From positions 1-64,000 of the forward strand of contig CAISPO010000019.1 of the NCBI GenBank assembly GCA_903887415.1: 64,000 nucleotides of DNA, written 5' to 3'. Position 1 is the first letter of the stretch; each line of letters begins with the position of its first letter. Shown here piece by piece: positions 1 to 64,000 of the stretch. The notes below the pieces were generated by a model. It was given only the letters and a program-made list of their open reading frames with translations, had not been told where the DNA came from and ran no database searches. Both the position numbers and the translations under genes were made by a program. The DNA comes from an uncultured Bacteroidota bacterium. GTDB taxonomy: Bacteria; Bacteroidota; Bacteroidia; Chitinophagales; Chitinophagaceae.

Positions 1-100
1 AGCGTGTTCACCTCTTCCCTTTCCGAACAGAGAAGTTAAGCCGCTCATGGCCGATGGTACTGCACAACAATGCGGGAGAGTAGGTAGCTGCCATATTCTT
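1..100 (+). rRNA. rrf: 5S ribosomal RNA, 3' part (5' end outside window)
   Basis: The sequence carries the conserved 5S core (TTCCGAACAGAGAAGTTAAG near 21-40) followed by GCCGATGGTACTGC and the 3' strand GAGAGTAGGTAGCTGCC. About the first 15-20 bases of the RNA lie before the window. It is the large-subunit 5S rRNA and implies that an rRNA operon (16S-23S-5S) ends here. An intrinsic terminator follows directly. Confidence 0.93.
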
Positions 101-102
101 TT

Positions 103-137
103 AAAAGTCCCTTCCTTTAATGGTAGGGACTTTTTTT
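103..137 (+). terminator. Rho-independent terminator of the rRNA operon
   Basis: Perfect 10-bp stem AAAAGTCCCT (103-112) / AGGGACTTTT (125-134), 12-base loop, then a T run to 137, immediately after the 5S 3' end. Confidence 0.88.
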
Positions 138-211
138 ATGCAGGTATGTACCGTTTCACTGGTTAGAAAATGCCTTTTTGCGGATACCTCGTCTGCATCA
201 TAGGCAAAAAT

Positions 212-2212
212 TTAATCGGAATCAAGAACGCAGGTAAACTGCCATAATTTATGCGGCTGAATGGATACGCCGATTTTATGAACTGTACGATCAAGACAAT
301 TAGCTCGGTGCCCCAGTGACGGCACATCCTGGTCTATAAGTAACCTGTTTATTGTTTCCAGCGGTGTGTTCATGCCATAGTCGCAGCATTCGGCAAAATT
401 ATTGGTGATCTTACACCTCGCTTCAAGGCGTTCATGACCACAATAACCAGCTTTCCCGGACGTGATGGCATGGCACTGCGCATTTGCAAATAATATGGAG
501 TCGGGATAAAGCAAGGGCAATGTATCTGTTTCGTTGAGCGTTTTCAAAAGCGATGTGTAGTAGTCAGTGCGCGAAGTGGTGTCACCCTGGTCAAACACAG
601 ATGCCGCATAAAGCTTAGGGTTGCTTCTCGCCATGTTGAGTATATAAATGATCATTTGCTCCGATTTGGTCATATAGTTGGCAAACTCAGCGGTGTTACA
701 TTTCTTATAATACTCATTGTCCCAGCTTTTAGAAAACTGCGAAAGGGGAGACGTGTAGGCACCTGCGCTGACGGATTGCAACGGTGTGTAATTATGTTCC
801 TTCCGGAGGTCCAGCACGCCGGTGCCTGGAGAAAAATATCCTCCTATCTTATTGTATCGGGCGCTGAAACAAATCCGCCGGCTGCTTGCCGACCATGCGG
901 CATCGTCGGTGAGCAATGAGTTAACTATGTCAACCGCCGATCTGCCATAAACTGTATGGGGTGTACACTTTGCAAAATAAAGGCCAAGTTCGCAGTTGCC
1001 AATGAACGTCACCGCCTGGCACTGCGCGGTAGCGGCACACAGTGAATCGGGATACAAGAGGCCCAATGTATCCGCACCCAAAAGGTCTTTTAAAAAAGTT
1101 GCCACATACGCACGATCAGAAAAATTCGCATTGCCGCGGCTTAAAACGGTTTCGGCATATAACCGGGGATTTGTGCGGGCAAGATTGAGCATATAAATGA
1201 TCAACCGCGCCGTATCATTCATATAGCCGGCACTGGCGGCGGTATTGCACCTTTTGTATCTGCTGTAGTTCCAGCGCGGAGAAAAGCCCGCCAAAGGAGA
1301 AATACAGGCGCCTGGCAGGTTCATATCCGGCGGCGTGGTAAAATGATATGCTTTGCTAAACGCCTTTCCATTAATGGTACAGGAGACAGTAACGGAATAA
1401 GTAACCTCTGACGAAAGCGGTTGCTCTGGTATTGCGCAAATAGTATTCATCTGGTCTCGCCCTGTTGCCGGATGCTGCGGATCGCTCACGAAACAGGGTA
1501 TATCTGTATGCCCCCTGTCGGACAAAACAAACGTAGCATTTTCCACCTTTTGATCGCCGGTGAAGGTTATTGTTATGGGGAAGCCGCGGCCTTTATTTAT
1601 ACCAAATGGCCCGTCCAGGTTGGATATCGTAAGCGGCACCAGTTCTTCATCGTCACCCGGGTAAAAGTTTACACTCTTCCTGGCGTTGGTTGATGCGCCG
1701 GAACGATAATCAAGCACAGTAACAGAATTGCCGGCGCTATCCGCAGCATAGCCAATCCCTATCCTCCTTAACGCCGGGTTCAGTAATATTACCCGGCCAT
1801 AAAATGTATTAAAAGCCGTCACCGACAGCTCGGCAGGGCCGATGCCGTAGAATGCTTCCGAATTTTCTGCAACTTCATTTCCTTCATCCGTATAGCCGGG
1901 GTATTTCTTTTTCTCATGATGTTGGCCACCTGCTTTTTCTAAAACATCTTTGTTCAGTAAAAGATAGTTTGCATGTTTCTCACAGCCTTTGCTCGAAAGC
2001 ACAGATAGCGCAACTGCGTCAATACCCAGTTTTGCCCGCTGCTTGTTGATAACGTTAATACTCTCCTGGTATGTTGCTAATAAACTTACTGCCTGCGCGC
2101 GACTGTAAACGGAATAGGTGGTCAACGCAAGGATCAGTACGAAAACGCGCCAGGTAACACGACCATAAATAAAATTCGCTCTCTGAAAGGAATTGACTGT
2201 ACCGCTGTTCAT
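212..2212 (-). CDS. Secreted multi-module CAP-domain (SCP/PR1-like) protein
   Basis: A 666-residue exported protein. A hydrophobic segment at about residues 21-38 ends in an AQA-type cleavage site after a long charged N-region. Residues about 45-170 read as a CAP module (INVINKQRAKLG, a HANYLL helix, HHEKKKYPGY, NPALRRIGIGY). A stretch of about 175-295 looks like an Ig-like/adhesion spacer. Two further CAP-like copies follow, each opening with a W-x-x-x-YYKKCNTA / YSRYKRCNTA segment and IIYMLNLARTNPRLYA / IIYILNMARSNPKLYA; only the last keeps a CGHERLEA metal-site-like segment and a C-terminal HKIGVS strand. CAP proteins in bacteria are extracellular and mostly of unknown activity. The gene sits alone between a 5S gene and a second 5S-like sequence, transcribed towards the first. 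Family assignment is good; function is unknown. Confidence 0.8.
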   Translation of the reverse strand: MNSGTVNSFQRANFIYGRVTWRVFVLILALTTYSVYSRAQAVSLLATYQESINVINKQRAKLGIDAVALSVLSSKGCEKHANYLLLNKDVLEKAGGQHHEKKKYPGYTDEGNEVAENSEAFYGIGPAELSVTAFNTFYGRVILLNPALRRIGIGYAADSAGNSVTVLDYRSGASTNARKSVNFYPGDDEELVPLTISNLDGPFGINKGRGFPITITFTGDQKVENATFVLSDRGHTDIPCFVSDPQHPATGRDQMNTICAIPEQPLSSEVTYSVTVSCTINGKAFSKAYHFTTPPDMNLPGACISPLAGFSPRWNYSRYKRCNTAASAGYMNDTARLIIYMLNLARTNPRLYAETVLSRGNANFSDRAYVATFLKDLLGADTLGLLYPDSLCAATAQCQAVTFIGNCELGLYFAKCTPHTVYGRSAVDIVNSLLTDDAAWSASSRRICFSARYNKIGGYFSPGTGVLDLRKEHNYTPLQSVSAGAYTSPLSQFSKSWDNEYYKKCNTAEFANYMTKSEQMIIYILNMARSNPKLYAASVFDQGDTTSRTDYYTSLLKTLNETDTLPLLYPDSILFANAQCHAITSGKAGYCGHERLEARCKITNNFAECCDYGMNTPLETINRLLIDQDVPSLGHRANCLDRTVHKIGVSIQPHKLWQFTCVLDSD

Positions 2213-2404
2213 TCGAAGTATGTTAGTTCAATCAATCCAATTACTCCAATGGTCTGCTAATATATAAGCCAGGTCCATCTGTTCAATAATTATTCTGAAA
2301 AATAATCATTTTCCGATTTACTTTGAAGGTCTTTAAACTAACTTATGTTGAATATCGTTCGGAGAACGCTTATGCTGTGGGCTACAGATGCGCTTCGCCA
2401 AGAT

Positions 2405-2490
2405 ACAGAAGAAGTTGAGCGAACTATGGCCAATGATACCGCACAATCCCGCAAGTGCGGAACGCGAGAGTAGGTAGCTGCCATATTCTT
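2405..2490 (+). pseudogene. Degenerate second 5S rRNA-like sequence
   Basis: From GAAGTTGAGC through TATGGCCAATGATACCGCAC to GAGAGTAGGTAGCTGCCATATTCTTTTAAAA this follows the 5S gene at the window start; the last ~30 bases are identical. It differs in an expanded helix IV (CCGCAC 2439-2444 / GTGCGG 2455-2460), and the 5' half (from about 2350) is barely recognisable: the TTCCGAACAG core is replaced by CAAGATACAG. It may be a decayed 5S copy or a divergent extra 5S. The left boundary is uncertain. Confidence 0.65.
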
Positions 2491-2496
2491 TTAAAA

Positions 2497-2528
2497 CGCC
2501 TTCCCGATTACTTCGGGAGGGAGTTTTT
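2497..2528 (+). terminator. Terminator after the 5S-like sequence
   Basis: Stem TCCCGA (2502-2507) / TCGGGA (2513-2518), extended by flanking C/G pairs, 5-base loop and a run of five T. Same position relative to the 5S-like 3' end as the terminator at 103-137. Confidence 0.72.
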
Positions 2529-2903
2529 GTTTTTTATAAATCAAGCCGGAAAGTTGAAGGTGAAGTATAAACCTTTAAACCTTCCATCTGTTGAAATATG
2601 GAGCCAATCGTTATCGGTTAGTCGTCCCCCACCCTTTCTCAGAGAAAAAGAGTTTAGGAAAATGAAATAGTTCTTTAAGAAAAATAAAAGTACCTAGTGT
2701 GACCAGGACCAATGGCGTGTTGCTACCGGTTAAGACCTCCCTTTCACGGAGGAGAAAGGTTCTGTTCCCGTACATGCTGCGATTATAACATCCCCAATAA
2801 TTAGTTGGAGATTTCATTTTCAAAATTGGCCCCTTATCATTCCGCAATTAGGTATTAAATTTTGAGTGCGGCGAGCATGCACTGGTTTATTTTTTTAAAA
2901 CCC
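2529..2903. other. Intergenic region without a convincing gene
   Basis: No open frame here has a credible product. On the minus strand, about 2738-2690, a tRNA-like string (CCGGTAGCAACACGCC then TTGGTCC) resembles the D-arm to anticodon-arm part of a tRNA but has no acceptor stem or T-arm. A pair of overlapping complementary runs (CCTCC/GGAGG and CTTTC/GAAAG) lies at 2736-2760. The C-rich and purine-rich strings at 2627-2650 look like remnants of dispersed repeats. Confidence 0.4.
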
Positions 2904-2911
2904 TATCTTTG
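2904..2911 (+). promoter_or_regulatory. Bacteroidota -7 box for the 2970 gene
   Basis: TATCTTTG matches TAnnTTTG. It lies downstream of the most upstream in-frame start (2862), which supports the ATG at 2970 as the true start. No clear -33 TTTG is present. Confidence 0.5.
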
Positions 2912-2912
2912 C

Positions 2913-2934
2913 ACCACCTATTGCAGTAGGTGGT
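2913..2934 (+). promoter_or_regulatory. Hairpin in the 5' leader of the 2970 gene
   Basis: Perfect 8-bp inverted repeat ACCACCTA / TAGGTGGT with a TTGCAG loop, directly after the -7 box, so it would be at the very 5' end of the transcript. It may be an operator or an mRNA-stabilising stem. Confidence 0.5.
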
Positions 2935-2969
2935 CCACGGTTACTAAAGAAGGATTTAATAGGTACGCA

Positions 2970-4268
2970 ATGAAAGCAGGCTTTTTGCAGTTCAAACTGA
3001 ATGAAAAATATATACCCTATATATCCTGGTTTGTTGTTGCGGTCACTTTGTCCATGCGGATCGTTCATTTCCCGCTTTCTTCTGCTCCCTTTGGTGATGA
3101 GGGGTATTATACCATGGAGGTTAACTACCTGTCAAAGTATGGCACATACCTGTCATTAGCGCAGGGCAATTCATTTGTGAATACCATACTCATCTATTGC
3201 TTTTCTAAGATCTTTTCTTTGAATTTTCTGATCGGCTCGCGGGTACTATCCTGGATCTTCTTCCTTGTTGACGGTGTTCTGTTCCTGAAATGTTTTGAGC
3301 GATTTAAAGGGATTGGTGTTAGGGAACGATATTTTGGCCTTATTTTTTTTGCAGGCATTTCCTCAGCATGGATCGGGAAAGGATTGCCTGACCTTATTTG
3401 TTTCTCACTGCTGCTTTGTTGTTTTTATGTCCTTTCCTTAAAAACCGGCTATAAGCAGCTTTTATTTTCGGCTGTTCTTGTCTTTTTGGCGTTTGCTGTA
3501 AAACCTATCGCCATCCTCGCAATACCTGGCGTGCTTGTCTTTGTTTTTTTTACAAATATTAAAACGGCCGGGGTTGTTTCCAACTCTGTTAAGGCAACGA
3601 TTTTTATTGCTGGATTTAGCGCTTGTTTTATTGTATATGAAATACCCGGTTACCAGCTTAATCACAGGTTGATGCTCGAGGACAAAAACCATTTTTACCA
3701 TGGCGCAGTGCAGGTCCCTTCCAGCAATTCATGGCCCGAGAGATGTACCTACTTTGCTGCGTACAACCCTAATCACCGTGCAACCGAATGGCAGGTGACC
3801 TGGGAGGAAGTGGATAGTTTTAAAGCACAACATCCGGACATAAACCTGAAACTGGGTTATGTACAGTATGCCCGGGCTTATTTTTCTACCTGGATCTCGG
3901 AAATAGGGAATAAAATATTCCTCAGCCTGCCCGCTTTCACACAAGATGGTTTCTTTTTTTCAAGGTGGACACTCATCAACCGTTTTATAAAAAGCTACCT
4001 GGTCATCAGGATATTGACACTGCTTCTCATCAGCTCCATTTATTTTTTTGAGCGAAGATTCATAAAAGATAATTTATTGCTGTTCGCTATTCCTTTTCTT
4101 TTTGCGGTTTGCATATCCGTTTATATAATAACACCGCTGCAAAATAACTGGTTAATGTATTCGTTACCGTTTTTAGCTTTGCCTGTTTTTAGATTTCTGA
4201 GCAGGTATGTTAATACTGTAATTTTATTTTCTTTACAGTTTATATACATGCTCGTGTATGCACTCTGA
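2970..4268 (+). CDS. Polytopic membrane protein, GT-C glycosyltransferase-like
   Basis: About 432 residues with roughly ten hydrophobic segments. The first periplasmic loop carries SAPFGDEGYY, an acidic motif like the catalytic D/E of GT-C (ArnT/PMT-type) glycosyltransferases that use lipid-linked sugars. A longer soluble stretch with many aromatic and charged residues lies at about 225-315. The ATG at 2970 is preferred over an upstream in-frame start because the latter lies before the promoter-like box and adds an unusual Cys/Trp-rich extension. A SAM methyltransferase follows 48 bases later, probably co-transcribed, which would fit surface-glycan or lipid modification. Base composition looks more A+T-rich than the neighbours. 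The GT-C reading is inference; donor and acceptor are unknown. Confidence 0.6.
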   Translation: MKAGFLQFKLNEKYIPYISWFVVAVTLSMRIVHFPLSSAPFGDEGYYTMEVNYLSKYGTYLSLAQGNSFVNTILIYCFSKIFSLNFLIGSRVLSWIFFLVDGVLFLKCFERFKGIGVRERYFGLIFFAGISSAWIGKGLPDLICFSLLLCCFYVLSLKTGYKQLLFSAVLVFLAFAVKPIAILAIPGVLVFVFFTNIKTAGVVSNSVKATIFIAGFSACFIVYEIPGYQLNHRLMLEDKNHFYHGAVQVPSSNSWPERCTYFAAYNPNHRATEWQVTWEEVDSFKAQHPDINLKLGYVQYARAYFSTWISEIGNKIFLSLPAFTQDGFFFSRWTLINRFIKSYLVIRILTLLLISSIYFFERRFIKDNLLLFAIPFLFAVCISVYIITPLQNNWLMYSLPFLALPVFRFLSRYVNTVILFSLQFIYMLVYAL

Positions 4269-4316
4269 TAACTGCAGAATATCCTGATATTATACAAATT
4301 TCAAAAAAAGCCGCGG

Positions 4317-5129
4317 ATGAATATTGATAAATACACTAAAAACTTAAAGAATATAAACGGCATATGGTACGCAGATAAAAAACGCGAGCTGTCATATATG
4401 GAGGGCGGAAATGACATATGCTACCAGGTGGAGGATAACAGCTTTTGGTTTAATCACCGTAATAATTGCATTGCAGCAGTCGTAAAAAAATATGCACCAG
4501 GCAGGTTGTTTTTTGATGTAGGTGGCGGCAATGGCTATGTGTCAAAGGGCATCGAGGCCACAGGCACGGAAACGGTTTTAGTGGAGCCGGGCGAACAGGG
4601 ATGCATTAACGCGCAGAAAAGAAAGCTACCCAATATCATTTGTTCTACGCTTGAAGATGCCGGTTTTGATAAAAACTCAATTCCGGTCATCGGTATGTTT
4701 GATGTGTTGGAGCATATCAAGGATGACGTAGGGATGCTGAAAACTATACACAGTTACCTTGAAAAAGACGGGTTAGTGTACCTAGCTGTGCCGGCGTACG
4801 AAATGCTATGGTCAGAAGAAGACAATGTGGGTGGACACTTTTACAGATACACGCTCGGCTCTTTATCGGCCAAGCTCAAAAAAGCCGGGTTCGAAAATGT
4901 GTTTGCAACGTACATTTTTTCGGTATTGCCACTTCCCATTTTCCTGATGCGCACCATACCTAGTAAGCTGGGGTTTAAAAAGAAGTCTTACAGCGCCACC
5001 GACAACCCGAATGAACACAGGAGCCCAGGCCTGCTCGACAAAGTATGGGCATGGGAACTGGAACGAATGAAAAAAGGCAAGCCGATCTCATTTGGTGGCA
5101 GTTGTTTAATAGTGGCTAAGAAGGTGTAA
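4317..5129 (+). CDS. Class I SAM-dependent methyltransferase
   Basis: 270 residues. Motif I is LFFDVGGGNGYVSKGIE (about 65-80, SAM-binding glycine-rich loop). The acidic VEPGE follows at the end of strand 2, then MFDVLEHIKDD (motif with VLEH, typical of the Methyltransf_23/UbiG-like group) and LEKDGLVYLAVPAY. A C-terminal GGHFYRYT segment is common in methyltransferases encoded beside glycosyltransferases. It probably methylates a sugar or lipid intermediate; the substrate cannot be told. It follows the GT-C-like gene in the same direction and ends just before a small hairpin. Confidence 0.85.
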   Translation: MNIDKYTKNLKNINGIWYADKKRELSYMEGGNDICYQVEDNSFWFNHRNNCIAAVVKKYAPGRLFFDVGGGNGYVSKGIEATGTETVLVEPGEQGCINAQKRKLPNIICSTLEDAGFDKNSIPVIGMFDVLEHIKDDVGMLKTIHSYLEKDGLVYLAVPAYEMLWSEEDNVGGHFYRYTLGSLSAKLKKAGFENVFATYIFSVLPLPIFLMRTIPSKLGFKKKSYSATDNPNEHRSPGLLDKVWAWELERMKKGKPISFGGSCLIVAKKV

Positions 5130-5132
5130 GGG

Positions 5133-5150
5133 CGCCTACATAGGCGTTCT
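5133..5150 (+). terminator. Possible weak terminator
   Basis: CGCCTA (5133-5138) and TAGGCG (5141-5146) form a tight stem followed by TTCTT, right after the methyltransferase stop. The T run is short. Confidence 0.35.
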
Positions 5151-5231
5151 TCCCGAAAGCCTCCAGGACCGGTTGTTGCAAACGAGGGAGTGTGAATAAT
5201 CCATTACATTTACCAGCAAAAAATCCACAAC

Positions 5232-5957
5232 GTGCAATATCGCATACTACTTATCTCCAGCTCTGCCGTGCATGGCTATGGCTACCTGGAGTGTAATAAA
5301 GACGCCATACAGGAGTTAACCAAAGACACCGCTACCCCACTTCTCTTTGTGCCTTATGCCGCGGCCCGGAGTGAGTGGGATTCTTACACAGATAAAGTAC
5401 GCGCATTTTTCAGCAAGATGGGTATAAAGGTCATGGGCATTCATAAAGTGCCACGCACAAAAATAACAACGGACTATGAGATAATATTTGCAGGTGGCGG
5501 CAATACCTTTCGCCTGCTCCACACCCTGCAAGAACATGGCCTTATGCAGGATATACGCGAGGCTGTGCTTACCGGAAAGATGAAGTACATGGGCAGCAGT
5601 GCAGGCACAAATCTCGCCACGCGCAGCATATGCACCACTAATGATATGCCGATCGTGTATCCGACAGGTGGGTTTGATGGGCTGAACCTGTTTACTTATC
5701 AAATAAACCCACACTACCTCGACCCCGACCCCGCCAGCAGTCACAAGGGCGAAACCCGCGACCAGCGGCTGGCGGAGTTCCACCAGGAGAACAACAGCCC
5801 GGTGATCGGCCTGCGAGAAGGCGCTTATATCAATATCAATACCGATTTTGCCACAACCCATGAACTATACATAGGCGGAATAAACGGTGCCAAAATATTC
5901 GTGAAGGGTAAAGCTCCTTATGAAGCGCCGGTGAATGAAAAATTTGTGCTAGAATGA
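5232..5957 (+). CDS. pepE: Dipeptidase E (peptidase family S51)
   Basis: 241 residues, the usual length for PepE, a cytoplasmic serine peptidase that releases N-terminal Asp from dipeptides. It shows the S51 layout: IIFAGGGNTFRLL, then the nucleophile elbow MGSSAGTNLA with the catalytic Ser inside GSSAG, followed by INPHYLDPD with the active-site His. The start used is GTG at 5232 (MQYRILLISSS); there is no nearby in-frame ATG. It stands alone between the methyltransferase and the ketosynthase cluster, same strand. Confidence 0.9.
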   Translation: MQYRILLISSSAVHGYGYLECNKDAIQELTKDTATPLLFVPYAAARSEWDSYTDKVRAFFSKMGIKVMGIHKVPRTKITTDYEIIFAGGGNTFRLLHTLQEHGLMQDIREAVLTGKMKYMGSSAGTNLATRSICTTNDMPIVYPTGGFDGLNLFTYQINPHYLDPDPASSHKGETRDQRLAEFHQENNSPVIGLREGAYININTDFATTHELYIGGINGAKIFVKGKAPYEAPVNEKFVLE

Positions 5958-6013
5958 CTCTTTTCATTACACGCAGAAACCCATACTAGATAGCTTTTCC
6001 ACAAAATAGCTGC

Positions 6014-6021
6014 TAACTTTG
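6014..6021 (+). promoter_or_regulatory. -7 box upstream of the ketosynthase cluster
   Basis: TAACTTTG fits TAnnTTTG, 51 bases before the ATG at 6073. A CTTTT string at 5994-5998 could serve as a weak -33 element. Confidence 0.5.
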
Positions 6022-6072
6022 ACCTTTACATAAAGAACACTACTTTTAGAAATTACGCAAGCAGATCAAATA

Positions 6073-7296
6073 ATGAACAGAGTGGTAATAACCGGCCTTG
6101 GCATTTATTCATGTATAGGCTCCAATCTTGAGGAAGTAAAACAATCACTGTACACCGGCAAGTCCGGCATCATCTATTCGCCTGAAAGAAAGGACTTCGG
6201 CTATGCTTCTGCGCTAACTGGTTTTGTGAACCGCCCAAATCTAAAGGGTGTGCTCGACAGGCGCGCCCGGCTGATGATGCCTGAGCAGGCTGAATTTGCT
6301 TATGTCTCGACGCAGGAAGCGCTTAATATGGCGCAGATAGACAGCGCATACCTGGAGCAGCACGAGATCGGGCTTTTATTTGGCAACGACAGTTCCGCAA
6401 AGCCGGTGATAGAAGGAGTAGATATTGTTCGTGAAAAAAAGGATACCATGATGTTGGGCTCTGGCTATGTGTTCCAGACCATGAACTCTACGGTGAATAT
6501 GAATCTGGCTACTATCTTCAAGATACGCGGCATAAACTTCACCATCAGCGCGGCCTGCGCCAGCGGCTCTCATGCCATTGGCCTTGGTTATATGTTTATC
6601 AAAAATGGCATGCAGGACTGCGTCATTTGCGGCGGTGCGCAGGAAGTCAACGTTTACTCCATGTCTTATTTCGACAGCATTGCTGCCTTTTCTACACGCG
6701 AAAGTGACCCGGCAAAGGCTTCCCGCCCGTTCGACCGGGATCGCGATGGCCTTGTGCCAAGCGGCGGTGCTGCAACTGTGATCCTGGAAAGCCTGGCGTC
6801 TGCCCAAAAAAGAGGCGCCAAAATACTGGGCGAAGTAATTGGTTACGGATTTTCATCTAATGGCTCTCATATCTCTAACCCCACTGTGGAAGGGCCGCTA
6901 AGGTCGCTTGAAAAGGCATTGACAGATGCAGGAATACAGCCAAACGAGGTCGATTATATCAACGCACATGCCACCTCCACTAAAGCAGGCGATTCGAGCG
7001 AGGCGCGGGCTATAAACACACTCTTTGGCGGCTCGAAGCCCTTTATCAGCTCCACAAAATCGATGACCGGCCATGAGTGCTGGATGGCGGGCTCCAGCGA
7101 AATAGTCTATTCCATGCTGATGATGGAAAACAACTTCATAGCCCCAAATATTAATTTCGAAAATCCGGATGAAGACTCCGCACCGCTAAATATTGTCACA
7201 AGTACGCTCGAACAGGAGTTTGATGTATTTCTCTCTAATTCATTCGGCTTTGGCGGCACTAACTCTTCGCTGATCGTTCGGAAATGGAGAGAATGA
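6073..7296 (+). CDS. Beta-ketoacyl-ACP synthase (FabF/FabB-like ketosynthase)
   Basis: 407 residues, full-length condensing enzyme. Catalytic Cys162 lies in SAACASGSHAIG, His299 in NAHATSTKAGD, Lys329 and His334 in SSTKSMTGHE; the C-terminal SNSFGFGGTNSS glycine motif is intact, so it should be active in decarboxylative Claisen condensation. It differs from housekeeping FabF in context: next come its own ACP, an LpxL-like acyltransferase, a polysaccharide deacetylase and LolA-like proteins, as in aryl-polyene/flexirubin-type loci. It probably elongates a dedicated acyl chain on the ACP at 7404. No ketoreductase or dehydratase is nearby, so reductive steps would have to come from fatty-acid synthesis enzymes. 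Confidence 0.9.
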   Translation: MNRVVITGLGIYSCIGSNLEEVKQSLYTGKSGIIYSPERKDFGYASALTGFVNRPNLKGVLDRRARLMMPEQAEFAYVSTQEALNMAQIDSAYLEQHEIGLLFGNDSSAKPVIEGVDIVREKKDTMMLGSGYVFQTMNSTVNMNLATIFKIRGINFTISAACASGSHAIGLGYMFIKNGMQDCVICGGAQEVNVYSMSYFDSIAAFSTRESDPAKASRPFDRDRDGLVPSGGAATVILESLASAQKRGAKILGEVIGYGFSSNGSHISNPTVEGPLRSLEKALTDAGIQPNEVDYINAHATSTKAGDSSEARAINTLFGGSKPFISSTKSMTGHECWMAGSSEIVYSMLMMENNFIAPNINFENPDEDSAPLNIVTSTLEQEFDVFLSNSFGFGGTNSSLIVRKWRE

Positions 7297-7391
7297 TAAT
7301 AGCGAATAAATAACAATAATAATTATTCCAATCTTAATTAAACCTTTTGCACTTTGCAGTAGCACCTGTTCCTGTTTCAAAATAAATATTT

Positions 7392-7399
7392 TATATTTG
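7392..7399 (+). promoter_or_regulatory. -7 box just before the acyl carrier protein gene
   Basis: TATATTTG fits TAnnTTTG but ends only 4 bases before the ATG at 7404, so a transcript from it would have almost no leader. It suggests a second start site for the downstream genes; it may also be chance. Confidence 0.35.
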
Positions 7400-7403
7400 C
7401 GCT

Positions 7404-7658
7404 ATGGACAGTAACATTATACAAAAAATTAATAATTTACTCATTGAGGAGTTTGAGGTTGAGGCAGAAAGCATTACACCAGATGCTACCCTTAAAGAAG
7501 TATTAGACCTGGATAGCCTTGACTACATCGACCTTATCGCAATTACCGAATCCAACTTCGGATGTAAGGTAAAACCGGAGGATTTTAACAGCATCGCGAC
7601 TTTCCGCGATTTCTACAACTATATTGACGCGCACACAAAGGTGAAGGAACTGATATGA
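7404..7658 (+). CDS. Acyl carrier protein
   Basis: 84 residues, acidic, with the phosphopantetheine site LDLDSLDYIDL (Ser38) at the start of helix II and the downstream ITESNFGCKVKPEDF. It carries acyl chains as thioesters for the ketosynthase upstream and the acyltransferase downstream. A 107-base gap separates it from the ketosynthase. Its TGA overlaps the ATG of the acyltransferase (ATGA, 7655-7658), which implies translational coupling. It is distinct from canonical AcpP in sequence around the DSL motif, as expected for a dedicated pathway carrier. Confidence 0.93.
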   Translation: MDSNIIQKINNLLIEEFEVEAESITPDATLKEVLDLDSLDYIDLIAITESNFGCKVKPEDFNSIATFRDFYNYIDAHTKVKELI

Positions 7659-8530
7659 CGCAGTCCTGGGAAGGGAGATCTAAAGGGAACAAACTAGGGT
7701 ACAGTATATTTATTGGCATTTTACGCGTTGCCGGGATTGGCCCGGCTTATTTTCTGTTGCGGTTTGTGGCGTTTTATTATTTCCTGTTTTCCTCTTCCAA
7801 CAAGTATATATCTGCCTATTTCAAAAAGCTGGGACACTCCAAATGGCAGGCGATGGGCAGCGTTTACCGAAATTATTATCTTTTCGGGCAAACACTCATT
7901 GACAAGATCGTGGTGATGTCTGGCCTCAAAGTGCCCTATACCTTTGAGTTTGAGGGTGAGCAATATATCGAGGAGATAATGGCCGGCGGAAACGGTGGCA
8001 TCCTTATCAGCGCACATATAGGCAACTATGAACTTGCAGGATACTACTTCAAAAGGCTGCCCGTAAAAGTAAATATAGTGATGGTGGACAATGAGCAGCA
8101 GCAGATAAAAGAATACCTGGAATCTGTGATGAACGACCGGAAGATGAGTATCATAACGATAAAAGAAGACATGTCGCATGTTTACGAGATAAGCAGCGCC
8201 TTGAAAAACAATGAGCTGATTGCCATTCACGCTGATCGTTTTGTTGCAGGCAGCAAGACGATCAGCGGCACTTTCCTGGGCGAAGAAGCGCTGTTCCCAA
8301 TGGGGCCATTTGTATTGGCAACGGCCTTTAAAGTGCCCGTATCTTATGTTTTTTGCGCTAAGGATACATCAAAGCACTATCACCTGTCGGCAACGCCGCC
8401 GAGGTCTTACACCGCCCATAAACAGGTGGCCATACCCGAAGCGCTGAATGATTATATTGCAGAGGTGGAAAAGAAAGTAAAGCAATACCCGAAGCAATGG
8501 TTTAACTATTATAATTTTTGGGCCCATTGA
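7655..8530 (+). CDS. LpxL/HtrB-family lysophospholipid/lipid A-type acyltransferase
   Basis: 291 residues with an N-terminal hydrophobic segment (about 15-45) that anchors it to the inner membrane. The catalytic HX4E motif is SAHIGNYELAG (His121-Glu126), followed by IAIHADR and FLGEEALFPMGPF, which match the acyl-transfer core of the LpxL/HtrB family. These enzymes transfer an acyl chain from ACP to a lipid or sugar hydroxyl. Being coupled to a dedicated ACP, it probably moves the product acyl chain onto a lipid acceptor rather than making lipid A itself. It overlaps both neighbours by 4 bases if the next gene starts at TTG 8527. Confidence 0.85.
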   Translation: MTQSWEGRSKGNKLGYSIFIGILRVAGIGPAYFLLRFVAFYYFLFSSSNKYISAYFKKLGHSKWQAMGSVYRNYYLFGQTLIDKIVVMSGLKVPYTFEFEGEQYIEEIMAGGNGGILISAHIGNYELAGYYFKRLPVKVNIVMVDNEQQQIKEYLESVMNDRKMSIITIKEDMSHVYEISSALKNNELIAIHADRFVAGSKTISGTFLGEEALFPMGPFVLATAFKVPVSYVFCAKDTSKHYHLSATPPRSYTAHKQVAIPEALNDYIAEVEKKVKQYPKQWFNYYNFWAH

Positions 8531-9279
8531 AGTACAGAGTTTTTTTTATTGCCAGCATAGTGCTGATCATTGTAATAGCCCCGCGGCTGCCGTGGTATGG
8601 CTATTTGCTGTGCCTGCTGGTTCCGCTTTCTGTACTTTTCTTCGCTTGCATAAACCTTTCCTGGAATTTCTTTATCCCCGCTCATTGCAAAGCGGAAACC
8701 ACCGAAAAAGTGGTAGCATTGTCATTCGATGACGGCCCGGATTTATGTACAGACGATATCCTCGATACCTTAAAACAGAATGATGTACCGGCTTCATTTT
8801 TCTGTATTGGCAAACATATAGCAGGCAATGAAAAAACCTTGCAAAGAATAAAAGACGAAGGACACATAATAGGCAACCACAGCTATTCCCACGCATTTTG
8901 GTTTGATATGTGGGGCCCTCAGAAAATGATGGCAGACATGCGGCTGATGAATAAAGGAGTGATGACGGTTACCGGCCTGACTCCAGCCTTGTTCCGCCCA
9001 CCCTATGGCGTCATAAACCCGGCGCTGGCATCGGCAATAAAATGGGAGAAATATATACCCATCGGCTGGAACATCCGATCCTTTGATACCCGCATAAAAG
9101 ACAAACAAAAGTTATTATCCCGGATAACCGGGCAACTGAAGCCAGGCAGCATTATCTTGCTGCACGATTCTATGGCGATAACCGCAGCTATCTTGCCCGA
9201 ACTGATAAAACAGATAAAAACAAAGGAATACAAAATAGTACGCCTCGATAAAATGCTTAACATCAATGCTTATGTATAA
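8527..9279 (+). CDS. Polysaccharide deacetylase (NodB/CE4) family protein
   Basis: About 250 residues. Two hydrophobic N-terminal segments (roughly 3-45) suggest membrane anchoring with the NodB domain outside the cytoplasm. Motifs in order: SFDDGP (metal-binding Asp), NHSYSH (HxxxH metal site), FRPPYG, WNIRSFDT, and LLHDS. All CE4 catalytic elements are present, so a metal-dependent N-deacetylase is expected. No ATG precedes the N-terminal hydrophobic segments in this frame; TTG at 8527 forms a TTGA overlap with the preceding stop and gives MKYRVFF, so it is preferred over TTG 8518. The substrate is unknown; the neighbours suggest an acylated glycan or glycolipid. Confidence 0.85.
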   Translation: MKYRVFFIASIVLIIVIAPRLPWYGYLLCLLVPLSVLFFACINLSWNFFIPAHCKAETTEKVVALSFDDGPDLCTDDILDTLKQNDVPASFFCIGKHIAGNEKTLQRIKDEGHIIGNHSYSHAFWFDMWGPQKMMADMRLMNKGVMTVTGLTPALFRPPYGVINPALASAIKWEKYIPIGWNIRSFDTRIKDKQKLLSRITGQLKPGSIILLHDSMAITAAILPELIKQIKTKEYKIVRLDKMLNINAYV

Positions 9280-9907
9280 ACTCTTTTTGCCCCTGCTCAT
9301 TTCCGGTATTTGCCTGCAGGCTGCGGCACAACATACGGGATACAAGCCGCTAACTAATGCTGATGATTTCCGAAGGCAGTTTATCAAAGCCTCGCAGGCT
9401 ACGCAGTCCATACAGTGCGACTTTGTGCAAACTAAAAACCTCAGCATGTTATCAGACAAGATAGTGTCCACGGGCCAGTTCTGGTTCAAGCGGGAGAATA
9501 AGGTGCGCATGGAATATAAGAAGCCCACTTACTATCTTCTTGTGATAAATGGCAACAACATAAAGACCAAAGACGGACAGAAAGAAAACAAAGTATCTGC
9601 CAAATCAAACAAAATGTTTGACCAGGTAAATAAAATGATGATAGACTGTGTGCAAGGAACCATACTTACGAATAGTAGCTTTACTCCCGCTTTTTTTGAG
9701 TCACCTTCTTCTTACCTCGTTGAGCTTACACCTACCACCAAGGCATTGAAGGGCATTTTTAAAACCATAGACCTTGTTTTGGATAAGAAGGCCTACTCTG
9801 CTACCGGCATGGAAATGATGGAACTGTCAGGCGACAATACAGTTATTAACTTTACCCATAAACAGATAAATACCAATATCCCCGATGCTGTTTTTTCGGT
9901 TGACTAA
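9272..9907 (+). CDS. LolA-like outer-membrane lipoprotein carrier family protein
   Basis: About 211 residues with a signal peptide (MYKLFLPLLISG... cleaved after AAAQ). The mature part has the LolA/LolB half-barrel pattern: FRRQFIKASQATQSIQCDFVQTKN, GQFWFKRENKVRMEYKKP, YYLLVINGNNIKTKD. LolA proteins carry lipoproteins across the periplasm; LolA relatives inside aryl-polyene/flexirubin loci are thought to move the lipid product. ATG 9272 overlaps the deacetylase end by 8 bases; an in-frame ATG at 9266 adds two residues. It probably ferries the cluster product to the outer membrane; this is inference from context. Confidence 0.8.
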   Translation: MYKLFLPLLISGICLQAAAQHTGYKPLTNADDFRRQFIKASQATQSIQCDFVQTKNLSMLSDKIVSTGQFWFKRENKVRMEYKKPTYYLLVINGNNIKTKDGQKENKVSAKSNKMFDQVNKMMIDCVQGTILTNSSFTPAFFESPSSYLVELTPTTKALKGIFKTIDLVLDKKAYSATGMEMMELSGDNTVINFTHKQINTNIPDAVFSVD

Positions 9908-10553
9908 CAGATGCCCTGCTGCTGTTTGGCTGCTGTCAATGGCAGCCTGTATCTTTTTTTGTGTACCTGCCACTGCCCGTAAATCACAGTACAGCCACCT
10001 TAAATCCATAGCCGGCGATGTAAACTGCATCAGGAATTTCGCCCCCCGCTTCTCCAATACCTTGTATAGTGCCAGCATTGATGTTACCACACATCATTTC
10101 AGTGGCATACTCTTCTTCAAGCTTATGCCGGACAGCAGCACGCGCGTGGTATTCACCAATGAAATGGGCGTGAAGTTCTTTGACTTTGCTTTTACAAAAA
10201 ACAATGAGTTCATCCGGTATTATGTAATGGCCAAAATGGATAAAAAAATTATAGTAAAAGCCCTTCGCAATGACCTTGAGCTGGTGATCCTGCACCAGGA
10301 CCTATCAAAAGCGTTATTACTCACAGATTCTGTTTACTATTATACCGCTATCCCCACAAAAAAAGGGAATAACTACTACATCACGGACCACTGCTCAAAG
10401 CTCATCCGCATAGAAAAATCATCCAAGATAAAACCCGTAGTAGAAGTACAGATGCTCAATTACAAAGCCGGGGTACCGGACAGCATTGATATTGAACATA
10501 AGAATTTTAAGTTCAATATTGAGTTGAAAAGGATAGAGAAGGATGCTGAATAA
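9885..10553 (+). CDS. Unknown exported protein, possibly LolB/DUF3261-like
   Basis: 222 residues, overlapping the LolA-like gene by 23 bases. The N-terminus has a hydrophobic segment (about 14-27) with a Cys that could be a lipobox (CIFFC) but the cleavage site is unclear. The middle (SGILFFKLMPDSSTRVVFTNEMGVKFFDFAF) reads as consecutive beta strands with the RVVFTNEMG turn seen in LolB-type folds. An outer-membrane acceptor partner for the LolA-like protein next door would be a natural role, as DUF3261 lipoproteins occur in aryl-polyene clusters. The family assignment is a guess; the co-transcription is well supported. It is the last gene of the run. Confidence 0.55.
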   Translation: MLFFRLTNRCPAAVWLLSMAACIFFCVPATARKSQYSHLKSIAGDVNCIRNFAPRFSNTLYSASIDVTTHHFSGILFFKLMPDSSTRVVFTNEMGVKFFDFAFTKNNEFIRYYVMAKMDKKIIVKALRNDLELVILHQDLSKALLLTDSVYYYTAIPTKKGNNYYITDHCSKLIRIEKSSKIKPVVEVQMLNYKAGVPDSIDIEHKNFKFNIELKRIEKDAE

Positions 10554-10622
10554 ACACTAGCTTTGAATACCATTTGATTTTTCTAAAAACAATTTGCGCA
10601 ATCAAATAAAATAAAACATAGC

Positions 10623-11003
10623 ATGCACAGTAAGATAGCAAAAAAAATATTTATCGTTGACGATGACCAATTGCAAACAACAATGCTCGAAGACTACCTT
10701 ACCCGGGAGATCAAGCACCACGTGACGACCTTTACCACCGGAGAAGAATGCATTAAACATCTTGATGACCAACCCGATATTATTATCCTTGATTATAACC
10801 TGAACTCCGTGTATAATGGCGCGGCCAATGGTATAAAAATTCTGGAGCATATCAAAAAAATGGACCACGCTATTCGCGTGATTATGCTGTCGAGCCAAGA
10901 GGACTATGGCGTAGCGCTGCTCACTGTCACCAAAGGAGCGGAAGATTACATTATTAAGGATGATGAAGCATTTGAAAAGATCGCCGAGATATGTGCAAAA
11001 TAA
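10623..11003 (+). CDS. Single-domain response regulator (CheY-like receiver)
   Basis: 126 residues, a receiver domain only. Acidic pocket VDDD (13-15), phosphoacceptor Asp57 in IIILDYNL, switch Ser in IMLSSQED (90-91) and Lys112 in YIIKDD. A longer than usual loop after Asp57 (NSVYNGAANG). No output domain, so it acts by protein contact or in a phosphorelay. No kinase is adjacent; the nearest is the TPR histidine kinase at 15697, transcribed oppositely. Confidence 0.88.
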   Translation: MHSKIAKKIFIVDDDQLQTTMLEDYLTREIKHHVTTFTTGEECIKHLDDQPDIIILDYNLNSVYNGAANGIKILEHIKKMDHAIRVIMLSSQEDYGVALLTVTKGAEDYIIKDDEAFEKIAEICAK

Positions 11004-11042
11004 TATTCTTAAGATTTTGCCCCTGTATCATATAACTATGCA

Positions 11043-11552
11043 CTACACGGTTTTTACAAACTCATTTAAATGAGTCGCTGCATATTCCAGCATCTTTTTT
11101 ATGGTTTCCAGTTTCACGGCATTGTACCGTTCTTCGATCACTTCAAACTCTTTGAGCTCATCATAAAGCTGGGCAAATTCCTGTACACTTTTCGCTTTGT
11201 TCAGCAGGTCCAGGTTCAGCACATAAACCTTCAGCACATCATCCAGCACTTGCGCCATGTCATTAGCCCCTGCAGCATATAACTGCTCTATCATAGATGG
11301 CAGCAGGCCCACATAGCCATTGTGTATAAACTGTATAAAGCCACCCTGCCCTACCTGTGTGCGCAAGTAATCATAAGTAAGCAATAGTTGCTGCCCTTCC
11401 GACAGGTCGTCGAGGAAATCGAATGTACTGCGCCTGTACAACTCTTCGTGCAGCGGCTGAACAAGGAGATCATAGAGCTTATCATTGTCTCCAGATACTA
11501 ATGCGTCTTTAATAGCATCATTGCTTACAAATGGCAGAAAATTGCTGCTCAT
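11043..11552 (-). CDS. DMP19 (DUF4375) family protein
   Basis: 169 residues, soluble and helical. The segment DYLRTQVGQGGFIQFIHNGYVGLLPSM matches the DMP19/DUF4375 core (NGGfxqyxxN-like). DMP19 is named for a Neisseria protein reported to mimic DNA; most family members are uncharacterised. It is transcribed away from the YeiH gene and shares the 54-base divergent promoter region with it. Function unknown. Confidence 0.72.
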   Translation of the reverse strand: MSSNFLPFVSNDAIKDALVSGDNDKLYDLLVQPLHEELYRRSTFDFLDDLSEGQQLLLTYDYLRTQVGQGGFIQFIHNGYVGLLPSMIEQLYAAGANDMAQVLDDVLKVYVLNLDLLNKAKSVQEFAQLYDELKEFEVIEERYNAVKLETIKKMLEYAATHLNEFVKTV

Positions 11553-11557
11553 AATAT

Positions 11558-11565
11558 TATCTTTG
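11558..11565 (+). promoter_or_regulatory. -7 box for the YeiH-family gene
   Basis: TATCTTTG, 41 bases before the ATG at 11607. No clear -33 element. Confidence 0.5.
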
Positions 11566-11606
11566 ACCCGGAATTATCCGTATAAATATCGTGCAAATAT
11601 CAATTA

Positions 11607-12584
11607 ATGACAACAACATTACTCAATTTACCCAATACTTTAAGGCAAATAATTTTTGTTCTGTGCCTTATCGTTTGTATCGTTTTTAAAGTAGATCCCC
11701 CTATTGCACTGCTGATGGGCCTGGTGATAGCGCTGGTCATCGGTCACCCGTTCCTGCATCTTAATAAGAAGGCCACTACCCTGCTGCTGCAAGTATCTGT
11801 TGTCTGCCTGGGTTTCAAAATAGATTTTGGCGAAGCCATGAAAGCCGGCAAGGAAGGCTTCCTGTTTACGGTAGGCACCATAGGCGTTACACTACTGGCA
11901 GGCTACTTTATTGGCAAAAAATTAAAGATAGACCAAAAAATATCCACGCTTATTTCCAATGGCACTGCTATCTGCGGCGGCAGCGCCATTGCGGCTATAG
12001 CACCCATCATCAAGGCAAACGATGAGCAGATCAGCGTTTCACTGGGCACAATTTTTATCCTCAATTCCATAGCCCTGTTCCTTTTCCCATGGATAGGGAT
12101 GCACCTTATCCACTTCACCGACCAACAGTTCGGTACCTGGTGCGCTATTGCTATACATGATACCAGCTCCGTAGTGGGCGCGGCAAGCAAGTTCAGCCCT
12201 AAAGCACTGCAAATAGCTACCACGATAAAGCTGGAGCGCGCATTATGGATCATTCCGCTCTCGCTGGCGACGGCGTATTTTCAGAAAAGTACCGGCAAGA
12301 TCAAAATACCTTACTTCATTTTCTACTTCATTCTTGCTATACTTATATTCACCTACCCGCCCCATTACCTTCCCTTTCTCAATAATAAACTTGGCGGAAG
12401 CACCATTTTCGACTACGCATTTATGTTTGGAAGAAAGGGCCTGGTAGTTACTTTGTTTCTTATCGGTTCCGGCCTCTCGCTGAAAACGATCAGGCAGGTG
12501 GGCTGGCGGCCAATACTGCAAGGCGTTTTACTATGGGCTATCATCGGCAGTGTATCCCTTTTAGTGATAAAAAGCGCATTATAA
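11607..12584 (+). CDS. YeiH/UPF0324 family putative transporter
   Basis: 325 residues with about ten membrane segments. Diagnostic parts are LQVSVVCLGFKIDFGEAMKAG, the glycine-rich NGTAICGGSAIAAIAPII, and IHDTSSVVGAASKFS, all typical of the UPF0324/YeiH family (Cons_hypoth698). Members have been proposed to export sulfate or sulfonates, with little direct evidence. It is monocistronic here, followed by kynA 53 bases downstream in the same direction. Confidence 0.88.
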   Translation: MTTTLLNLPNTLRQIIFVLCLIVCIVFKVDPPIALLMGLVIALVIGHPFLHLNKKATTLLLQVSVVCLGFKIDFGEAMKAGKEGFLFTVGTIGVTLLAGYFIGKKLKIDQKISTLISNGTAICGGSAIAAIAPIIKANDEQISVSLGTIFILNSIALFLFPWIGMHLIHFTDQQFGTWCAIAIHDTSSVVGAASKFSPKALQIATTIKLERALWIIPLSLATAYFQKSTGKIKIPYFIFYFILAILIFTYPPHYLPFLNNKLGGSTIFDYAFMFGRKGLVVTLFLIGSGLSLKTIRQVGWRPILQGVLLWAIIGSVSLLVIKSAL

Positions 12585-12637
12585 CATATAATTTTACAGA
12601 CTTTTTAGCCTTCCAATAACTTTTTGTAATTTACCGC

Positions 12638-13669
12638 ATGGAAAAAAAAGAACGTGCCCCCGTTTACTATAGCGACTATCTCCAGTTAGATAAGATACTC
12701 AATGCGCAGCATCCCGAAAGCGCGAAAGAAGGAATAAGGGCTGACGATGAAATGCTCTTCATTATCATTCACCAGACCTATGAGCTGTGGTTTAAGCAGA
12801 TACTGCATGAGCTCTCTATTGTCAGGAATATTTTCAACCAGCCCAATATACATAATAATACGCCAGACATCTATAACAGTGTGCACAGGCTAAAACGTGT
12901 TTGCTCCATACTCCAGGTAGCCGTTACCCAGATGGGCGTACTGGAAACTATGACCCCGCTTGATTTTCTCGACTTCCGCGATCTGCTCCGGCCAGCCTCC
13001 GGCTTCCAGAGCATACAATTCAAAATGATCGAAGCCACACTGGGCCTCAATTATGAGCACCGTCACGGAAAGGCTTACTACCTGTCTCAACTAACTGCAG
13101 AAGACATAGAGCGTGTTAAAGAATCAGAACACCAAAAATCATTGCTGGCGCTACTTAATGAGTGGCTGGAACGGATGCCCTTTGTAAAAAACAAAGAATA
13201 CTGGGAAGGCAATGCGGCCTCTTTCTGGCAGACCTACCGTGATGTATATGAAAGCAGCCTGATGGATGTGGAACAGCCCAATTTGCGGGTGTTTGACTCG
13301 ATATTCATTGACGACGCCACCTATCCAGAAGGCCGTTCATTCAGCGCTGACGCCAGCAGGAATGCACTGTTTATAATGCTTTACCGGGACCATCCGCTAC
13401 TGCAGCTACCTTACGACCTGCTGAGTACCCTGCTTGAAATTGACGAGATGCTATCTATGTGGCGGCACAGGCACATACACATGGTGCAGCGCACAATAGG
13501 CAAGCGCGTAGGAACGGGCGGCAGCTCAGGCGCCGAATACCTGCGCGGCGCAGCCGACGCCCACTATGTGTTCAAGGAACTTGCTGAACTTACTTCCTTT
13601 CTGCTGCCACGCCATATGCTGCCTACACTCCCGGAAAAAGTGGTAACCGAACTTAGCTACAAACAATAA
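12638..13669 (+). CDS. kynA: Tryptophan 2,3-dioxygenase
   Basis: 343 residues. The haem enzyme opens the indole ring of L-tryptophan to N-formylkynurenine, the first step of the kynurenine route. Seen: IIIHQTYELWFKQ (His45, substrate-binding region), LDFLDFRDLLRPASGFQS, MIEATLGL, and MWRHRHIHMVQRTIGKRVGTGG, which includes the proximal haem His and the GTGGSSG substrate loop. All family hallmarks are intact and the length is normal. No other kynurenine-pathway gene is nearby. A strong bidirectional terminator follows. Confidence 0.95.
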   Translation: MEKKERAPVYYSDYLQLDKILNAQHPESAKEGIRADDEMLFIIIHQTYELWFKQILHELSIVRNIFNQPNIHNNTPDIYNSVHRLKRVCSILQVAVTQMGVLETMTPLDFLDFRDLLRPASGFQSIQFKMIEATLGLNYEHRHGKAYYLSQLTAEDIERVKESEHQKSLLALLNEWLERMPFVKNKEYWEGNAASFWQTYRDVYESSLMDVEQPNLRVFDSIFIDDATYPEGRSFSADASRNALFIMLYRDHPLLQLPYDLLSTLLEIDEMLSMWRHRHIHMVQRTIGKRVGTGGSSGAEYLRGAADAHYVFKELAELTSFLLPRHMLPTLPEKVVTELSYKQ

Positions 13670-13736
13670 AATCCGGAAAGGGAAACTCCAAATTCCAAGG
13701 TTGCCTGCATAAACGCATGTGCCTTGCCCAAAATAG

Positions 13737-13765
13737 AAAACCGCCTGCGACATGCAGGCGGTTTT
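13737..13765. terminator. Bidirectional Rho-independent terminator
   Basis: 12-bp perfect stem AAAACCGCCTGC (13737-13748) / GCAGGCGGTTTT (13754-13765) with a 5-base loop. It serves the convergent kynA and the 13785 gene; T runs exist on both strands. Confidence 0.92.
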
Positions 13766-13784
13766 ATTAGTTACATTACATTTA

Positions 13785-14216
13785 TTAGTTCTTTGGAGCA
13801 GCCTGAGGTGCATTAGCGGGCGTATTCGGCGCCATATGCTCCCTGTTCCTTCCTGCTTCGAATTTTGCATATTGTTCAGGAGTCATTAACTCTTTCATTT
13901 TGCCGTCTCTCCGGGCAGTGAGGTTGCCCATCTGGCCCTGGTTTGGCTGTACACCAGAAGCCCTGTATTTTTCTAGCGCCTGGAAGAACTCAAGTTCAAC
14001 CGCTTCAGCTTTGGTAGCTTGCTCCGGATTAAGGCCATATTGCTTGGTGTCCATCGTTGCGCGACGTTTTGCCATTTGCTCCGGGTTCATCATCGGCCTG
14101 GCGGCAGACGGCATTGCCTGTGGCGCGGGTGGTGCAGCAGGGGAAGTAGCAGTTGACTGCGCGAATGATACCGCAACAGACGATAGTAATACACAGGTAA
14201 TCATTAATTTTTTCAT
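13785..14216 (-). CDS. Small secreted protein, Spy/CpxP-like
   Basis: 143 residues: a signal peptide (MKKLMITCVLLSSVAVSFAQ), a Pro/Ala-rich linker, then a helical charged domain with NPEQMAKRRATMDTKQYGLN and MKELMTPEQYAKFEAGR. The LTPEQ-like repeats within long helices are reminiscent of Spy/CpxP periplasmic chaperone-type proteins (LTxxQ). The Pro/Ala-rich C-terminal tail is low complexity. It stands alone. The role is unknown; the Spy-like link is inference. Confidence 0.6.
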   Translation of the reverse strand: MKKLMITCVLLSSVAVSFAQSTATSPAAPPAPQAMPSAARPMMNPEQMAKRRATMDTKQYGLNPEQATKAEAVELEFFQALEKYRASGVQPNQGQMGNLTARRDGKMKELMTPEQYAKFEAGRNREHMAPNTPANAPQAAPKN

Positions 14217-14450
14217 ATCCTTTTAATTTTGGGGTTAAACAAATTCGATAACGGGACTAAATTAGGGCATTTCTTTCAAACCGAAGATAAAGTAATGATT
14301 TTTTTTCTATACACATTGTTAATCTTGGCCGAAAAGCGCTCCTCTGCTGCATTTGCGGGCGACAGACAGACTAGGCTACTAGCCGGCAATTTCAACTACG
14401 GGTTAATACCGCTTCGGGAATTTTGGGACAGCATAAGCAAGCATTGCTGA

Positions 14451-15635
14451 TCAATCATAAAGCAAATACTTCTTCCTGATATTCCTGAATGCATCTAATG
14501 CCGGCTTCCATGTTGCGCGGATCGTGGCCTCCGGCACACGATTCTTTATACTGTTCTCCAATTCCTGCGAGCCGCATAACTTCACGAAAAAAGCGTTGAA
14601 AAATTTATCCTTATCCGGATAGTTTGAATAAGCGCCCTGCAACCAGCCCAAGTAAAGTTTACCATCGATTTTCTTTAGCACCTCTTCATCTTTCTTCCCT
14701 GTCATTTCTCCATAGCAATGCAGCCCTTCATAAGGCGGGCTCTTTGCACCCTCACCGCTCTTTGGCGTAAAGCTATACGTATATTTTGTGCTGTCGAAGG
14801 CAGGGGTGCCGTATTGCTGAAACGGCAATTCCGTGCCACGCCCCACACTAATAACCGTACCCTCAAACAAGCATAACGAAGGATAGCCATATACGGCGGC
14901 CATTGTGCGCAGGTTTGGCGATGGAGCTACCGGGAGCTTATATTTTTTTGCATGGGTATAGTTGCCGCATTTTATTATGGTCATGTCCAGGCTTCCGGCA
15001 TCCGCGCACCACCGCTCCCCTGCCAGCATACGGGCATACTCACCTGCGGTCATGCCATATACTACTGGTATGGGCTGCATGCCGACAAAGGAACGGTATG
15101 CGGTATCCAGCACTGGGCCATCCACATAAAACCCATTAGGGTTGGGGCGGTCCAGTATCATGAGCAGCTTGTGGTTTTGCCCGCATGCTTCCATTACATA
15201 TTGCAGCGTGGCAATGTATGTGTAGAACCGCACACCTACATCCTGAAGGTCGTACACTACAATGTCTATATCCGCAAGATCTTCAACAGTTGGTTTTTTA
15301 TGCTTGCCGTACAGGCTCACTACCGGCAACCCTGTGGCGCTGTCTATAGTATTTTCTATATTGGCGCCCGCATCTTCGTGCCCGCGAAAGCCATGCTCCG
15401 GCACAAATATCCGCACCACATTCACGCCCGCATTGCGCAGCAGGTCGAGCAAGCTGACATTCCCGATAGCGCTAGTCTGGTTGATTACCAGGGCCACCCG
15501 CTTACCTTTTAGCTGCGGTACATACTGCTCCGGCATTGCATCAGCGGGTTTTATGGTTGTATCATATATACTTTGCGCATGCGCGACGAACGGAAACAAG
15601 AAAGTGAGATAAAAAATAATGTGCCTGATAGTCAT
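14451..15635 (-). CDS. DUF1343 family exo-beta-N-acetylmuramidase (NamZ-like)
   Basis: About 394 residues. It has a signal peptide ending HAQ; the ATG at 15635 (MTIRHIIFYL) is preferred to an in-frame ATG 33 bases upstream because it begins the signal sequence properly. Conserved DUF1343 blocks: GKRVALVINQTS, VRIFVPEHGFRG, VVYDLQDVGVRFYTYIATL, LDRPNPNG, GRGTELPFQQYG, and a C-terminal LGWLQGAYSNYPDK. The founding member, Bacteroidota NamZ, releases MurNAc from non-reducing ends of peptidoglycan fragments (GH171). It probably acts in periplasmic wall recycling or scavenging. No other recycling gene is adjacent. Confidence 0.85.
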   Translation of the reverse strand: MTIRHIIFYLTFLFPFVAHAQSIYDTTIKPADAMPEQYVPQLKGKRVALVINQTSAIGNVSLLDLLRNAGVNVVRIFVPEHGFRGHEDAGANIENTIDSATGLPVVSLYGKHKKPTVEDLADIDIVVYDLQDVGVRFYTYIATLQYVMEACGQNHKLLMILDRPNPNGFYVDGPVLDTAYRSFVGMQPIPVVYGMTAGEYARMLAGERWCADAGSLDMTIIKCGNYTHAKKYKLPVAPSPNLRTMAAVYGYPSLCLFEGTVISVGRGTELPFQQYGTPAFDSTKYTYSFTPKSGEGAKSPPYEGLHCYGEMTGKKDEEVLKKIDGKLYLGWLQGAYSNYPDKDKFFNAFFVKLCGSQELENSIKNRVPEATIRATWKPALDAFRNIRKKYLLYD

Positions 15636-15696
15636 AATGTTTGTTCCCCATGTTAAGCCCGCTACCACTTGCAGTCCGGTCGGCGAGTTTTAGCAT

Positions 15697-17703
15697 TTAC
15701 TCTTGATTCACCGCCCTAAATGAAAAATAAAAAACCGAGCCCTCACCTTCTATACTTTCAACCCATATGTCGCCACCATTTTCTTTTGCAAACTCCCTGC
15801 ATAGATTGAGCCCTATACCGTTGCCTTTTTCCTTGTTCGTACCTATTACGCTGACTACAGATTGCTCGAAAATGCCGGGCATTCTGTCTTTGCTTATTCC
15901 TACGCCGTGGTCTTTTACGGAGAAAATAATGAAGGGGCCATCTTTCGATTTACGGGCATTGACCTCAACTCTGCTGCCAGGGTGAGAATATTTTATGGCA
16001 TTAGACAGGAGGTTGCGAAAGATGAATTTAAAGTGATTGGGGTCGGCATGCAGGATCAAGCCGGGTGACACATTGTTCTCGATGTTTACCCGTTTATTCG
16101 TTGCAGCCGCCTGGATAAACTGCAGCACCTCCGCCGAAAGCGCCGTAACATCTATATTCGTCAGTTTCAGTTTTACCCCCTGTATTTGCGTTTTGCCCCA
16201 GTCGAGCATATTCTGGAGCGTTTCATAAGCTGATGTAGCGTTCACCTCCAGCTGGTTCAGCAGGGCATCTTTGTCACCCGGCGCGGTAGATCCGTTCCTG
16301 CTGAGGCGCAACGCCACAGGCATGAAACCTATGGAGCTGATGAGGTCGTGCGACACAATAGAAACCAGCTTGTTCCGGATCGCATTGGCTTTGTGCAGCC
16401 CTTCCTCCCGGTTGGACAGGGCTATGTTGAGCCTGCGCGTCTTCATCAAAAAGTAAACTACGATCCCCAAAAAAATGCAAAGCAGCAGCGCAATTGCTAT
16501 AAAAGTCTGCGTTTTATGCTTTTGAGCCCTTTCAGCGACCGCCAGTTGCTGCACTTTTGAATTTAGCTTATCCAGGTCATACAAGGTTTCCATATTAGCC
16601 ATCGCCCTTTGCTTGTTGATGTTCAACATGCTATCCGACAGGTTTTTCTCCTGCTCCAGCAGCGTATATGCTTCCTTGTAGTTCCCCCGGGCTTTATAGA
16701 GCGGTATCAGATTGTCCAGCACATCCACCTCCATGCTTTTTTCGCCGGTGCTCTTCAATGTTTGCAGGGCATCATTAAGCAAGGCAATGGCTTTATCAGG
16801 ATGTGCCTTTTCCTGCAACTGGGCCATTGCTGTCAAAATATTTGCATAGTCTGTGGGCAGGTGTTGTTTTAATGCGATCTCCATCGCCTGTTTCAGGTAA
16901 GACAATGCCATTACAGTATCTCCCTGCTCACTATACATTATGCTCAGGTTTTGCAGCGGCAAAATGTGAATCTGGGCAAATGCGGGGGTGTTGCTTTCAG
17001 TGTATGCTTTTTGCAGGTATTTGAACGCATTGGGGTAATCTTTTTTCTCTAGGTACACGGAGCCAATATTGTTGTAGAGGAAAATAATGATGTCATTCAC
17101 TTTCCTGCCATGCTGCAAGTTGAGGCCCGTCTGGTAATATTCGAGTGACTTATCTAGATTATGGCTCAGCTCACTGGCTTTTCCCAGCTTTATGTAATTG
17201 TCCATCATTGCGGATGTATCACTCAATCCTTCGGATATCTTCATAGCTATGAGGAAGTGCCGGATGGCCTCCGGATAATTACCTTTCTTGCCCTGAACTA
17301 TGCCGAGTATATTGTTTGTGTTGACAATACCTTTTTTATAATCGATCTCGGTAAAAATATTCAACGCTTCAGAAGCCGCTTTTTGGGAGTTCTCCAGCAT
17401 ATCCAGCGTGGAGTAAATGCCGGCCAGCATGGACAGCATTAACGCGGCGCCTTTTTTATACTTATGATTGGTGAACCGGGTGAGGCCCTGCTTTATATAG
17501 AAAATAACGGTATCAGGATCGGAGTACTGGAAATGCTCGAAGATGCTGTCGTAGGCTATCACCTGCAGCGAGTCATCTCGGTAGTTGTATGCATATGATG
17601 CTTCAGCCTGTGTGTTTACGCTACTTGTTTGCCCACGGGCGGGTAACGAGATAACCACAAAAATGGCGGCCAAGATCAATGGTATGGTGCAGGCTTTCCT
17701 CAT
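15697..17703 (-). CDS. TPR-repeat sensor histidine kinase
   Basis: 668 residues: signal peptide (about 1-25), TPR repeats over about 45-370 in the periplasm (e.g. GNYPEAIRHFLIAM, KDYPNAFKYLQKAY, GNYKEAYTLLEQEK), a membrane helix at 400-420, then a cytoplasmic kinase core. H box IVSHDLISSIGF has His452; the N box is RNLLSNAIKYSHPG, G1 is DHGVGISKD, G2 is GNGIGLNLC. No receiver or DNA-binding domain follows, so it must signal to a separate regulator; the orphan receiver at 10623 is a candidate only by proximity. This architecture is common in Bacteroidota. It lies 61 bases upstream of the NamZ gene in the same direction. Confidence 0.88.
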   Translation of the reverse strand: MRKACTIPLILAAIFVVISLPARGQTSSVNTQAEASYAYNYRDDSLQVIAYDSIFEHFQYSDPDTVIFYIKQGLTRFTNHKYKKGAALMLSMLAGIYSTLDMLENSQKAASEALNIFTEIDYKKGIVNTNNILGIVQGKKGNYPEAIRHFLIAMKISEGLSDTSAMMDNYIKLGKASELSHNLDKSLEYYQTGLNLQHGRKVNDIIIFLYNNIGSVYLEKKDYPNAFKYLQKAYTESNTPAFAQIHILPLQNLSIMYSEQGDTVMALSYLKQAMEIALKQHLPTDYANILTAMAQLQEKAHPDKAIALLNDALQTLKSTGEKSMEVDVLDNLIPLYKARGNYKEAYTLLEQEKNLSDSMLNINKQRAMANMETLYDLDKLNSKVQQLAVAERAQKHKTQTFIAIALLLCIFLGIVVYFLMKTRRLNIALSNREEGLHKANAIRNKLVSIVSHDLISSIGFMPVALRLSRNGSTAPGDKDALLNQLEVNATSAYETLQNMLDWGKTQIQGVKLKLTNIDVTALSAEVLQFIQAAATNKRVNIENNVSPGLILHADPNHFKFIFRNLLSNAIKYSHPGSRVEVNARKSKDGPFIIFSVKDHGVGISKDRMPGIFEQSVVSVIGTNKEKGNGIGLNLCREFAKENGGDIWVESIEGEGSVFYFSFRAVNQE

Positions 17704-17798
17704 CCGTTATGTAGGAGCGAAAATAGATTATTTACGCATATTACGCTAAAAGCTATGGCAGGGCTATTTTGCTTTTAAAAAAACTTGATAGCGGCTTG

Positions 17799-20700
17799 TT
17801 ATACATTCTCTTTCGGCAGTTCCTCGCCAGCACTCATTTTATCGCGGTCATGAGCGATCTCGAATTCGAGCTCAGCGTCTATGTTTTGCTCTTCGGCTTT
17901 TTTGGCTTTTTCCATCAGCTCATCGTGGTGGGCCAGGAGGTAATCGAGCTTTTTCTTGCCGTAAGAGAAGCGGGTGATGACCACGAACAGCACGGGAACT
18001 ATAAATATAGCAAGTGAGGAAGCGGCGATCATGCCGCCCAGCACAGTATAGCCAATAGTATTGCGCGCCACGGCGCCGGCGCCCGTAGCAAATACCAGCG
18101 GCAGAACGCCGAGGATAAATGCCATAGACGTCATGATGATGGGACGCAGGCGGAGTTTTACAGCTTCAAGGGTGGATTTAATCAGCTCCTCTCCACGGTC
18201 AACACGGATCTTGGCAAACTCGACAATGAGTATGGCATTCTTGGCAGAGAGGCCGATGAGGGTAATGAGGCCGATCTGCGCATAAACATTGTTGGTGAGG
18301 TTGTCTTTGCAAAGGAGCATAATAATAGCTCCAAAGGCACTTATCGGCACGGCAAGCATCACAGAGAATGGTACCGACCAGCTTTCGTACAATGCTGCGA
18401 GGAAGAGAAAAACAAAGGTGATGGAGAAGATAAAGATATAGACAGTGGTCTTCCCTGCTTTTATCTCCTCGTAACTCAAGCCCGAGAACTCATAGGTGTA
18501 GCCTTGCGGCAAGATCTTAGCTGCTGTCTCCTTGAGTACCTCGATTGCCTGTCCGCTGCTGTACCCCTGCACACTCTGACCGCCGACATTAGCCGAACGA
18601 AATATATTAAAATGCGTGACCAGCGGAGGCGCCTCGGTCGCCTTGTAAGTAATAAGCGTGCTGAGCGGAACCATCGCCCCGGATTGATTGCGCACATAAT
18701 ATTTGTTCATATCGGATATAAGCGCGCGAAATGTAGTATCCGCCTGCACAACTACGTGATAGGTACGGTTGTAAAGCGTAAAGTTGTTGACGAAAAGGCT
18801 GCCCATATAAGCCTGCATAGTGGTAAATACATCCGAAACGTTTACCCCCAGTTTTTCACATTTGTCCCGGTCAAGTGAAAGGTCTATGCTGGGAGTATGC
18901 GCGGAATAATAACTATAAGCGCTTGCAGTGGCTGGGTTCTTATGTAAAGCATCGACAAACTTCTTTACAACCGCCTCAAATTGATGCACATCATCTGTTG
19001 TACTGCTTTGCTCTATCTCCATGCTGAAACCGGCCGCCTGGCCAATGCCCCGTATAGGCGCAGGCGCTGTAACGACCACATTCGCATTCTTTAGCCCTGC
19101 AGCAGCAATACGCTTTCTGATCACTGCAATAATGCCCCCTGTGCCATTTACCTGCTCATCGGGGTTTGTGCGTACTTCCCAGGGCTTAAGCATAACGAAA
19201 ATTGTACCGCAATTTGAAGTCGTACCGGAATTAAGTATGTTAAGCCCTGACATCGCCGCATAATGATTTACTCCCGGAGTAGTCCCGACAATAGTCATGA
19301 GTTTTGTGATAAAGTCAACAGATTGCGTAGTGGCGGTGGCCTCAGGCAACTGGTAAGTAATTTGCAACCTGCCATCATCTTCTGAGGGAATGAAGCCTTT
19401 GGGTTTCTTAATAAACCCTAAAACAGTCGCAAAGCAAATAAGCACCAACAGAATAATAACATACCTGGACCAGCGTATGCAACGCCTCACGCCATTAGCG
19501 TATTTCCCGGCGATCCGCTCAAACCATGCATTGAATTTGAAGAAAAATTTACCCAGCCACTTTGAGTCCTTATTAATTTTGGTTGGCTTTAGCAGCAAGG
19601 TACAGAGCGCCGGGGTTAATGATAGCGCGATAAACGCTGAAAGCATTACCGATATGGCGATCGTAATGGCAAACTGCTGATACAACCGGCCAACTATGCC
19701 CGGAATAAAGCCGACAGGGACAAACACAGCGGCGAGAATAAGCGCAATGGCTATAACCGGAGCCGATATGTCCTTCATGGCACGATAGGTGGCTTCTTTG
19801 GCCGGCATGCCGTATTCATCAATGTAATGCTGTACAGCTTCGACCACTATAATAGCATCGTCAACCACTATACCGATGGCCAGCACGAAACCGAACATGG
19901 TGAGGGTATTAACTGTGAAGCCCAGCGGAATAAAGAAGCAAAATGTACCCAATATAGAGACCGGTATGGCCATAATGGGGATAAGTGTGGAGCGAAGATT
20001 TTGCAGGAACAACAATACTACCAGCGCCACAAGGCCCAACGCTTTAAGGAGGGTATCTATCACCTCATGCATGGAGACCTTGATAATAGTTATCGACTCG
20101 AATGGAACTTTGTAATCGATATCCGCAGGGAACGCCTTCTTCAACTGTTCCATAGCGGCATATACATTATTAGCCGTCTCCAGGGCATTACTGCCGGGAG
20201 CCTGGTAGATCATGAGGTATGAAGCCGGCTTGCCATCAACAAAAGAGTTACTGGAGAATGTGAACTTACCGAGTTCTACCCGGGCAACATCTTTAAGATA
20301 GACCAACTCACCAGTTGCCGGAATAGTTTTAACGACCACCTTTTCAAAGTCAGCAGTATTTTTCAACATTCCATTTACGAGAATGCCGAGCTCAAATGTC
20401 TGTGAATTTTGCTGCGGCGGTGCACCGGCCGCACCGGCTGCTACTTGTACATTCTGTGCATTCAACGCTGCAATAACTTCAGCCGGCGTGAGGCTGTGGG
20501 CGGCCATCTTCTCCGGATCCATCCATATACGCATGCTGAACTGGTCTGTGCGTGCAGTGATATCCCCTACCCCCGGTACACGCAACAGCGCATCCTGTAT
20601 AAAAATGTTGGAGTAGTTGTCAATAAAAGGCCTGTCGTGGCTGCCTTTTGGCGAATAGACCGCCACCATCATTAACATGCTTGGATTCTTTGCACGAACA

Positions 20701-21086
20701 GTCATACCGAGACGGCTAACTACCGATGGCAACAACGGTGTTGCTATCCCTACCCTGTTCTGAACATTGAGCGCAGCAATATGAACGTTGGTGCCAATAT
20801 TGAATGTTACGTTAATACTTACTGCACCAGTGTTGGTATTAGTGCTCTGCATGTACTCCATACCGGGAGTGCCGTTCACCTGTTCTTCTATGGGCGTGGC
20901 CACAGTTTGCTCCACTGTTTGCGCATCGGCGCCAGTGTACTGGCCAGAAATGGAGACAGAAGGTGGTGAAATATTGGGGTATTGATCGACCGCGAGATTG
21001 AATATGCATATAGCGCCGGAAATCATTAACACTATCGATATGACGATAGCGGTAACAGGGCGTTTTATGAATGTATTAGCGATCAT
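17799..21086 (-). CDS. RND efflux pump permease (HAE1/AcrB type), second copy
   Basis: 1095 residues; the proton-driven inner-membrane pump of a tripartite exporter. N-terminus MIANTFIKRPVTAIVISIV, TM4 with FVLAIGIVVDDAIIVVE (paired Asp for proton relay), TM10 with LIGLSAKNAILIVEFAK (relay Lys), and large periplasmic porter loops. The C-terminal 60 residues are charged. It is a close paralogue of the pump gene immediately upstream (roughly 70% identical by eye over the first 300 residues). It is last in the TolC-MFP-pump-pump order. A palindromic hairpin overlapping the upstream stop may reduce read-through into it. Confidence 0.93.
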   Translation of the reverse strand: MIANTFIKRPVTAIVISIVLMISGAICIFNLAVDQYPNISPPSVSISGQYTGADAQTVEQTVATPIEEQVNGTPGMEYMQSTNTNTGAVSINVTFNIGTNVHIAALNVQNRVGIATPLLPSVVSRLGMTVRAKNPSMLMMVAVYSPKGSHDRPFIDNYSNIFIQDALLRVPGVGDITARTDQFSMRIWMDPEKMAAHSLTPAEVIAALNAQNVQVAAGAAGAPPQQNSQTFELGILVNGMLKNTADFEKVVVKTIPATGELVYLKDVARVELGKFTFSSNSFVDGKPASYLMIYQAPGSNALETANNVYAAMEQLKKAFPADIDYKVPFESITIIKVSMHEVIDTLLKALGLVALVVLLFLQNLRSTLIPIMAIPVSILGTFCFFIPLGFTVNTLTMFGFVLAIGIVVDDAIIVVEAVQHYIDEYGMPAKEATYRAMKDISAPVIAIALILAAVFVPVGFIPGIVGRLYQQFAITIAISVMLSAFIALSLTPALCTLLLKPTKINKDSKWLGKFFFKFNAWFERIAGKYANGVRRCIRWSRYVIILLVLICFATVLGFIKKPKGFIPSEDDGRLQITYQLPEATATTQSVDFITKLMTIVGTTPGVNHYAAMSGLNILNSGTTSNCGTIFVMLKPWEVRTNPDEQVNGTGGIIAVIRKRIAAAGLKNANVVVTAPAPIRGIGQAAGFSMEIEQSSTTDDVHQFEAVVKKFVDALHKNPATASAYSYYSAHTPSIDLSLDRDKCEKLGVNVSDVFTTMQAYMGSLFVNNFTLYNRTYHVVVQADTTFRALISDMNKYYVRNQSGAMVPLSTLITYKATEAPPLVTHFNIFRSANVGGQSVQGYSSGQAIEVLKETAAKILPQGYTYEFSGLSYEEIKAGKTTVYIFIFSITFVFLFLAALYESWSVPFSVMLAVPISAFGAIIMLLCKDNLTNNVYAQIGLITLIGLSAKNAILIVEFAKIRVDRGEELIKSTLEAVKLRLRPIIMTSMAFILGVLPLVFATGAGAVARNTIGYTVLGGMIAASSLAIFIVPVLFVVITRFSYGKKKLDYLLAHHDELMEKAKKAEEQNIDAELEFEIAHDRDKMSAGEELPKENV

Positions 21087-21122
21087 TTTTCAAAGTCAAA
21101 ATTCAAAAGTTAAAAATTCAAA

Positions 21123-21143
21123 AAAATGATGCTGCATCATTTT
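21123..21143 (-). terminator. Hairpin between the two RND pump genes
   Basis: AAAATGATG (21123-21131) / CATCATTTT (21135-21143), 9-bp perfect with a 3-base loop, followed on the minus strand by further T. It overlaps the stop codon of the upstream pump gene. It could be a weak intrinsic terminator or attenuator. Confidence 0.5.
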
Positions 21144-24100
21144 GTTCCCTTTTCATTCTTATTATCATCTTTGCTTCCGCCCTGATCTTCGCCTTGCTTG
21201 TTCTGTTCACGGGACTTTTGAATTTCGTACTCGAGCTCAGGGTCTATGTTTTCTGCTTCCACTTTTTCAGCTTTTTCCATCAGTTCATCGTGGTGGGCCA
21301 GCAGATAATCGAGTTTCTTTTTACCGTAGGATACCCGTGTGATTATGACGAACAGCACTGGCACAATAAAAATTGCCAGTGTGGATGCAGCAAGCATACC
21401 ACCAAATACCGTGAACCCTATAGTGCGGCGTGCGATAGCGCCTGCGCCTGTAGCCAGCATGAGCGGCAACACGCCTAGTATGAACGCCAGCGAGGTCATA
21501 ACTATGGGCCGTAAGCGTAGCTTGACAGCTTCAAGTGTAGATTTTATCAGTTCCTCTCCACGGTCAACCCGGACCTTGGCAAATTCCACAATAAGAATAG
21601 CGTTTTTTGCTGCAAGGCCAATGAGTGTGATGAGCCCGATCTGAGCGTACACATTGTTCGTGATACGCGGCAGGCAAATAAGTGTGAGGATAGCACCAAA
21701 AGCACCAATAGGAACAGCCAGCAATACTGAGAAAGGCACCGACCAGCTTTCATACAGCGCGGCAAGGAAAAGGAATACAAATGTGATAGAGAAGATGAAA
21801 ATGTAAATGGTAGCTGCACCAGCTTTTATCTCCTCGTAGCTTAAACCCGAATATTCATAGGCATAGCCTTGCGGCAACACCCTGTCTGCAATTTTTTTCA
21901 AGGCGTCCAGCGTTTGCGTACTACTATACCCTTCCGCCGGAGCTCCGTCAATCTCCGCCGAGCGGAAGATATTGAAATGGGAGATGAGTGGCGCCGCCTC
22001 AGTAGGTTCTGAACTGATAACAGAGCCGAGTGGCACCATAGCGCCTGCCTGGTTGCGCACATAATACTTATCCATGTCAGACACTAACTGCCGGAATGCA
22101 GTGTCTGCCTGAACTACAACATGGAAAGTGCGGTTGTAGGTGGTAAAATCATTAATGTAAAGACTACCCATGTACGCCTGTATGGTTGTAAATACATCAG
22201 CGATATTAACACCCAGTTTCTCGCATTTTTCACGATCAACAGTCAGGTTTACGTTTGGCGTATGTGCGGAATAATAAGTGTACGCACTGGCAACGGCGGG
22301 GTCCTTTTTCGCCTCGGCGATAAATTTGTTTACAACGTTCTCGAATGCGTGCACATCGTCATTGGTGTTTCGTTGTTCTATCTGGAAACTGAAGCCGACA
22401 GTAGAGCCCACTCCCGGAATAGGTGAAGGTTGGATGACCTGTACATTCGCATTGTTTATTCCGGCCGAATCTATGCGCTTTTGAAGCTCACCAATGATGC
22501 CGGGCACAATCTCGCTCCCTTTTTTTCGCTCGTCCCAGGGCTTGAGCTGTATGTATATAGTACCGCAGTTAGAATTGGTAGCGTTCGTCACCACATTAAG
22601 GCCAGAGAGCGCAGCATAGTGGCCTACACCAGGCGTGGACTCAATCACCTTCATCAGCCGCTGCATCACTCCTACAGACTGCGATGTAGCATACGCCGGT
22701 GGCAACTGGAAGGTTACGTAAAGATTGCCGTCATCTTCAGAAGGGATGAAGCCGGAGGATTTGTGCTTAAACATAAACACGGCCGCCACACAAATACACA
22801 CAAGAATAATGACAACATACCGTGCGCCCTTGATGCTGCGCTTTACACCATTTGTATATTTATCCGTAACCTTATCAAACCAATTGTTGAAGCGGGCGAA
22901 TAATTTATCAAGCCCCCTTGCTTTCTTGTCCTTTGCCGCAGATGGCTTTAAAAGCAGCGTACACAAAGCAGGTGTTAAGGAAAGTGCGATGAACGCAGAA
23001 AGGATAACCGATATAGCGATGGTAATGGCGAACTGCTGATACAACCGCCCAACGATGCCGGGGATAAACCCGACGGGTACGAACACAGCAGCAAGTATCA
23101 AGGCAATAGCAACAACCGGCGCGGATATATCTTTCATTGCCTGATAAGTGGCTTCTTTAGCGGACATGCCTTTCTCATCAATATAATGCTGGACCGACTC
23201 GACCACGATAATGGCATCATCCACGACAATACCTATTGCCAGCACAAAACCAAACATGGTCAAGGTATTGATGGTAAAGCCCAGGGGTATGAAGAAACAG
23301 AAAGTACCCAGTATGGATACCGGTATGGCCAGCACAGGAATGAGCGTAGAACGGAAATTTTGCAGGAACAGATATACAACAATAGCCACTAATCCCAGCG
23401 TGAGCAGTAATGTGATCGCCACATCCTTCATCGACACCTTAACAACAGTTACGGACTCAAACGGCACACTATAATCCACATCGGCCGGAAACGATTTTTT
23501 TAATTGGGCGAGTGTACTATACACACCGTCCGCAGTTTCAAGCGCATTGCTGCCGGGGGCCTGGTAAATAAGCAAGTAAGACGCACGCTTGCCATCGACA
23601 AAAGAATTGCTGGAAAAAGTGAACTTACCGAGCTCTACCCTGGCGACATCTTTGAGGTGAACCAATTCGCCGGTTGCGGGGACTGTTTTAACAATAACAT
23701 TTTCAAAATCAGTGACCTTGCTCAATCGGCCGTTTACCAATATGCCCAGCTCAAATGTCTGTGTTTTCTGCTGAGGCGGCACACCTGCAGAGCCCGCAGC
23801 CACCTGCACATTCTGCGCGTTCAATGCAGCGATCACATCAGCTGGTGTTAAGCTGTATGAAGCCATTTTCTCCGGGTTCATCCAGATGCGCATACTAAAA
23901 TCATCTGTGAACCTGTTGATACTGCCGACCCCAGGCACGCGCAACAATGCATCCTGCACAAATATGTTGGTATAGTTATCAAGGAATGTAATGTCGTGGG
24001 AACCCTTTGGCGCATAGATAGCCACCATCATCAACATGCTGGGGTTTACCGCACGAACAGTGAGGCCAAGACGGCTGACGACAGCAGGCAACAATGGGGA

Positions 24101-24445
24101 GGCAATACTTACGCGGTTCTGCACATCAAGGGTCGCTATATCTATGTCCGTCCCTATCTTGAAGGTCACATTCATTTGCATAATACCATTGTTGGTATTA
24201 TTACTTTGCATGTATTCCATGCCGGGCGTACCATTTACCTGCTGCTCTATAGGCGTCGCCACCGTCTGCTCTACTGTTTGCGCGTCTGCGCCTGTGAACT
24301 GGCCATTAACCTGCACAACTGGCGGAGTGATATCGGGATACTGATCTATGGGCAAATTGAAAATGCAAATGACGCCCGTGATCGCCAGTACGATTGATAT
24401 TACGATGGCCGTAACTGGTCTTTTTATAAAAATATTAGCGATCAT
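21137..24445 (-). CDS. RND efflux pump permease (HAE1/AcrB type), first copy
   Basis: 1102 residues. Same organisation as the downstream paralogue: MIANIFIKRPVTAIVISIV start, FVLAIGIVVDDAIIVVE in TM4, LIGLAAKNAILIVEFAK in TM10, porter-domain strings TPGMEYMQSNNT and FELGILVNGRL. All proton-relay residues are present, so it is not a decayed copy. The C-terminus is a Gln/Asp/Lys-rich tail. It is separated from the membrane-fusion gene by about 170 bases without a gene, and from the second pump by 50. The pair could form a heteromeric pump as in MdtBC, or two homotrimers sharing one adaptor. Confidence 0.93.
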   Translation of the reverse strand: MIANIFIKRPVTAIVISIVLAITGVICIFNLPIDQYPDITPPVVQVNGQFTGADAQTVEQTVATPIEQQVNGTPGMEYMQSNNTNNGIMQMNVTFKIGTDIDIATLDVQNRVSIASPLLPAVVSRLGLTVRAVNPSMLMMVAIYAPKGSHDITFLDNYTNIFVQDALLRVPGVGSINRFTDDFSMRIWMNPEKMASYSLTPADVIAALNAQNVQVAAGSAGVPPQQKTQTFELGILVNGRLSKVTDFENVIVKTVPATGELVHLKDVARVELGKFTFSSNSFVDGKRASYLLIYQAPGSNALETADGVYSTLAQLKKSFPADVDYSVPFESVTVVKVSMKDVAITLLLTLGLVAIVVYLFLQNFRSTLIPVLAIPVSILGTFCFFIPLGFTINTLTMFGFVLAIGIVVDDAIIVVESVQHYIDEKGMSAKEATYQAMKDISAPVVAIALILAAVFVPVGFIPGIVGRLYQQFAITIAISVILSAFIALSLTPALCTLLLKPSAAKDKKARGLDKLFARFNNWFDKVTDKYTNGVKRSIKGARYVVIILVCICVAAVFMFKHKSSGFIPSEDDGNLYVTFQLPPAYATSQSVGVMQRLMKVIESTPGVGHYAALSGLNVVTNATNSNCGTIYIQLKPWDERKKGSEIVPGIIGELQKRIDSAGINNANVQVIQPSPIPGVGSTVGFSFQIEQRNTNDDVHAFENVVNKFIAEAKKDPAVASAYTYYSAHTPNVNLTVDREKCEKLGVNIADVFTTIQAYMGSLYINDFTTYNRTFHVVVQADTAFRQLVSDMDKYYVRNQAGAMVPLGSVISSEPTEAAPLISHFNIFRSAEIDGAPAEGYSSTQTLDALKKIADRVLPQGYAYEYSGLSYEEIKAGAATIYIFIFSITFVFLFLAALYESWSVPFSVLLAVPIGAFGAILTLICLPRITNNVYAQIGLITLIGLAAKNAILIVEFAKVRVDRGEELIKSTLEAVKLRLRPIVMTSLAFILGVLPLMLATGAGAIARRTIGFTVFGGMLAASTLAIFIVPVLFVIITRVSYGKKKLDYLLAHHDELMEKAEKVEAENIDPELEYEIQKSREQNKQGEDQGGSKDDNKNEKGTK

Positions 24446-24618
24446 TGTTCAAAATCAAAATTCAAAAGTTAATAGTCTAAAACCGAAATGGTGCTGCCTC
24501 TCTTATTGTTTTTCTGTGTTTAAAAACCTGTTTCACCCCTCAGGGTAAGCGTGTTACCTGCTTCTGTTTTTATAATAATCTCCCCTCCAGGGTTTTCTAT
24601 TCCGAGACCAAAGATCTA
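24446..24618. other. Intergenic gap inside the RND operon
   Basis: 173 bases between the adaptor stop and the first pump start. On the minus strand the last 40 bases before the pump start carry TTTTGAATTTTGA-type strings that are also present in front of the second pump (21087-21127), so the 5' regions were duplicated with the genes. No gene or clear terminator was seen. Confidence 0.45.
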
Positions 24619-25833
24619 TTATGGTCCGTGTTTTGCCGCAATGGTATCCTTTCCTCCCGGTTCTTTGAGCTTTTTATCTGCTACATTGACAGGCGAACCA
24701 TCGTGCAACGACTGAACGCCATCGACAATTATTTTTTCGCCCTCAGTTATTCCATCCTTGATAACAATATTCGGCCCTATCGTTGCACCTACGTGTACTT
24801 TCCGCTGTAGTGCCACCATGCCTGTTTTCGGCGCCTCATCCTTCTTCTTTGAAGTTGTGTCGCCATGGCTGACGATCACCGTATCTTTCGCTTCGAACAC
24901 AAAGTATTCACCCATCTGCTCCACAATAGCTTTATTGGGTATTAGTATTTGCGGTGTAGAATCCTGATTATGTACCCGCAGCACACAGCTCATACCTACA
25001 CGTAAATAACCTTCTTTGTTAGGAAAAACGATTCTCACTTTGATAGAACCGGTTTGCGCACTTACCGCACGATCGATAATGGATATCTCTCCATCCGCCG
25101 GATAAAAAGTATTGTTCGGCAAAATAAGCGTGAACAGCGAATCGATTCCTTTGCCCTTGCCGTGCTGAAGATCTTCGAAATGAATCAACTGCTTTTCGTT
25201 GATCTGTATATCCACGCCCATAGGGTCATCCGTGGAAATAGTGTTGAGCACAGTCTGGCCAACCGTAACCAAGTCGCCGAGTTTTACCATGCTAAAACCA
25301 ATAGTGCCATCGAAAGGGGCCGTGATTACGGAAAACGCGAGGTTGGTTTTCGCATTTTTCAGGGCCTCATCCGCTGCTTTATAAGTACTCTTGGCATTGT
25401 CAAGCGTTATTACAGCGTGATCGTACAATTGTTTTGCAACAGCCTTCTGGCTATTGAGGTAAGAGTAGCGGTCAGCATCCTGCTGGGACTGTTTCAGTGT
25501 CCCTTCTGCTACTTTCAGATTATCTTCTGCAGCGCGGTAGTTGGCCTCATAGATATGCCTGTCTATCTCATATAGTTTCTGCCCCTTTTTCACATGGCTG
25601 CCTTCTTTGAAATAGATGCCTGTAATGTAGCCCTGCACCTGGGGTAAGAGATTGACCTGGCTTAATGCCGCAGTGGTAGCTGTATATCTGTCGAAATAAA
25701 CGACAGGCTGCGCCTTTACTGTAATGACATTGACCGGCACCGGCTGCGACTTAGGCGGCTCTTTGTGCTCACAGGCAAACAGGAGCAGGGAGCTAAGGGT
25801 TACTGCGAATATTGTTTTACTTATTGTGTACAT
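24619..25833 (-). CDS. RND periplasmic adaptor (membrane fusion protein, AcrA/MexA-like)
   Basis: About 404 residues; a lipoprotein signal with lipobox LLLFAC anchors it to the inner membrane. Then come a barrel-sandwich hybrid (LLPQVQGYITGIYFKEGSHVKKGQKLYEID), an alpha-hairpin with long helices (about 95-165), the second lipoyl half (VITAPFDGTIGFSMVKLGDLVTVGQ) and a beta-barrel (GSIKVRIVFPNKEGYLRVGMSC). A Thr/Lys-rich insertion (DTTSKKKDE) occurs in the membrane-proximal part. It links the pump to TolC. The ATG at 25833 is chosen; an in-frame ATG two codons earlier is possible. Spacing to the TolC gene is 31 bases. Confidence 0.92.
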   Translation of the reverse strand: MYTISKTIFAVTLSSLLLFACEHKEPPKSQPVPVNVITVKAQPVVYFDRYTATTAALSQVNLLPQVQGYITGIYFKEGSHVKKGQKLYEIDRHIYEANYRAAEDNLKVAEGTLKQSQQDADRYSYLNSQKAVAKQLYDHAVITLDNAKSTYKAADEALKNAKTNLAFSVITAPFDGTIGFSMVKLGDLVTVGQTVLNTISTDDPMGVDIQINEKQLIHFEDLQHGKGKGIDSLFTLILPNNTFYPADGEISIIDRAVSAQTGSIKVRIVFPNKEGYLRVGMSCVLRVHNQDSTPQILIPNKAIVEQMGEYFVFEAKDTVIVSHGDTTSKKKDEAPKTGMVALQRKVHVGATIGPNIVIKDGITEGEKIIVDGVQSLHDGSPVNVADKKLKEPGGKDTIAAKHGP

Positions 25834-25864
25834 AAACACTTTTTTCTGAATCAGTTATTTTGCA

Positions 25865-27208
25865 TTATTGATTATAAGGTATCACCCCCATTGCTTTTTG
25901 AACATCTATTTTGCTTGACAGCAATTGGAACAAGGCATTTGTGTATCCTATTTCCGATGCTATCAGGTTTGATTCTGCCACTATCATATTGAGGTAGGCA
26001 ACTATTCCTTCCTTGTATTGCAGCGAGACTATCCGGTACACATTCTTGGCGCGTGTGCGGTTATCGTCCATCAGCCGCCAGTTATAAAGATTGCTTTTGT
26101 AATTTGCAAGGGCAGTATTGTAATCTGTGAATATCTGTGACTTTACGTTTACCTGCTGCCAGTTCAGAATATCTTCCTGCAGCCGCGACTTGTGTATGTT
26201 TTCCAGGCGGGCAAAACCTGTGAACAAGGGTATATTCAACGACAGCCCAAAATAGGAATAGGGATACGCTTTATCCAAAATACCAGCAGATGTATTGTTT
26301 TCGTACTCGTAGTAGTAATTATAGTACACAGAAGCTGTGGGAAGAAAGGCGAGGTCGTAATAGGTGGTTTGCTGATGCTGTAACTCTTTAAACGTTTTCA
26401 CCAGCTTGTATTCAATGCGGTTCTCATAATCCAGTTTCTGAGCTGTGTCAAACATTATCTCCTGCATCATCTGAAGTGTATCGAATGCTACGTTAAATTG
26501 TTTTTCAGGGGGATAGCCCATGAGTTGTTTCAGCGTTGCATAATTCGGCGCAACGTTTTCTATTTGCTGTTTAAGTTGCACCAGGGAATTATTGAGCGTT
26601 ATAATAGCCTCCTCATAGTCCGTCTCATCCACAATACCACCCACGAACTGGTGGTAGGTATCCATGACATTACGGTCCAGGCGGGCTGTATCCTCTTTAA
26701 GCACGTTGATCTGCTCTAATGTAAGCAGGAGGTTGTAAAAAGCCTTGCTCACCGTGGCAACAGCATTTATTTTGGCACTGTCGGTTATTTGTTCCGCTTC
26801 CTTAACATACAACCGGGCGCTATGGGCGGCGTACAATAGTTGCGGGTTGAAAATGGTTTGACTGGCTGAAAATTGAGGAACTATTGTGTTAACAATTCCA
26901 GTATGCGTTGGCAGCGGCGGCCCCGCAGAATCTGAAATAAACGTAGTGGGCAGCGTATTATAATGGGTGGCTGTGGCGCCGGCATTCACCTGCGGCAACC
27001 AGCCCGACAAATTAATAGCATTCGTGGTTTTGGCAATACCGATACCTACCTTAGCCTGATTGACCGCAGGTTGGTTTTTCAATGCATACGCAATGCACTG
27101 CTCCAACGTCAACGATTCAGTGCGGGCGCTGTCGTTCTGTGCAACAACACCAGCAGGCAGGCAGCACATCAAAATAAAACCTGCCAGCAGGTTGAAACTT
27201 ATTTTCAT
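25865..27208 (-). CDS. TolC-family outer-membrane efflux protein
   Basis: About 447 residues with a signal peptide (MKISFNLLAGFILMCCLP... VVAQ). The typical outer-membrane efflux start SLTLEQCIAYALKNQPAVNQAK is followed by paired helical repeats, QFSASQTIFNPQLLYAA, and the second-half VYYNYYYEYENN / LSLNIPLFTGFARLENI. It forms the outer-membrane duct for the RND pump; it is the first gene of the operon. ATG 27208 is preferred because it begins a clean signal peptide. Unusually, no transcriptional regulator is adjacent. Confidence 0.92.
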   Translation of the reverse strand: MKISFNLLAGFILMCCLPAGVVAQNDSARTESLTLEQCIAYALKNQPAVNQAKVGIGIAKTTNAINLSGWLPQVNAGATATHYNTLPTTFISDSAGPPLPTHTGIVNTIVPQFSASQTIFNPQLLYAAHSARLYVKEAEQITDSAKINAVATVSKAFYNLLLTLEQINVLKEDTARLDRNVMDTYHQFVGGIVDETDYEEAIITLNNSLVQLKQQIENVAPNYATLKQLMGYPPEKQFNVAFDTLQMMQEIMFDTAQKLDYENRIEYKLVKTFKELQHQQTTYYDLAFLPTASVYYNYYYEYENNTSAGILDKAYPYSYFGLSLNIPLFTGFARLENIHKSRLQEDILNWQQVNVKSQIFTDYNTALANYKSNLYNWRLMDDNRTRAKNVYRIVSLQYKEGIVAYLNMIVAESNLIASEIGYTNALFQLLSSKIDVQKAMGVIPYNQ

Positions 27209-27477
27209 TATTAATGATCTCTTATCTACCATCATGCACTTATTATAGAGCTTGCAGAAAAATCAATTGTACAGATCAGGGTTTCAAAAAAAGCATACCG
27301 GGAATATGCGAACCGTTCTTCTTTTCTACTTACAGAGACTATCGAAATCTTGGTCAAAAACAGGATGCTAATTTATTTAATGTATTGTGGATTTCAAAAT
27401 CCGAACTCATGTTGCGTGATACCGCATATGCATCTGGAAAACTATTGCTGTGGAAGCAATAATGATGAGAAAGGAAA

Positions 27478-27864
27478 TCAGACTTGTAACCTATGCTGCC
27501 TGATATACAGAGGTGCCAGGCCCGCAAAAGCTAACTGTTGGTCACTGGTTTTTTGCTGCCGATTACTTCCGCTAAAAAAAGATAAGAATCCAAGTGAAAT
27601 TAAAGAAGATAATACAACGGCAGTACTGAAGTCAAAATCGCCGGTATGTGCGCCACCAGTATGAGCAACTGAGAGGTATTCGTGCCGGTCCCTGCTGCCG
27701 TCCTTTATTTTCTTACTGAAAGATAATGCCGTGTTATTGTGCGAAGGACCTACCTTCTGCTCAATGACCCTTTTTGACGCACTGGAAAATACAATACAAA
27801 TAACAGCCAGGAAAAGCCATACATAGCTTTTTAAACCCTTATTGTTGTTATTGTTGTTGATCAC
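27478..27864 (-). CDS. Small membrane protein with Asn-repeat N-terminus
   Basis: 128 residues: a run of six Asn near the N-terminus (codons AAC/AAT), a hydrophobic helix (YVWLFLAVICIVFSS, about 14-28), a polar His/Ser-rich loop, and a second hydrophobic stretch (VVLSSLISLGFLSFF, about 83-97), ending APLYIRQHRLQV. The C-terminal PLYI-RxxxLxV pattern recurs in small membrane proteins of this phylum, as far as I recall. A -7 box (TAGATTTG) lies 18 bases upstream of the ATG. No function can be assigned. Confidence 0.55.
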   Translation of the reverse strand: MINNNNNNKGLKSYVWLFLAVICIVFSSASKRVIEQKVGPSHNNTALSFSKKIKDGSRDRHEYLSVAHTGGAHTGDFDFSTAVVLSSLISLGFLSFFSGSNRQQKTSDQQLAFAGLAPLYIRQHRLQV

Positions 27865-27881
27865 TTTGCTTGATTATGGAA

Positions 27882-27889
27882 CAAATCTA
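27882..27889 (-). promoter_or_regulatory. -7 box for the small membrane protein gene
   Basis: Minus-strand TAGATTTG (plus strand CAAATCTA), ending 17 bases before the ATG at 27864. Confidence 0.5.
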
Positions 27890-27917
27890 ACGTTAATAAA
27901 CCTATTGTATGATAATT

Positions 27918-27953
27918 AACTTGTTAATAATTCCTAAGAATTATTAACAAGTT
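27918..27953. repeat. Perfect 16-bp inverted repeat with CTAA loop
   Basis: AACTTGTTAATAATTC (27918-27933) and GAATTATTAACAAGTT (27938-27953) are exact reverse complements. No T run follows on either strand, so it reads more like an operator or cruciform than a terminator. It sits about 30 bases upstream of the -7 box of the 27478 gene. Confidence 0.85.
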
Positions 27954-27959
27954 CAAGCT

Positions 27960-28019
27960 CCTAACTGTTCCGCAAAAGGGCCATCGCCTATTTAAATATT
28001 TAAATATCAAATAGTTAGG
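27960..28019. repeat. Nested palindromes
   Basis: CCTAACT (27960-27966) and AGTTAGG (28013-28019) flank a perfect 18-bp palindrome TATTTAAATATTTAAATA (27989-28006), immediately downstream of the stop of the 28027 gene. With the 27918-27953 repeat, nearly all of this gap is symmetric. Confidence 0.75.
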
Positions 28020-28026
28020 CAATCAC

Positions 28027-28398
28027 TCAATTAAAAAACTCACGTACTTTAGCGATCATCTGGTGGTCTGTGAGATGTCCTGTGTTCTCAACGGTTATTT
28101 TTGTGTCGTTGAATTTGGCATCTTCTTTCAGATAGTTTTGCAACTGTTCCTGCGCGATACCGGTGCCAAAAAGCAGTAACTGATCATAAGATTGCAGATG
28201 ACCTGACAATGATTTGAAATAGGATAGCAGGTCAGCGTGTTTCGCATTATTGCGATGGTGTTCGCTCTCTGCCTCAAAACCTGATGGTGCGTCAATTTTT
28301 TCTTTTACTGCGTACCCCGCGGTTTCCTTTGTAATAATCACAGCGTTCTTATGGTCCACCCATACGCCTGCAAATTGCTTTTGATCATTGTTTTTCAT
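28027..28398 (-). CDS. eRF1 domain 3-like (Pelota/baeRF-type) small protein
   Basis: 123 residues. It begins FAGVWVDHKNAVIITK and ends with LLLFGTGIAQEQLQNYLKED, TKITVENTGHLTDHQMIAKVREFF. The VWxDHxxA opening, the FGxGxAQxxL turn and the LTDxQM end match the eRF1/Pelota C-terminal-like single-domain proteins often annotated as translational machinery or host-attachment-like proteins. Such proteins may contact stalled ribosomes, but small ones are uncharacterised. It is a single gene between palindromic intergenic regions. The family call is from pattern memory, so moderate. Confidence 0.55.
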   Translation of the reverse strand: MKNNDQKQFAGVWVDHKNAVIITKETAGYAVKEKIDAPSGFEAESEHHRNNAKHADLLSYFKSLSGHLQSYDQLLLFGTGIAQEQLQNYLKEDAKFNDTKITVENTGHLTDHQMIAKVREFFN

Positions 28399-28472
28399 AC
28401 CCGAAATAAATTTGAATGAACTAATGACACCTAAAGAATCGAGCCATGAGCAGGATTCCTGGTAATTAGCAG

Positions 28473-28480
28473 CAAATTTA
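28473..28480 (-). promoter_or_regulatory. -7 box candidate for the eRF1-like gene
   Basis: Minus-strand TAAATTTG, about 75 bases upstream of the ATG at 28398. Confidence 0.35.
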
Positions 28481-28509
28481 TATTTCGGACGGGCCGGATT
28501 TAATGATGC

Positions 28510-28534
28510 CCGTCAGGTGAAAACCTGATAGCGG
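28510..28534 (+). other. Hairpin with GAAA tetraloop
   Basis: TCAGGT (28513-28518) - GAAA - ACCTGA (28523-28528), flanked by CCG and CGG that can extend the stem across a small bulge. As plus-strand RNA this is a stable GNRA hairpin; no T run follows. It lies in the 181-base gap downstream of the BNR gene. Confidence 0.5.
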
Positions 28535-28579
28535 TCAATACATTGATTTTATGAGCCCAGGGCCGCATCAACACCATCC

Positions 28580-31500
28580 CTAATTTCCGGCATTAGCCTG
28601 CTGCACTTTGGGCCTGGCTTTTTCCGCAGCGATTATCGATTTTGCCTTTACAGCGTACTCTGCAACTAGCTTTTCATGGGATTCTTCTCCCTTTTTAAGA
28701 TCATCACCAAGAACTGTAATGCGTCCTTCCTGCAGATTTGTGGGGCGGCACTCCTGGTTGCAAACAGCGCCATACACTTCGGTAATGTATTCGCGGAGCT
28801 TTTTCTCATCGGCAAAAATAGATTTGTGCTTGGTAGCCAGCAGTGTGCCCCTAAGCGCCTCCAGCTTATCATAGTATTCTTTCAGGTGCTTTTTCTCTGA
28901 CGCTTTCTTCACAAATTCCATGTATTCTTTCAGTTCCTTTTGCTCTGTATTAATGCTGTCAACAAGTGTATAAAGCCGCTCGTGCATATGGTATAGCTGC
29001 ATGGCTGCTTCGAACTGCTTTTTGCGATCTTCTTCGGTAAACAGTTTATTGTCTTTGTCATGCACCATCTCTATCTGGCTGGTGTATTCTTTGTCCCCTA
29101 CTTTCAGTTTAGCGGTGTACATACCAGGAAGCACCATGGGTGCTATAAAGTTTCCATAATCCATCTTTGTGCTGCCGGTGGCAGTTTTGGGAGGAGTCAT
29201 GCGCAGATTCCAGTAAACTTTATTGATGCCTTTCCGTTTACTGCCGGGAATAGTCTGCACCAATTTACCGGACGCATCATATATTTCCACGTTCACGTCT
29301 TTGGTAGCGCGGTCTTTGAAGTAATATTCTATGGGCTGAATATCATCCGGGTTGCCTCCCCACCAGCCACCGCTTACCGGTGAACCGCCACCGCCATACT
29401 TGCCCATAGTGATGGGCTCCGGGTGCCTGGTAAATAAAACCACGTCTTTCTCGGCGATCTCTTTTGTAAGCGCGCGGATCGGCGAAATATCATTTACCAC
29501 CATAATGCCCCGGCCGTGCGTGGCAAGTACGAGGTCGTTGGTTTGGGGTTGTATCTGTATGTCGCGCACCATACAATAATCAGGAATGTGGTTCTTCATC
29601 CGGAACCAGGTCTCTCCGCCATCAATTGAAGCAAACAAGCCTCTCTCTGTGCCCAGGAACAGAAGGTTTTTATTAACGAGATCTTCCTTTATTTTATGCG
29701 CGAAGCCCGTAAACTCCGGGCTTGTTATCCGTTTCCATGTTTTCCCTGCGTCTGTTGATTTAGCCAGGTAGGTATTCATGTCGCCATACATATGGTTATC
29801 GAAAGTAGCGTAAACAGTGTTGCGGTCGAAGCGGGAAGGCTCAATACTGCTCACCCACGTTTGCGCCGGGATGCCACATGCCGCGTAATTAGCCGAAACA
29901 TTCTGCCATGATTTGCTGCCATCTGTTACTACCTGCAGGTTGCCATCATCGGTACCGGCCCATACCATGTTCTCATCAAGCGGCGACTCTGCGACAGTGA
30001 AGATGGTGCAGTGATTTTCGGCAGAAGTATTATCCTCGCTCAGCCCGCCGGATTCCTCCTGCTGTTGTTTCTTTTTATCGTTGGTGGTAAGGTCTGGAGA
30101 TATCTTTTGCCAGGTGCGTCCCTGGTCTGTTGTCTTATATAGGTATTGAGCGGCGGTGTACAGATTGTGGTGATTGGCCTGCCCGGTGACTATGGGGGTG
30201 TTCCAGTTCCAGCGGAGCTTTTCATCATCTTTGCCTGCCTGCGGGGTAATGTCGAGCGATTTAAAATTCGTGAGGTCTATGCGGCCCATATTGCCGCCCT
30301 GCGATTCGGCATAAGCAATATTATTGTCTGTAAGGTCAGGCTGTACCCAGAAGCCATCGCCGCCATACATATCCTGCCAGCTTGAATTATTGACACCACC
30401 CGGAGCCGCAGAAGGAGCCACCCAACTGCCATTATCCTGCAAGCCGCCATACATGCGGTAAGGATTGTTATTATCGCAAGCAACGTGATAAAACTGGCCA
30501 ACGGGGAGATTGTACACAAACATCCAGGTAGCGCCGCGGTCGAGGCTTATGTAAACGCCGCCGTCGGTACCGAGGTACATCTGGTTGGTGTAGTTGGGAT
30601 TTATCCAAAGGGCATGGTGATCACTATGCACCCAGCCGCCATCGTAAGATGCATCGGTAAATGAGTAGCCGCCATCATCGGAATAAGAAAAACCAAACCC
30701 CGGGCGATAGACTCTCTTGGGGTCTTTAGGATCGATAACAACGCAGCTAAAGTAAAACGGGCGGGAAACCACATTCATGGTAGCACTCTGAGATTTCCAG
30801 TTTTCGCCACCGTCAGATGAGATATAGAGGCCTGTTTCTTTTGCTTCCACAATGGCGATCATGTTTTGCGGTGCGCTGGGAGCCAGCGTAATGGTCATAC
30901 GGCCAAAAGGCTTGGCAGGAAGGCCATTCTTCAGTTCCTTCCATGTTTTGCCACCGTCCATGCTTTTCCACAATCCGCTGCCTGGTCCGCCGGAGTTGAA
31001 CGCATAAGGGAAGCGCCTAAACTCCCACATCGTGGCATAAACGGTATTGGGATTGCTGGGATCAACCGCTATATCTGCACAACCCGTCTTTTCATTGATA
31101 TAAAATATTTTCGTCCAGGTATCACCGCCATCGGTTGATTTATAAAGGCCGCGATGCTTGCTGTCGCACCATAACGGACCTGGGGCCGCAGCATAAATGT
31201 TCTTTGAATTTTTCGGGTCAATGATGATCTTGGCAATGTGCTCTGTACTATCCATACCCACCTTTACCCAGTTATCGCCTGCATCTGTGGATTTGTACAT
31301 GCCATCGCCGATGGACACGGTATTACGCATATTGCTTTCACCAGAACCTACAAACACCGTAGAGGGGTTTGACTGATCGACGGCGATAGCGCCGATGCTC
31401 ATGCAATACTTATCAAATATTGGCTTGAATGAAGCGCCTGCATTTGTGCTCTTCCATACTCCGCCGCCGGCGCTGCCCAAGTACAGTGTTTTATTATCGT

Positions 31501-31657
31501 TGTTTACGCCTTCAATGGCCGTTATCCGGCCGCTCATGGTGCCCGGGCCCAGCCAGCGGGCCTCCATAGCGCCAAAGGTGTAGGAGTTAATCTTTGTTTG
31601 GGCGGAAGCCATGGCCAGCAGTGCAAATGGGCACAAAAAGAGGATCGTTTTTTTCAT
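28580..31657 (-). CDS. Secreted BNR/VPS10-like repeat (sortilin-type propeller) protein
   Basis: About 1025 residues with a signal peptide (MKKTILFLCPFALLAMASAQ); this ATG is preferred over one 57 bases upstream. Residues about 30-730 hold many Asp-box/BNR repeats (WKSTNAGASF, YKSTDAGDNW, YKSTDGGDTW, WKSMDGGKTW, YISSDGGENW and others), giving a large beta-propeller. A second domain (about 760-860) looks Ig-like (VNVEIYDASGKLVQTI), and the C-terminus is a charged coiled coil. Related Bacteroidota proteins are annotated as VPS10-domain or glycosyl hydrolase (BNR) proteins without proven activity. Two LolA-like genes lie directly upstream in the same direction (25-base gap). Confidence 0.85.
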   Translation of the reverse strand: MKKTILFLCPFALLAMASAQTKINSYTFGAMEARWLGPGTMSGRITAIEGVNNDNKTLYLGSAGGGVWKSTNAGASFKPIFDKYCMSIGAIAVDQSNPSTVFVGSGESNMRNTVSIGDGMYKSTDAGDNWVKVGMDSTEHIAKIIIDPKNSKNIYAAAPGPLWCDSKHRGLYKSTDGGDTWTKIFYINEKTGCADIAVDPSNPNTVYATMWEFRRFPYAFNSGGPGSGLWKSMDGGKTWKELKNGLPAKPFGRMTITLAPSAPQNMIAIVEAKETGLYISSDGGENWKSQSATMNVVSRPFYFSCVVIDPKDPKRVYRPGFGFSYSDDGGYSFTDASYDGGWVHSDHHALWINPNYTNQMYLGTDGGVYISLDRGATWMFVYNLPVGQFYHVACDNNNPYRMYGGLQDNGSWVAPSAAPGGVNNSSWQDMYGGDGFWVQPDLTDNNIAYAESQGGNMGRIDLTNFKSLDITPQAGKDDEKLRWNWNTPIVTGQANHHNLYTAAQYLYKTTDQGRTWQKISPDLTTNDKKKQQQEESGGLSEDNTSAENHCTIFTVAESPLDENMVWAGTDDGNLQVVTDGSKSWQNVSANYAACGIPAQTWVSSIEPSRFDRNTVYATFDNHMYGDMNTYLAKSTDAGKTWKRITSPEFTGFAHKIKEDLVNKNLLFLGTERGLFASIDGGETWFRMKNHIPDYCMVRDIQIQPQTNDLVLATHGRGIMVVNDISPIRALTKEIAEKDVVLFTRHPEPITMGKYGGGGSPVSGGWWGGNPDDIQPIEYYFKDRATKDVNVEIYDASGKLVQTIPGSKRKGINKVYWNLRMTPPKTATGSTKMDYGNFIAPMVLPGMYTAKLKVGDKEYTSQIEMVHDKDNKLFTEEDRKKQFEAAMQLYHMHERLYTLVDSINTEQKELKEYMEFVKKASEKKHLKEYYDKLEALRGTLLATKHKSIFADEKKLREYITEVYGAVCNQECRPTNLQEGRITVLGDDLKKGEESHEKLVAEYAVKAKSIIAAEKARPKVQQANAGN

Positions 31658-31682
31658 AACTATTTTATAAGTCCGTATGTTG

Positions 31683-32384
31683 TTATTTCCCAGGGGTGAA
31701 AATATTTTCATCAACGGGTTTATTTATTTCAATCGATTTTATCGTGAGGCCACCATCAACCGACATGGGATAAACTATGCCTTCCGGAAGACTGGTATAG
31801 TCTCCATAAGTTGTCGTTTGCGATTGCTCCTTACCATTTGCTTTTGTCTTCTCTACGGTACGTACCAGGTAAAAGTTAGCTGCATCAATAAATATCGTTT
31901 CTTCTTTTCCCGAGGGCATCAGTACTTTCAGCTTGTGGCATTCGGTTCCTTCCACATCATCCGTGCCCAGGTAAACGATCTTATAGCTTTTTTCTTTGTA
32001 ATCGATCATCGGTCCCTGGATGTCTAGCCTGTCCTGGGCCAGTTTCACGGATTCAGCAGGCAAGGCATCGGGCTTTTGCTGGTTGCGAGGGTTGAAGGAC
32101 CAACCTTCTTTGTTCGTAATGATCGTGTAACTCGTCATGCCGCCAACCGTAGATTCCGATTTATACCCCTTTCCCTGTTCTACCGTAATAGTAACCGGTA
32201 TCTCCACACCACGCGATCTGCGGATGCAGTTCTTCCTCATGCTTGTGATCTTCTTCCAGTTCTCAACCCCGCCGGTTGCGGCATAATGCTTTGCTATTAT
32301 CTCATCTGCGGTCTGGGCACTCAAAGCGCCAACCCAGGTAATCAGGATAATCGTAATAAGAACAGAGACACGGGAATATTTCAT
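31683..32384 (-). CDS. LolA-like outer-membrane lipoprotein-sorting family protein, copy 2
   Basis: 233 residues with a signal peptide ending SAQ. The mature start TADEIIAKHYAATGGVENWKKI is the hallmark of this Bacteroidota family, followed by a half-barrel of strands (EIPVTITVEQGKGYKSEST, YTIITNKEGWSFNP, VYLGTDDVEGTECHKLKV, ETIFIDAANFYLVRTVEK). It is a clear paralogue of the next gene. The family shares the LolA/LolB lipid-binding fold; the substrate is unknown. Its position upstream of the BNR gene suggests co-transcription. Confidence 0.78.
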   Translation of the reverse strand: MKYSRVSVLITIILITWVGALSAQTADEIIAKHYAATGGVENWKKITSMRKNCIRRSRGVEIPVTITVEQGKGYKSESTVGGMTSYTIITNKEGWSFNPRNQQKPDALPAESVKLAQDRLDIQGPMIDYKEKSYKIVYLGTDDVEGTECHKLKVLMPSGKEETIFIDAANFYLVRTVEKTKANGKEQSQTTTYGDYTSLPEGIVYPMSVDGGLTIKSIEINKPVDENIFTPGK

Positions 32385-32401
32385 TAGCTATGCTTATCAT
32401 T

Positions 32402-33142
32402 TTACTTTTTATCATCCTTACCTGCCGCTACTTCTGTTGGTTTAAAAATGCTTTCATCAACCGGTTTATTGATCTCAACAGATTTCAGAGCAACCGGGCC
32501 ATTACCGCTGTCTATGTTCATGGGATAAACTATACCCTCGGGCAGTTTCTGAAAGTTGCCGTAATTAGCAGTCTGTTCAACTTCCTGTCCATTGGCAATT
32601 ACCTTCAGTACCGACCGGATGTGGTAGTAGTTGGAAGCGTCGAAATACATAGTTTCCTCCTTACCACTGGCGTGGGTCATTTTGATCTTGTAGCACTCGG
32701 TGCCCTCTACGTCATCTTTACCAAGGAACGCTACTTTATTTCCTTTCTCTTTGTAATCTATCAGTTCGCCCTGCACATCCAGTTGGTCCTGCGATTCCTT
32801 CACGTTGTCGGCAGTCATTGCCTCGGGCTTTGTTTGTCCCTGGATGGGGGCAAAAGACCAGCCTTCCTTATTTGTAATAATGACATAGTTACCCATGCCA
32901 TTTACAACGAAGTCAACACGCTGGGCCTTTTTGTTGATGGTAGTAATAGTTACCGGTATCTCCATCCCCCCGGCGTTTATACTCCCGATCATCTTTAAGG
33001 AGTTTATTTTTTTCCAGTTATCAGCGCCCCCTATTGCTGCGATGTGCTTAGTAATTATTTCATCGGCAGTCTGCGCCTTAGCCGTAAAAAAGCTCGCAAA
33101 AACCATTGCGGATGCAAGTATCGAAAACCTGATTTTTTTCAT
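32402..33142 (-). CDS. LolA-like outer-membrane lipoprotein-sorting family protein, copy 1
   Basis: 246 residues; signal peptide ending KAQ, then TADEIITKHIAAIGGADNWKKI. The strand order matches the downstream copy (EIPVTITTINKKAQRVDF, YVIITNKEGWSFAP, VAFLGKDDVEGTECYKIKM, KSVEINKPVDESIFKP). A short Lys/Asp-rich tail (EVAAGKDDKK) is unique to this copy. A 17-base gap to copy 2 suggests a tandem duplication within an operon that ends with the BNR-repeat gene. Confidence 0.78.
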   Translation of the reverse strand: MKKIRFSILASAMVFASFFTAKAQTADEIITKHIAAIGGADNWKKINSLKMIGSINAGGMEIPVTITTINKKAQRVDFVVNGMGNYVIITNKEGWSFAPIQGQTKPEAMTADNVKESQDQLDVQGELIDYKEKGNKVAFLGKDDVEGTECYKIKMTHASGKEETMYFDASNYYHIRSVLKVIANGQEVEQTANYGNFQKLPEGIVYPMNIDSGNGPVALKSVEINKPVDESIFKPTEVAAGKDDKK

Positions 33143-33246
33143 CGTTTATTTTTAAAAATTTATTTCCTGCAAGATATTAAAATTTCTCCTTTGGAAAAAG
33201 GGGGAGATTTGGGGGGAGCTATCGACGGGCGTAATATTGATTTGGT

Positions 33247-33254
33247 TACTTTTG
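33247..33254 (+). promoter_or_regulatory. -7 box for the 33270 gene
   Basis: TACTTTTG fits TAnnTTTG, ending 15 bases before the ATG. Upstream, a purine-rich string at 33181-33218 looks like a dispersed-repeat remnant. Confidence 0.45.
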
Positions 33255-33269
33255 TGACAACAGAACCTT

Positions 33270-33830
33270 ATGGGAGGAAAATTACTGATCACAACAGCAT
33301 TAATACTGGCAACAGCTCATCTGTATGCCCAGGGCGACAAAAAAAAAGAAGAGAAAGTCCAGGTCTATAGTTTTGACGCGGGTAGTGGGATGGATGCATA
33401 TTCCAATGGCGTACCGGATAATGTGCGGTTATTGTACTTTCCGGAATTTTACTCACCACGCGCAACAAAGCACAAGGATACTACTTTCAAATTTGAGTGC
33501 TATGATTCCCGTGACACCATACTGACACAAGTAAAGGAAAACAGCGAGATCCGTTTCATCTCGGTGTTCAAGAGCTATGACGATCCGGTGCATGCGTACA
33601 TGGACAATGGCATAAAGAAACCACTACCTGTATCAAGTATCATCCGCCGGTATGACCGGGTTGGTGATGATCAGTGGCTCAGCGTGGACTATGCAACCAA
33701 CAAGGTCTCTAACCTGAAAGAATACAGGAACCAGGTGGTTCGCTCTGACTCCCTTATAGTATTAGACCCGGTAAGTAATAAGGAGTCGATCACTATTTAC
33801 AGCTACTACAAGGTGGAAGTGGTAAAGTGA
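33270..33830 (+). CDS. Unknown secreted protein
   Basis: 186 residues with a signal peptide (MGGKLLITTALILATAHLYAQ) then a charged GDKKKEEK segment and a mainly beta C-terminal part (FKFECYDSRDTIL, EIRFISVFKSYDDPVHAYMDNG, ESITIYSYYKVEVVK). I do not recognise the family. It is convergent with ispH: the two stop codons are one base apart and no terminator lies between. Probably periplasmic. Confidence 0.65.
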   Translation: MGGKLLITTALILATAHLYAQGDKKKEEKVQVYSFDAGSGMDAYSNGVPDNVRLLYFPEFYSPRATKHKDTTFKFECYDSRDTILTQVKENSEIRFISVFKSYDDPVHAYMDNGIKKPLPVSSIIRRYDRVGDDQWLSVDYATNKVSNLKEYRNQVVRSDSLIVLDPVSNKESITIYSYYKVEVVK

Positions 33831-33831
33831 A

Positions 33832-35061
33832 TCAAATCTCCCATTGTTCTTTTATAACGGTAGCCGCCTGCTCGTTGCCGGTAATCACCGCCAGGCGCTC
33901 TATGACACGCTCCACAAGGGCATCGGGACACGAAGCGCCGGAGGTGATCATAACACGCAATGGCTTGTGGACCGGCAGAAATCCGGTTGTCTCCTTTTCC
34001 ATATGCGCGTGCAGGTCGAAATGACGGATCAACTTTGCAGATAGCAGGCAATGTTCATCATTGATAAAATAGGTAGGCAGCTTTTGTTCACACAACTCCA
34101 CCAGGTGCGATGTATTGGAACTGTTATATCCACCTATTACTAACGCGATATCAGCTTCGCGCTCCAGCATACCCTGCACAGCCGTCTGGTTGTCGTTAGT
34201 GGCATAACATAAGGTATCACGTGTATCTGCAAAACGCTCGCTGGCCTTGTCAGGTGTAGTTTGATAATGCGTTATGATCAGTTGTTTCAGGTAATCGGCG
34301 ATGGCCTGGGTCTCGCTGGCAAGCATAGTGGTCTGGTTTACCACACCTATTCTTTGCAGGTCTTTTGCGGGGTCAAATCCGTGAGAATACTGCCCCTTAA
34401 AATCTTCTGGGAATCCTGTGACAGGCAACTCACCCGTTATGTACCTGCCAAGCAGTTGCGCCTGCTCCATATCTTTTACAACGACCGTGTGTGTATGTGC
34501 CTTACTATGCGAGAAGGTGGCCCTTGTCTCCTCATGGCCAGGCTTGCCATGCACTACTACAGTATAGCCGTCATCGCCGATCTTCTCTGCACGGTTCCAT
34601 ACTTTTTCTACGAAAGGACACGTAGTCTCATAATGAGTAGGATCGATGCCTATGCTCCTCAATTTCTCTTCCAATTCGATTGTGGTGCCAAAGGCGGGGA
34701 TTATCACAACATCGTCACTTTTGAGTTTATCCCAATCTATGAGCATATTGCCCTTGGTATCCATGATGAACTTTATGCCCAGCGCCAGCAGGTCGGCATT
34801 TACACCGGGATTATGGATCATCTCGCTAAGGAGAAATATGCGCTTGCCGGGGTTCTCCGCCACAGCACGAAAAGCGATCTCTATTGCATTTTCCACCCCA
34901 TAGCAAAACCCGAAGTGCCGCGCAAGCAAAACCTGCAGATCGCCTAACTGAAGTACAGTAGGCGTATAGTCTTTCTTCATTTTATCTTCACCCTTGCGCT
35001 TCAGCTTTATGGCGGTAACAAGCGGGCTCCGATAATGGACGGGGACATCAAATGACTTCAT
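33832..35061 (-). CDS. ispH: 4-hydroxy-3-methylbut-2-enyl diphosphate reductase
   Basis: 409 residues, the long form usual in Bacteroidota (the E. coli enzyme is about 316). It is the last enzyme of the MEP pathway, reducing HMBPP to IPP and DMAPP with a 4Fe-4S cluster. Cluster cysteines: Cys53 in RHFGFCYGVENA, Cys148 in YETTCPFVEKVW, Cys378 in ITSGASCPDALVE. The active-site region VNQTTMLASETQ is also present. The start MKSFDVPVHYRSP is kept because this N-terminal extension is typical for the phylum; an in-frame ATG exists at 34980. Confidence 0.95.
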   Translation of the reverse strand: MKSFDVPVHYRSPLVTAIKLKRKGEDKMKKDYTPTVLQLGDLQVLLARHFGFCYGVENAIEIAFRAVAENPGKRIFLLSEMIHNPGVNADLLALGIKFIMDTKGNMLIDWDKLKSDDVVIIPAFGTTIELEEKLRSIGIDPTHYETTCPFVEKVWNRAEKIGDDGYTVVVHGKPGHEETRATFSHSKAHTHTVVVKDMEQAQLLGRYITGELPVTGFPEDFKGQYSHGFDPAKDLQRIGVVNQTTMLASETQAIADYLKQLIITHYQTTPDKASERFADTRDTLCYATNDNQTAVQGMLEREADIALVIGGYNSSNTSHLVELCEQKLPTYFINDEHCLLSAKLIRHFDLHAHMEKETTGFLPVHKPLRVMITSGASCPDALVERVIERLAVITGNEQAATVIKEQWEI

Positions 35062-35364
35062 GGGGCTGCAAAATTACGGAATTCAAAAAGATGATTAGCA
35101 AAAACACTAGCTAAGAACATTATTTAACAGCCTGATAGCACAGTTATTACAGATACCAGTACACCTCAATAATAGACAGCCCTGCCCGCTGATGGGTGGG
35201 GAACAGTTATGTACCTGCCAAGCTAATTCAAAATTAATTCCGGCCCTTCAAATACTTTGAGACCTGACAACAATCATGTTTTGCTTTGACCGTCGTCATA
35301 AGACCGCCATTCCCCTGTATCTACATTTGATACGTTACCGGATCACCACTAAAAAAACTAAAAA
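35062..35364. other. Divergent intergenic region between ispH and the cytochrome operon
   Basis: About 300 bases. A minus-strand -7 box (TAATTTTG, 35069-35076) lies right against the ispH start, and a plus-strand TACATTTG (35332-35339) lies 25 bases before the cytochrome gene. No ORF, repeat or RNA gene was recognised in between. Confidence 0.5.
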
Positions 35365-35769
35365 ATGAAAACGCCAAAGTATTTATCAGGTATTTCGCTC
35401 GCTCTTTGCGGAATCATTTTCGTAAACACACCTGCTCCAGCACAAACCAAGTGGATCGCCCCGGCATCGGCCAACACCTTAAAAAACCCGGGGTCCTGCG
35501 ATGCAGCAACGATGAAGGAAGCGAAAACAATTTATACTTCCACCTGTGCACCATGCCATGGCGTAAAGGGCAAAGGTGACGGCCCGGCGGCGGTAGCACT
35601 AAATCCTAAGCCTGCAGACCATACGTCTAAAGCTATCCAGCAGGAATCAGATGGTTCGCTGTTCTGGAAGCTGAGCGAAGGGAGAGGTGCTATGCAAGCC
35701 TACAAGTCCCAGCTTACCGATAAGCAGCGCTGGGGATTAATATGCTACATAAGAACGCTCAAAAAATAG
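35365..35769 (+). CDS. Monohaem cytochrome c
   Basis: 134 residues with a signal peptide ending AQ (about residue 27). One haem site, CAPCH (Cys61-Cys64-His65), followed by GVKGKGDGPAAVALNPKPADH, the usual loop of small class I cytochromes c, and a likely axial Met in GRGAMQAYKSQLTDKQRWGLICYIRTL. It would be a periplasmic electron carrier. The next genes are a porin-like barrel and a second small cytochrome, all in the same direction with short gaps, so an operon is likely. Confidence 0.88.
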   Translation: MKTPKYLSGISLALCGIIFVNTPAPAQTKWIAPASANTLKNPGSCDAATMKEAKTIYTSTCAPCHGVKGKGDGPAAVALNPKPADHTSKAIQQESDGSLFWKLSEGRGAMQAYKSQLTDKQRWGLICYIRTLKK

Positions 35770-35816
35770 TTTGAAGAGAACCAAACGTATTTACTAACCA
35801 GGCAAAAAAAGATTTT

Positions 35817-37022
35817 ATGAAACTTAGAAATATAGCCGTTTTTTTAATGCTGAGCGCTGCTTTCATATTTGAGGGCATGGGCAGTGTTTATGCGCAGGAC
35901 GCAACGCCGCCAGCACCTTCTAATTCACCCGAAAGCCAGTTCATGGTTGCCGGACTCCTTACGTTCGGTTTTGTTAACCAAAATACTACCAACACCATAG
36001 GCGGGGCAAAAAGCACGGATAAGTATAATAGCCTGGGGGACGCTGACCGGTTTGAATTCAGCCCAATGCTATTGTGGCGGCACGGCGACAACCTGCTTCT
36101 GGAGTTTGAACCGTCTTTTGATGGCAATTCACTTGGTGTCAATTGGGCAGACGTATCTTATATCGTAGGCCCCGGCCTGATAATAAGAGGCGGTTACTTG
36201 GTATTGCCCTTTGGATCTTACAATAAACGCCTGGCTGCAGGTTGGATCAACAAACTGGCATCTGACCCCATCGGGACAGATATAGCCGGAACAGATTTTG
36301 GCGTTGAAGTTGAAGGCGGCCTTCCACTTGGTAACATGAAGTGGAGTTACGATGTAAGCCTTACCAATGGGTTTCAATTGAATAATGACGGCACAATATC
36401 CGGTGTGGGAATAACAGCCATCAACAACGGAAAAACAGCGTGTGGCAGGCTTGCATTATTGCCATTTTCCAATTCCAGCCTGGAAATCGGGGTATCCGGT
36501 TTATACGGTGCCATTGCCACTCCGCAAGGAGCCACGTTCACCAACACAAATCCGACGGATACAAAGGGGCCCATGACATCTATGTATGCTATCGATCTCA
36601 ACTACGTAAAAAATATAAGCCCGATCCAGCTCAATATAAAGGCGCAATACAGCACTTCTATGGTCACTAAACAAAATTACCTTAGCCCAGTCGATTCCAC
36701 CCAGACCTATACTTTTACAAATACAACTACTGCGGCATTCGGACAGGTTTCGGTAAGGCCCGTAGCCTCAAAAAACAAGGTGCTGAAAAACCTGGAGCTG
36801 GCATTCAGATATACTGGGTACACAGCACCACAAAATTCAACCTGGGGACAAAATTATAACGAAGAAGATGTCGCTCTCGATTACTGGCTGAGTTGGAGGA
36901 CAGTGCTGAAGGTTGCTTATGAAAATATTAAGTCGGACGGCACCTCATCTGTGAGCATTGCCGGCACACAGGGCACTACAGCCATCAGTAGGATCATCCT
37001 CCAGTTTTCAACAGAATTCTAA
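35817..37022 (+). CDS. Outer-membrane beta-barrel porin-like protein
   Basis: 401 residues; signal peptide ending YAQ, a short Pro/Ser linker, then alternating amphipathic strands: FEFSPMLLWRHGDNLLLEFEPSF, VSYIVGPGLIIRGGYLVLPFG, LELAFRYTGYT, SWRTVLKVAYENI, ending in ISRIILQFSTEF with a C-terminal Phe, a barrel-insertion signature. It resembles phosphate-selective-porin-like or DcaP-like trimeric porins. Placed between two cytochromes c, it may host or feed an electron-transfer step across the outer membrane, or simply be a co-regulated porin. Substrate unknown. Confidence 0.72.
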   Translation: MKLRNIAVFLMLSAAFIFEGMGSVYAQDATPPAPSNSPESQFMVAGLLTFGFVNQNTTNTIGGAKSTDKYNSLGDADRFEFSPMLLWRHGDNLLLEFEPSFDGNSLGVNWADVSYIVGPGLIIRGGYLVLPFGSYNKRLAAGWINKLASDPIGTDIAGTDFGVEVEGGLPLGNMKWSYDVSLTNGFQLNNDGTISGVGITAINNGKTACGRLALLPFSNSSLEIGVSGLYGAIATPQGATFTNTNPTDTKGPMTSMYAIDLNYVKNISPIQLNIKAQYSTSMVTKQNYLSPVDSTQTYTFTNTTTAAFGQVSVRPVASKNKVLKNLELAFRYTGYTAPQNSTWGQNYNEEDVALDYWLSWRTVLKVAYENIKSDGTSSVSIAGTQGTTAISRIILQFSTEF

Positions 37023-37054
37023 AAAATACGCCGCCCAGTTCTAAAACATTTTTT

Positions 37055-37345
37055 ATGAAAAAAACACTCAGGTCAAAATACATCATAACAGCATTAGTGG
37101 CTTGCTATTGCCTAACGGCAATTATATTCTCCAACGGATGCATTGAAAGTAAGAAAGTGGCCGCAAAAAGTGGAGTTGAATTATGGGCCGAAAATTGCCA
37201 GCGGTGTCATAATACGCCATCTGCTACTTCATTTTCCGCAGAACAATGGAAAACTATAGGCATGCATATGCAGACAAGGGCCTTGCTGACAAACAATGAA
37301 CGTGATAAAGTGGTTGCATTCTTGCAGGCTGGGAGCAAAAACTAA
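37055..37345 (+). CDS. Small cytochrome c-like lipoprotein
   Basis: 96 residues. A hydrophobic N-terminus followed by FSNGC suggests a lipobox with acylated Cys29. One haem site CQRCH (Cys48-Cys51-His52) in ELWAENCQRCHNTPSA, and candidate axial Met residues in TIGMHMQTRALL. The haem domain is very short. It is last in the cytochrome-porin operon; a strong terminator follows. Confidence 0.8.
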   Translation: MKKTLRSKYIITALVACYCLTAIIFSNGCIESKKVAAKSGVELWAENCQRCHNTPSATSFSAEQWKTIGMHMQTRALLTNNERDKVVAFLQAGSKN

Positions 37346-37366
37346 TAACGGAAATCAGTACCTAAC

Positions 37367-37398
37367 AAAAAACGCCAGACATTGGTCCGGCGTTTTTT
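37367..37398. terminator. Bidirectional terminator between the cytochrome operon and lon
   Basis: AAAAAACGCC (37367-37376) pairs with GGCGTTTTTT (37389-37398); an inner GAC/GTC stem closes an ATTG loop. It is flanked by convergent genes. Confidence 0.9.
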
Positions 37399-37428
37399 GT
37401 TATACTATCTACAGAAACTAATTGGTTG

Positions 37429-39852
37429 TTACTTCTTCCCCAGCGCCAACCCCAGCACATCAGCCACATCAGATACATAGTGGAACGTCAGTCCCTTGAT
37501 GTATTCCTTGTTTATTTCGTCAACGTCTTTTTCATTGGCTTTCGGCATAATAATCTCCCGGATACCGGCGCGCTTGGCTGCAAGCATCTTTTCTTTGATA
37601 CCGCCCACTGGTAACACTTGTCCGCGAAGGGTGATCTCACCCGTCATGGCATAATATGGTTTTACCTTTTTGCCGGTAAATGCCGATGCCAGGGAAGTGA
37701 GCATAGTAATGCCCGCGCTTGGGCCATCCTTAGGGGTAGCGCCTTCCGGCACATGCACATGTATGTTTGTGTTCTCGAACTGCTCAACGGATATATCATA
37801 CTCAGCCGCATGGGCTTGCAGGTAAGATAATGCTGTGCTTACGCTTTCCTTCATCACATTGCCCAGGTTGCCGGTGAGCGTGAGGTTACCCTTGCCTTTA
37901 GATAAAGATGTTTCTATAAAGAGTATGTCGCCGCCGGCAGCGGTCCAAGCCAGTCCCACGACCACGCCGGTCGGATGGCCCTTGGTATAAATATCGTTGC
38001 TGAAACGCGGTTTGCCCAGCGCATGTTCCACCAACTCTGTTGTTACCTGCGGGGCCACTTTTTCATCCATAGCAACATCTTTGGCTACGGAGCGCATAAT
38101 ACCTGCCAGCAGGCGGTCCAGCTCGCGCACACCGCTTTCGCGGGTGTATTCCTGTATTATTTTCCCAATCACCTTATCGGGGAAACGAAGCGGCACTTTA
38201 CTAAGGCCATGCAGCTCCCTTTGCTTAGGCAGCAGGTGGCGCTTGGCTATCTCCGTCTTTTCTTCGGGTGAATATCCCGAAAGCTGAATGATCTCCAGGC
38301 GGTCGCGCAGCGCCGGCTGTATATCGCTGAGGCTGTTGGCTGTGGCTATGAATAAGACTTTTGAAAGGTCGAATTCAAGCTCCAGGTAGTTATCATAAAA
38401 TGAGTTGTTCTGTTCCGGATCCAGTATTTCCAGCAGCGCGGAGCTTGGATCACCACGAAAATCCTTGCCCAGTTTATCTATCTCATCGAGTATAAAAACA
38501 GGGTTAGCCGATTTTATTTTTCTTAAAGATTGGATGATACGGCCCGGCATAGCGCCTATATAGGTTTTGCGGTGGCCGCGCAGCTCACTCTCATCATGCA
38601 GGCCGCCAAGGCTCAGGCGCACATACTTACGGCTAATAGCATTGGCAATGCTCCGGCCAAGTGAAGTCTTACCGATGCCCGGAGGGCCCACAAAACACAG
38701 AATTGGCGATTTCATATCGCCCTTCAGTTTCAGCACAGCCAGGTATTCTACTATACGGTCCTTTATCTTGTCCATGCCATAGTGGTCATCATCCAGCACT
38801 TTCTGTGCTTTTTTGAGGTCGTAACTATCTTCGGTATAAACACCCCACGGCAGGTCAAGCATGAGGTCGAGGTGATTATAGATAACCGAGTAATCGGGTG
38901 TGCTGGGGTGCATACGCTCCAGCTTCTCTATGTTTTTCTTAAAAAGCTCCTTGGCTGCATCCGTCCACTTCATTTCCTCCGCGCGCTTCTGAAGGTCTTT
39001 TATTTCGCGCTCATTAGGGTCGCCGCCCAGCTCTTCACGTATTGACTTTAGCTGCTGCTGAAGGAAGTATTCGCGCTGCTGCCGGTCTATATCTGCGCGT
39101 GTTTTATTGGTGATCTCGTTTTTGAGTTCCACCAGTTGCAATTCCGTTTGCAGCAGGTTCAATAGTTTTTCGGCGCGGGTGCGTATATCGTCTTCTTCCA
39201 GCATAGCCTGCTTATCCTGGAGCTTCGCCGAAATATTTGAAGCCACGAAATGCATCAGGAACGACTGCTGTTCTATATTTCGCAATACAATGCTGGCCTC
39301 ATTGGGCATATTCATAGACTGCTGGGCAATACGCTCGGAATATTCTTTTATAGAAGATATCAGGGCGTCAAATGATTCGTCCTTCTGAGGATACACATCT
39401 TCCAGGTATCTCACCTGTGCAGTATAGTATGGATCAACCTGGGTATAAGCCTCTATTTTGAACCGCATGCGGCCCATAATGAATATAGTAATGTTGCCAT
39501 CTGGCATCTTAATCTGCTTCACTACCTTGGCCAGTGTACCTACAGAATAAATATCATCGGGCATCGGGTCTTCGTTGCTGCTGTCTTTCTGGGCAATAAC
39601 GGCTATCCATTTATCCCCCTTCTGCGCAGCGGCAATTGCTTTCACCGACTTTTCGCGGGCTACGGTAATAGGCAGCACCACATTAGGGAACAACACCGTA
39701 TTCCGCAACGCGATCACGGGCAGCTCCATGGGGAGCGACCCGCGTTCCTGCTCATCCATTTCATCTTCGCCCAGCGGAACGATAGGCATAAATTCTACTT
39801 CCTGTTCAGTTTGGCCTAAAAACATATCAAACATTGATCTAATTTCGGACAT
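37429..39852 (-). CDS. lon: ATP-dependent protease La (Lon)
   Basis: About 807 residues. It has an N-terminal LON substrate-binding domain ([21 protein letters not shown]), a coiled region, an AAA+ module with Walker [12 protein letters not shown] and Walker [10 protein letters not shown], and a C-terminal serine-lysine protease with Ser in [10 protein letters not shown] and Lys in [14 protein letters not shown]. It degrades misfolded and regulatory proteins in the cytoplasm. The start [11 protein letters not shown] (39852) is chosen; an upstream in-frame ATG would include a segment overlapping a -7 box. Confidence 0.96.
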
Positions 39853-39857
39853 TATGT

Positions 39858-39865
39858 CAAAGTTA
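39858..39865 (-). promoter_or_regulatory. -7 box abutting the lon start
   Basis: Minus-strand TAACTTTG, only 5 bases upstream of the ATG at 39852, implying a near-leaderless transcript if used. Confidence 0.4.
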
Positions 39866-40018
39866 CCTCTATTTAATATTAAATAAGGGGGTGTAAAGAT
39901 AAGGGTCAATACCTATGCCAAAACATATATCCGGCAATTTTTGCAGTATTTAGTGCATTGACTTTAAACGATAACGCGCCCGGTACGCATTATCTTATTT
40001 ATTTCTGCCTATAATTTT

Positions 40019-40026
40019 TATCTTTG
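40019..40026 (+). promoter_or_regulatory. -7 box for the first barrel paralogue
   Basis: TATCTTTG followed by GCCAAA, 13 bases before the ATG at 40040. The same TATCTTTGGCCAAA string precedes the second paralogue. Confidence 0.55.
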
Positions 40027-40039
40027 GCCAAAATATACA

Positions 40040-40858
40040 ATGAAAAAAAGGGTATTCCTGGCGCTGTTGTTTCTTTCCTGCATGGCAGTGATGACAGCCG
40101 GTGCGCAAGAGAAAGCCGACAATAAAGCCAGGAAGGAAGAGGTGAAAAAGAAGAAGCATAAAAGGCATAAAAAGCGGCCATTCACAGCCCGCCCATTCTT
40201 TATAGGCACTGATGTTGACGGCGCTATGTTCTCCACGGCATTCATACATCATTCCTACTCTTATCTTACCCGGCAGCTTCCTACAAATACAGTAGGCACG
40301 GTGCGTTTTTCCGGCTTCCTGAATACTGGCCTTACGGTGAATTTCAATCTAACCCAAACGCTAGGCTTATACACAGGAATCGACATCAAGAACATTGGCT
40401 TTAACGATTATACCTATGCCGACAGCACCATAAAACGCCGCTCCTACAATGTGGGCATACCGCTGGGCATTAAGATAGGCAATATGGATGACAAGAAGGC
40501 GTTCGGCTTTATCGGCGGAGGCATAGACAAGCCGATCAATTACAAGCAGAAGCAATACCTGGTAAGAAACGAGAAAACGGTGAACTTCAACGAGTGGTTC
40601 AGCGACCGCACTCCTGTGATAATGCCCTATGTGTTCATCGGGGCTGCGGTGAAAGGAGGCGCGGTGTTCAAGCTGCAATACTATCCCGGCAATTTCCTGA
40701 ATCCCAACTACAAAGCATCCAACGGGCTGGAGCCCAACTACGGCTATGATGTCCATGTGCTGGTGCTGAGTGTTGGGTACTGGGTGCCTGTAGATAAGCG
40801 CCACAAGAACATTCCCGGAACTACGGTAGCACCCAACGGGCAGCGGCGGATGAACTAA
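40040..40858 (+). CDS. Outer-membrane beta-barrel family protein, paralogue 1
   Basis: 272 residues; signal peptide ending GAQ, then a strongly basic linker (KARKEEVKKKKHKRHKKRP) and a barrel-like domain of alternating strands (FFIGTDVDGAMFSTAFI, LTVNFNLTQTLGLYTGIDIKNIGF, NVGIPLGIKIGNM, FGFIGGGIDKPINYKQKQY, FKLQYYPGNFLNPNY, HVLVLSVGYWVPV). The pattern fits PorT/OmpA-like small barrels of Bacteroidota. Ligand and role unknown. The following gene is a paralogue. Confidence 0.7.
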   Translation: MKKRVFLALLFLSCMAVMTAGAQEKADNKARKEEVKKKKHKRHKKRPFTARPFFIGTDVDGAMFSTAFIHHSYSYLTRQLPTNTVGTVRFSGFLNTGLTVNFNLTQTLGLYTGIDIKNIGFNDYTYADSTIKRRSYNVGIPLGIKIGNMDDKKAFGFIGGGIDKPINYKQKQYLVRNEKTVNFNEWFSDRTPVIMPYVFIGAAVKGGAVFKLQYYPGNFLNPNYKASNGLEPNYGYDVHVLVLSVGYWVPVDKRHKNIPGTTVAPNGQRRMN

Positions 40859-40909
40859 CATAAGGGCTACAAGGGCTTGATGGCGCGATTTTGCTTATTT
40901 ATTGTTTCA

Positions 40910-40917
40910 TATCTTTG
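40910..40917 (+). promoter_or_regulatory. -7 box for the second barrel paralogue
   Basis: TATCTTTG with a TTTG at 40890-40893 as a possible -33 element. It lies downstream of an in-frame ATG at 40902, which supports the ATG at 40932 as the real start. Confidence 0.55.
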
Positions 40918-40931
40918 GCCAAATAAAACCC

Positions 40932-41714
40932 ATGACGAAATATTTATTGACTACGCTGTTCATTGCATTGTTTATCACTTCTGCTGCTTCTGCTAAAATT
41001 CCGGGTGCAGCAGCCAAAGACAGCATAGTAATCAAAACGCGTCCGCATGTGCGTAAATTCTTTATCGGTACAGCCCTCGATGCCGGAATATTTTCTCTGG
41101 CTACTATACAGCGGGATTATACTAATGCCCTGGGCGCCCCAATTGGCTCCACCACTAGTTACAGCACACTTCGTTTTTCATACATCCTCAATTTCGGGCT
41201 GACATTCAACTTCAATTTTGGCAGGCATTTTGGTGTTTACACCGGAGTAGATCTCAAGAACATAGGCTTTATTGAGAAACTTTCAGGCGGTGAAACACAA
41301 AAGCAACGCACCTATAATATAGGTGCGCCTATAGGAATAAAAATAGGCAACATGGCAGATAAGCGGGAATACCTTTTCTTTGGCGGAGGCGTTGACGCGC
41401 CTTTTAACTACAAAGAAAAAAGGTTTGTGATCCGCAGCCAGAAAACCAAGTTCAATGAATGGTTCAGCGATGCAACACCGTCTATAATGCCTTATGTATT
41501 TGCAGGCTTTGCGATCCCGCACGGAATATCTTTTAAGTTCCAGTACTACCCGAATAACTACATAAACCCGGACTATTACAGGGCCGGTTTCATACCGAAT
41601 GAGGCCACAACAGTGCACCTTATGCTGCTCAGCATAGGCTTTACTGCACCTTTCGGGAAAAACCCGGATATAGTGAAAAAACACGTAGCCGACCTCAAAA
41701 CTTCAACTATGTAG
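40932..41714 (+). CDS. Outer-membrane beta-barrel family protein, paralogue 2
   Basis: 260 residues with a signal peptide (MTKYLLTTLFIALFITSAASA). It follows paralogue 1 strand by strand: FFIGTALDAGIFSLATI, LTFNFNFGRHFGVYTGVDLKNIGF, NIGAPIGIKIGNM, FFGGGVDAPFNYKEKRF, NEWFSDATPSIMPYVFAGF, FKFQYYPNNYINPDY. It lacks the long Lys-rich linker of paralogue 1. It has its own promoter rather than reading through. Function unknown. Confidence 0.7.
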   Translation: MTKYLLTTLFIALFITSAASAKIPGAAAKDSIVIKTRPHVRKFFIGTALDAGIFSLATIQRDYTNALGAPIGSTTSYSTLRFSYILNFGLTFNFNFGRHFGVYTGVDLKNIGFIEKLSGGETQKQRTYNIGAPIGIKIGNMADKREYLFFGGGVDAPFNYKEKRFVIRSQKTKFNEWFSDATPSIMPYVFAGFAIPHGISFKFQYYPNNYINPDYYRAGFIPNEATTVHLMLLSIGFTAPFGKNPDIVKKHVADLKTSTM

Positions 41715-41725
41715 TACCTCCCTTT

Positions 41726-42280
41726 ATGGGAGCGCATAAATCCAACAAAGTGAGTCAAAAGAAAACGATGGAAGAACTGGGCCGCAAAAGCCCTGAAGAT
41801 ATGCTTGCTTCCGGCAAACACCCTGTAATAGTGATACTTGATGATGTGCGCAGCATGCACAATGTGGGTGCTATATTCCGCACTTGCGATGCCTTTGCGG
41901 TAGAAGCCCTGTACCTCTGCGGCTACACACCTGCACCACCCCACCGCGACATTCATAAAACAGCGCTTGGCGCTACCGAAACAGTGCAATGGAAAAACTT
42001 CACAACAACAATGGATGCAGTAGCTGCGGCAAGAGAAGCTGGCTATAAGATACTCGCAGTAGAGCAGGCGCATAACAGCGTAATGCTGGACAAGCTAAAC
42101 TGGCAACATGAAAAAATAGCATTGGTCTTTGGGAATGAGGTAACAGGTGTAAATGACCAGGTGCTGGAAGCTGCCGATGGCTGCATCGAAATACCGCAAT
42201 GGGGCGCAAAGCACTCTCTTAATATTTCCGTGAGCGTGGGCGTGGTATTGTGGGAGATGGTAAGAACCCCCGCGCCCTAA
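41726..42280 (+). CDS. SpoU/TrmH-family RNA 2'-O-methyltransferase
   Basis: 184 residues, a minimal SPOUT domain. Motif 1 SMHNVGAIFRTCDAF, motif 2 IALVFGNEVTGV, motif 3 IEIPQWGAKHSLNISVSVGVVLWE form the knotted SAM site. It probably methylates ribose in tRNA (TrmH type, G18) or rRNA. No N-terminal RNA-binding extension is present. An in-frame ATG at 41768 (MEELGRKSPED) could be the true start. It lies 11 bases after the barrel gene, probably co-transcribed, and converges with kup. Confidence 0.85.
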   Translation: MGAHKSNKVSQKKTMEELGRKSPEDMLASGKHPVIVILDDVRSMHNVGAIFRTCDAFAVEALYLCGYTPAPPHRDIHKTALGATETVQWKNFTTTMDAVAAAREAGYKILAVEQAHNSVMLDKLNWQHEKIALVFGNEVTGVNDQVLEAADGCIEIPQWGAKHSLNISVSVGVVLWEMVRTPAP

Positions 42281-42306
42281 AGGGGTGAGCAGGCGTATGA
42301 CCGGTC

Positions 42307-44271
42307 TTACTCTTCCACCCTCTTCAAATTATAATCCGGAATCGCGGAAACAATAATCGGGTATTTCTCCAGAGTTACATCAGATGAATCGAGGCCGAAA
42401 CCACGCTCTTCGGAGAGGCTGACTTTTTTAAGGATAAAGTAGCCGCGCATCATAAGGCGCTCCCACATGGGCAGGGCATTGTCGCGGGAAAGGAACTTTT
42501 CCATTACTATAAACCGAAAATCGCCCACCACATTATTCTTGCTCAGCGATTCGTAGCGGCTCACTACATTCACCTCCTTATTCTGCACCATCTCCTCTAC
42601 CACTTTACGGAACATATACTGTATCCGGTGATCCACACGGAAGCCAAGGCGGAATTCAACCCTTATTATCTCATTGGGCACAATAGTTTGCACAGAGTAT
42701 TCAGTGGTGTAGGGATCATCCAATACATCCACATGTACAAACCAGTATAGGTCTGCACGTTTTGGTTTCCTATAGAGGATGGAATAAATGATCTTGTGTT
42801 CAATTTCCTTAGGATTATTGGCGCTGGTAAGATATACAAGGTGGGTGGCGTATTTGTTGATGGTACTGTCATTGCTCAACTCCTGTATGATAGGTACATA
42901 ATTGTCAAGGCGCACAAACTCTACATACCGGTTCTTGATCTTGCGCGATTTGTACCAAACGATCATGGTCATAAACAGGCCGCCTGCCACTACCAGCGTC
43001 ACTACCCCACCCTCTACAAACTTTTCGATGAGGTTGGCCCAAAGAAACGAAAACTCAATGGTAAGATAAACGATGAGGTAAGTAGCTATCCAGACTATAG
43101 GCACCCTTCGCACAAAGAGGTAGTATGAGAACAGGCAGGAGGTCATGATCATGCAAATGGTAATAGACAAGCCATAGGCCGCCTCCATATTAGACGACTT
43201 CTGGAAGTAGATGGTGATGGCGCTGCACCCTACCCACAGCAACAGATTGATACCCGGAATAAATGACTGGCCCCGCTCTATGGTAGGATAGTTGATCTTC
43301 ATTTTGGGCCATAAATTCAGCTTCATTGCCTCACTGATAAGGGTAAACGAACCCGATATAAGAGCCTGGCTGGCAATAATGGCAGCTATTGTGGCGATGA
43401 TAATGCCGGGCAGGATAAACCAGTTTGGCATAAGCTCATAAAACGGGTTCTTAACCGCAGAGTTCCATACTTCGTGTTTTATAGTAAGCAGATAAGCCCC
43501 CTGCCCAAGATAGTTGAGGATCAGGCACGTTTTTACGAATACCCAGGATGTGCGGATATTGCCGCGCCCGCAATGGCCCAGGTCTGAATATAGCGCTTCC
43601 GCCCCAGTGGTGCAAAGAAAGACGGCGCCCAATATCCAGAACCCTTTGGGATACATCGTAAGCACTTTTATAGCCCACCAAGGATTGAGCGCCCTGAATA
43701 TGCGCCAGTCGTTAGCGACTGACAATTGGTGCAGACCGAGAATGGCCAGCATAGTGAACCAAATCAGCATGATGGGCCCGAAAGCATTGCCAATAGAAGT
43801 GGTGCCAAATTGCTGAAAAAAGAACAAGACCGTGATAATGGCAATAACGATATACACGATATTCATCGTAGTAATATGCTCAAATATGGGGATGTTGCGC
43901 AGGCCCTCTATGGCAGATGTAACAGAGATGGGCGGTGTTATCATGCCGTCCGCCAGCAACGCTGCGCCGCCTATCATAGCCGGGAATACCGTCCATTTGC
44001 CATGCCTGCGCACCAGGGCGAACAGGGAGAAGATGCCTCCTTCGTCTTTATTATCTGCCCGAAGGGTGAGCATTACGTACTTGACAGTCGTCTGCAGTGT
44101 AAGCGTCCAGATGATACAGGATAATGCGCCGGTTATCAGGAATTCACTTATTTCCTTGCCGTTGCAGATGGCATTCATCACATATAGCGGTGACGTGCCT
44201 ATATCTCCGTAAATAATGCCAAGAGCAATTAAAACACCCGCCGCTGTTGCTTTATTAAAATTCTTCGCCAA
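42307..44271 (-). CDS. kup: KUP-family potassium uptake transporter
   Basis: 654 residues. The N-terminus ALGIIYGDIGTSPLYVM is the KUP signature, followed by about twelve membrane segments (e.g. ITPPISVTSAIEGL, GAVFLCTTGAEALYSDLGHCG, ASQALISGSFTLISEAMKLN) and a hydrophilic C-terminal domain of about 200 residues. It imports K+ with protons. A -7 box (TAACTTTG) lies 32 bases upstream of the ATG. Monocistronic. Confidence 0.95.
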   Translation of the reverse strand: MAKNFNKATAAGVLIALGIIYGDIGTSPLYVMNAICNGKEISEFLITGALSCIIWTLTLQTTVKYVMLTLRADNKDEGGIFSLFALVRRHGKWTVFPAMIGGAALLADGMITPPISVTSAIEGLRNIPIFEHITTMNIVYIVIAIITVLFFFQQFGTTSIGNAFGPIMLIWFTMLAILGLHQLSVANDWRIFRALNPWWAIKVLTMYPKGFWILGAVFLCTTGAEALYSDLGHCGRGNIRTSWVFVKTCLILNYLGQGAYLLTIKHEVWNSAVKNPFYELMPNWFILPGIIIATIAAIIASQALISGSFTLISEAMKLNLWPKMKINYPTIERGQSFIPGINLLLWVGCSAITIYFQKSSNMEAAYGLSITICMIMTSCLFSYYLFVRRVPIVWIATYLIVYLTIEFSFLWANLIEKFVEGGVVTLVVAGGLFMTMIVWYKSRKIKNRYVEFVRLDNYVPIIQELSNDSTINKYATHLVYLTSANNPKEIEHKIIYSILYRKPKRADLYWFVHVDVLDDPYTTEYSVQTIVPNEIIRVEFRLGFRVDHRIQYMFRKVVEEMVQNKEVNVVSRYESLSKNNVVGDFRFIVMEKFLSRDNALPMWERLMMRGYFILKKVSLSEERGFGLDSSDVTLEKYPIIVSAIPDYNLKRVEE

Positions 44272-44303
44272 AACCCAGGGTTGCTATTAGTTGTGCAAGG
44301 CCG

Positions 44304-44311
44304 CAAAGTTA
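44304..44311 (-). promoter_or_regulatory. -7 box for kup
   Basis: Minus-strand TAACTTTG (plus strand CAAAGTTA), 32 bases before the ATG at 44271. Confidence 0.5.
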
Positions 44312-44390
44312 GGCATAAAGACAGGCAAAAAAATCAAATCCGTTTATTTATTACCCAATTGCAAAGTATATTCGCAAAAAAGATCAGGCC

Positions 44391-44777
44391 ATGAAATTAT
44401 TACAAACATTAATGCTTATCTGTTTTTCGGTAGCTGTTAAAGCGCAGGATATTTCATTTACGCTTACCCATACCAGCGAGAAAAAGTGGATCGGGGTGGA
44501 AAAAACCAGTACTTTGAATGGGCTGAAAAGTACGAACCTCGTTTTTCATACCAATCATAAAGCAGATATTGTACCGGTAAATTCCCACAAAAGGACAGTG
44601 ACCACAAAATGGCAGCTTATCAGCGGCGCCACAATTCATGATGACAATATTGTGATAAAAATAGGAGATATTGAATATACTGCCGTTTTCTCAAAAACAT
44701 CAAATGGCGCCGATTTTATGACACTTAGCTGGGTGAAGAACGATAAGATGATGTCGAGGGCTTATTATTCTGAATAA
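44391..44777 (+). CDS. Unknown small secreted protein
   Basis: 128 residues: short signal peptide (MKLLQTLMLICFSVAVKAQ) and a beta-rich mature part (ISFTLTHTSEKKWIGVEKTS, KRTVTTKWQLISG, NIVIKIGDIEYTAVFSK). I do not recognise a family. It is A+T-rich compared with its neighbours and is followed by a second orphan gene 41 bases downstream. Confidence 0.55.
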   Translation: MKLLQTLMLICFSVAVKAQDISFTLTHTSEKKWIGVEKTSTLNGLKSTNLVFHTNHKADIVPVNSHKRTVTTKWQLISGATIHDDNIVIKIGDIEYTAVFSKTSNGADFMTLSWVKNDKMMSRAYYSE

Positions 44778-44818
44778 ATTCGTTTCCTGCGCTGTTTATA
44801 CCTTTTTATGATCCGCTG

Positions 44819-45499
44819 ATGAGATTTTCAGTAAAAATACTCCTGATTTTTTTGCTGGTCGATTCATGCAACACATATTCACATAAAGGCTTTACCTACC
44901 GCAGCAATGGGAAAATGACGGGTATTGGTAACAAGATAAGATTGAATGGATATTACCTAACGAAAGTTACGGGTCAAGCCACATTTGAGCATTGGGTATA
45001 TTGTAATGACACCTTCGATTCAAAGCCACATATACCCAAATCACAAAAGAAGCAACCAAACTATAAAGCCCCTTTTATTACATATAAGATCATATACAAC
45101 GCATGTAGTGTCATACTATTTTATGAAGATGGTTCTTTTGCATCAGATTGGCTTGAGCACGAAAATAAAGAAAAAGCAGAAAAATCACTGATTAGGAATA
45201 ACTTAAAACATTTACAATGGGGAAGATATATTCTGGACGGCGACACCGTTAAAACGCAATTTTTTCATCGCATAGAATCCGGGCATTTTTCCATATTCCA
45301 AACATGGTATGTAATAAAAAATGACTCGACGCTGTCTTTAGTTAAAAGTATTTGTAAATCCTGCAAACGAAAGGGGGTATGGGAAAATAATGGCATAGCC
45401 GTGGTTGATCCTCCCCATATTTGCCACTTCGTTCCTTTTTCGCAAAAACCAGATTCATTATGCTGGCTGAAAGAAAAAAAATGGTATTCTTATAAATGA
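44819..45499 (+). CDS. Unknown lipoprotein-like protein
   Basis: 226 residues. N-terminus MRFSVKILLIFLLVDSC ends in a plausible lipobox Cys at about 17. The mature part is rich in Lys, Tyr and Trp (e.g. VTGQATFEHWVYCNDTFD, FQTWYVIKNDSTLSLVKSICKSCKRKG). No family recognised. A+T-rich like the preceding gene; the two may be a recent acquisition. Confidence 0.55.
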   Translation: MRFSVKILLIFLLVDSCNTYSHKGFTYRSNGKMTGIGNKIRLNGYYLTKVTGQATFEHWVYCNDTFDSKPHIPKSQKKQPNYKAPFITYKIIYNACSVILFYEDGSFASDWLEHENKEKAEKSLIRNNLKHLQWGRYILDGDTVKTQFFHRIESGHFSIFQTWYVIKNDSTLSLVKSICKSCKRKGVWENNGIAVVDPPHICHFVPFSQKPDSLCWLKEKKWYSYK

Positions 45500-45632
45500 G
45501 CCCGTGCTTCCCACTACACTGCAACAATAACAATAATAAATACGCCTATCATTATTCCCATTGAGTAAAACTCAAATTGTAATACTACTTTTACAGCTCA
45601 CAAATAGCTCCGCTGCGGCGGACTTGGGGTTT

Positions 45633-46451
45633 ATGTCAACAGCACAAGGAGAAATAAAGCGCGTGACCACGCATACGCTGCAATCAATGAAACTGCATGG
45701 CGAAAAGATCAGTATGCTGACAGCATATGATTTTTCTATGGCCCGGATATTTGATGATGCGGGGATTGACGTGATACTGGTGGGCGATTCGGCATCTAAT
45801 GTGATGGCTGGCCACGAGACCACTTTGCCCATAACGCTGGACCACATGATCTACCATGCGCAGAGCGTTGTTCGCGCCTGCCAGCGCTGCCTGGTGATCG
45901 TTGACCTTCCTTTCGGCTCCTACCAGGGTAATAGCAAAGAAGCGCTCCACTCGGCCATACGTATTATGAAGGAGGCCGGCGCACATGGCATAAAGCTGGA
46001 GGGCGGCGAAGAAGTGACCGAATCTATAAAACGAATAGTTGGAGCGGGTGTGCCGGTAATGGGGCACCTGGGCCTTACGCCACAGTCCATTTACAAATTC
46101 GGCACTTACACAGTTCGGGCAAAAGAAGAGGAAGAAGCAGAGACATTACTGAATAATGCCCGCTTGCTCCAGGATGCGGGTTGTTTTTCGCTAGTGCTGG
46201 AAAAGATACCTGCAGCCCTTGGCGCAGAAGTATCTAAGCTATTGAAAATACCTGTTATAGGAATAGGGGCAGGAGGCGGCGTTGACGGGCAAGTGCTGGT
46301 GATGCACGACATGCTGGGTATTACAAAAAATTTCTCTCCGCGTTTTCTGCGCCGCTACCTGAATCTCTATGAAGAAATGTCGGGCGCTACCAGGCAGTAC
46401 ATAAAAGATATTAAGAGCCGGGATTTCCCGAATGAGAAGGAGCAGTATTAA
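45633..46451 (+). CDS. panB: 3-methyl-2-oxobutanoate hydroxymethyltransferase
   Basis: About 272 residues, the normal PanB size when started at ATG 45633 ([11 protein letters not shown]); a further upstream TTG start would add an unlikely segment. It transfers a hydroxymethyl group from methylene-THF to 2-oxoisovalerate to make ketopantoate for CoA. Seen: [37 protein letters not shown] (metal-binding Asp and substrate loop), [45 protein letters not shown]. The usual D-rich and G-rich blocks are intact. No panC or panD nearby. Confidence 0.94.
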
Positions 46452-46566
46452 CAGTCGGCAGTCTCCGGTTGGCAGCCTGCTGACATAAATTATATGAAAA
46501 TGTTCCCTTAGGGAACACATATCTGTAGCAAACAAACAATAAACAAACGCGATGCCGAAGGCATCG
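46452..46566. repeat. REP-like hairpin element between panB and the YggS gene
   Basis: A direct near-repeat AGTCGGCAG / GGTTGGCAG occurs at about 46453-46475. Then come two perfect hairpins: TGTTCCC-TTA-GGGAACA (46501-46517) and CGATGCC-GAA-GGCATCG (46550-46566), joined by an A-rich spacer. Such paired short-loop hairpins are typical of dispersed intergenic repeats. Confidence 0.6.
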
Positions 46567-46593
46567 TATGTTATACAGCCACATTGAAATCTG

Positions 46594-47265
46594 ATGATCA
46601 ATAAACAAGCGTGGGAAAAACTGCATGAGGAACTGGCGCATAAAGGGGTAACGCTTGTTGCGGTATCAAAGAAAAAACCGGCAAGCGACATACAAATACT
46701 TTATGATCTTGGGCAGCGGCATTTTGGAGAGAATTATGTGCAGGAACTAGTGGAAAAACAGGCCGTACTGCCAAATGATATATACTGGCACTACATAGGC
46801 CATCTGCAAAGCAATAAGGTAAAAGAAATAGCGCCTTTTGTTCATTTGATCCATGCGGTTGATAGTTTTAAATTATTGGCGGAGATCAATAAGCAGGCGC
46901 TGAAAAACAACCGCACTATAGATGTGCTGCTGCAAATGCACATTGCCGATGAGGAAACAAAATTCGGCATGGATGAGGCGGAAATAACAGGTCTGCTGAA
47001 AGATTACGAGGCCCAAAAGGAAACACTGGCAAACGTGCGCATATGCGGGCTGATGGGGATGTCCACTTTTACCGATGACCAGGCCAAAGTGCGCGCCGAA
47101 TTTGTAAGGATGCATGATTTCTTCCAACTGCTTGCCGGTAAATATTTCTCCGGCCAATCGCATTTCGCTATCTGCTCCATGGGCATGAGCGCCGACTATG
47201 AACTGGCAATAGAAGAAGGGAGCACCATGGTACGCATCGGAAGAATGTTATTTGGCGCCAGGTAA
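46594..47265 (+). CDS. YggS/PLPBP-family pyridoxal-phosphate homeostasis protein
   Basis: 223 residues, single alanine-racemase-like TIM barrel without the C-terminal catalytic domain. PLP-binding Lys in LVAVSKKKP, then FGENYVQEL, WHYIGHLQSNK, MHIADEETKFGMDE, CSMGMSADYELAIEEGSTMVRIGRMLFG. It binds PLP and helps balance the B6 vitamer and amino/keto acid pools; no catalytic activity is known. Its last codons overlap the convergent gene at 47248 by 18 bases. Confidence 0.9.
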   Translation: MINKQAWEKLHEELAHKGVTLVAVSKKKPASDIQILYDLGQRHFGENYVQELVEKQAVLPNDIYWHYIGHLQSNKVKEIAPFVHLIHAVDSFKLLAEINKQALKNNRTIDVLLQMHIADEETKFGMDEAEITGLLKDYEAQKETLANVRICGLMGMSTFTDDQAKVRAEFVRMHDFFQLLAGKYFSGQSHFAICSMGMSADYELAIEEGSTMVRIGRMLFGAR

Positions 47266-48756
47266 TTTTTCTATCTTTTTCAGTAGCACAAAGCCACCGC
47301 CGATGCAGCTTGTATCACGCTCATAACCCACCGGCAACTTCTTAAAATCATCTAAATCCACGTAGAAATAATCGAACGTTGTATCGATGGCAGGAAGATG
47401 CGAAATAACAACAGGCGGATAAAGCTTGCCGGGATAATAGTGTTCTATATCATACCTCAGCGCCGTTTCAGATATCCATGATACGCCTAATTTCAGCTTT
47501 CCTGGTTTATTCGTTTCACTATTTATTTTTCGCAATATCGCCAGGTCCCCTGCGTTGAAATACCACAGGATGGTAGTATTGACATTAGCCTTGGAACAAA
47601 AATTATAACTTGTTAGTAAAAAAACAGCCAGAAATACAGCCGTGCTCAGCATCTTTGATACTCCCCTGATACAGTAGAGCACGTAAATGGTATTAAGCAT
47701 AAACAGTATTATAAAAAAAAGAGCGGCCCGGTCGGTAAGGTAATTAATACCAAAAAGCAGATGCTGGGCAATTAACGATATTACCGGTAAAATAAGCAAA
47801 AGAAAAAACGTGACGCCATATTTAATAGGCACATCCGTTTCGGCGGAAATACGATATTTTCTCAGGAACGTATAACACCAAAAAATACCGAAGATAACAG
47901 TCAGTGCAATTGCCAGCCAGGTAATAATTTCTACTTGCGCCTCGCGGCTCTGACCAGGCAATTCGAGGCCCCACGTTACAACCGACACAACCGTATCATG
48001 TATAAAACCACTGTTGCCCATGAAGGCCAGCTCTCCGTTACGATAAACACATTGCAAAGGCCCCACTATAAGCAATGCCAAAATACCTGATGAAAACACC
48101 AGTATCAGCAACTCTCTAATAAAACTGTTTTTCTTCCTGCTGTCCGGAAAAAGCAGAAATTGGATTACTAAAACGCCGCAAAGCGTAAGGTAATAATTGA
48201 TATACCCAAAATTGCTGTACACTGAAAGAATAGCGCCAAAAAAAGACAATATTAGAGATAAGGCCTTTCTGTCAGTAGTGTACTTCAACAGGAAATATAC
48301 ACTAATCGTCATAAAACTCAGGGCGAGGCCATAACCGCGGCTGAGCCCCCAGAAATTAAATATCAGCGGGCTTACAAGGTTCAGAATAATATAACCGCCT
48401 AGTTGCCACCATCTGTTTTCAAATAGCAATCTGCATATCAAATATGAAAAGATAAGGAACGAGATTTGCGCCAGCAGGCTATCTACCCTTAATGTAAATA
48501 GCGTATTGCCAAAATTATCAACGAAAAATTTTCTGAAAAGAGAATGCAGAATATGGTTGTTGGCACTCCCGAATTTGTCTTGTGCCAGGCCAATATAACT
48601 ATCATAGTCCCCTTTCCCGCTGTAACCATTTTCGTCACAAGTAATTGGTATATTCAGGATGCGGATGACATTAAGAACAACCAGCGTTGCACCAAAAATG
48701 ACCGCCATAATTTTTTGCAAAACAGCGGATATCACAAAGCCAGATTTAACAGACAT
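47248..48756 (-). CDS. Polytopic membrane protein, possible GT-C glycosyltransferase
   Basis: 502 residues with about eleven hydrophobic segments and a C-terminal soluble tail of about 100 residues. The first loop has PITCDENGYSGKGDYDSYIGLAQDKFGSANNHILHS, an acidic loop in the place where GT-C enzymes keep the catalytic Asp/Glu. SRGYGLALSFMTISVYFLLKY and YRNGELAFMGNSGF follow. No named family recognised. A+T-rich like the other GT-C-like gene at 2970. The 3' end overlaps the YggS gene tail to tail. Confidence 0.55.
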   Translation of the reverse strand: MSVKSGFVISAVLQKIMAVIFGATLVVLNVIRILNIPITCDENGYSGKGDYDSYIGLAQDKFGSANNHILHSLFRKFFVDNFGNTLFTLRVDSLLAQISFLIFSYLICRLLFENRWWQLGGYIILNLVSPLIFNFWGLSRGYGLALSFMTISVYFLLKYTTDRKALSLILSFFGAILSVYSNFGYINYYLTLCGVLVIQFLLFPDSRKKNSFIRELLILVFSSGILALLIVGPLQCVYRNGELAFMGNSGFIHDTVVSVVTWGLELPGQSREAQVEIITWLAIALTVIFGIFWCYTFLRKYRISAETDVPIKYGVTFFLLLILPVISLIAQHLLFGINYLTDRAALFFIILFMLNTIYVLYCIRGVSKMLSTAVFLAVFLLTSYNFCSKANVNTTILWYFNAGDLAILRKINSETNKPGKLKLGVSWISETALRYDIEHYYPGKLYPPVVISHLPAIDTTFDYFYVDLDDFKKLPVGYERDTSCIGGGFVLLKKIEKLPGAK

Positions 48757-48840
48757 AATGCAATATTAGAGATTATTAACGTTTTCCCCACATAACGGAA
48801 CCTGCAGACACTATCAAATCATAAAAATACAATTCGGAAA

Positions 48841-50055
48841 TCATGAAGATGCCGCCTCGCGAAGCTGCAGCCACTTAAAGCCTGCCGCGCCCACAGCGCT
48901 GATGCAGCCTATCGTCCACCAGAGCACTACAAACCCCAAACGCTGGGCGATCTGCGAGCCCACGAAGGGCCCCAGTACCTGCGCTATCGACCAAGCTGCG
49001 GTATATAGCCCCGCATATTGCCCCCTGTTACTGTGGTCCGTACGGTTGATCCAGAAAGAGTTCATGAACGGCATGGAGAGCATTTCGCCGGCAGTAACAA
49101 TAAAAGTAGATAAGACCGCAAGCCACTTAGTGCCCGGCACGATGTTAAACACGACAAACGAAAGCCCCACCAGCAGTGTGCCCATAATAATGTAGCGCAT
49201 GTTCTTCCTTCTTGGCTCCAGTGTAAACACGATCGCCATTTCAAACAATGCTATGATAAGTCCATTCAGCGCCATGATGCACCCAATAAAGAACGGTGTA
49301 AGCAGCAACTGTTGCTTGAAGAAGACCGGTATGGTTGCAAAAAGCTGGAAGAAACAAAAACCAAACAATATGGTAAGCACTATAAAAACAAAATAGTTCC
49401 GGTCTGAAAATGCAGAGCGTTTCTTTTCCGTTTTGGGAAGGTCCTTATGCGATGGCGTCTGCTTATTGCGCGAAGGGTGCAGCACCCGGCGCAGCAGCAA
49501 TGCCGCGCCTATATTTGTAAGGCCGTCTATCCAGAAGAGCAGGTGGTAGTTACGCGAAGCAATAAAACCTCCCACAGCACCGCCTGCAGCCCACCCCAGG
49601 TTTATAGACAACCTGTTGAGCGAATAAGAACGGGTTCGGTTTTCTTCCTTGCTGTATTGGGCAATAGCGGTAGCATTGGCTGGACGAAATGAGTCGTTAA
49701 GCGTCGCGAGGACAAAAACGCAGATGCAGATCGCCGGGTAGTTATTTAGCTGTCCCAGGAGAATAAACATTATACCGCCGCAGGTGAGCGCACCCAACTG
49801 TACGTTATAAAACCCGAATTTATCCGTCAGCTTCCCACCCAACATGCCACCACATATGGCACCCATACCAAAGACAGACATCACGAGCCCAGCCTTACCG
49901 ATAGGATAATGTTTTGCCTCCGTAAGATAAAGTGTCATAAAAGGCACCACCATCGTGCCAGCCCTGTTTATCAGCATCACCAGCGACAGCCACCAGGTAG
50001 CGGGAGATAAGCCGCTATATGCGCTTCTGTATAAATTGGTAACGCGTGTTATCAT
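48841..50055 (-). CDS. Major facilitator superfamily transporter
   Basis: 404 residues, about twelve membrane segments. Seen: NRAGTMVVPFMTLYL in TM1, the MFS loop GGMLGGKLTDKFGFY between TM2 and TM3, NDSFRPANATAIAQY, and RLSINLGWAAGGAVGG. It resembles the DHA1 multidrug group (MdtH-like) in these blocks; the substrate is unknown. A -7 box (TATTTTTG) is at 50084-50091. It is downstream of the kai operon in the same direction but with a 100-base gap and its own promoter. Confidence 0.85.
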   Translation of the reverse strand: MITRVTNLYRSAYSGLSPATWWLSLVMLINRAGTMVVPFMTLYLTEAKHYPIGKAGLVMSVFGMGAICGGMLGGKLTDKFGFYNVQLGALTCGGIMFILLGQLNNYPAICICVFVLATLNDSFRPANATAIAQYSKEENRTRSYSLNRLSINLGWAAGGAVGGFIASRNYHLLFWIDGLTNIGAALLLRRVLHPSRNKQTPSHKDLPKTEKKRSAFSDRNYFVFIVLTILFGFCFFQLFATIPVFFKQQLLLTPFFIGCIMALNGLIIALFEMAIVFTLEPRRKNMRYIIMGTLLVGLSFVVFNIVPGTKWLAVLSTFIVTAGEMLSMPFMNSFWINRTDHSNRGQYAGLYTAAWSIAQVLGPFVGSQIAQRLGFVVLWWTIGCISAVGAAGFKWLQLREAASS

Positions 50056-50083
50056 TCCGAAATTCCCATTATAGATAGAATAT

Positions 50084-50091
50084 CAAAAATA
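50084..50091 (-). promoter_or_regulatory. -7 box for the MFS gene
   Basis: Minus-strand TATTTTTG, 28 bases upstream of the ATG at 50055. Confidence 0.45.
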
Positions 50092-50155
50092 GAAACTTTA
50101 TGGTCGGCACCGAGAGATTGAGCAAAAAAGAAATTTAAAATCGGTCACGAACGCC

Positions 50156-50563
50156 TTATTTACTGCTATTTATCGTTTCTATGAGAGAGTCTATCATCAG
50201 GTTATAGCTATCCTTGTTGGTGGGCTTTTGATATACACGCACAGCCCCGGCTGCCAGGCAGTTGTCGGTAAGATTCAGATCTGCATAAGTAGAATAAACA
50301 AAAACAGGAATGTGGGAATAACGGGAATTTATTTTTAGTAATTTCAGGGTTTCCAGGCCGTTCATTTTGGGCATATTCTGGTCCAGGAGAATCATGTCGG
50401 GCAAGTCATCGTCATCTGCCAGCGCATTTAGAAATTCCAATACTTCCAGCCCATTTTCCACACAATTAAGTATTGCGATATCCTGCCTGTCTTCGAGGAA
50501 ATAAACAAAAAAGAATTTATCATCGCTATCGTCCTCTGCCAATACTATTTTCATCATACACAT
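50156..50563 (-). CDS. Single-domain response regulator of the kai operon
   Basis: 135 residues, receiver only (Rcp1-like). Acidic pair in LAEDDSDD (10-15), phosphoacceptor Asp61 in MILLDQNMPKMNG, switch residues VYSTYAD (90-95) and Lys113 in YQKPTNK. An in-frame ATG at 50554 (MKIVLAEDD) could be the true start. It follows the PAS histidine kinase by 15 bases and is the natural phosphate acceptor of that kinase. No output domain, so the effector is elsewhere. It is the last gene of the kaiC-kaiB-kaiB-kinase-regulator operon. Confidence 0.88.
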   Translation of the reverse strand: MCMMKIVLAEDDSDDKFFFVYFLEDRQDIAILNCVENGLEVLEFLNALADDDDLPDMILLDQNMPKMNGLETLKLLKINSRYSHIPVFVYSTYADLNLTDNCLAAGAVRVYQKPTNKDSYNLMIDSLIETINSSK

Positions 50564-50578
50564 TCTCTGCCAATTTCA

Positions 50579-51862
50579 TTAACCCTGCGTTACAGGTAAT
50601 ATAATAATAAACTCAGACCCAACCCCGGCGGTGCTGCGTGCGGTAATAAGCCCGTTGTGCTTGTCAATGATTTTTTTTGCAACCGCCAGTCCTATCCCCG
50701 TTCCCTCATACTTATCCTTCGTGTTCAGCCGTTCAAATAAAGAAAAAACATTGGCCACATATTTCTGATCAAAGCCTATGCCGTTATCTTTAATAGAAAT
50801 ACGGCAATACCGGCCGTTGACCGAAGGCGGCGCGTTGACCTCCTTGTCTTTTATTTTAACCGCGCTAATGGATATGTCAGGGGGTACATAGTTTTTGCAG
50901 AATTTCAGTGCGTTGCTCAAAATGTTCTGAAAGATCTGCCTCACCTGGCCTTTATTGGCTTCAACGACCGGCAGCGCTTGAAAATGAATCTTCGCTCTTT
51001 TTTCACGGATAAGTATCTCGTAGTCATTGATCCAGTCATTAACGATCTCCGAAAGATCAACGGGTTCAAAATTATTGTCATTGGCGGATAGCCGTGAATA
51101 ATTGAGAACGTCAATGATCAGTTGCTTCATACGATCTGATGATGACATTATTTTGTCGATAAATGACCGCGAATCTTCGGAAAGATTGTTAGTTTCATTA
51201 TCCCTCAGCAGGCTTGAAAAAACAGCGATCTTTCGCAGTGGCTCCTGCAGATCGTGAGAAGCAACTGAAGCAAATTGCAGCAAGTCATTATTGCTTGCCT
51301 CAAGTGCCCGGTTAGTTTTTTCGAGCTCCTCGTTCTTATTCTTCAGATGTCTTTGCGCCTCTTTCTCTGAGGTAAGATCGGTAACAATGATACTTAGGGA
51401 AAATCCTTCATCAAGTTCAAGCGTAGTTAATGACAACCGCACAGTAGGATGTTTTTTTGCCCTCAAAACAACCTCGCCCTTACAGTCTTCCTTCCATCCC
51501 CGCTCCATGAGTAATTTAAACTGATTTTTATATCCCAATGAAATGAACTGCTCAAAGGGAGTGCCGACAATACCGGAGAGTGGCGTGCTCACCTGGCTGG
51601 CAAACTGCGAATTGCAATAAAGAATGATCCCCGATCTGTTTAATGTTACCGCTCCTTCATTCATTTTTTCAATAAAGACGCGGTAGGTCTGATCGGAGCT
51701 TTTCAAAGTATATAACTGGTGCCCGTTTTCATTTTCAACCACCAGCGCATCTATCTGACCAGTCCTTATAGCCTCGATGGTATCATTGGCCTCGTCCAGC
51801 TGCCAACGAAGCTCAGCAAGCTGTTTCAATACATCCTCATATGTCAGCGCTGCTGCTTCCAT
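50579..51862 (-). CDS. PAS-domain sensor histidine kinase of the kai operon
   Basis: 427 residues, soluble. An N-terminal coiled coil (about 7-40, ELRWQLDEANDTIEAIRTGQIDALVV) precedes a PAS domain (about 55-165), a linker helix, HisKA with His203 in ASHDLQEPLRK, and HATPase_c (QNILSNALKFC, IKDNGIGFDQ, YEGTGIGLAVAKKI). No membrane segment, so it senses a cytoplasmic cue or partner protein. Coupling to KaiB/KaiC is implied by the operon (11 bases from the KaiB gene). In cyanobacteria the clock output kinase SasA has a KaiB-like sensor; here the sensor is PAS instead. Confidence 0.88.
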   Translation of the reverse strand: MEAAALTYEDVLKQLAELRWQLDEANDTIEAIRTGQIDALVVENENGHQLYTLKSSDQTYRVFIEKMNEGAVTLNRSGIILYCNSQFASQVSTPLSGIVGTPFEQFISLGYKNQFKLLMERGWKEDCKGEVVLRAKKHPTVRLSLTTLELDEGFSLSIIVTDLTSEKEAQRHLKNKNEELEKTNRALEASNNDLLQFASVASHDLQEPLRKIAVFSSLLRDNETNNLSEDSRSFIDKIMSSSDRMKQLIIDVLNYSRLSANDNNFEPVDLSEIVNDWINDYEILIREKRAKIHFQALPVVEANKGQVRQIFQNILSNALKFCKNYVPPDISISAVKIKDKEVNAPPSVNGRYCRISIKDNGIGFDQKYVANVFSLFERLNTKDKYEGTGIGLAVAKKIIDKHNGLITARSTAGVGSEFIIILPVTQG

Positions 51863-51873
51863 ACTTATTATTT

Positions 51874-52203
51874 TTAGAATTCCAGCCCTAGCCCGGATAA
51901 AACCTTCTTAGTGTTCGACATATCGCCAATCATCCTCCGCTCGGGTAAGGGGTATTTCTTTACCAGCATGGGCAGTGCAATTAACCCCTCGGCTTCGGCT
52001 ATATCACGTGACTGATAGACATCGATGATCTCCAATGAATAATCGCCCGGAATGTTAGCCTCACAAATATTTTTAAGATTAGTTATGGCACGTGAAGAAT
52101 TTGGCGATGCGCCTGTGATAAATAACCTAAGTACGTACTTACCCTGCTGCCTGCTCTGTCCTGATGTTTCCTGCGATCTTCCATCTTGTCTTCTCTTGCT
52201 CAT
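51874..52203 (-). CDS. kaiB: KaiB-family protein, copy 2
   Basis: 109 residues. A polar 20-residue N-terminal extension precedes the KaiB thioredoxin-like domain: VLRLFITGASPNSSRAITNLKNICEAN, LEIIDVYQSRDIAEAEGLIALPMLV, RRMIGDMSNTKKVLSGL. The IGDxS block and the P-L pairs match KaiB. It is more divergent than copy 1 (e.g. KYPLPERRMIG in place of xVPxPIRKIIG). In cyanobacteria KaiB switches fold to bind the KaiC CI ring; whether copy 2 does so is unknown. One base separates it from copy 1. Confidence 0.88.
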   Translation of the reverse strand: MSKRRQDGRSQETSGQSRQQGKYVLRLFITGASPNSSRAITNLKNICEANIPGDYSLEIIDVYQSRDIAEAEGLIALPMLVKKYPLPERRMIGDMSNTKKVLSGLGLEF

Positions 52204-52204
52204 T

Positions 52205-52498
52205 TTATCTGTTTACAGGGCGAATATTTAATCCCACTAACACTTTTTCTTCGTTGGACAGATCACCAATAATTTTCCGGATGGGTTCTGGTACTTTTCT
52301 CACTAATGTAGGAATAGCAAGAATCTGATCTCCTTCGGCTAACTGGGGTTGCACCAGCAGGTCGATAATTTCTATGACATACTTACCCATAAGGTGCTCC
52401 TCACAATATCGTTTGAGATTGGCTATAGCCGTCACAGATTTTGTTGTTTTACCGGCAACATATAGGCGTAACTCCCATGTTTGTTCTTCCGTGTCCAT
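52205..52498 (-). CDS. kaiB: KaiB-family protein, copy 1
   Basis: 97 residues, close to classical KaiB in length and sequence: [74 protein letters not shown]. It retains the fold-switch region and the charged C-terminal strand. Its start overlaps the kaiC stop by one base, so translation is coupled with kaiC. Partner of KaiC by family knowledge; presence of a second KaiB suggests division of labour or hetero-oligomers. Confidence 0.93.
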
Positions 52499-54234
52499 TA
52501 TCTTCCTTTTTTCTTTTTATCGGTTATAGTATTCTTATTGTTCCTGATATCCGTGATCGTCGCCCTGTTTTTCTCTATCACCTCGTTTCTCAGATCCTCC
52601 TCAACGTAAGATTTATTAAGTGCGTCCGTAATAGACTCAAACTCCTCTTTAAGACTAGCTATCTTAGCCTCAAGAACTGTTCTTTTTCTTTCTATTTCCT
52701 TGTCTTTTCTCCCTACTGCAAAGTCGCGCAGTACATGTCCGGCTTGAATCTTAAGTTGTTCCGCCTCTCGTGCCGAGCCCGTAAGCACACCATCAGCTCC
52801 CAGGAAAACGTCCATGAGGTCCAGCCCGAAATCTCTTATAATAAATTCTCTTACCTGGTTAGAGTGTTTCATTCCACGTGATTTCATGATATACATTCCC
52901 CGGTTGCGTTCGCCATTTGATTCTATATCCCTTACAAGCAGCCAGGCATCCACCAGAGACGAGACGCCCTCGTCTGTTTGCTCACTAACAACAGAGTTTA
53001 AAGTGAGCGCGGTGAACATCACCGTGATCTGCTCCGCCTGCAAAAAATCAATAAGCCTGATGAGCATAGATTTTACTTCGCTGACAGAACCGACAGTGAT
53101 AAGATTTGTGATCGGGTCCAGGATAACCGTCTGCGGCTTAAATTTTTTTATGATCTTGTACATGCTCACGAGGTGCATTTCAAGGCCGAACAACGTGGGG
53201 CGAGATGCATGAAACTGAAGCAAACCTTTGTTAACATGCGCATTCAGGTCAATGCCAATGGATTTCATATTGCGCACGATCTGTTGTGGGGATTCTTCGA
53301 AAGCAAAATAGGCGCACCTCTCTTTCCGCTGACAGGTCTGATCGGCAAAATAAGCCGCAATACTGGTCTTGCCAGTACCGGCGGTACCTGATACTAATAT
53401 GCTGCTACCTTTAAAAAAGCCTTGCCCACCTAGCATATCATCCAGCGCAGGTATGCCTGAAGATACCCGCTGCGATGAGACATCGTGTGCTAGAAGCAGA
53501 GAGGTAACCGGAAGAACAGAGATACCATCCGAATCTATCAAAAACGGGTATTCGTTAGTGCCATGCACGGAACCGCGATATTTGACAACCCTCAGAAAAC
53601 GGGTAGATATCTTATTTGAAACCCGGTGCTCCAGTAAAATAACGCAATCAGAAACGTATTCTTCAAGACCCTGGCGGGTAAGTAAACCATTTCCTTTTTC
53701 CCCGGTAATTATGGCTGTCACTTTTTTCTCCTTCAGCCATTGAAACAGCCTTCGCAGTTCAGACCGAAGTATAAACTGGTTTGACAGGCCCGAGAAAAGA
53801 TTCTCAATTGTGTCCAGTACCACCCTTTTGGCACCGATGCTTTTTATAGCATGGTCCAACCTTATGAATAAACCCTCCAGGTCGTATTCACCGGTTTCTT
53901 CGATCTCGCTTCGCTCAATATGAATGTGGTCTATTTTTAGCAAGCCGTCCCGCTGCAATTGCTCCAGGTCGAAACCAAGAGAAGCAACATTCATAGCCAA
54001 CTCTTCTGATTTTTCTTCAAATGCGATGAAAACCCCGGGCTCGTTATACTGTGTTGCACCACGCACAATAAACTCAAGTGAAAGCAACGTCTTGCCGCAC
54101 CCCGGGTCCCCACAGACAAGCGTGGGCCTGCCGGCGGGGATACCTCCACCGGTCAATTCATCCAGGCCGATGATACCAGTCGGTGTTTTTGCCAAGGTTG
54201 ATCTTGATAATGGTTTGTCTTTTTTCGAAGTCAT
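52498..54234 (-). CDS. kaiC: KaiC-family double-domain RecA-like ATPase
   Basis: 578 residues. CI domain: Walker A GDPGCGKT (42-49), catalytic Glu pair 73-74 (AFEEKSEE). CII domain: Walker A GTAGTGKT (283-290), Glu pair 313-314 (AFEESPQQ). The phosphosite region reads [10 protein letters not shown] (420-429), aligning with T426...S431-T432...D435 of Synechococcus KaiC, so Ser425 and Ser426 are candidate autophosphorylation sites. [13 protein letters not shown] (452-464) matches the region after it. Residues about 490-578 are a charged coiled coil with a Lys-rich end rather than the KaiA-binding tail. First gene of the operon; a terminator of the upstream amt gene separates them. No KaiA in the window. 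Confidence 0.95.
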
Positions 54235-54376
54235 TTAACAGGTCAATTTTATTCTGTTTATAAGTCAGCTTTCTCGAATTATCAGCTTGCATTTCTTTAA
54301 TCTTTTGTAAACCAATTAGTCATGAAAAGTCTTAAGCTGATCCTTTTTTTTTGTTCAAAAAAATCATGCCAGCTAA

Positions 54377-54401
54377 ATAAAAAAAGGGCCGTTTCCGGCC
54401 C
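54377..54401 (-). terminator. Rho-independent terminator of amt
   Basis: Stem GGGCCG (54386-54391) / CGGCCC (54396-54401), loop TTTC. On the minus strand it is followed by seven T (plus-strand A run 54379-54385). Confidence 0.85.
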
Positions 54402-54424
54402 CAAATTCTTAAATTGAAAAAAGA

Positions 54425-55660
54425 TCAAACTACCCCTGCATCATAGGCCTGCTCGCCATGTATGGCATCATCCAGGCCTTTTGCTTCTTCAGCTTCATTT
54501 ACTTTTACTTTAGTTATCACATTAATAAGTGCCAGCATAACGTAGGTAAAGACGAAAGCATAAACACAGGTGCCGACGACAGCTATTAATTGGTGCATGA
54601 AGAAGGTGGTACCACCATATTTAAGGCCATCTGCTGTACCCGGATTGATAGAATGGGCCGCAAAAACGCCCAGCAAAATGGTTCCTAGGCAACCACCAAT
54701 TCCGTGTACGCCCCACACATCAAGGGCATCGTCCCAGCCCATTTTATTTTTCAGGTGAACGGCAAGGTAGCAGACACCGCCTGCGGCGATACCAATAGTA
54801 ACTGCAGAATTGAGCGAGACATAACCGGCGGCTGGTGTAATAGTCGCCAACCCAGCTACCGCACCTGTAAGCAGACCAACAAATTTCGGTTTCTTCACCA
54901 GGCTCCATTCTATGATGAGCCAGGTTATAGCAGCAAACGATGCGGCAACATCGGTATTAATAAATGCCTGTGCGGTAATTGCATCTACATCCAGCTCGCT
55001 GCCTGCATTAAAGCCATACCAGCCAAACCACAGCAGGCCCGTACCTATAGCTATAAGCGGTATGCTGTTTGGCGGCGACTCCCGGTCCCTGCGCTTGCCC
55101 ACATAGATCACTGACGCAAGCGCTGCAAAACCTGCAGTGGCATGAACCACAATACCGCCCGCAAAATCACGAACACCCCATGCAAATAAAAGGCCATTAC
55201 CCCATACCATATGCACGAACGGATAATAAACAAGCACTTGCCACAGGATGAGAAAAATAAGATAGCTCTTAAAAGTGACACGATTGATAAAAGCACCTGT
55301 GATAAGTGCGGGAGTAATGATGGCAAACATCATCTGGTAGGCAAAAAATACAAATTCAGGGATAAGTCTGCCGTTCGGCGTAGTGTACGCCGAATTCAGG
55401 TTCACACCATGCATAAACGCCTTGTGAAAATCGCCGATAATACCGCCCATAGCGTTCCCGCTGAAGCATAACGAATAGCCAAAGGCCCACCATAAAATAG
55501 TAGTGATCCCCATAGACACGAAACTCTGGATCATAATACCCAGGATGTTTCGTTTGCCCGCAAGGCCGCCGTAAAAGAACGCGAGGCCGGGGGTCATCAA
55601 CATTACCAGACTTGTGGCGAGGAGCATAAAGCCCGTGGAGCCGGTATCAAAAGCAGCCAT
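54425..55660 (-). CDS. amt: Ammonium transporter (Amt/Mep/Rh family)
   Basis: 411 residues, eleven-helix channel. The twin His are in YYPFVHMVWGNG and DVWGVHGIGGCLGT; the external site motif FFAYQMMFAIITPALITGAF and the WFGWYGFNAGSEL segment are intact. It has no signal peptide and a short C-terminal tail (GLDDAIHGEQAYD) that resembles the regulatory tail of Amt proteins. No glnK gene is adjacent, unlike many amt loci. It imports ammonium/ammonia. Confidence 0.95.
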   Translation of the reverse strand: MAAFDTGSTGFMLLATSLVMLMTPGLAFFYGGLAGKRNILGIMIQSFVSMGITTILWWAFGYSLCFSGNAMGGIIGDFHKAFMHGVNLNSAYTTPNGRLIPEFVFFAYQMMFAIITPALITGAFINRVTFKSYLIFLILWQVLVYYPFVHMVWGNGLLFAWGVRDFAGGIVVHATAGFAALASVIYVGKRRDRESPPNSIPLIAIGTGLLWFGWYGFNAGSELDVDAITAQAFINTDVAASFAAITWLIIEWSLVKKPKFVGLLTGAVAGLATITPAAGYVSLNSAVTIGIAAGGVCYLAVHLKNKMGWDDALDVWGVHGIGGCLGTILLGVFAAHSINPGTADGLKYGGTTFFMHQLIAVVGTCVYAFVFTYVMLALINVITKVKVNEAEEAKGLDDAIHGEQAYDAGVV

Positions 55661-55736
55661 AAGTAAAAGTTTTAAAAGTTAGAAATGAAATGCGTGTCTA
55701 ACAAACATATAAAGAAAAGGATTAAAAAGCAAGGCC

Positions 55737-56255
55737 CTATACTTCTGCTTGTGCTTTTCCTGTTCTTTTCCCAAGTTCTATTACCTCGCAGTTTTTCATA
55801 TCACTGCCATCTATAACAAAGCGGATCAGTGTGCGCACCTTGTGCCAGCCATGGTTACCTGCCGCACCCGGGTTCATATGCAGGCATTTCAGTTTATCGT
55901 CATAGATCACCTTTAGGATGTGAGAATGCCCGCTGATGAATAGCTTGGGGGGATTGGCAACTAGCTCCGGCCGTATTGCAGGCGCATAGTGCCCCGGATA
56001 GCCGCCTATATGTACCATGAACACATCTACCCCTTCGCACATGAACCTCAGTTTTTCCGGGAACTCGCTCCTGATATCGTAGCCGTCTATGTTGCCATAT
56101 ACGCCTTTCAATGGCTTAAACGCTTTTAGCTTATCTGCGATAGCGGCAGTACCGAAATCACCTGCATGCCATATCTCGTCGCATTTTTCAAAGTGCTTGA
56201 AAACCGCATCATCAAGATAGCTGTGAGTGTCTGATATGAGGCCGATGCGGGTCAT
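55737..56255 (-). CDS. YfcE/MJ0936-family metallophosphoesterase
   Basis: 172 residues. Calcineurin-like metal motifs in order: IGLISDTHS, WHAGDFGT, VYGNIDGYD, VHIGGYPGH, ISGHSHILK, HMNPGAAG. All di-metal ligands are present. Members hydrolyse phosphodiesters in the cytoplasm; the natural substrate is unknown. It stands 76 bases downstream of amt's start, in the same direction, probably its own unit. Confidence 0.88.
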   Translation of the reverse strand: MTRIGLISDTHSYLDDAVFKHFEKCDEIWHAGDFGTAAIADKLKAFKPLKGVYGNIDGYDIRSEFPEKLRFMCEGVDVFMVHIGGYPGHYAPAIRPELVANPPKLFISGHSHILKVIYDDKLKCLHMNPGAAGNHGWHKVRTLIRFVIDGSDMKNCEVIELGKRTGKAQAEV

Positions 56256-56313
56256 AGGGCGATGTGAAAGATATGGGTGAAAACAAGTTCGTTTCAGGTA
56301 AAGGGTGTATTAC

Positions 56314-56805
56314 TTAATACGGGATATTAAAAATACCTGTGTAATTTGTAATGCCATCCTTAATACTGAAGTCTCCCTCTACAGTATTGGCAGACTGTGA
56401 TGTTATATGAATTGTGCCTGTTGTCATATAAACAGGAAAAATTGTATATCCAGTACTTGCGGGGAAAGCTTCATCAAAAGTCGCAGTAACCGGTTTAGTG
56501 CTGTCGTTACTAAGGTTATAGGTTCCGGGGCCGTTGTAACCATATATTTCGAAATATATCTCCTTTATCGTGTAAGCAGAATCGAAATTAATGCCAGTAA
56601 TCGTCAATATCCTGGTAGCCCCATTTGTGCCATCAGACGCTGCGCAAGTATCTGCAATGAATTTTGAAGTTTTAGCGGAACCTGAATCAGAAATAACAAT
56701 GCTCATCGAATCTGAAGGTGCGCCATTCGAATTCTTGCTCTTTGTACAAGACAAAGCGAACAAAGAAATGAGTATGACAGAAATGCTCCCTATTGATGAT
56801 CTCAT
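56314..56805 (-). CDS. Unknown lipoprotein
   Basis: 163 residues with a lipoprotein signal (ISVILISLFALSC, Cys20). The mature part starts with a Ser/Asn-rich linker and continues as beta strands (SMSIVISDSG, ATRILTITGINFD, IKEIYFEIYGYNGPGTYNL, GTIHITSQSANTVEGDFSIKDG). The pattern resembles the small beta-sandwich lipoproteins (DUF6252-like) of Bacteroidota. Its start codon overlaps the dusB stop (ATGA), so they are translationally coupled, though no functional link is evident. Confidence 0.65.
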   Translation of the reverse strand: MRSSIGSISVILISLFALSCTKSKNSNGAPSDSMSIVISDSGSAKTSKFIADTCAASDGTNGATRILTITGINFDSAYTIKEIYFEIYGYNGPGTYNLSNDSTKPVTATFDEAFPASTGYTIFPVYMTTGTIHITSQSANTVEGDFSIKDGITNYTGIFNIPY

Positions 56806-57803
56806 ATTAATACGGCGTCATTTGACATTGAATAATGCTCCTCTACCTCTGCAAGTATATCCCCTATCTCATTTATATTTTCGGTCATTACCAGGCGGGT
56901 GCGGTATTCTTTTACATGAGAGAGGCCCTTTAGGTAGCTGGCATAGTGGCGGCGCATCTCAAGCATACCGAGTTTCTCTCCTTTCCAGCTTACGGAGCCA
57001 TAGAGGTGCTTGCGGCAAGCCTGCAGGCGCTCGGCTATCGTGGGCGGGGCCAGTATTTCGCCGGTGGCCATGTAGTGCTTTATCTCGCGGAATATCCAGG
57101 GATAACCGATGGCGGCACGGCCTATCATAATGCCATCAACGCCATACCTGTTTTTATACTCCAGGGCTTTCTCAGGAGTATCTATATCCCCATTGCCGAA
57201 GATGGGTATGTGTATGCGGGGGTTGTTCTTTATTTTGGCTATCAGGGTCCAGTCCGCCTCGCCTTTGTAGAGCTGCATACGCGTGCGGCCATGCACCGTG
57301 AGGGCTTGCACGCCGATATCCTGTAGCCGCTCAGCCACTTCTTCTATGTTTTTGGTGCGCTCATCCCAGCCCAGGCGGGTCTTTACCGTCACAGGCAGCT
57401 TGGTGGAGCGGATACAGGCGCTCGTGAGGCGCACCATCAGGTCTATATCTTTCAGTACGGCAGCGCCAGCGCCCTTACAGACTACCTTCTTCACCGGGCA
57501 GCCGAAATTTATATCCAGCAGGTCGGGGTTGGTGGCATCCACGATTTTGGCGCTCATGGCCATTGCGTCTTCATCGCCGCCGAAAATCTGTATCCCTATC
57601 GGCTTTTCGTAGTCGAAAATGTCCAGTTTCTGCCTGCTTTTTATGGCGTCACGTATCAGCCCCTCTGAGGAAATGAACTCGGTGTACATGAGGTCGGCGC
57701 CATTCTCCTTGCATACTGCACGGAATGGCGGGTCGCTCACGTCTTCCATCGGGGCGAGCAGTAAGGGGAAATCCCCAAGGTCTATGTTAGCAATCTTTGG
57801 CAA
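56802..57803 (-). CDS. dusB: tRNA-dihydrouridine synthase (DusB-type)
   Basis: 333 residues, FMN TIM barrel with the C-terminal helical domain. It reduces uridines in the tRNA D-loop. Blocks: LLLAPMEDVSDPPFR, GIQIFGGDEDAMAMSA, INFGCPVKKVVCKGAGAA (catalytic Cys), VKTRLGWDE, LTVHGRTRMQLYKGEADW, IFGNGDIDTPEKAL, GIMIGRAAIGYPWIF. The start is TTG at 57803; the next ATG is inside the conserved barrel. A -7 box lies at 57812-57819. Confidence 0.92.
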   Translation of the reverse strand: MPKIANIDLGDFPLLLAPMEDVSDPPFRAVCKENGADLMYTEFISSEGLIRDAIKSRQKLDIFDYEKPIGIQIFGGDEDAMAMSAKIVDATNPDLLDINFGCPVKKVVCKGAGAAVLKDIDLMVRLTSACIRSTKLPVTVKTRLGWDERTKNIEEVAERLQDIGVQALTVHGRTRMQLYKGEADWTLIAKIKNNPRIHIPIFGNGDIDTPEKALEYKNRYGVDGIMIGRAAIGYPWIFREIKHYMATGEILAPPTIAERLQACRKHLYGSVSWKGEKLGMLEMRRHYASYLKGLSHVKEYRTRLVMTENINEIGDILAEVEEHYSMSNDAVLI

Positions 57804-57811
57804 AACGGGTG

Positions 57812-57819
57812 CAAAGATA
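57812..57819 (-). promoter_or_regulatory. -7 box for dusB
   Basis: Minus-strand TATCTTTG, 8 bases upstream of the TTG start at 57803. Confidence 0.45.
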
Positions 57820-57890
57820 CGGAATATCGCCTGAACCTTGGGGACTGGTCCGGTACGGTTTTGCAGTTTTTACTCTATTTTCGCTTCTTT

Positions 57891-58493
57891 ATGAATACTA
57901 TAATGTTTTGGCTGCAGCCGTTTATTGCTGCATTTACCGGCTGGTTTACTACCTGGATCGCTATTTATATGCTGTTTCACCCCCGGAACCCGGTCCGTAT
58001 CCTGGGTATTACCATACAAGGCATTTTCCCTAAACGGCAGCGGCAGGTCGCTGAAAAACTGGGCAGCGTGGTAGCGAGAGAGCTTATCCATTTTAGCGAG
58101 ATCGCAGAACAGCTCAAAGACCCGGAAATGCTGAAAAATCTTAGCCCCACTATCGAAAAGCATCTGGATAATTTCCTGCACGTGAAGCTGAAAGAAAAAA
58201 TGCCTGTTATCTCCATGTTTGTAGGCGATGGCACCATGCAAAAAATAAAGGATGGCATGATGGAGGAAATAGCTTTGCTGCTGCCGGAGATCATTCACCA
58301 ATATACCGACTCGCTTAGTAAAAAAATAGACATAGAGAAAATGGTGACGGAAAAGGTCTCAAATTTTTCATCAGATAAGCTGGAAGAAATATTGCAATCG
58401 GTGATGAAGAAGGAATTTAAGTTCATAGAAATAATAGGGGGCGTGCTGGGCTTTGTGATCGGCCTTATACAACTGGGATTTTCCTTCCTTTAA
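57891..58493 (+). CDS. DUF445 family membrane protein
   Basis: 200 residues. Start ATG 57891 (MNTIMFWLQPF). N-terminal hydrophobic helix with AAFTGWFTTWIAIYMLFHP, then the conserved segment ILGITIQGIFPKRQRQVAEKLGSVVARELI, a long amphipathic region, and a C-terminal membrane helix (IIGGVLGFVIGLIQLGFSFL). DUF445 proteins are of unknown function, some linked to the cell envelope. Divergent from dusB, sharing an 87-base promoter region. Confidence 0.82.
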   Translation: MNTIMFWLQPFIAAFTGWFTTWIAIYMLFHPRNPVRILGITIQGIFPKRQRQVAEKLGSVVARELIHFSEIAEQLKDPEMLKNLSPTIEKHLDNFLHVKLKEKMPVISMFVGDGTMQKIKDGMMEEIALLLPEIIHQYTDSLSKKIDIEKMVTEKVSNFSSDKLEEILQSVMKKEFKFIEIIGGVLGFVIGLIQLGFSFL

Positions 58494-58544
58494 TTATGGA
58501 ATATCGTACTTCTCCGGTCTTATACATGAAAGAAAACGAATTGT

Positions 58545-59030
58545 ATGTTAAGAACAACAATTTTGTTACTTACGTTATGCCTTGGCTTTGCAGCAACGGG
58601 ACAAACCGTAAAAGTTATCAATTCCTCGGTGCAAAGCTGGAGCGGCGGTGTTGCCGGAAGGTCAGGCGACAACTATGAATTCAGGATAATATTTTCCGGC
58701 TACACAAAAATGCCCCTGCCGGATACCATATGGATAGGCAATGAGCCAATGCCGATCTACATCGCAGATTCAGGCGTAATAGAAGAGGCCAATACAATTC
58801 GCTACCGGCGGAAAAATGCCGTGATATATGAAGTGCATACCGGGACACAGAAATTTGAAGAAAATCCCAATTACGCCCATAATCCACTGAATGAGCGGTA
58901 TGCGGCAACTGCCCGGCCGCCTATAAATTATAAGGGAATGGGTTTATTGTCTTATTATTATGATGGCAAGCATTACTATTATCAAATACCCAGGATCATG
59001 CATTCCTTGCCGCCTATCAGTTACCCATAG
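58545..59030 (+). CDS. Unknown secreted protein
   Basis: 161 residues: signal peptide (MLRTTILLLTLCLGFAATGQ) then a beta-rich Tyr-rich mature part (SWSGGVAGRSGDNYEFRIIFSGY, IRYRRKNAVIYEVHTGTQ) with a C-terminal GLLSYYYDGKHYYYQIPRI. No family recognised. It follows the DUF445 gene by about 50 bases in the same direction. Confidence 0.65.
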   Translation: MLRTTILLLTLCLGFAATGQTVKVINSSVQSWSGGVAGRSGDNYEFRIIFSGYTKMPLPDTIWIGNEPMPIYIADSGVIEEANTIRYRRKNAVIYEVHTGTQKFEENPNYAHNPLNERYAATARPPINYKGMGLLSYYYDGKHYYYQIPRIMHSLPPISYP

Positions 59031-59090
59031 CCGGTTTATATAGCTCCTGTTTCCCCGTTTAGGGTGCAGGCATAGTTTTTATAGACTTTC

Positions 59091-59113
59091 ATGTGAATCA
59101 TTATTTTTCACAT
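59091..59113. promoter_or_regulatory. Inverted repeat upstream of the small basic protein gene
   Basis: ATGTGAA (59091-59097) / TTCACAT (59107-59113), 13 bases before the ATG at 59126. It could be an operator; the spacing does not fit CRP. Confidence 0.4.
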
Positions 59114-59125
59114 AAAAAAAACATC

Positions 59126-59347
59126 ATGAAAAAGTACCTATTAGTAGCGTTGTTAGCGTTCTTCACATCTGCCGCGTTTGCCCAGGAAGGCCCTAAGGCA
59201 GATAAGAAAGACAACAAATCTGCCAAAAAAGAACACAAAATGGCAAAAAAGGAATACCACGGCAGTGAGCGCAAAGCAAACAAAAAGAAAGAAAAGGCCG
59301 TGAAAAAAGAAGATAAAAGTGACATGAAGGAAGAGATGCATAAGTGA
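59126..59347 (+). CDS. Small Lys-rich secreted protein
   Basis: 73 residues starting at MKKYLLVALLAF (an in-frame ATG lies 33 bases upstream). Signal peptide ending FAQ, then about 53 residues that are mostly Lys, Glu and Asp with no hydrophobic core (KADKKDNKSAKKEHKMAKK). It must be disordered or polyion-like. A related, Trp- and Tyr-containing protein follows at 59517. Confidence 0.65.
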   Translation: MKKYLLVALLAFFTSAAFAQEGPKADKKDNKSAKKEHKMAKKEYHGSERKANKKKEKAVKKEDKSDMKEEMHK

Positions 59348-59516
59348 TGAAGTACAAAAAGCGACTCTAAAAATATTTTTCGCCCAATGGTTGCTCACGT
59401 TGTTTCAAAATGTGAGGATAAATCCAAAGTGTGAAAAATATTTTTTTGCTTTTTTGCCATATTATTATGCTATAAGAAATTATTTTTTTACCTTGCTGCC
59501 ATAAACACACTAAAAA

Positions 59517-59825
59517 ATGATGAAAAACATCCTACTTACGTTCTTAGCTTTCCTGATGTTGAGCGTTACAAGCGCTTTTGCACACGATCCTAAATCAGAA
59601 GACTCAAAAGACACAAAAGAGTGCAAAGACTTTCATTGCTACCGGGCCTGGAGAAAAGACTGGAAAGCAGATAAGAAAGAATTCAAAATGCACAAGAAAA
59701 TGTGGCAGGACAGGCCTTATGCAGCTGCAAGGAAGCAGCGCAAAGCCTACAAGAAGAGCTGGAAAAGTGAAAGAAAAGAGTGGCAGCATGTACATGGCTA
59801 CGAATACCATGATTTCTGGTATTAA
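59517..59825 (+). CDS. Small basic secreted protein with W-K repeats
   Basis: 102 residues: signal peptide (MMKNILLTFLAFLMLSVTSAFA), then repeated short motifs around Trp and Lys (YRAWRKDWKADKKEF, HKKMWQDRPYAAARKQRKAYKKSWKSERKEWQH) ending HGYEYHDFWY. Two Cys in ECKDFHCYR may pair. Highly basic. It shares size, position and charge with the preceding gene, so the two are probably functionally related. A strong terminator follows. Confidence 0.65.
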   Translation: MMKNILLTFLAFLMLSVTSAFAHDPKSEDSKDTKECKDFHCYRAWRKDWKADKKEFKMHKKMWQDRPYAAARKQRKAYKKSWKSERKEWQHVHGYEYHDFWY

Positions 59826-59848
59826 TCAACTTTAATGATCTAATGATG

Positions 59849-59872
59849 GCCCCCGTATGCAAATACGGGGGC
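59849..59872 (+). terminator. Rho-independent terminator
   Basis: Perfect 10-bp stem GCCCCCGTAT (59849-59858) / ATACGGGGGC (59863-59872), loop GCAA, then a T-rich tail. Confidence 0.85.
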
Positions 59873-59925
59873 TATTTCATTTAATTAACCAGCTTCATTT
59901 TCTATAATAAATCAATTTGTAATCT

Positions 59926-59933
59926 TACTTTTG
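59926..59933 (+). promoter_or_regulatory. -7 box for the S46 peptidase
   Basis: TACTTTTG fits TAnnTTTG, 26 bases before the ATG at 59960. A TTTG at 59916-59919 is too close to be the -33 box. Confidence 0.45.
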
Positions 59934-59959
59934 CGGTTCTTCAAAAAAAATATTTAAAA

Positions 59960-62113
59960 ATGAAAAGATCACTTTTACTTTTTGTTGCAGTTGTAATGAT
60001 GCTTGGCGCCCATGCTGATGAAGGCATGTGGATACCCATGCTTATAGGGAAAAACTATGAGGAGATGCAGCGCCTCGGACTACGGCTTTCTGCAGACGAC
60101 CTGTATAATATAAACCACAGCAGCATCAAAGATGCTATACTGCAGTTTGGCGGTGGATGCACCGCCGAGATGATCTCTGAAAATGGCCTGCTGCTCACCA
60201 ACCATCACTGCGGCTACGATGCCATTGCCAATCTCAGCACAGTAGATCGTGACTTGCTGGACAATGGTTTCTGGGCGCATAATCTGCAGGAAGAACTGCC
60301 CGCACAAGGCGTTACTGCGCTCTTCCTGCAAAGCATGGAAGATGTTACTGCAAAGGTAAAAGCTGCTGTAGGTGACGCAACCGGAGAGGAATACAACAAG
60401 AAATTTGAAGCAGTAAAGAAAGAAATAGAAGAGAAGGAATCGATGAACGGTAAACTGGTAGCCAGCGTGAAAGACTATTTTAACGGCAACCAGTTTTTCC
60501 TGCTATTATACAAAAGATATACTGACGTACGATTGGTAGGTACACCGCCAAAATCATTGGGTAAGTTTGGCGGCGACACCGATAACTGGATGTGGCCCCG
60601 CCATACGTCAGATTTCTCTATGTTCCGCATTTATGCAGATACAAGTAACGAGCCTAAATCCTATAGCCCATCAAATGTGCCATACCATCCCAAAAAATTC
60701 CTGCCTGTGTCTGCCCGTGGTGAAGAAGAAGGAGATTATGCCATGATCTTTGGTTACCCGGGCCGTACCAACAGGTATGAAGTGTCTTATGGTGTGGATC
60801 TCGCAATTAATGTGGTCAACCCATCAATAGTCGCCTGCCGCGACCTGCGCCTCGGTATTATGCGCCGCCACATGGATGCGAATAAGTCTGTTTATCTGCA
60901 GCTTACTTCCAGCTATTCCAGCATTGCCAACTACTGGAAATATTTTATCGGCCAGACGGAACAATTGAAACGCCTGAAAGTAGTGGATAAGAAAAGTAAG
61001 GCGGAACAGGAATTCACTAAGTGGCAGTACGAGCATAACATCAATAACGACCTGCTTGGCAAGTTCTCCCATATGTATGCCGACTACACACCTTATGCAA
61101 AACATGCTGTTTATTATTCAGAATGTTTCCGCGCACCTGCACTTACACGCATGGCCCTTGCCCTGAAGCCCTTATATGACGCTTATGACCGGCACAAAGG
61201 AACACTCACCGATGACACGCTGAAAAAGTACATCAACATCGCAAAGCAAGCCTACCGGCCTTCTTACAAGGTATTTGAACCCGGCACAGACAAAGAAATG
61301 TTTACAGAAATGAACGAGCTTTATTACAAGAACGTAGCCAAAGACCAGTTGCCGGACATTTATGCAAAAACGATACTGAAGGGCAAAAAGGCAGACGATA
61401 AAGCAGCCTATTCCAGCTATACCGCTAATGTATTTGCGCACACCATTCTTACCGACAGCAATAAGTTCAACGACTTCTGCAAAGCGCCTTCTTTTGCAAA
61501 ATTAAAGAGCGATGCAGCAGTACAGTATGCACTGAGCTTTGTCACAAACTACACTACCCGCTTCCAGTCCAAAGTTGACGCCTTTACAGCCAAGAAGGCA
61601 GAGCTGAGTAAAGAATACGTACATGAGCTAATGGAGCAGAAGCCGGAAAAGAACTTCTACCCTGATGCTAACTCTACTATGCGCATCTCTTACGGCAAAG
61701 TGCTGGGCTATGAGCCACAGGATGGTGTGGAGTACAACTACTTTACTACGCTTGATGGCCTGATAGCAAAATACAAGCCCGGAAGCGATGAGTTTGACGT
61801 GCCGGCACAACTGCTGGACCTTTACAAAGCGAAAGACTATGGCCGTTATGCAGATAAGGATGGCAGCCTGCATACCTGCTTTATCACCAACAATGACATT
61901 ACCGGCGGCAACTCAGGCAGCCCGGTTATGAACGCTAACGGCGAGCTGATAGGCGCAGCATTTGATGGCAACTGGGAGGCAATGAGCGGAGATATAGCTT
62001 TCGATAAGAAATATAAAAGGACGATAGTGTGCGACATCCGTTTCATCCTCTTCCTGATAGATAAAATGGGACATGCCGACAACCTGATTAAGGAAATGGA
62101 TGTGCGGTATTAA
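59960..62113 (+). CDS. S46-family dipeptidyl-peptidase, DPP7-like
   Basis: 717 residues with a signal peptide (MKRSLLLFVAVVMMLGAHA). S46 enzymes are periplasmic serine exopeptidases that release dipeptides for amino-acid nutrition. Catalytic triad: His82/83 in LLTNHHCGYDA, Asp218 in PRHTSDFSMFRIY, Ser652 in GGNSGSPVMN. The residue 18 after the catalytic Ser, which sets P1 preference in this family, is Gly670 (as in DPP7, hydrophobic P1), not Arg (as in DPP11, acidic P1). The helical cap domain lies between Asp218 and the Ser. Monocistronic. Confidence 0.93.
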   Translation: MKRSLLLFVAVVMMLGAHADEGMWIPMLIGKNYEEMQRLGLRLSADDLYNINHSSIKDAILQFGGGCTAEMISENGLLLTNHHCGYDAIANLSTVDRDLLDNGFWAHNLQEELPAQGVTALFLQSMEDVTAKVKAAVGDATGEEYNKKFEAVKKEIEEKESMNGKLVASVKDYFNGNQFFLLLYKRYTDVRLVGTPPKSLGKFGGDTDNWMWPRHTSDFSMFRIYADTSNEPKSYSPSNVPYHPKKFLPVSARGEEEGDYAMIFGYPGRTNRYEVSYGVDLAINVVNPSIVACRDLRLGIMRRHMDANKSVYLQLTSSYSSIANYWKYFIGQTEQLKRLKVVDKKSKAEQEFTKWQYEHNINNDLLGKFSHMYADYTPYAKHAVYYSECFRAPALTRMALALKPLYDAYDRHKGTLTDDTLKKYINIAKQAYRPSYKVFEPGTDKEMFTEMNELYYKNVAKDQLPDIYAKTILKGKKADDKAAYSSYTANVFAHTILTDSNKFNDFCKAPSFAKLKSDAAVQYALSFVTNYTTRFQSKVDAFTAKKAELSKEYVHELMEQKPEKNFYPDANSTMRISYGKVLGYEPQDGVEYNYFTTLDGLIAKYKPGSDEFDVPAQLLDLYKAKDYGRYADKDGSLHTCFITNNDITGGNSGSPVMNANGELIGAAFDGNWEAMSGDIAFDKKYKRTIVCDIRFILFLIDKMGHADNLIKEMDVRY

Positions 62114-62286
62114 ATTCAAAACTCCAATTCACAAAATTCAAAATCCCAAAGTTCAAATTCCAGAAAAAATGGATCAGAACTTTGGGATTCCTATATCAAC
62201 AACTTTGATAAACTGCATGATCGCGGCCAATTTTGCCGATAATAAATAAGGGTATTGGAATTTGTAATTTTATTTTTTGAATTTAA
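62110..62286. repeat. Imperfect inverted-repeat element between convergent genes
   Basis: Outer 12-bp perfect repeat TTAAATTCAAAA (62110-62121) / TTTTGAATTTAA (62275-62286), and an inner 13-bp perfect repeat AATCCCAAAGTTC (62142-62154) / GAACTTTGGGATT (62177-62189). The ends touch the stop codons of both flanking genes. It may be a MITE-like element or a long bidirectional terminator. Confidence 0.7.
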
Positions 62287-62700
62287 CTATAGGATTTCAT
62301 CGGTATTCACTCTTCTCGAATGTCCAAATGCGGTGTACATGTAGAGATACAGCATCCTGGAGAGCCGCATTAGGTATGGCTGTGCCAATAATACGATCAC
62401 AATGCTCACACCAAGAAAATAGAATACGCTATTGTCCTTATAAGAAAGCCCAAAGATAGGCCAGTACCATAGCAGGTTCAGGAAGAAAAGAAGCATGGTA
62501 AGTGCATAGTTGATGCCTCCGCCATTATTGCTCTCCGATTTCATTCTTTGCCCGCATACCTCACACTCGTCCTTCAGGGCAAGGCACTTATTTAGCGGGA
62601 ACATACTTTTATTTATGAATACAATGCTTTTCCTGCAACTGGGGCATTTCATGGTAAACAATGCAGGAAGCAGGGGCGGTTTTTTAGTATTGGAAGCCAT
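62287..62700 (-). CDS. DUF983 family zinc-ribbon membrane protein
   Basis: 137 residues. N-terminal zinc ribbon with CPSC and CEVCGQRM pairs (MKCPSCRKSI, DECEVCGQRM), then two membrane helices (ALTMLLFFLNLLWYWPIFG and FYFLGVSIVIVLLAQPYLM). This layout is DUF983. Function unknown; family members are small inner-membrane proteins. A -7 box (TAAATTTG, 62708-62715) lies 7 bases before the ATG. Confidence 0.85.
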   Translation of the reverse strand: MASNTKKPPLLPALFTMKCPSCRKSIVFINKSMFPLNKCLALKDECEVCGQRMKSESNNGGGINYALTMLLFFLNLLWYWPIFGLSYKDNSVFYFLGVSIVIVLLAQPYLMRLSRMLYLYMYTAFGHSRRVNTDEIL

Positions 62701-62707
62701 TGGGCTG

Positions 62708-62715
62708 CAAATTTA
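62708..62715 (-). promoter_or_regulatory. -7 box abutting the DUF983 gene start
   Basis: Minus-strand TAAATTTG, 7 bases before the ATG at 62700. It overlaps the 3' end of the DUF1801 gene region. Confidence 0.35.
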
Positions 62716-62717
62716 AT

Positions 62718-63209
62718 TTATTTCCGCTTAACAACCTTTAACGGCACAACATCTGGGCTAGGGCGCCTTTTCTTTTGCAGTTGCATTTTTACGATAGTCT
62801 CACCATGTATCGTTTTCTTGCCAACTTTCAACCGCGCCTGGGCGTTCACATGCGCAAGCTGCAACAGTTTCTTTATTGGTTTTACAGGGAAGGATTTCTT
62901 ATCCGCCACTTTGATGTACCGGTACAGGCTCCCATTCCCAACCAGTATCTTATCTGCATCAGCGATTTCTGAGCCGCGATTGAAGCCAAAGTTGACCCAT
63001 TTACTAAATACCGCAATGCTGCAAAAAGCATCGCCTGCGGTATCAGTCAGTGAAAACCCGAATGCAAGGGCATTATAATTATCATAGATCAGCTCATTAC
63101 TTTCCGGGTAGAGGTCCCACACAAATTCCCGCAGCCACAAGGCAACCTCCTTCACTTCATCGGAAAACGGCGTTAAAAATTTTAGTAGCTCTTTTGATTC
63201 TTTTGGCAT
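62718..63209 (-). CDS. DUF1801 (YdhG-like) domain protein
   Basis: About 163 residues started at MPKESKELLKFL; a longer in-frame start 54 bases upstream exists but adds an unlikely Lys/Phe-rich segment. Conserved DUF1801 features: WLREFVWDLYPESNELIYDNYNALAFGF, AFCSIAVFSKWVNFGFNRGSEI, GNGSLYRYIKV. The C-terminus is a basic tail (KKRRPSPD). Function unknown; a YdhG-like fold is expected. A 17-base gap follows to the DUF983 gene. Confidence 0.8.
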   Translation of the reverse strand: MPKESKELLKFLTPFSDEVKEVALWLREFVWDLYPESNELIYDNYNALAFGFSLTDTAGDAFCSIAVFSKWVNFGFNRGSEIADADKILVGNGSLYRYIKVADKKSFPVKPIKKLLQLAHVNAQARLKVGKKTIHGETIVKMQLQKKRRPSPDVVPLKVVKRK

Positions 63210-63273
63210 TTTAGAAGGTTTAGCCTGATATAAAAATACCTTTTTAGTTATCAAACGCTGCATAAATTAGTGA

Positions 63274-63356
63274 AAGCCCGAAGGGCTTAAGTTTGATTAG
63301 CCATGGGTGAAACACACGGGAAACAACAAAAAGTGACACAAAACCCTGGAAGGGTT
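63274..63356. repeat. REP-like hairpin element upstream of the 63438 gene
   Basis: Two perfect short hairpins with three-base loops: AAGCCC-GAA-GGGCTT (63274-63288) and AACCCT-GGA-AGGGTT (63342-63356), joined by TTAGCCATGGGTGAAACACACGG. The pattern of short GC stems around CCATGGGTGAA resembles dispersed repeats of this phylum. Confidence 0.6.
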
Positions 63357-63437
63357 GAACATGGGTACGCAAGCGAATATCTAAAAGTCGGGTCACCAAG
63401 GCACAGTTTTAGTACACCAGTTATTAAACCAGGTGTT

Positions 63438-63647
63438 ATGGCAAATCCAGATGAAAAGAAAGTTATTGAAGATGACGAATTGGTAGAAAAGCTCAAGACC
63501 GAATTCCCATTATCCGGCGGTGAAACCGATGCAGACCTTGAAAATGCCTTAAAGAGCATCTTAGGTACAGATGACGAAGAAAAGAAAAACAACGATGACG
63601 ACCCCGGCCTGATATTCGGGGGAGATAACCAGGATGGGGATGAGTAA
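63438..63647 (+). CDS. Small acidic protein of unknown function
   Basis: 69 residues if started at ATG 63438 (MANPDEKKVIEDDELV). A longer in-frame start at 63303 lies inside a REP-like repeat, so the short form is preferred. Very acidic, with a D-rich tail (NNDDDPGLIFGGDNQDGDE) and no signal peptide or membrane segment. No family recognised. Confidence 0.45.
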   Translation: MANPDEKKVIEDDELVEKLKTEFPLSGGETDADLENALKSILGTDDEEKKNNDDDPGLIFGGDNQDGDE

Positions 63648-63657
63648 GCACGCTACC

Positions 63658-64000
63658 CTATGTCTTTCTCGGCTTCTTCTTTGCCGCAGGAAATAAAACA
63701 TTATTCAGTATAAGCCTGTAGCCCGGAGAGTTGGGGTGCAGGCTTAGGTCTGTTGGCGGATCATATACCATGTGCTGGTAATCTTCGGGGTCATGGCCGC
63801 CATAGAAAGTCCAGGTTCCCTTGCCAAATTCACCGTGTATATAGCGGGCCTCATTTACTGGTTTGTAGTCGCCCATTACCAGCACACTTGACTTCAATAC
63901 CTCCTTACGAAAAGAAGTAGTCTGCCCCATAAAGCCCTTGATAGTAGTTGTATGGTCCTGGCAAAGCATAGCCGGTATCGGATCGAACTTTGCCGAAAAG
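63658..64000 (-). CDS. C-terminal part of a Bacteroidota-type protein (5' end outside window)
   Basis: The frame is open to the window edge (SAKFDPIPAMLCQDHTTT...), so the gene begins beyond 64000. The last 103 residues include GEFGKGTWTFYGGHDPEDYQ, VYDPPTDLSLHPNSPGYRLILNNVLFP and a basic KKKPRKT tail. The GGHDPEDYQ...NSPGYRLILNN ending is one I recall from proteins annotated as asparagine synthetase B-like in this phylum, but no amidotransferase or synthetase motif is visible in this piece. Treat as an unassigned partial gene. Confidence 0.6.
   Translation of the reverse strand, partial: FSAKFDPIPAMLCQDHTTTIKGFMGQTTSFRKEVLKSSVLVMGDYKPVNEARYIHGEFGKGTWTFYGGHDPEDYQHMVYDPPTDLSLHPNSPGYRLILNNVLFPAAKKKPRKT

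Follow-up and report, generated by a model that had tools for sequence, protein, structure and literature searches.

The window, a 64,000-nt stretch of DNA from an uncultured member of the Chitinophagaceae, was found to carry on its minus strand (50156-54234) a five-gene kaiC-kaiB-kaiB-kinase-receiver set, the two KaiB proteins of which belong to two ortholog groups, here designated KaiBa and KaiBb, that are predicted by structure modelling to rest in opposite folds, ground state and fold-switched, respectively. Judged by sequence, the core of the set falls into the known KaiC2/KaiB2 type of system represented by Rhodobacter sphaeroides, and kaiBC followed by a kinase gene has already been published (PMC3164672; PMC4794148). 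What goes beyond the literature found is the opposite folds predicted for the KaiB pair and an N-terminal module of the kinase that is tied to kai loci.

Gene content and genomic context

The five genes were confirmed by Pfam matches, and the gaps between them given in a preliminary description of this DNA (-1, 1, 11 and 15 bases) were re-measured with the same result. kaiC (52498-54234) encodes a KaiC2-type protein of 578 aa with two KaiC domains (PF06745, E 7.8e-109). It is followed by kaiBa (52205-52498), encoding KaiB protein 1 (97 aa; PF07689, E 1e-26) of the R. sphaeroides/cyanobacterial type, and by kaiBb (51874-52203), encoding the Lpp1115-like KaiB protein 2 (109 aa; PF07689, E 8.8e-21). 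The histidine kinase (50579-51862, 427 aa) has HisKA and HATPase_c domains, and the last gene (50156-50563) encodes a receiver-only protein of 135 aa (Response_reg). A hairpin scan placed a terminator-like hairpin 3' of amtB, between amtB and kaiC (54385-54402, minus strand); seven such hairpins were found in the region, compared with 3.7 +/- 2.0 in shuffles, and a promoter scan of the region gave 11 candidates with no excess over the shuffle mean of 9.9.

The absence of KaiA was upheld, as PF07688 had no match in the genome to which the window belongs (99.3% complete); among 14 control genomes this model matched only Synechococcus elongatus. The same genome contains one full KaiC and one weak KaiC match (E 3.7e-4), and KaiB at two places, both stand-alone genes. 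In the fetched loci compared, L052, the nearest relative, alone shared the genes flanking the set; the one further match was partial and to a transporter.

Conservation of the operon in Bacteroidota

The preliminary description had proposed looking for the same gene order in related genomes. Among 80 named loci, which were retrieved via KaiBb, kaiC-kaiBa-kaiBb-kinase was collinear in 78, ruling out chance adjacency of the genes; the 80 include L113, cut by a contig end before the kinase, and L106, which has no KaiBa. The kinase gene immediately follows kaiBb in 79 loci and the remaining locus ends at a contig edge, while a receiver gene after the kinase was present in just 18 of the 80 and is the least constant part. 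The paired-KaiB set is real and is not a peculiarity of this genome, being common in Bacteroidota. Schmelling 2017 (PMC5520375) distinguishes a group, made up of Bacteroidetes throughout, whose members encode only KaiB2/KaiC2-like proteins. Three contigs occur both in the named loci and in the family survey (L075/L032, L099/L033 and L107/L040), so that the 107 KaiBa and 108 KaiBb proteins counted below hold 101 and 104 distinct sequences.

KaiC and related loci

The nearest solved structure to the KaiC of the window is that of R. sphaeroides (8dba, E 2.4e-191), aligned over residues 14-551 and thus into the tail, whereas S. elongatus KaiC entries gave E values of about 1e-92. Walker A and the EE pair are present in both domains, the phosphosite pair is S425-S426, and the C-terminal tail, 90 aa past residue 488, is alignable with the coiled coil of R. 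sphaeroides KaiC; a heptad test, a weak one for a coiled coil, found 46 of 1000 shuffles as good. Among 124 KaiC frames of at least 450 aa (shorter frames were left out before counting), EE pairs occur in both domains of all, SS phosphosites in 121 by an alignment-based count, the GK[TS] P-loop in 121 (first) and 110 (second), and a tail of at least 60 aa in 112. All five single-KaiB Bacteroidia loci with a full aligned KaiC (L042, L044, L106, L141 and L142) have a short tail, as do four paired loci (L031, L034, L036 and L151) and L066. A link between tail loss and a single KaiB was considered and dropped, since only two clades are involved, short-tailed paired loci exist and coil-bearing single-KaiB systems are found elsewhere.

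The KaiBC hourglass timer of R. sphaeroides (8DBA, 8FWI, 8FWJ; PMC10076222), a system reported to lack KaiA, is likewise of KaiC2 type with SS phosphosites and has the coiled coil to which the tail of the window KaiC can be aligned. Its locus (L049) shares with the window the order kaiC-kaiB-kinase and the kinase N-terminal module; unlike the window it has a single KaiB, of the ground type, the kinase core is HWE instead of HisKA/HATPase_c, and no receiver gene adjoins the kinase. Plasmid p3 of Pararhizobium qamdonense (L048) shares with the window the order kaiC-kaiB-kaiB-kinase and the module. Its receiver is fused to the kinase, and its second KaiB, which has I at 68 and E at 83, fits the KaiBb type only loosely (113 v 103 bits).

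The cyanobacterial KaiABC system with SasA/RpaA has the KaiC and KaiB families in common with the window, and in both a kinase may be accompanied by a thioredoxin-like protein that binds CI; it differs in having KaiA and a KaiB-like domain fused to the kinase (SasA), and the receiver of the window has no second domain. The Ramlibacter-type KaiC-HK pair with RtaNt (PMC3164672) consists of kaiC and a specific kinase gene behind it in a genome with no kaiB, whereas the genome of the window has two.

Predicted folds and residues of KaiBa and KaiBb

The folds were called from the top-scoring of five models for each protein. For KaiBa this model had a mean pLDDT of 78.4 (62-66.5 for the other four), and its top 17 PDB matches were ground-state KaiBs with TM 0.82-0.91, fold-switched entries giving about 0.4. 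For KaiBb the corresponding value was 62.3 (52-60 for the others) and the top 11 matches were fold-switched KaiBs, 4kun first; generic thioredoxin-fold proteins matched about as well as the SasA domain. The fold state of the matched entries was taken in part from their titles. KaiBb is further extended at its N terminus by about 20 aa, a part that varies.

The structure matched best by the model of KaiBb, 4kun, is the fold-switched Lpp1115 of Legionella pneumophila, a printed fragment of which scored 87.5 bits with the KaiBb sequence model and 65.2 with that of KaiBa; like KaiBb of the window, it has E at position 68 and S at position 83. We take its gene to share a kai operon with another KaiB gene.

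These two positions (KaiB-RS numbering) bear on the fold. PMC10808063 reports that I68R and V83D, together with a change at N84, raise the fold-switched share of KaiB-RS from 11% to 86%. Both residues are hydrophobic in 107/107 KaiBa, and in KaiBb they are polar or charged in 97/108 at 68, in 102/108 at 83 (S/T counted) and in 93/108 at both, the labels KaiBa and KaiBb having been given by sequence models that include residues 68 and 83. The label agreed with operon position in every paired locus counted. KaiB-TV4, which is fold-switched and has V at 68, is an exception to the pattern. The fold model and the residue test are not fully independent, as AF-Cluster work underlies both.

According to a further report (PMC11551320), the fold switch of KaiB-RS takes hours because of three prolines. 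All three are kept in 107/107 KaiBa; in KaiBb, proline is kept at 58 in 108/108, at 65 in 107/108 and at 67 in 93/108. In a tree, 38 of 41 KaiBb-labelled rows fell on one branch (SH-aLRT 86). These data agree with the earlier statement that the two KaiBs are different.

The histidine kinase, its N-terminal module and the receiver

The kinase had been described as a soluble PAS histidine kinase. Its HisKA/HATPase_c identity stands, while Pfam finds no PAS in it at E 0.001; the PAS region is assigned by homology, because the kinase of the close relative L052 has a Pfam match (PF00989, 23.1 bits, cut-off 22.6), and solubility was judged by eye only. A motif search located the H, N and G boxes of the kinase and the DD, D, S/T and K residues of the receiver. 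Pfam detected no KaiB-like domain in the kinase, and a SasA-like fused kinase was rejected for the window. The receiver is a single domain with no second domain by Pfam, and is presumed to be the target of the kinase.

The first 90 aa of the kinase (51593-51862, minus strand), comprising a coiled-coil-like motif and the start of the PAS region, form a module common to kinases adjoining kaiB. Searches covered Bacteroidota genomes and plasmids. The module reached at least 90 bits in 28 of 395 Bacteroidota genomes, always adjoining kaiB (all within 263 bp of the KaiB domain, 26 within 74 bp), and the next best match had 33.6 bits. In 147 family genomes it reached at least 100 bits in 13, all adjoining kaiB. 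On plasmids the R. sphaeroides module matched 14 records, 13 at kai loci, nine of them Cereibacter with the query's own included; the N-terminal end of the Pararhizobium kinase matched itself alone and missed that of R. sphaeroides, such single-sequence searches being insensitive. An initial idea that the module is widespread in kinases generally was not borne out in either set.

The module is missing from 9 of 37 Bacteroidota KaiB genomes, two of which have truncated KaiB matches. It is present without KaiBb in L141, L142 and R. sphaeroides, and KaiBb is present without it in G010 and G139. In the phylum sample a module kinase was found in 20/20 paired-KaiB genomes versus 8/17 single-KaiB genomes; the second KaiB of two pairs (G406 and G472) is not clearly of KaiBb type.

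Hybrid kinases with a fused receiver occur at two other kai loci (L048 and L144). Their receivers scored 10 and 28 bits with the window-receiver model, no better than other receivers in the loci, so that the fusion is an analogy only and was rejected as support for the receiver of the window.

Discussion

Gene content, orthology, conservation, the residue pattern and the tie of the module to kai loci were established by computation. The reading tentatively preferred, at somewhat less than an even chance, is that the operon encodes a timer or energy-state sensor built on KaiC2 without KaiA, in which the KaiB stage has two parts and a dedicated two-component pair provides the output. By homology, KaiC would probably form a coiled-coil-linked double hexamer, autophosphorylate at S425/S426 without KaiA and lose its phosphate as ATP/ADP falls. 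KaiBa, predicted to rest in the ground fold, would have to change its fold slowly before it could bind to the CI ring, as its homologues suggest, and so create a delay; KaiBb, modelled as already fold-switched and thioredoxin-like, could therefore bind without delay, and its part would be to provide a fast basal KaiB effect or else to act as a competitor of KaiBa on the CI ring. We conjecture that the adjoining kinase might read the state of KaiC/KaiB by binding through its N-terminal module and might then pass phosphate to the receiver, and a timing role for the operon is put forward in the same conjectural sense. The timing or stress role suggested earlier appears plausible.

A possible, but more doubtful, explanation is a stress or energy-charge switch without timing, in which the same proteins would report redox state or ATP/ADP, and the pair of KaiBs would set only a threshold. 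KaiB/KaiC homologues serve stress responses in other bacteria, as described in PMC5520375 and PMC11372060, and the latter has the Rhodobacter KaiC2-KaiB2 timer following ATP/ADP with no self-sustained oscillation. Against this, two features linked to hours-long delays in R. sphaeroides, the prolines of KaiB and the tail of KaiC, are kept here at the level of sequence.

It is unlikely that Bacteroidota kai operons split the job of KaiB between a metamorphic timer, KaiBa, and a constitutive CI binder, KaiBb, acting as a free substitute for the SasA sensor. KaiBb would then be a permanently thioredoxin-like adaptor that sits on the CI site of KaiC, recruits the kinase and is competed off by KaiBa; together with the kai-specific kinase module, it would supply the missing non-cyanobacterial output. 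The predicted fold-switched state of KaiBb, with SasA N-domains at rank 13 (6x61) and rank 18 (1t4y) of its model, is consistent with this proposal, but unrelated thioredoxin-fold proteins rank among these matches, and the SasA model NF006800 gives similar scores to the two KaiBs (24.5 bits for KaiBa, 23.2 for KaiBb). The kinase gene directly behind kaiBb and the module kinase in every paired-KaiB genome also fit, as do two genomes (G324 and G509) with KaiB between two kinases and no recognisable KaiC. On the other hand, the module kinase survives without kaiBb (L141 and L142) and beside the single ground-type KaiB of R. sphaeroides, L042 and L044 keep KaiBb without a module kinase, and G406 and G472 make two of the 20 pairs uncertain. 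A KaiB-kinase fusion, which could have served as a Rosetta stone for KaiBb, was not seen among open-frame lengths, the longest frames above the PF07689 cut-off being 199 aa (395 genomes) and 141 aa (147 genomes). It is very improbable that KaiBb is a duplicate of KaiBa that has become redundant or is decaying: it evolves faster (in the same 78 operons, among them that of the window, mean pairwise identity is 69% for KaiBb and 87% for KaiBa), yet it is kept in order in nearly all loci (themselves retrieved via KaiBb), largely retains the prolines, groups mostly on one branch, and is the sole KaiB of the genome in G010 and G139 and of the locus in L106.

The operon makes the output of non-cyanobacterial Kai timers testable. 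As stated in Schmelling 2017 (PMC5520375), non-cyanobacterial SasA homologues are without the KaiB-like domain and another output route is required; the kinase module, which lies beside kaiB and nowhere else at comparable score in the genomes searched, is a direct candidate for the route of KaiC output outside cyanobacteria. The natural KaiB pair with predicted opposite folds would likewise offer a clean system in which the purpose of KaiB fold switching may be studied, and natural genomes retaining one KaiB type alone add to it.

Gene content of the kai operon

The five-gene kai set was confirmed at positions 50156-54234 of the window, on the minus strand, with intergenic gaps of -1, 1, 11 and 15 bases. 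According to Pfam, the kaiC product has two KaiC domains, two separate genes (kaiBa and kaiBb, in operon order) each encode a KaiB protein, the kinase carries HisKA and HATPase_c domains, and the regulator is a single-domain protein with a receiver domain alone. The preliminary description had called the kinase a PAS kinase; Pfam detected no PAS domain in it at E 0.001, while one was found in its close relative at locus L052. KaiA was said to be lacking, and none occurs in the organism's own genome (4.73 Mb, 99.3% complete), which holds one full KaiC and two KaiB places. Immediately upstream of kaiC, and likewise on the minus strand, is an ammonium transporter gene (amtB, 54425-55660); a terminator-like hairpin separates the two. 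Of the loci fetched, only L052 shares amtB and the transporter that flank the operon, the exception being a partial transporter match in L131.

KaiC

The closest solved structure to the window KaiC was R. sphaeroides KaiC (8dba, E 2.4e-191), with S. elongatus KaiC far behind (about 1e-92). The 8dba alignment spans residues 14 to 551 of the window protein and thus reaches into the tail. Among 124 KaiC frames the phosphosite pair was SS in 121, the EE pairs were intact in all 124, and the P-loop motif GK[TS] was preserved by 121 in the first domain and by 110 in the second; 112 had a tail of at least 60 residues. In a crude heptad test 46 of 1000 shuffles scored as well as the window tail, which is only suggestive of a coiled coil. 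In R. sphaeroides the tail links two hexamers, KaiC phosphorylates itself without KaiA, and the cycle is driven by the ATP/ADP ratio, ATPase activity being increased by KaiB (PMC10076222). By homology, hexamer joining, KaiA-free autophosphorylation, ATP/ADP drive and the KaiB effect may be expected of the window KaiC. The KaiC of genomes G374 and G271 (loci L141 and L142) has no long tail, and S replaces G before the lysine of its second P-loop.

Distribution in Bacteroidota

Of 147 genomes of the family, 15 had KaiB above the Pfam cut-off and 16 at E 0.001; an adjacent KaiB pair occurs in 12 of the 15. In each of these 12, window included, the pair is followed by a kinase (as two frames at locus L036); kaiC stands ahead in 11, the twelfth pair lying at a contig end, and a receiver comes next in five, again including the window. 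The named genomes were scanned with the second KaiB as query, so its presence there is by construction. This gave at least 466 relatives; in the best 80, which were analysed, the order kaiC-kaiBa-kaiBb-kinase was found at 78 loci, with a receiver directly after the kinase in 18 of the 78 and a different receiver ahead of kaiC in five. These 80 loci were labelled Sphingobacteriaceae (34), Spirosomataceae (18), Chitinophagaceae (17), Cytophagaceae (5), Flavobacteriaceae (1), unassigned (4) and one Actinomycetota bin. Across 395 genomes of the phylum KaiB was above the cut-off in 37, as an adjacent pair in 20 and otherwise in 17, and all five genes recur in the same order in seven genomes of another family (L156-L162). 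The two-KaiB kai operon is common in Bacteroidota; a 2024 species description termed both KaiB and KaiC rare in the phylum (PMC11573002).

The Actinomycetota bin, labelled Williamsia (L107, JADCRZ010000009.1), has a Bacteroidota kai operon, and its label looks wrong because the kai contig matches one of genome G077, from the window's own family, in length and kai content. G077 has, beside a standard operon, a second, very divergent kaiB-kaiC locus (L041, G077:C150) whose KaiC is short or broken. A plasmid of Hymenobacter sp. GOD-10R (L051) bears a KaiB gene on its own; its listed neighbours, up to about 4 kb away, include neither kaiC nor a kinase. Plasmid p3 of Pararhizobium qamdonense (L048) carries an entire kaiC-kaiB-kaiB-hybrid kinase operon; this plasmid is typed as conjugative, and kai modules may therefore travel.

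Two KaiB types

A tree of 94 KaiB sequences, built on few columns and weakly supported, gave two branches, each with SH-aLRT 86: one comprised 38 of the 41 rows labelled as second type, the other 41 of the 51 labelled as first type. R. sphaeroides and Sinorhizobium each contribute a single KaiB, which grouped with the first type; in Pararhizobium the second KaiB fell with the second type. Mean pairwise identity, taken over one set of 78 operons, was 69% for KaiBb, 87% for KaiBa and 79% for KaiC; the second type evolves faster than the first. Legionella pneumophila Lpp1115 is KaiBb-like by score (87.5 bits with the KaiBb model versus 65.2 with the KaiBa model), whereas KaiB-RS of R. sphaeroides (118.7 with KaiBa versus 100.0), S. 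elongatus KaiB (108.8 versus 99.4) and the fold-switched KaiB-TV4 (69.1 versus 61.3) score higher with KaiBa.

Both proteins were modelled with AF2 on alignments of the ten closest sequences, a recipe whose authors obtained the expected fold for those characterised KaiBs that they name (PMC10808063). The top-scoring KaiBa model took the ground-state fold (mean pLDDT 78.4, against 62-66.5 for the remaining four) and the top-scoring KaiBb model the fold-switched one (62.3, against 52-60 for the rest). Foldseek accords with these predictions: the top 17 matches of the KaiBa model were classic KaiB crystals and the top 11 of the KaiBb model fold-switched entries, led by Lpp1115 (4kun), beyond which SasA domains, ground-state KaiBs of low TM-score and generic thioredoxins were intermixed. 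In KaiB-RS, I68R and V83D with a change at N84 (N84R in the text of the source, N84A in its methods) raised the fold-switched share from 11% to 86% (PMC10808063). Residues 68 and 83 are both hydrophobic in 107 of 107 KaiBa; in 108 KaiBb, position 68 is polar or charged in 97, position 83 in 102 (with S and T counted at 83) and both in 93. The rule is not universal: the fold-switched KaiB-TV4 carries V at 68 and does not resemble KaiBb. Recipe and rule share one line of work, so that structural and residue evidence are not wholly independent. The two KaiBs of the operon are predicted to adopt opposite folds.

An N-terminal kinase module associated with kai loci

The compared kaiB-adjacent kinases have an N-terminal stretch of about 90 residues in common, in which a coiled-coil-like motif leads into the PAS region. 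This module occurs with either core, HWE in R. sphaeroides or HisKA in Bacteroidota and Pararhizobium. Model A4, built from 12 such ends from kai loci, was scored against all candidates in the 147 family genomes and up to 13 per genome in the 395 phylum genomes. In the family, 13 genomes gave at least 100 bits, always adjoining kaiB; the next score down was 33.6 bits, and most of the remaining matches span the PAS half only. In the phylum, 28 matches scored 90 bits or above, and each lies in a KaiB genome (26 within 74 bp of the KaiB domain, two at 263 bp), the next best again at 33.6 bits. High scores at kai kinases are expected, because A4 was built from them; what is informative is that no match scored between 34 and 90 bits. 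The module was present in 20 of 20 paired-KaiB phylum genomes versus 8 of 17 other KaiB genomes; two of the nine KaiB genomes without it have truncated KaiB matches.

With the R. sphaeroides end as query, 14 records were matched in a set of 72,556 plasmids, 13 at kai loci (nine Cereibacter, the query's own among them) and one a 27-residue fragment. The Pararhizobium end matched only itself, and single-sequence searches therefore overlook distant module copies.

Natural variants count against a tight KaiBb-kinase link. G271 and G374 retain kaiC, kaiBa and the module kinase and have, in place of kaiBb, 241 bases without an open KaiB frame (L142:4629-4871 and L141:4757-4999, respectively). G010 and G139 (L042 and L044) have kaiC, whose product has a short tail, together with a KaiB of the KaiBb type only, and the module kinase is absent. 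The module thus tracks the kai operon rather than KaiBb itself. In G324 and G509 a KaiB gene is directly flanked by two histidine kinases (L134:3917-8136 and L143:2091-6309); the top KaiC hits of these two genomes are poor (E about 1e-8, 23% identity, one domain), and N-terminal comparison found no module in the kinases beside these KaiC-less KaiBs.

Discussion

One group of Bacteroidetes is reported to encode KaiB2/KaiC2-like proteins only, cyanobacterial KaiC2 to carry two serines, and SasA homologues outside cyanobacteria to be without the KaiB-like domain (PMC5520375). A KaiBC cluster followed by a kinase is reported in PMC4794148 and in the text of PMC3164672, whose figures may show paired KaiBs; Rhodospirillum rubrum has two separate kaiBC clusters with a PAS kinase beside each (PMC10931921). 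The open-access literature searched describes neither the two-KaiB operon of Bacteroidota nor KaiB pairs with opposite folds nor this kinase module; the presumed division of labour between the two KaiBs and the putative output role of the kinase module were thus not found in it. L042 and L044 would be natural fold-switched-only systems, if the fold prediction holds. The window operon itself is real and conserved, and probably encodes a functional timer or energy sensor of the KaiC2 type, a kind already known, in a two-KaiB variant.
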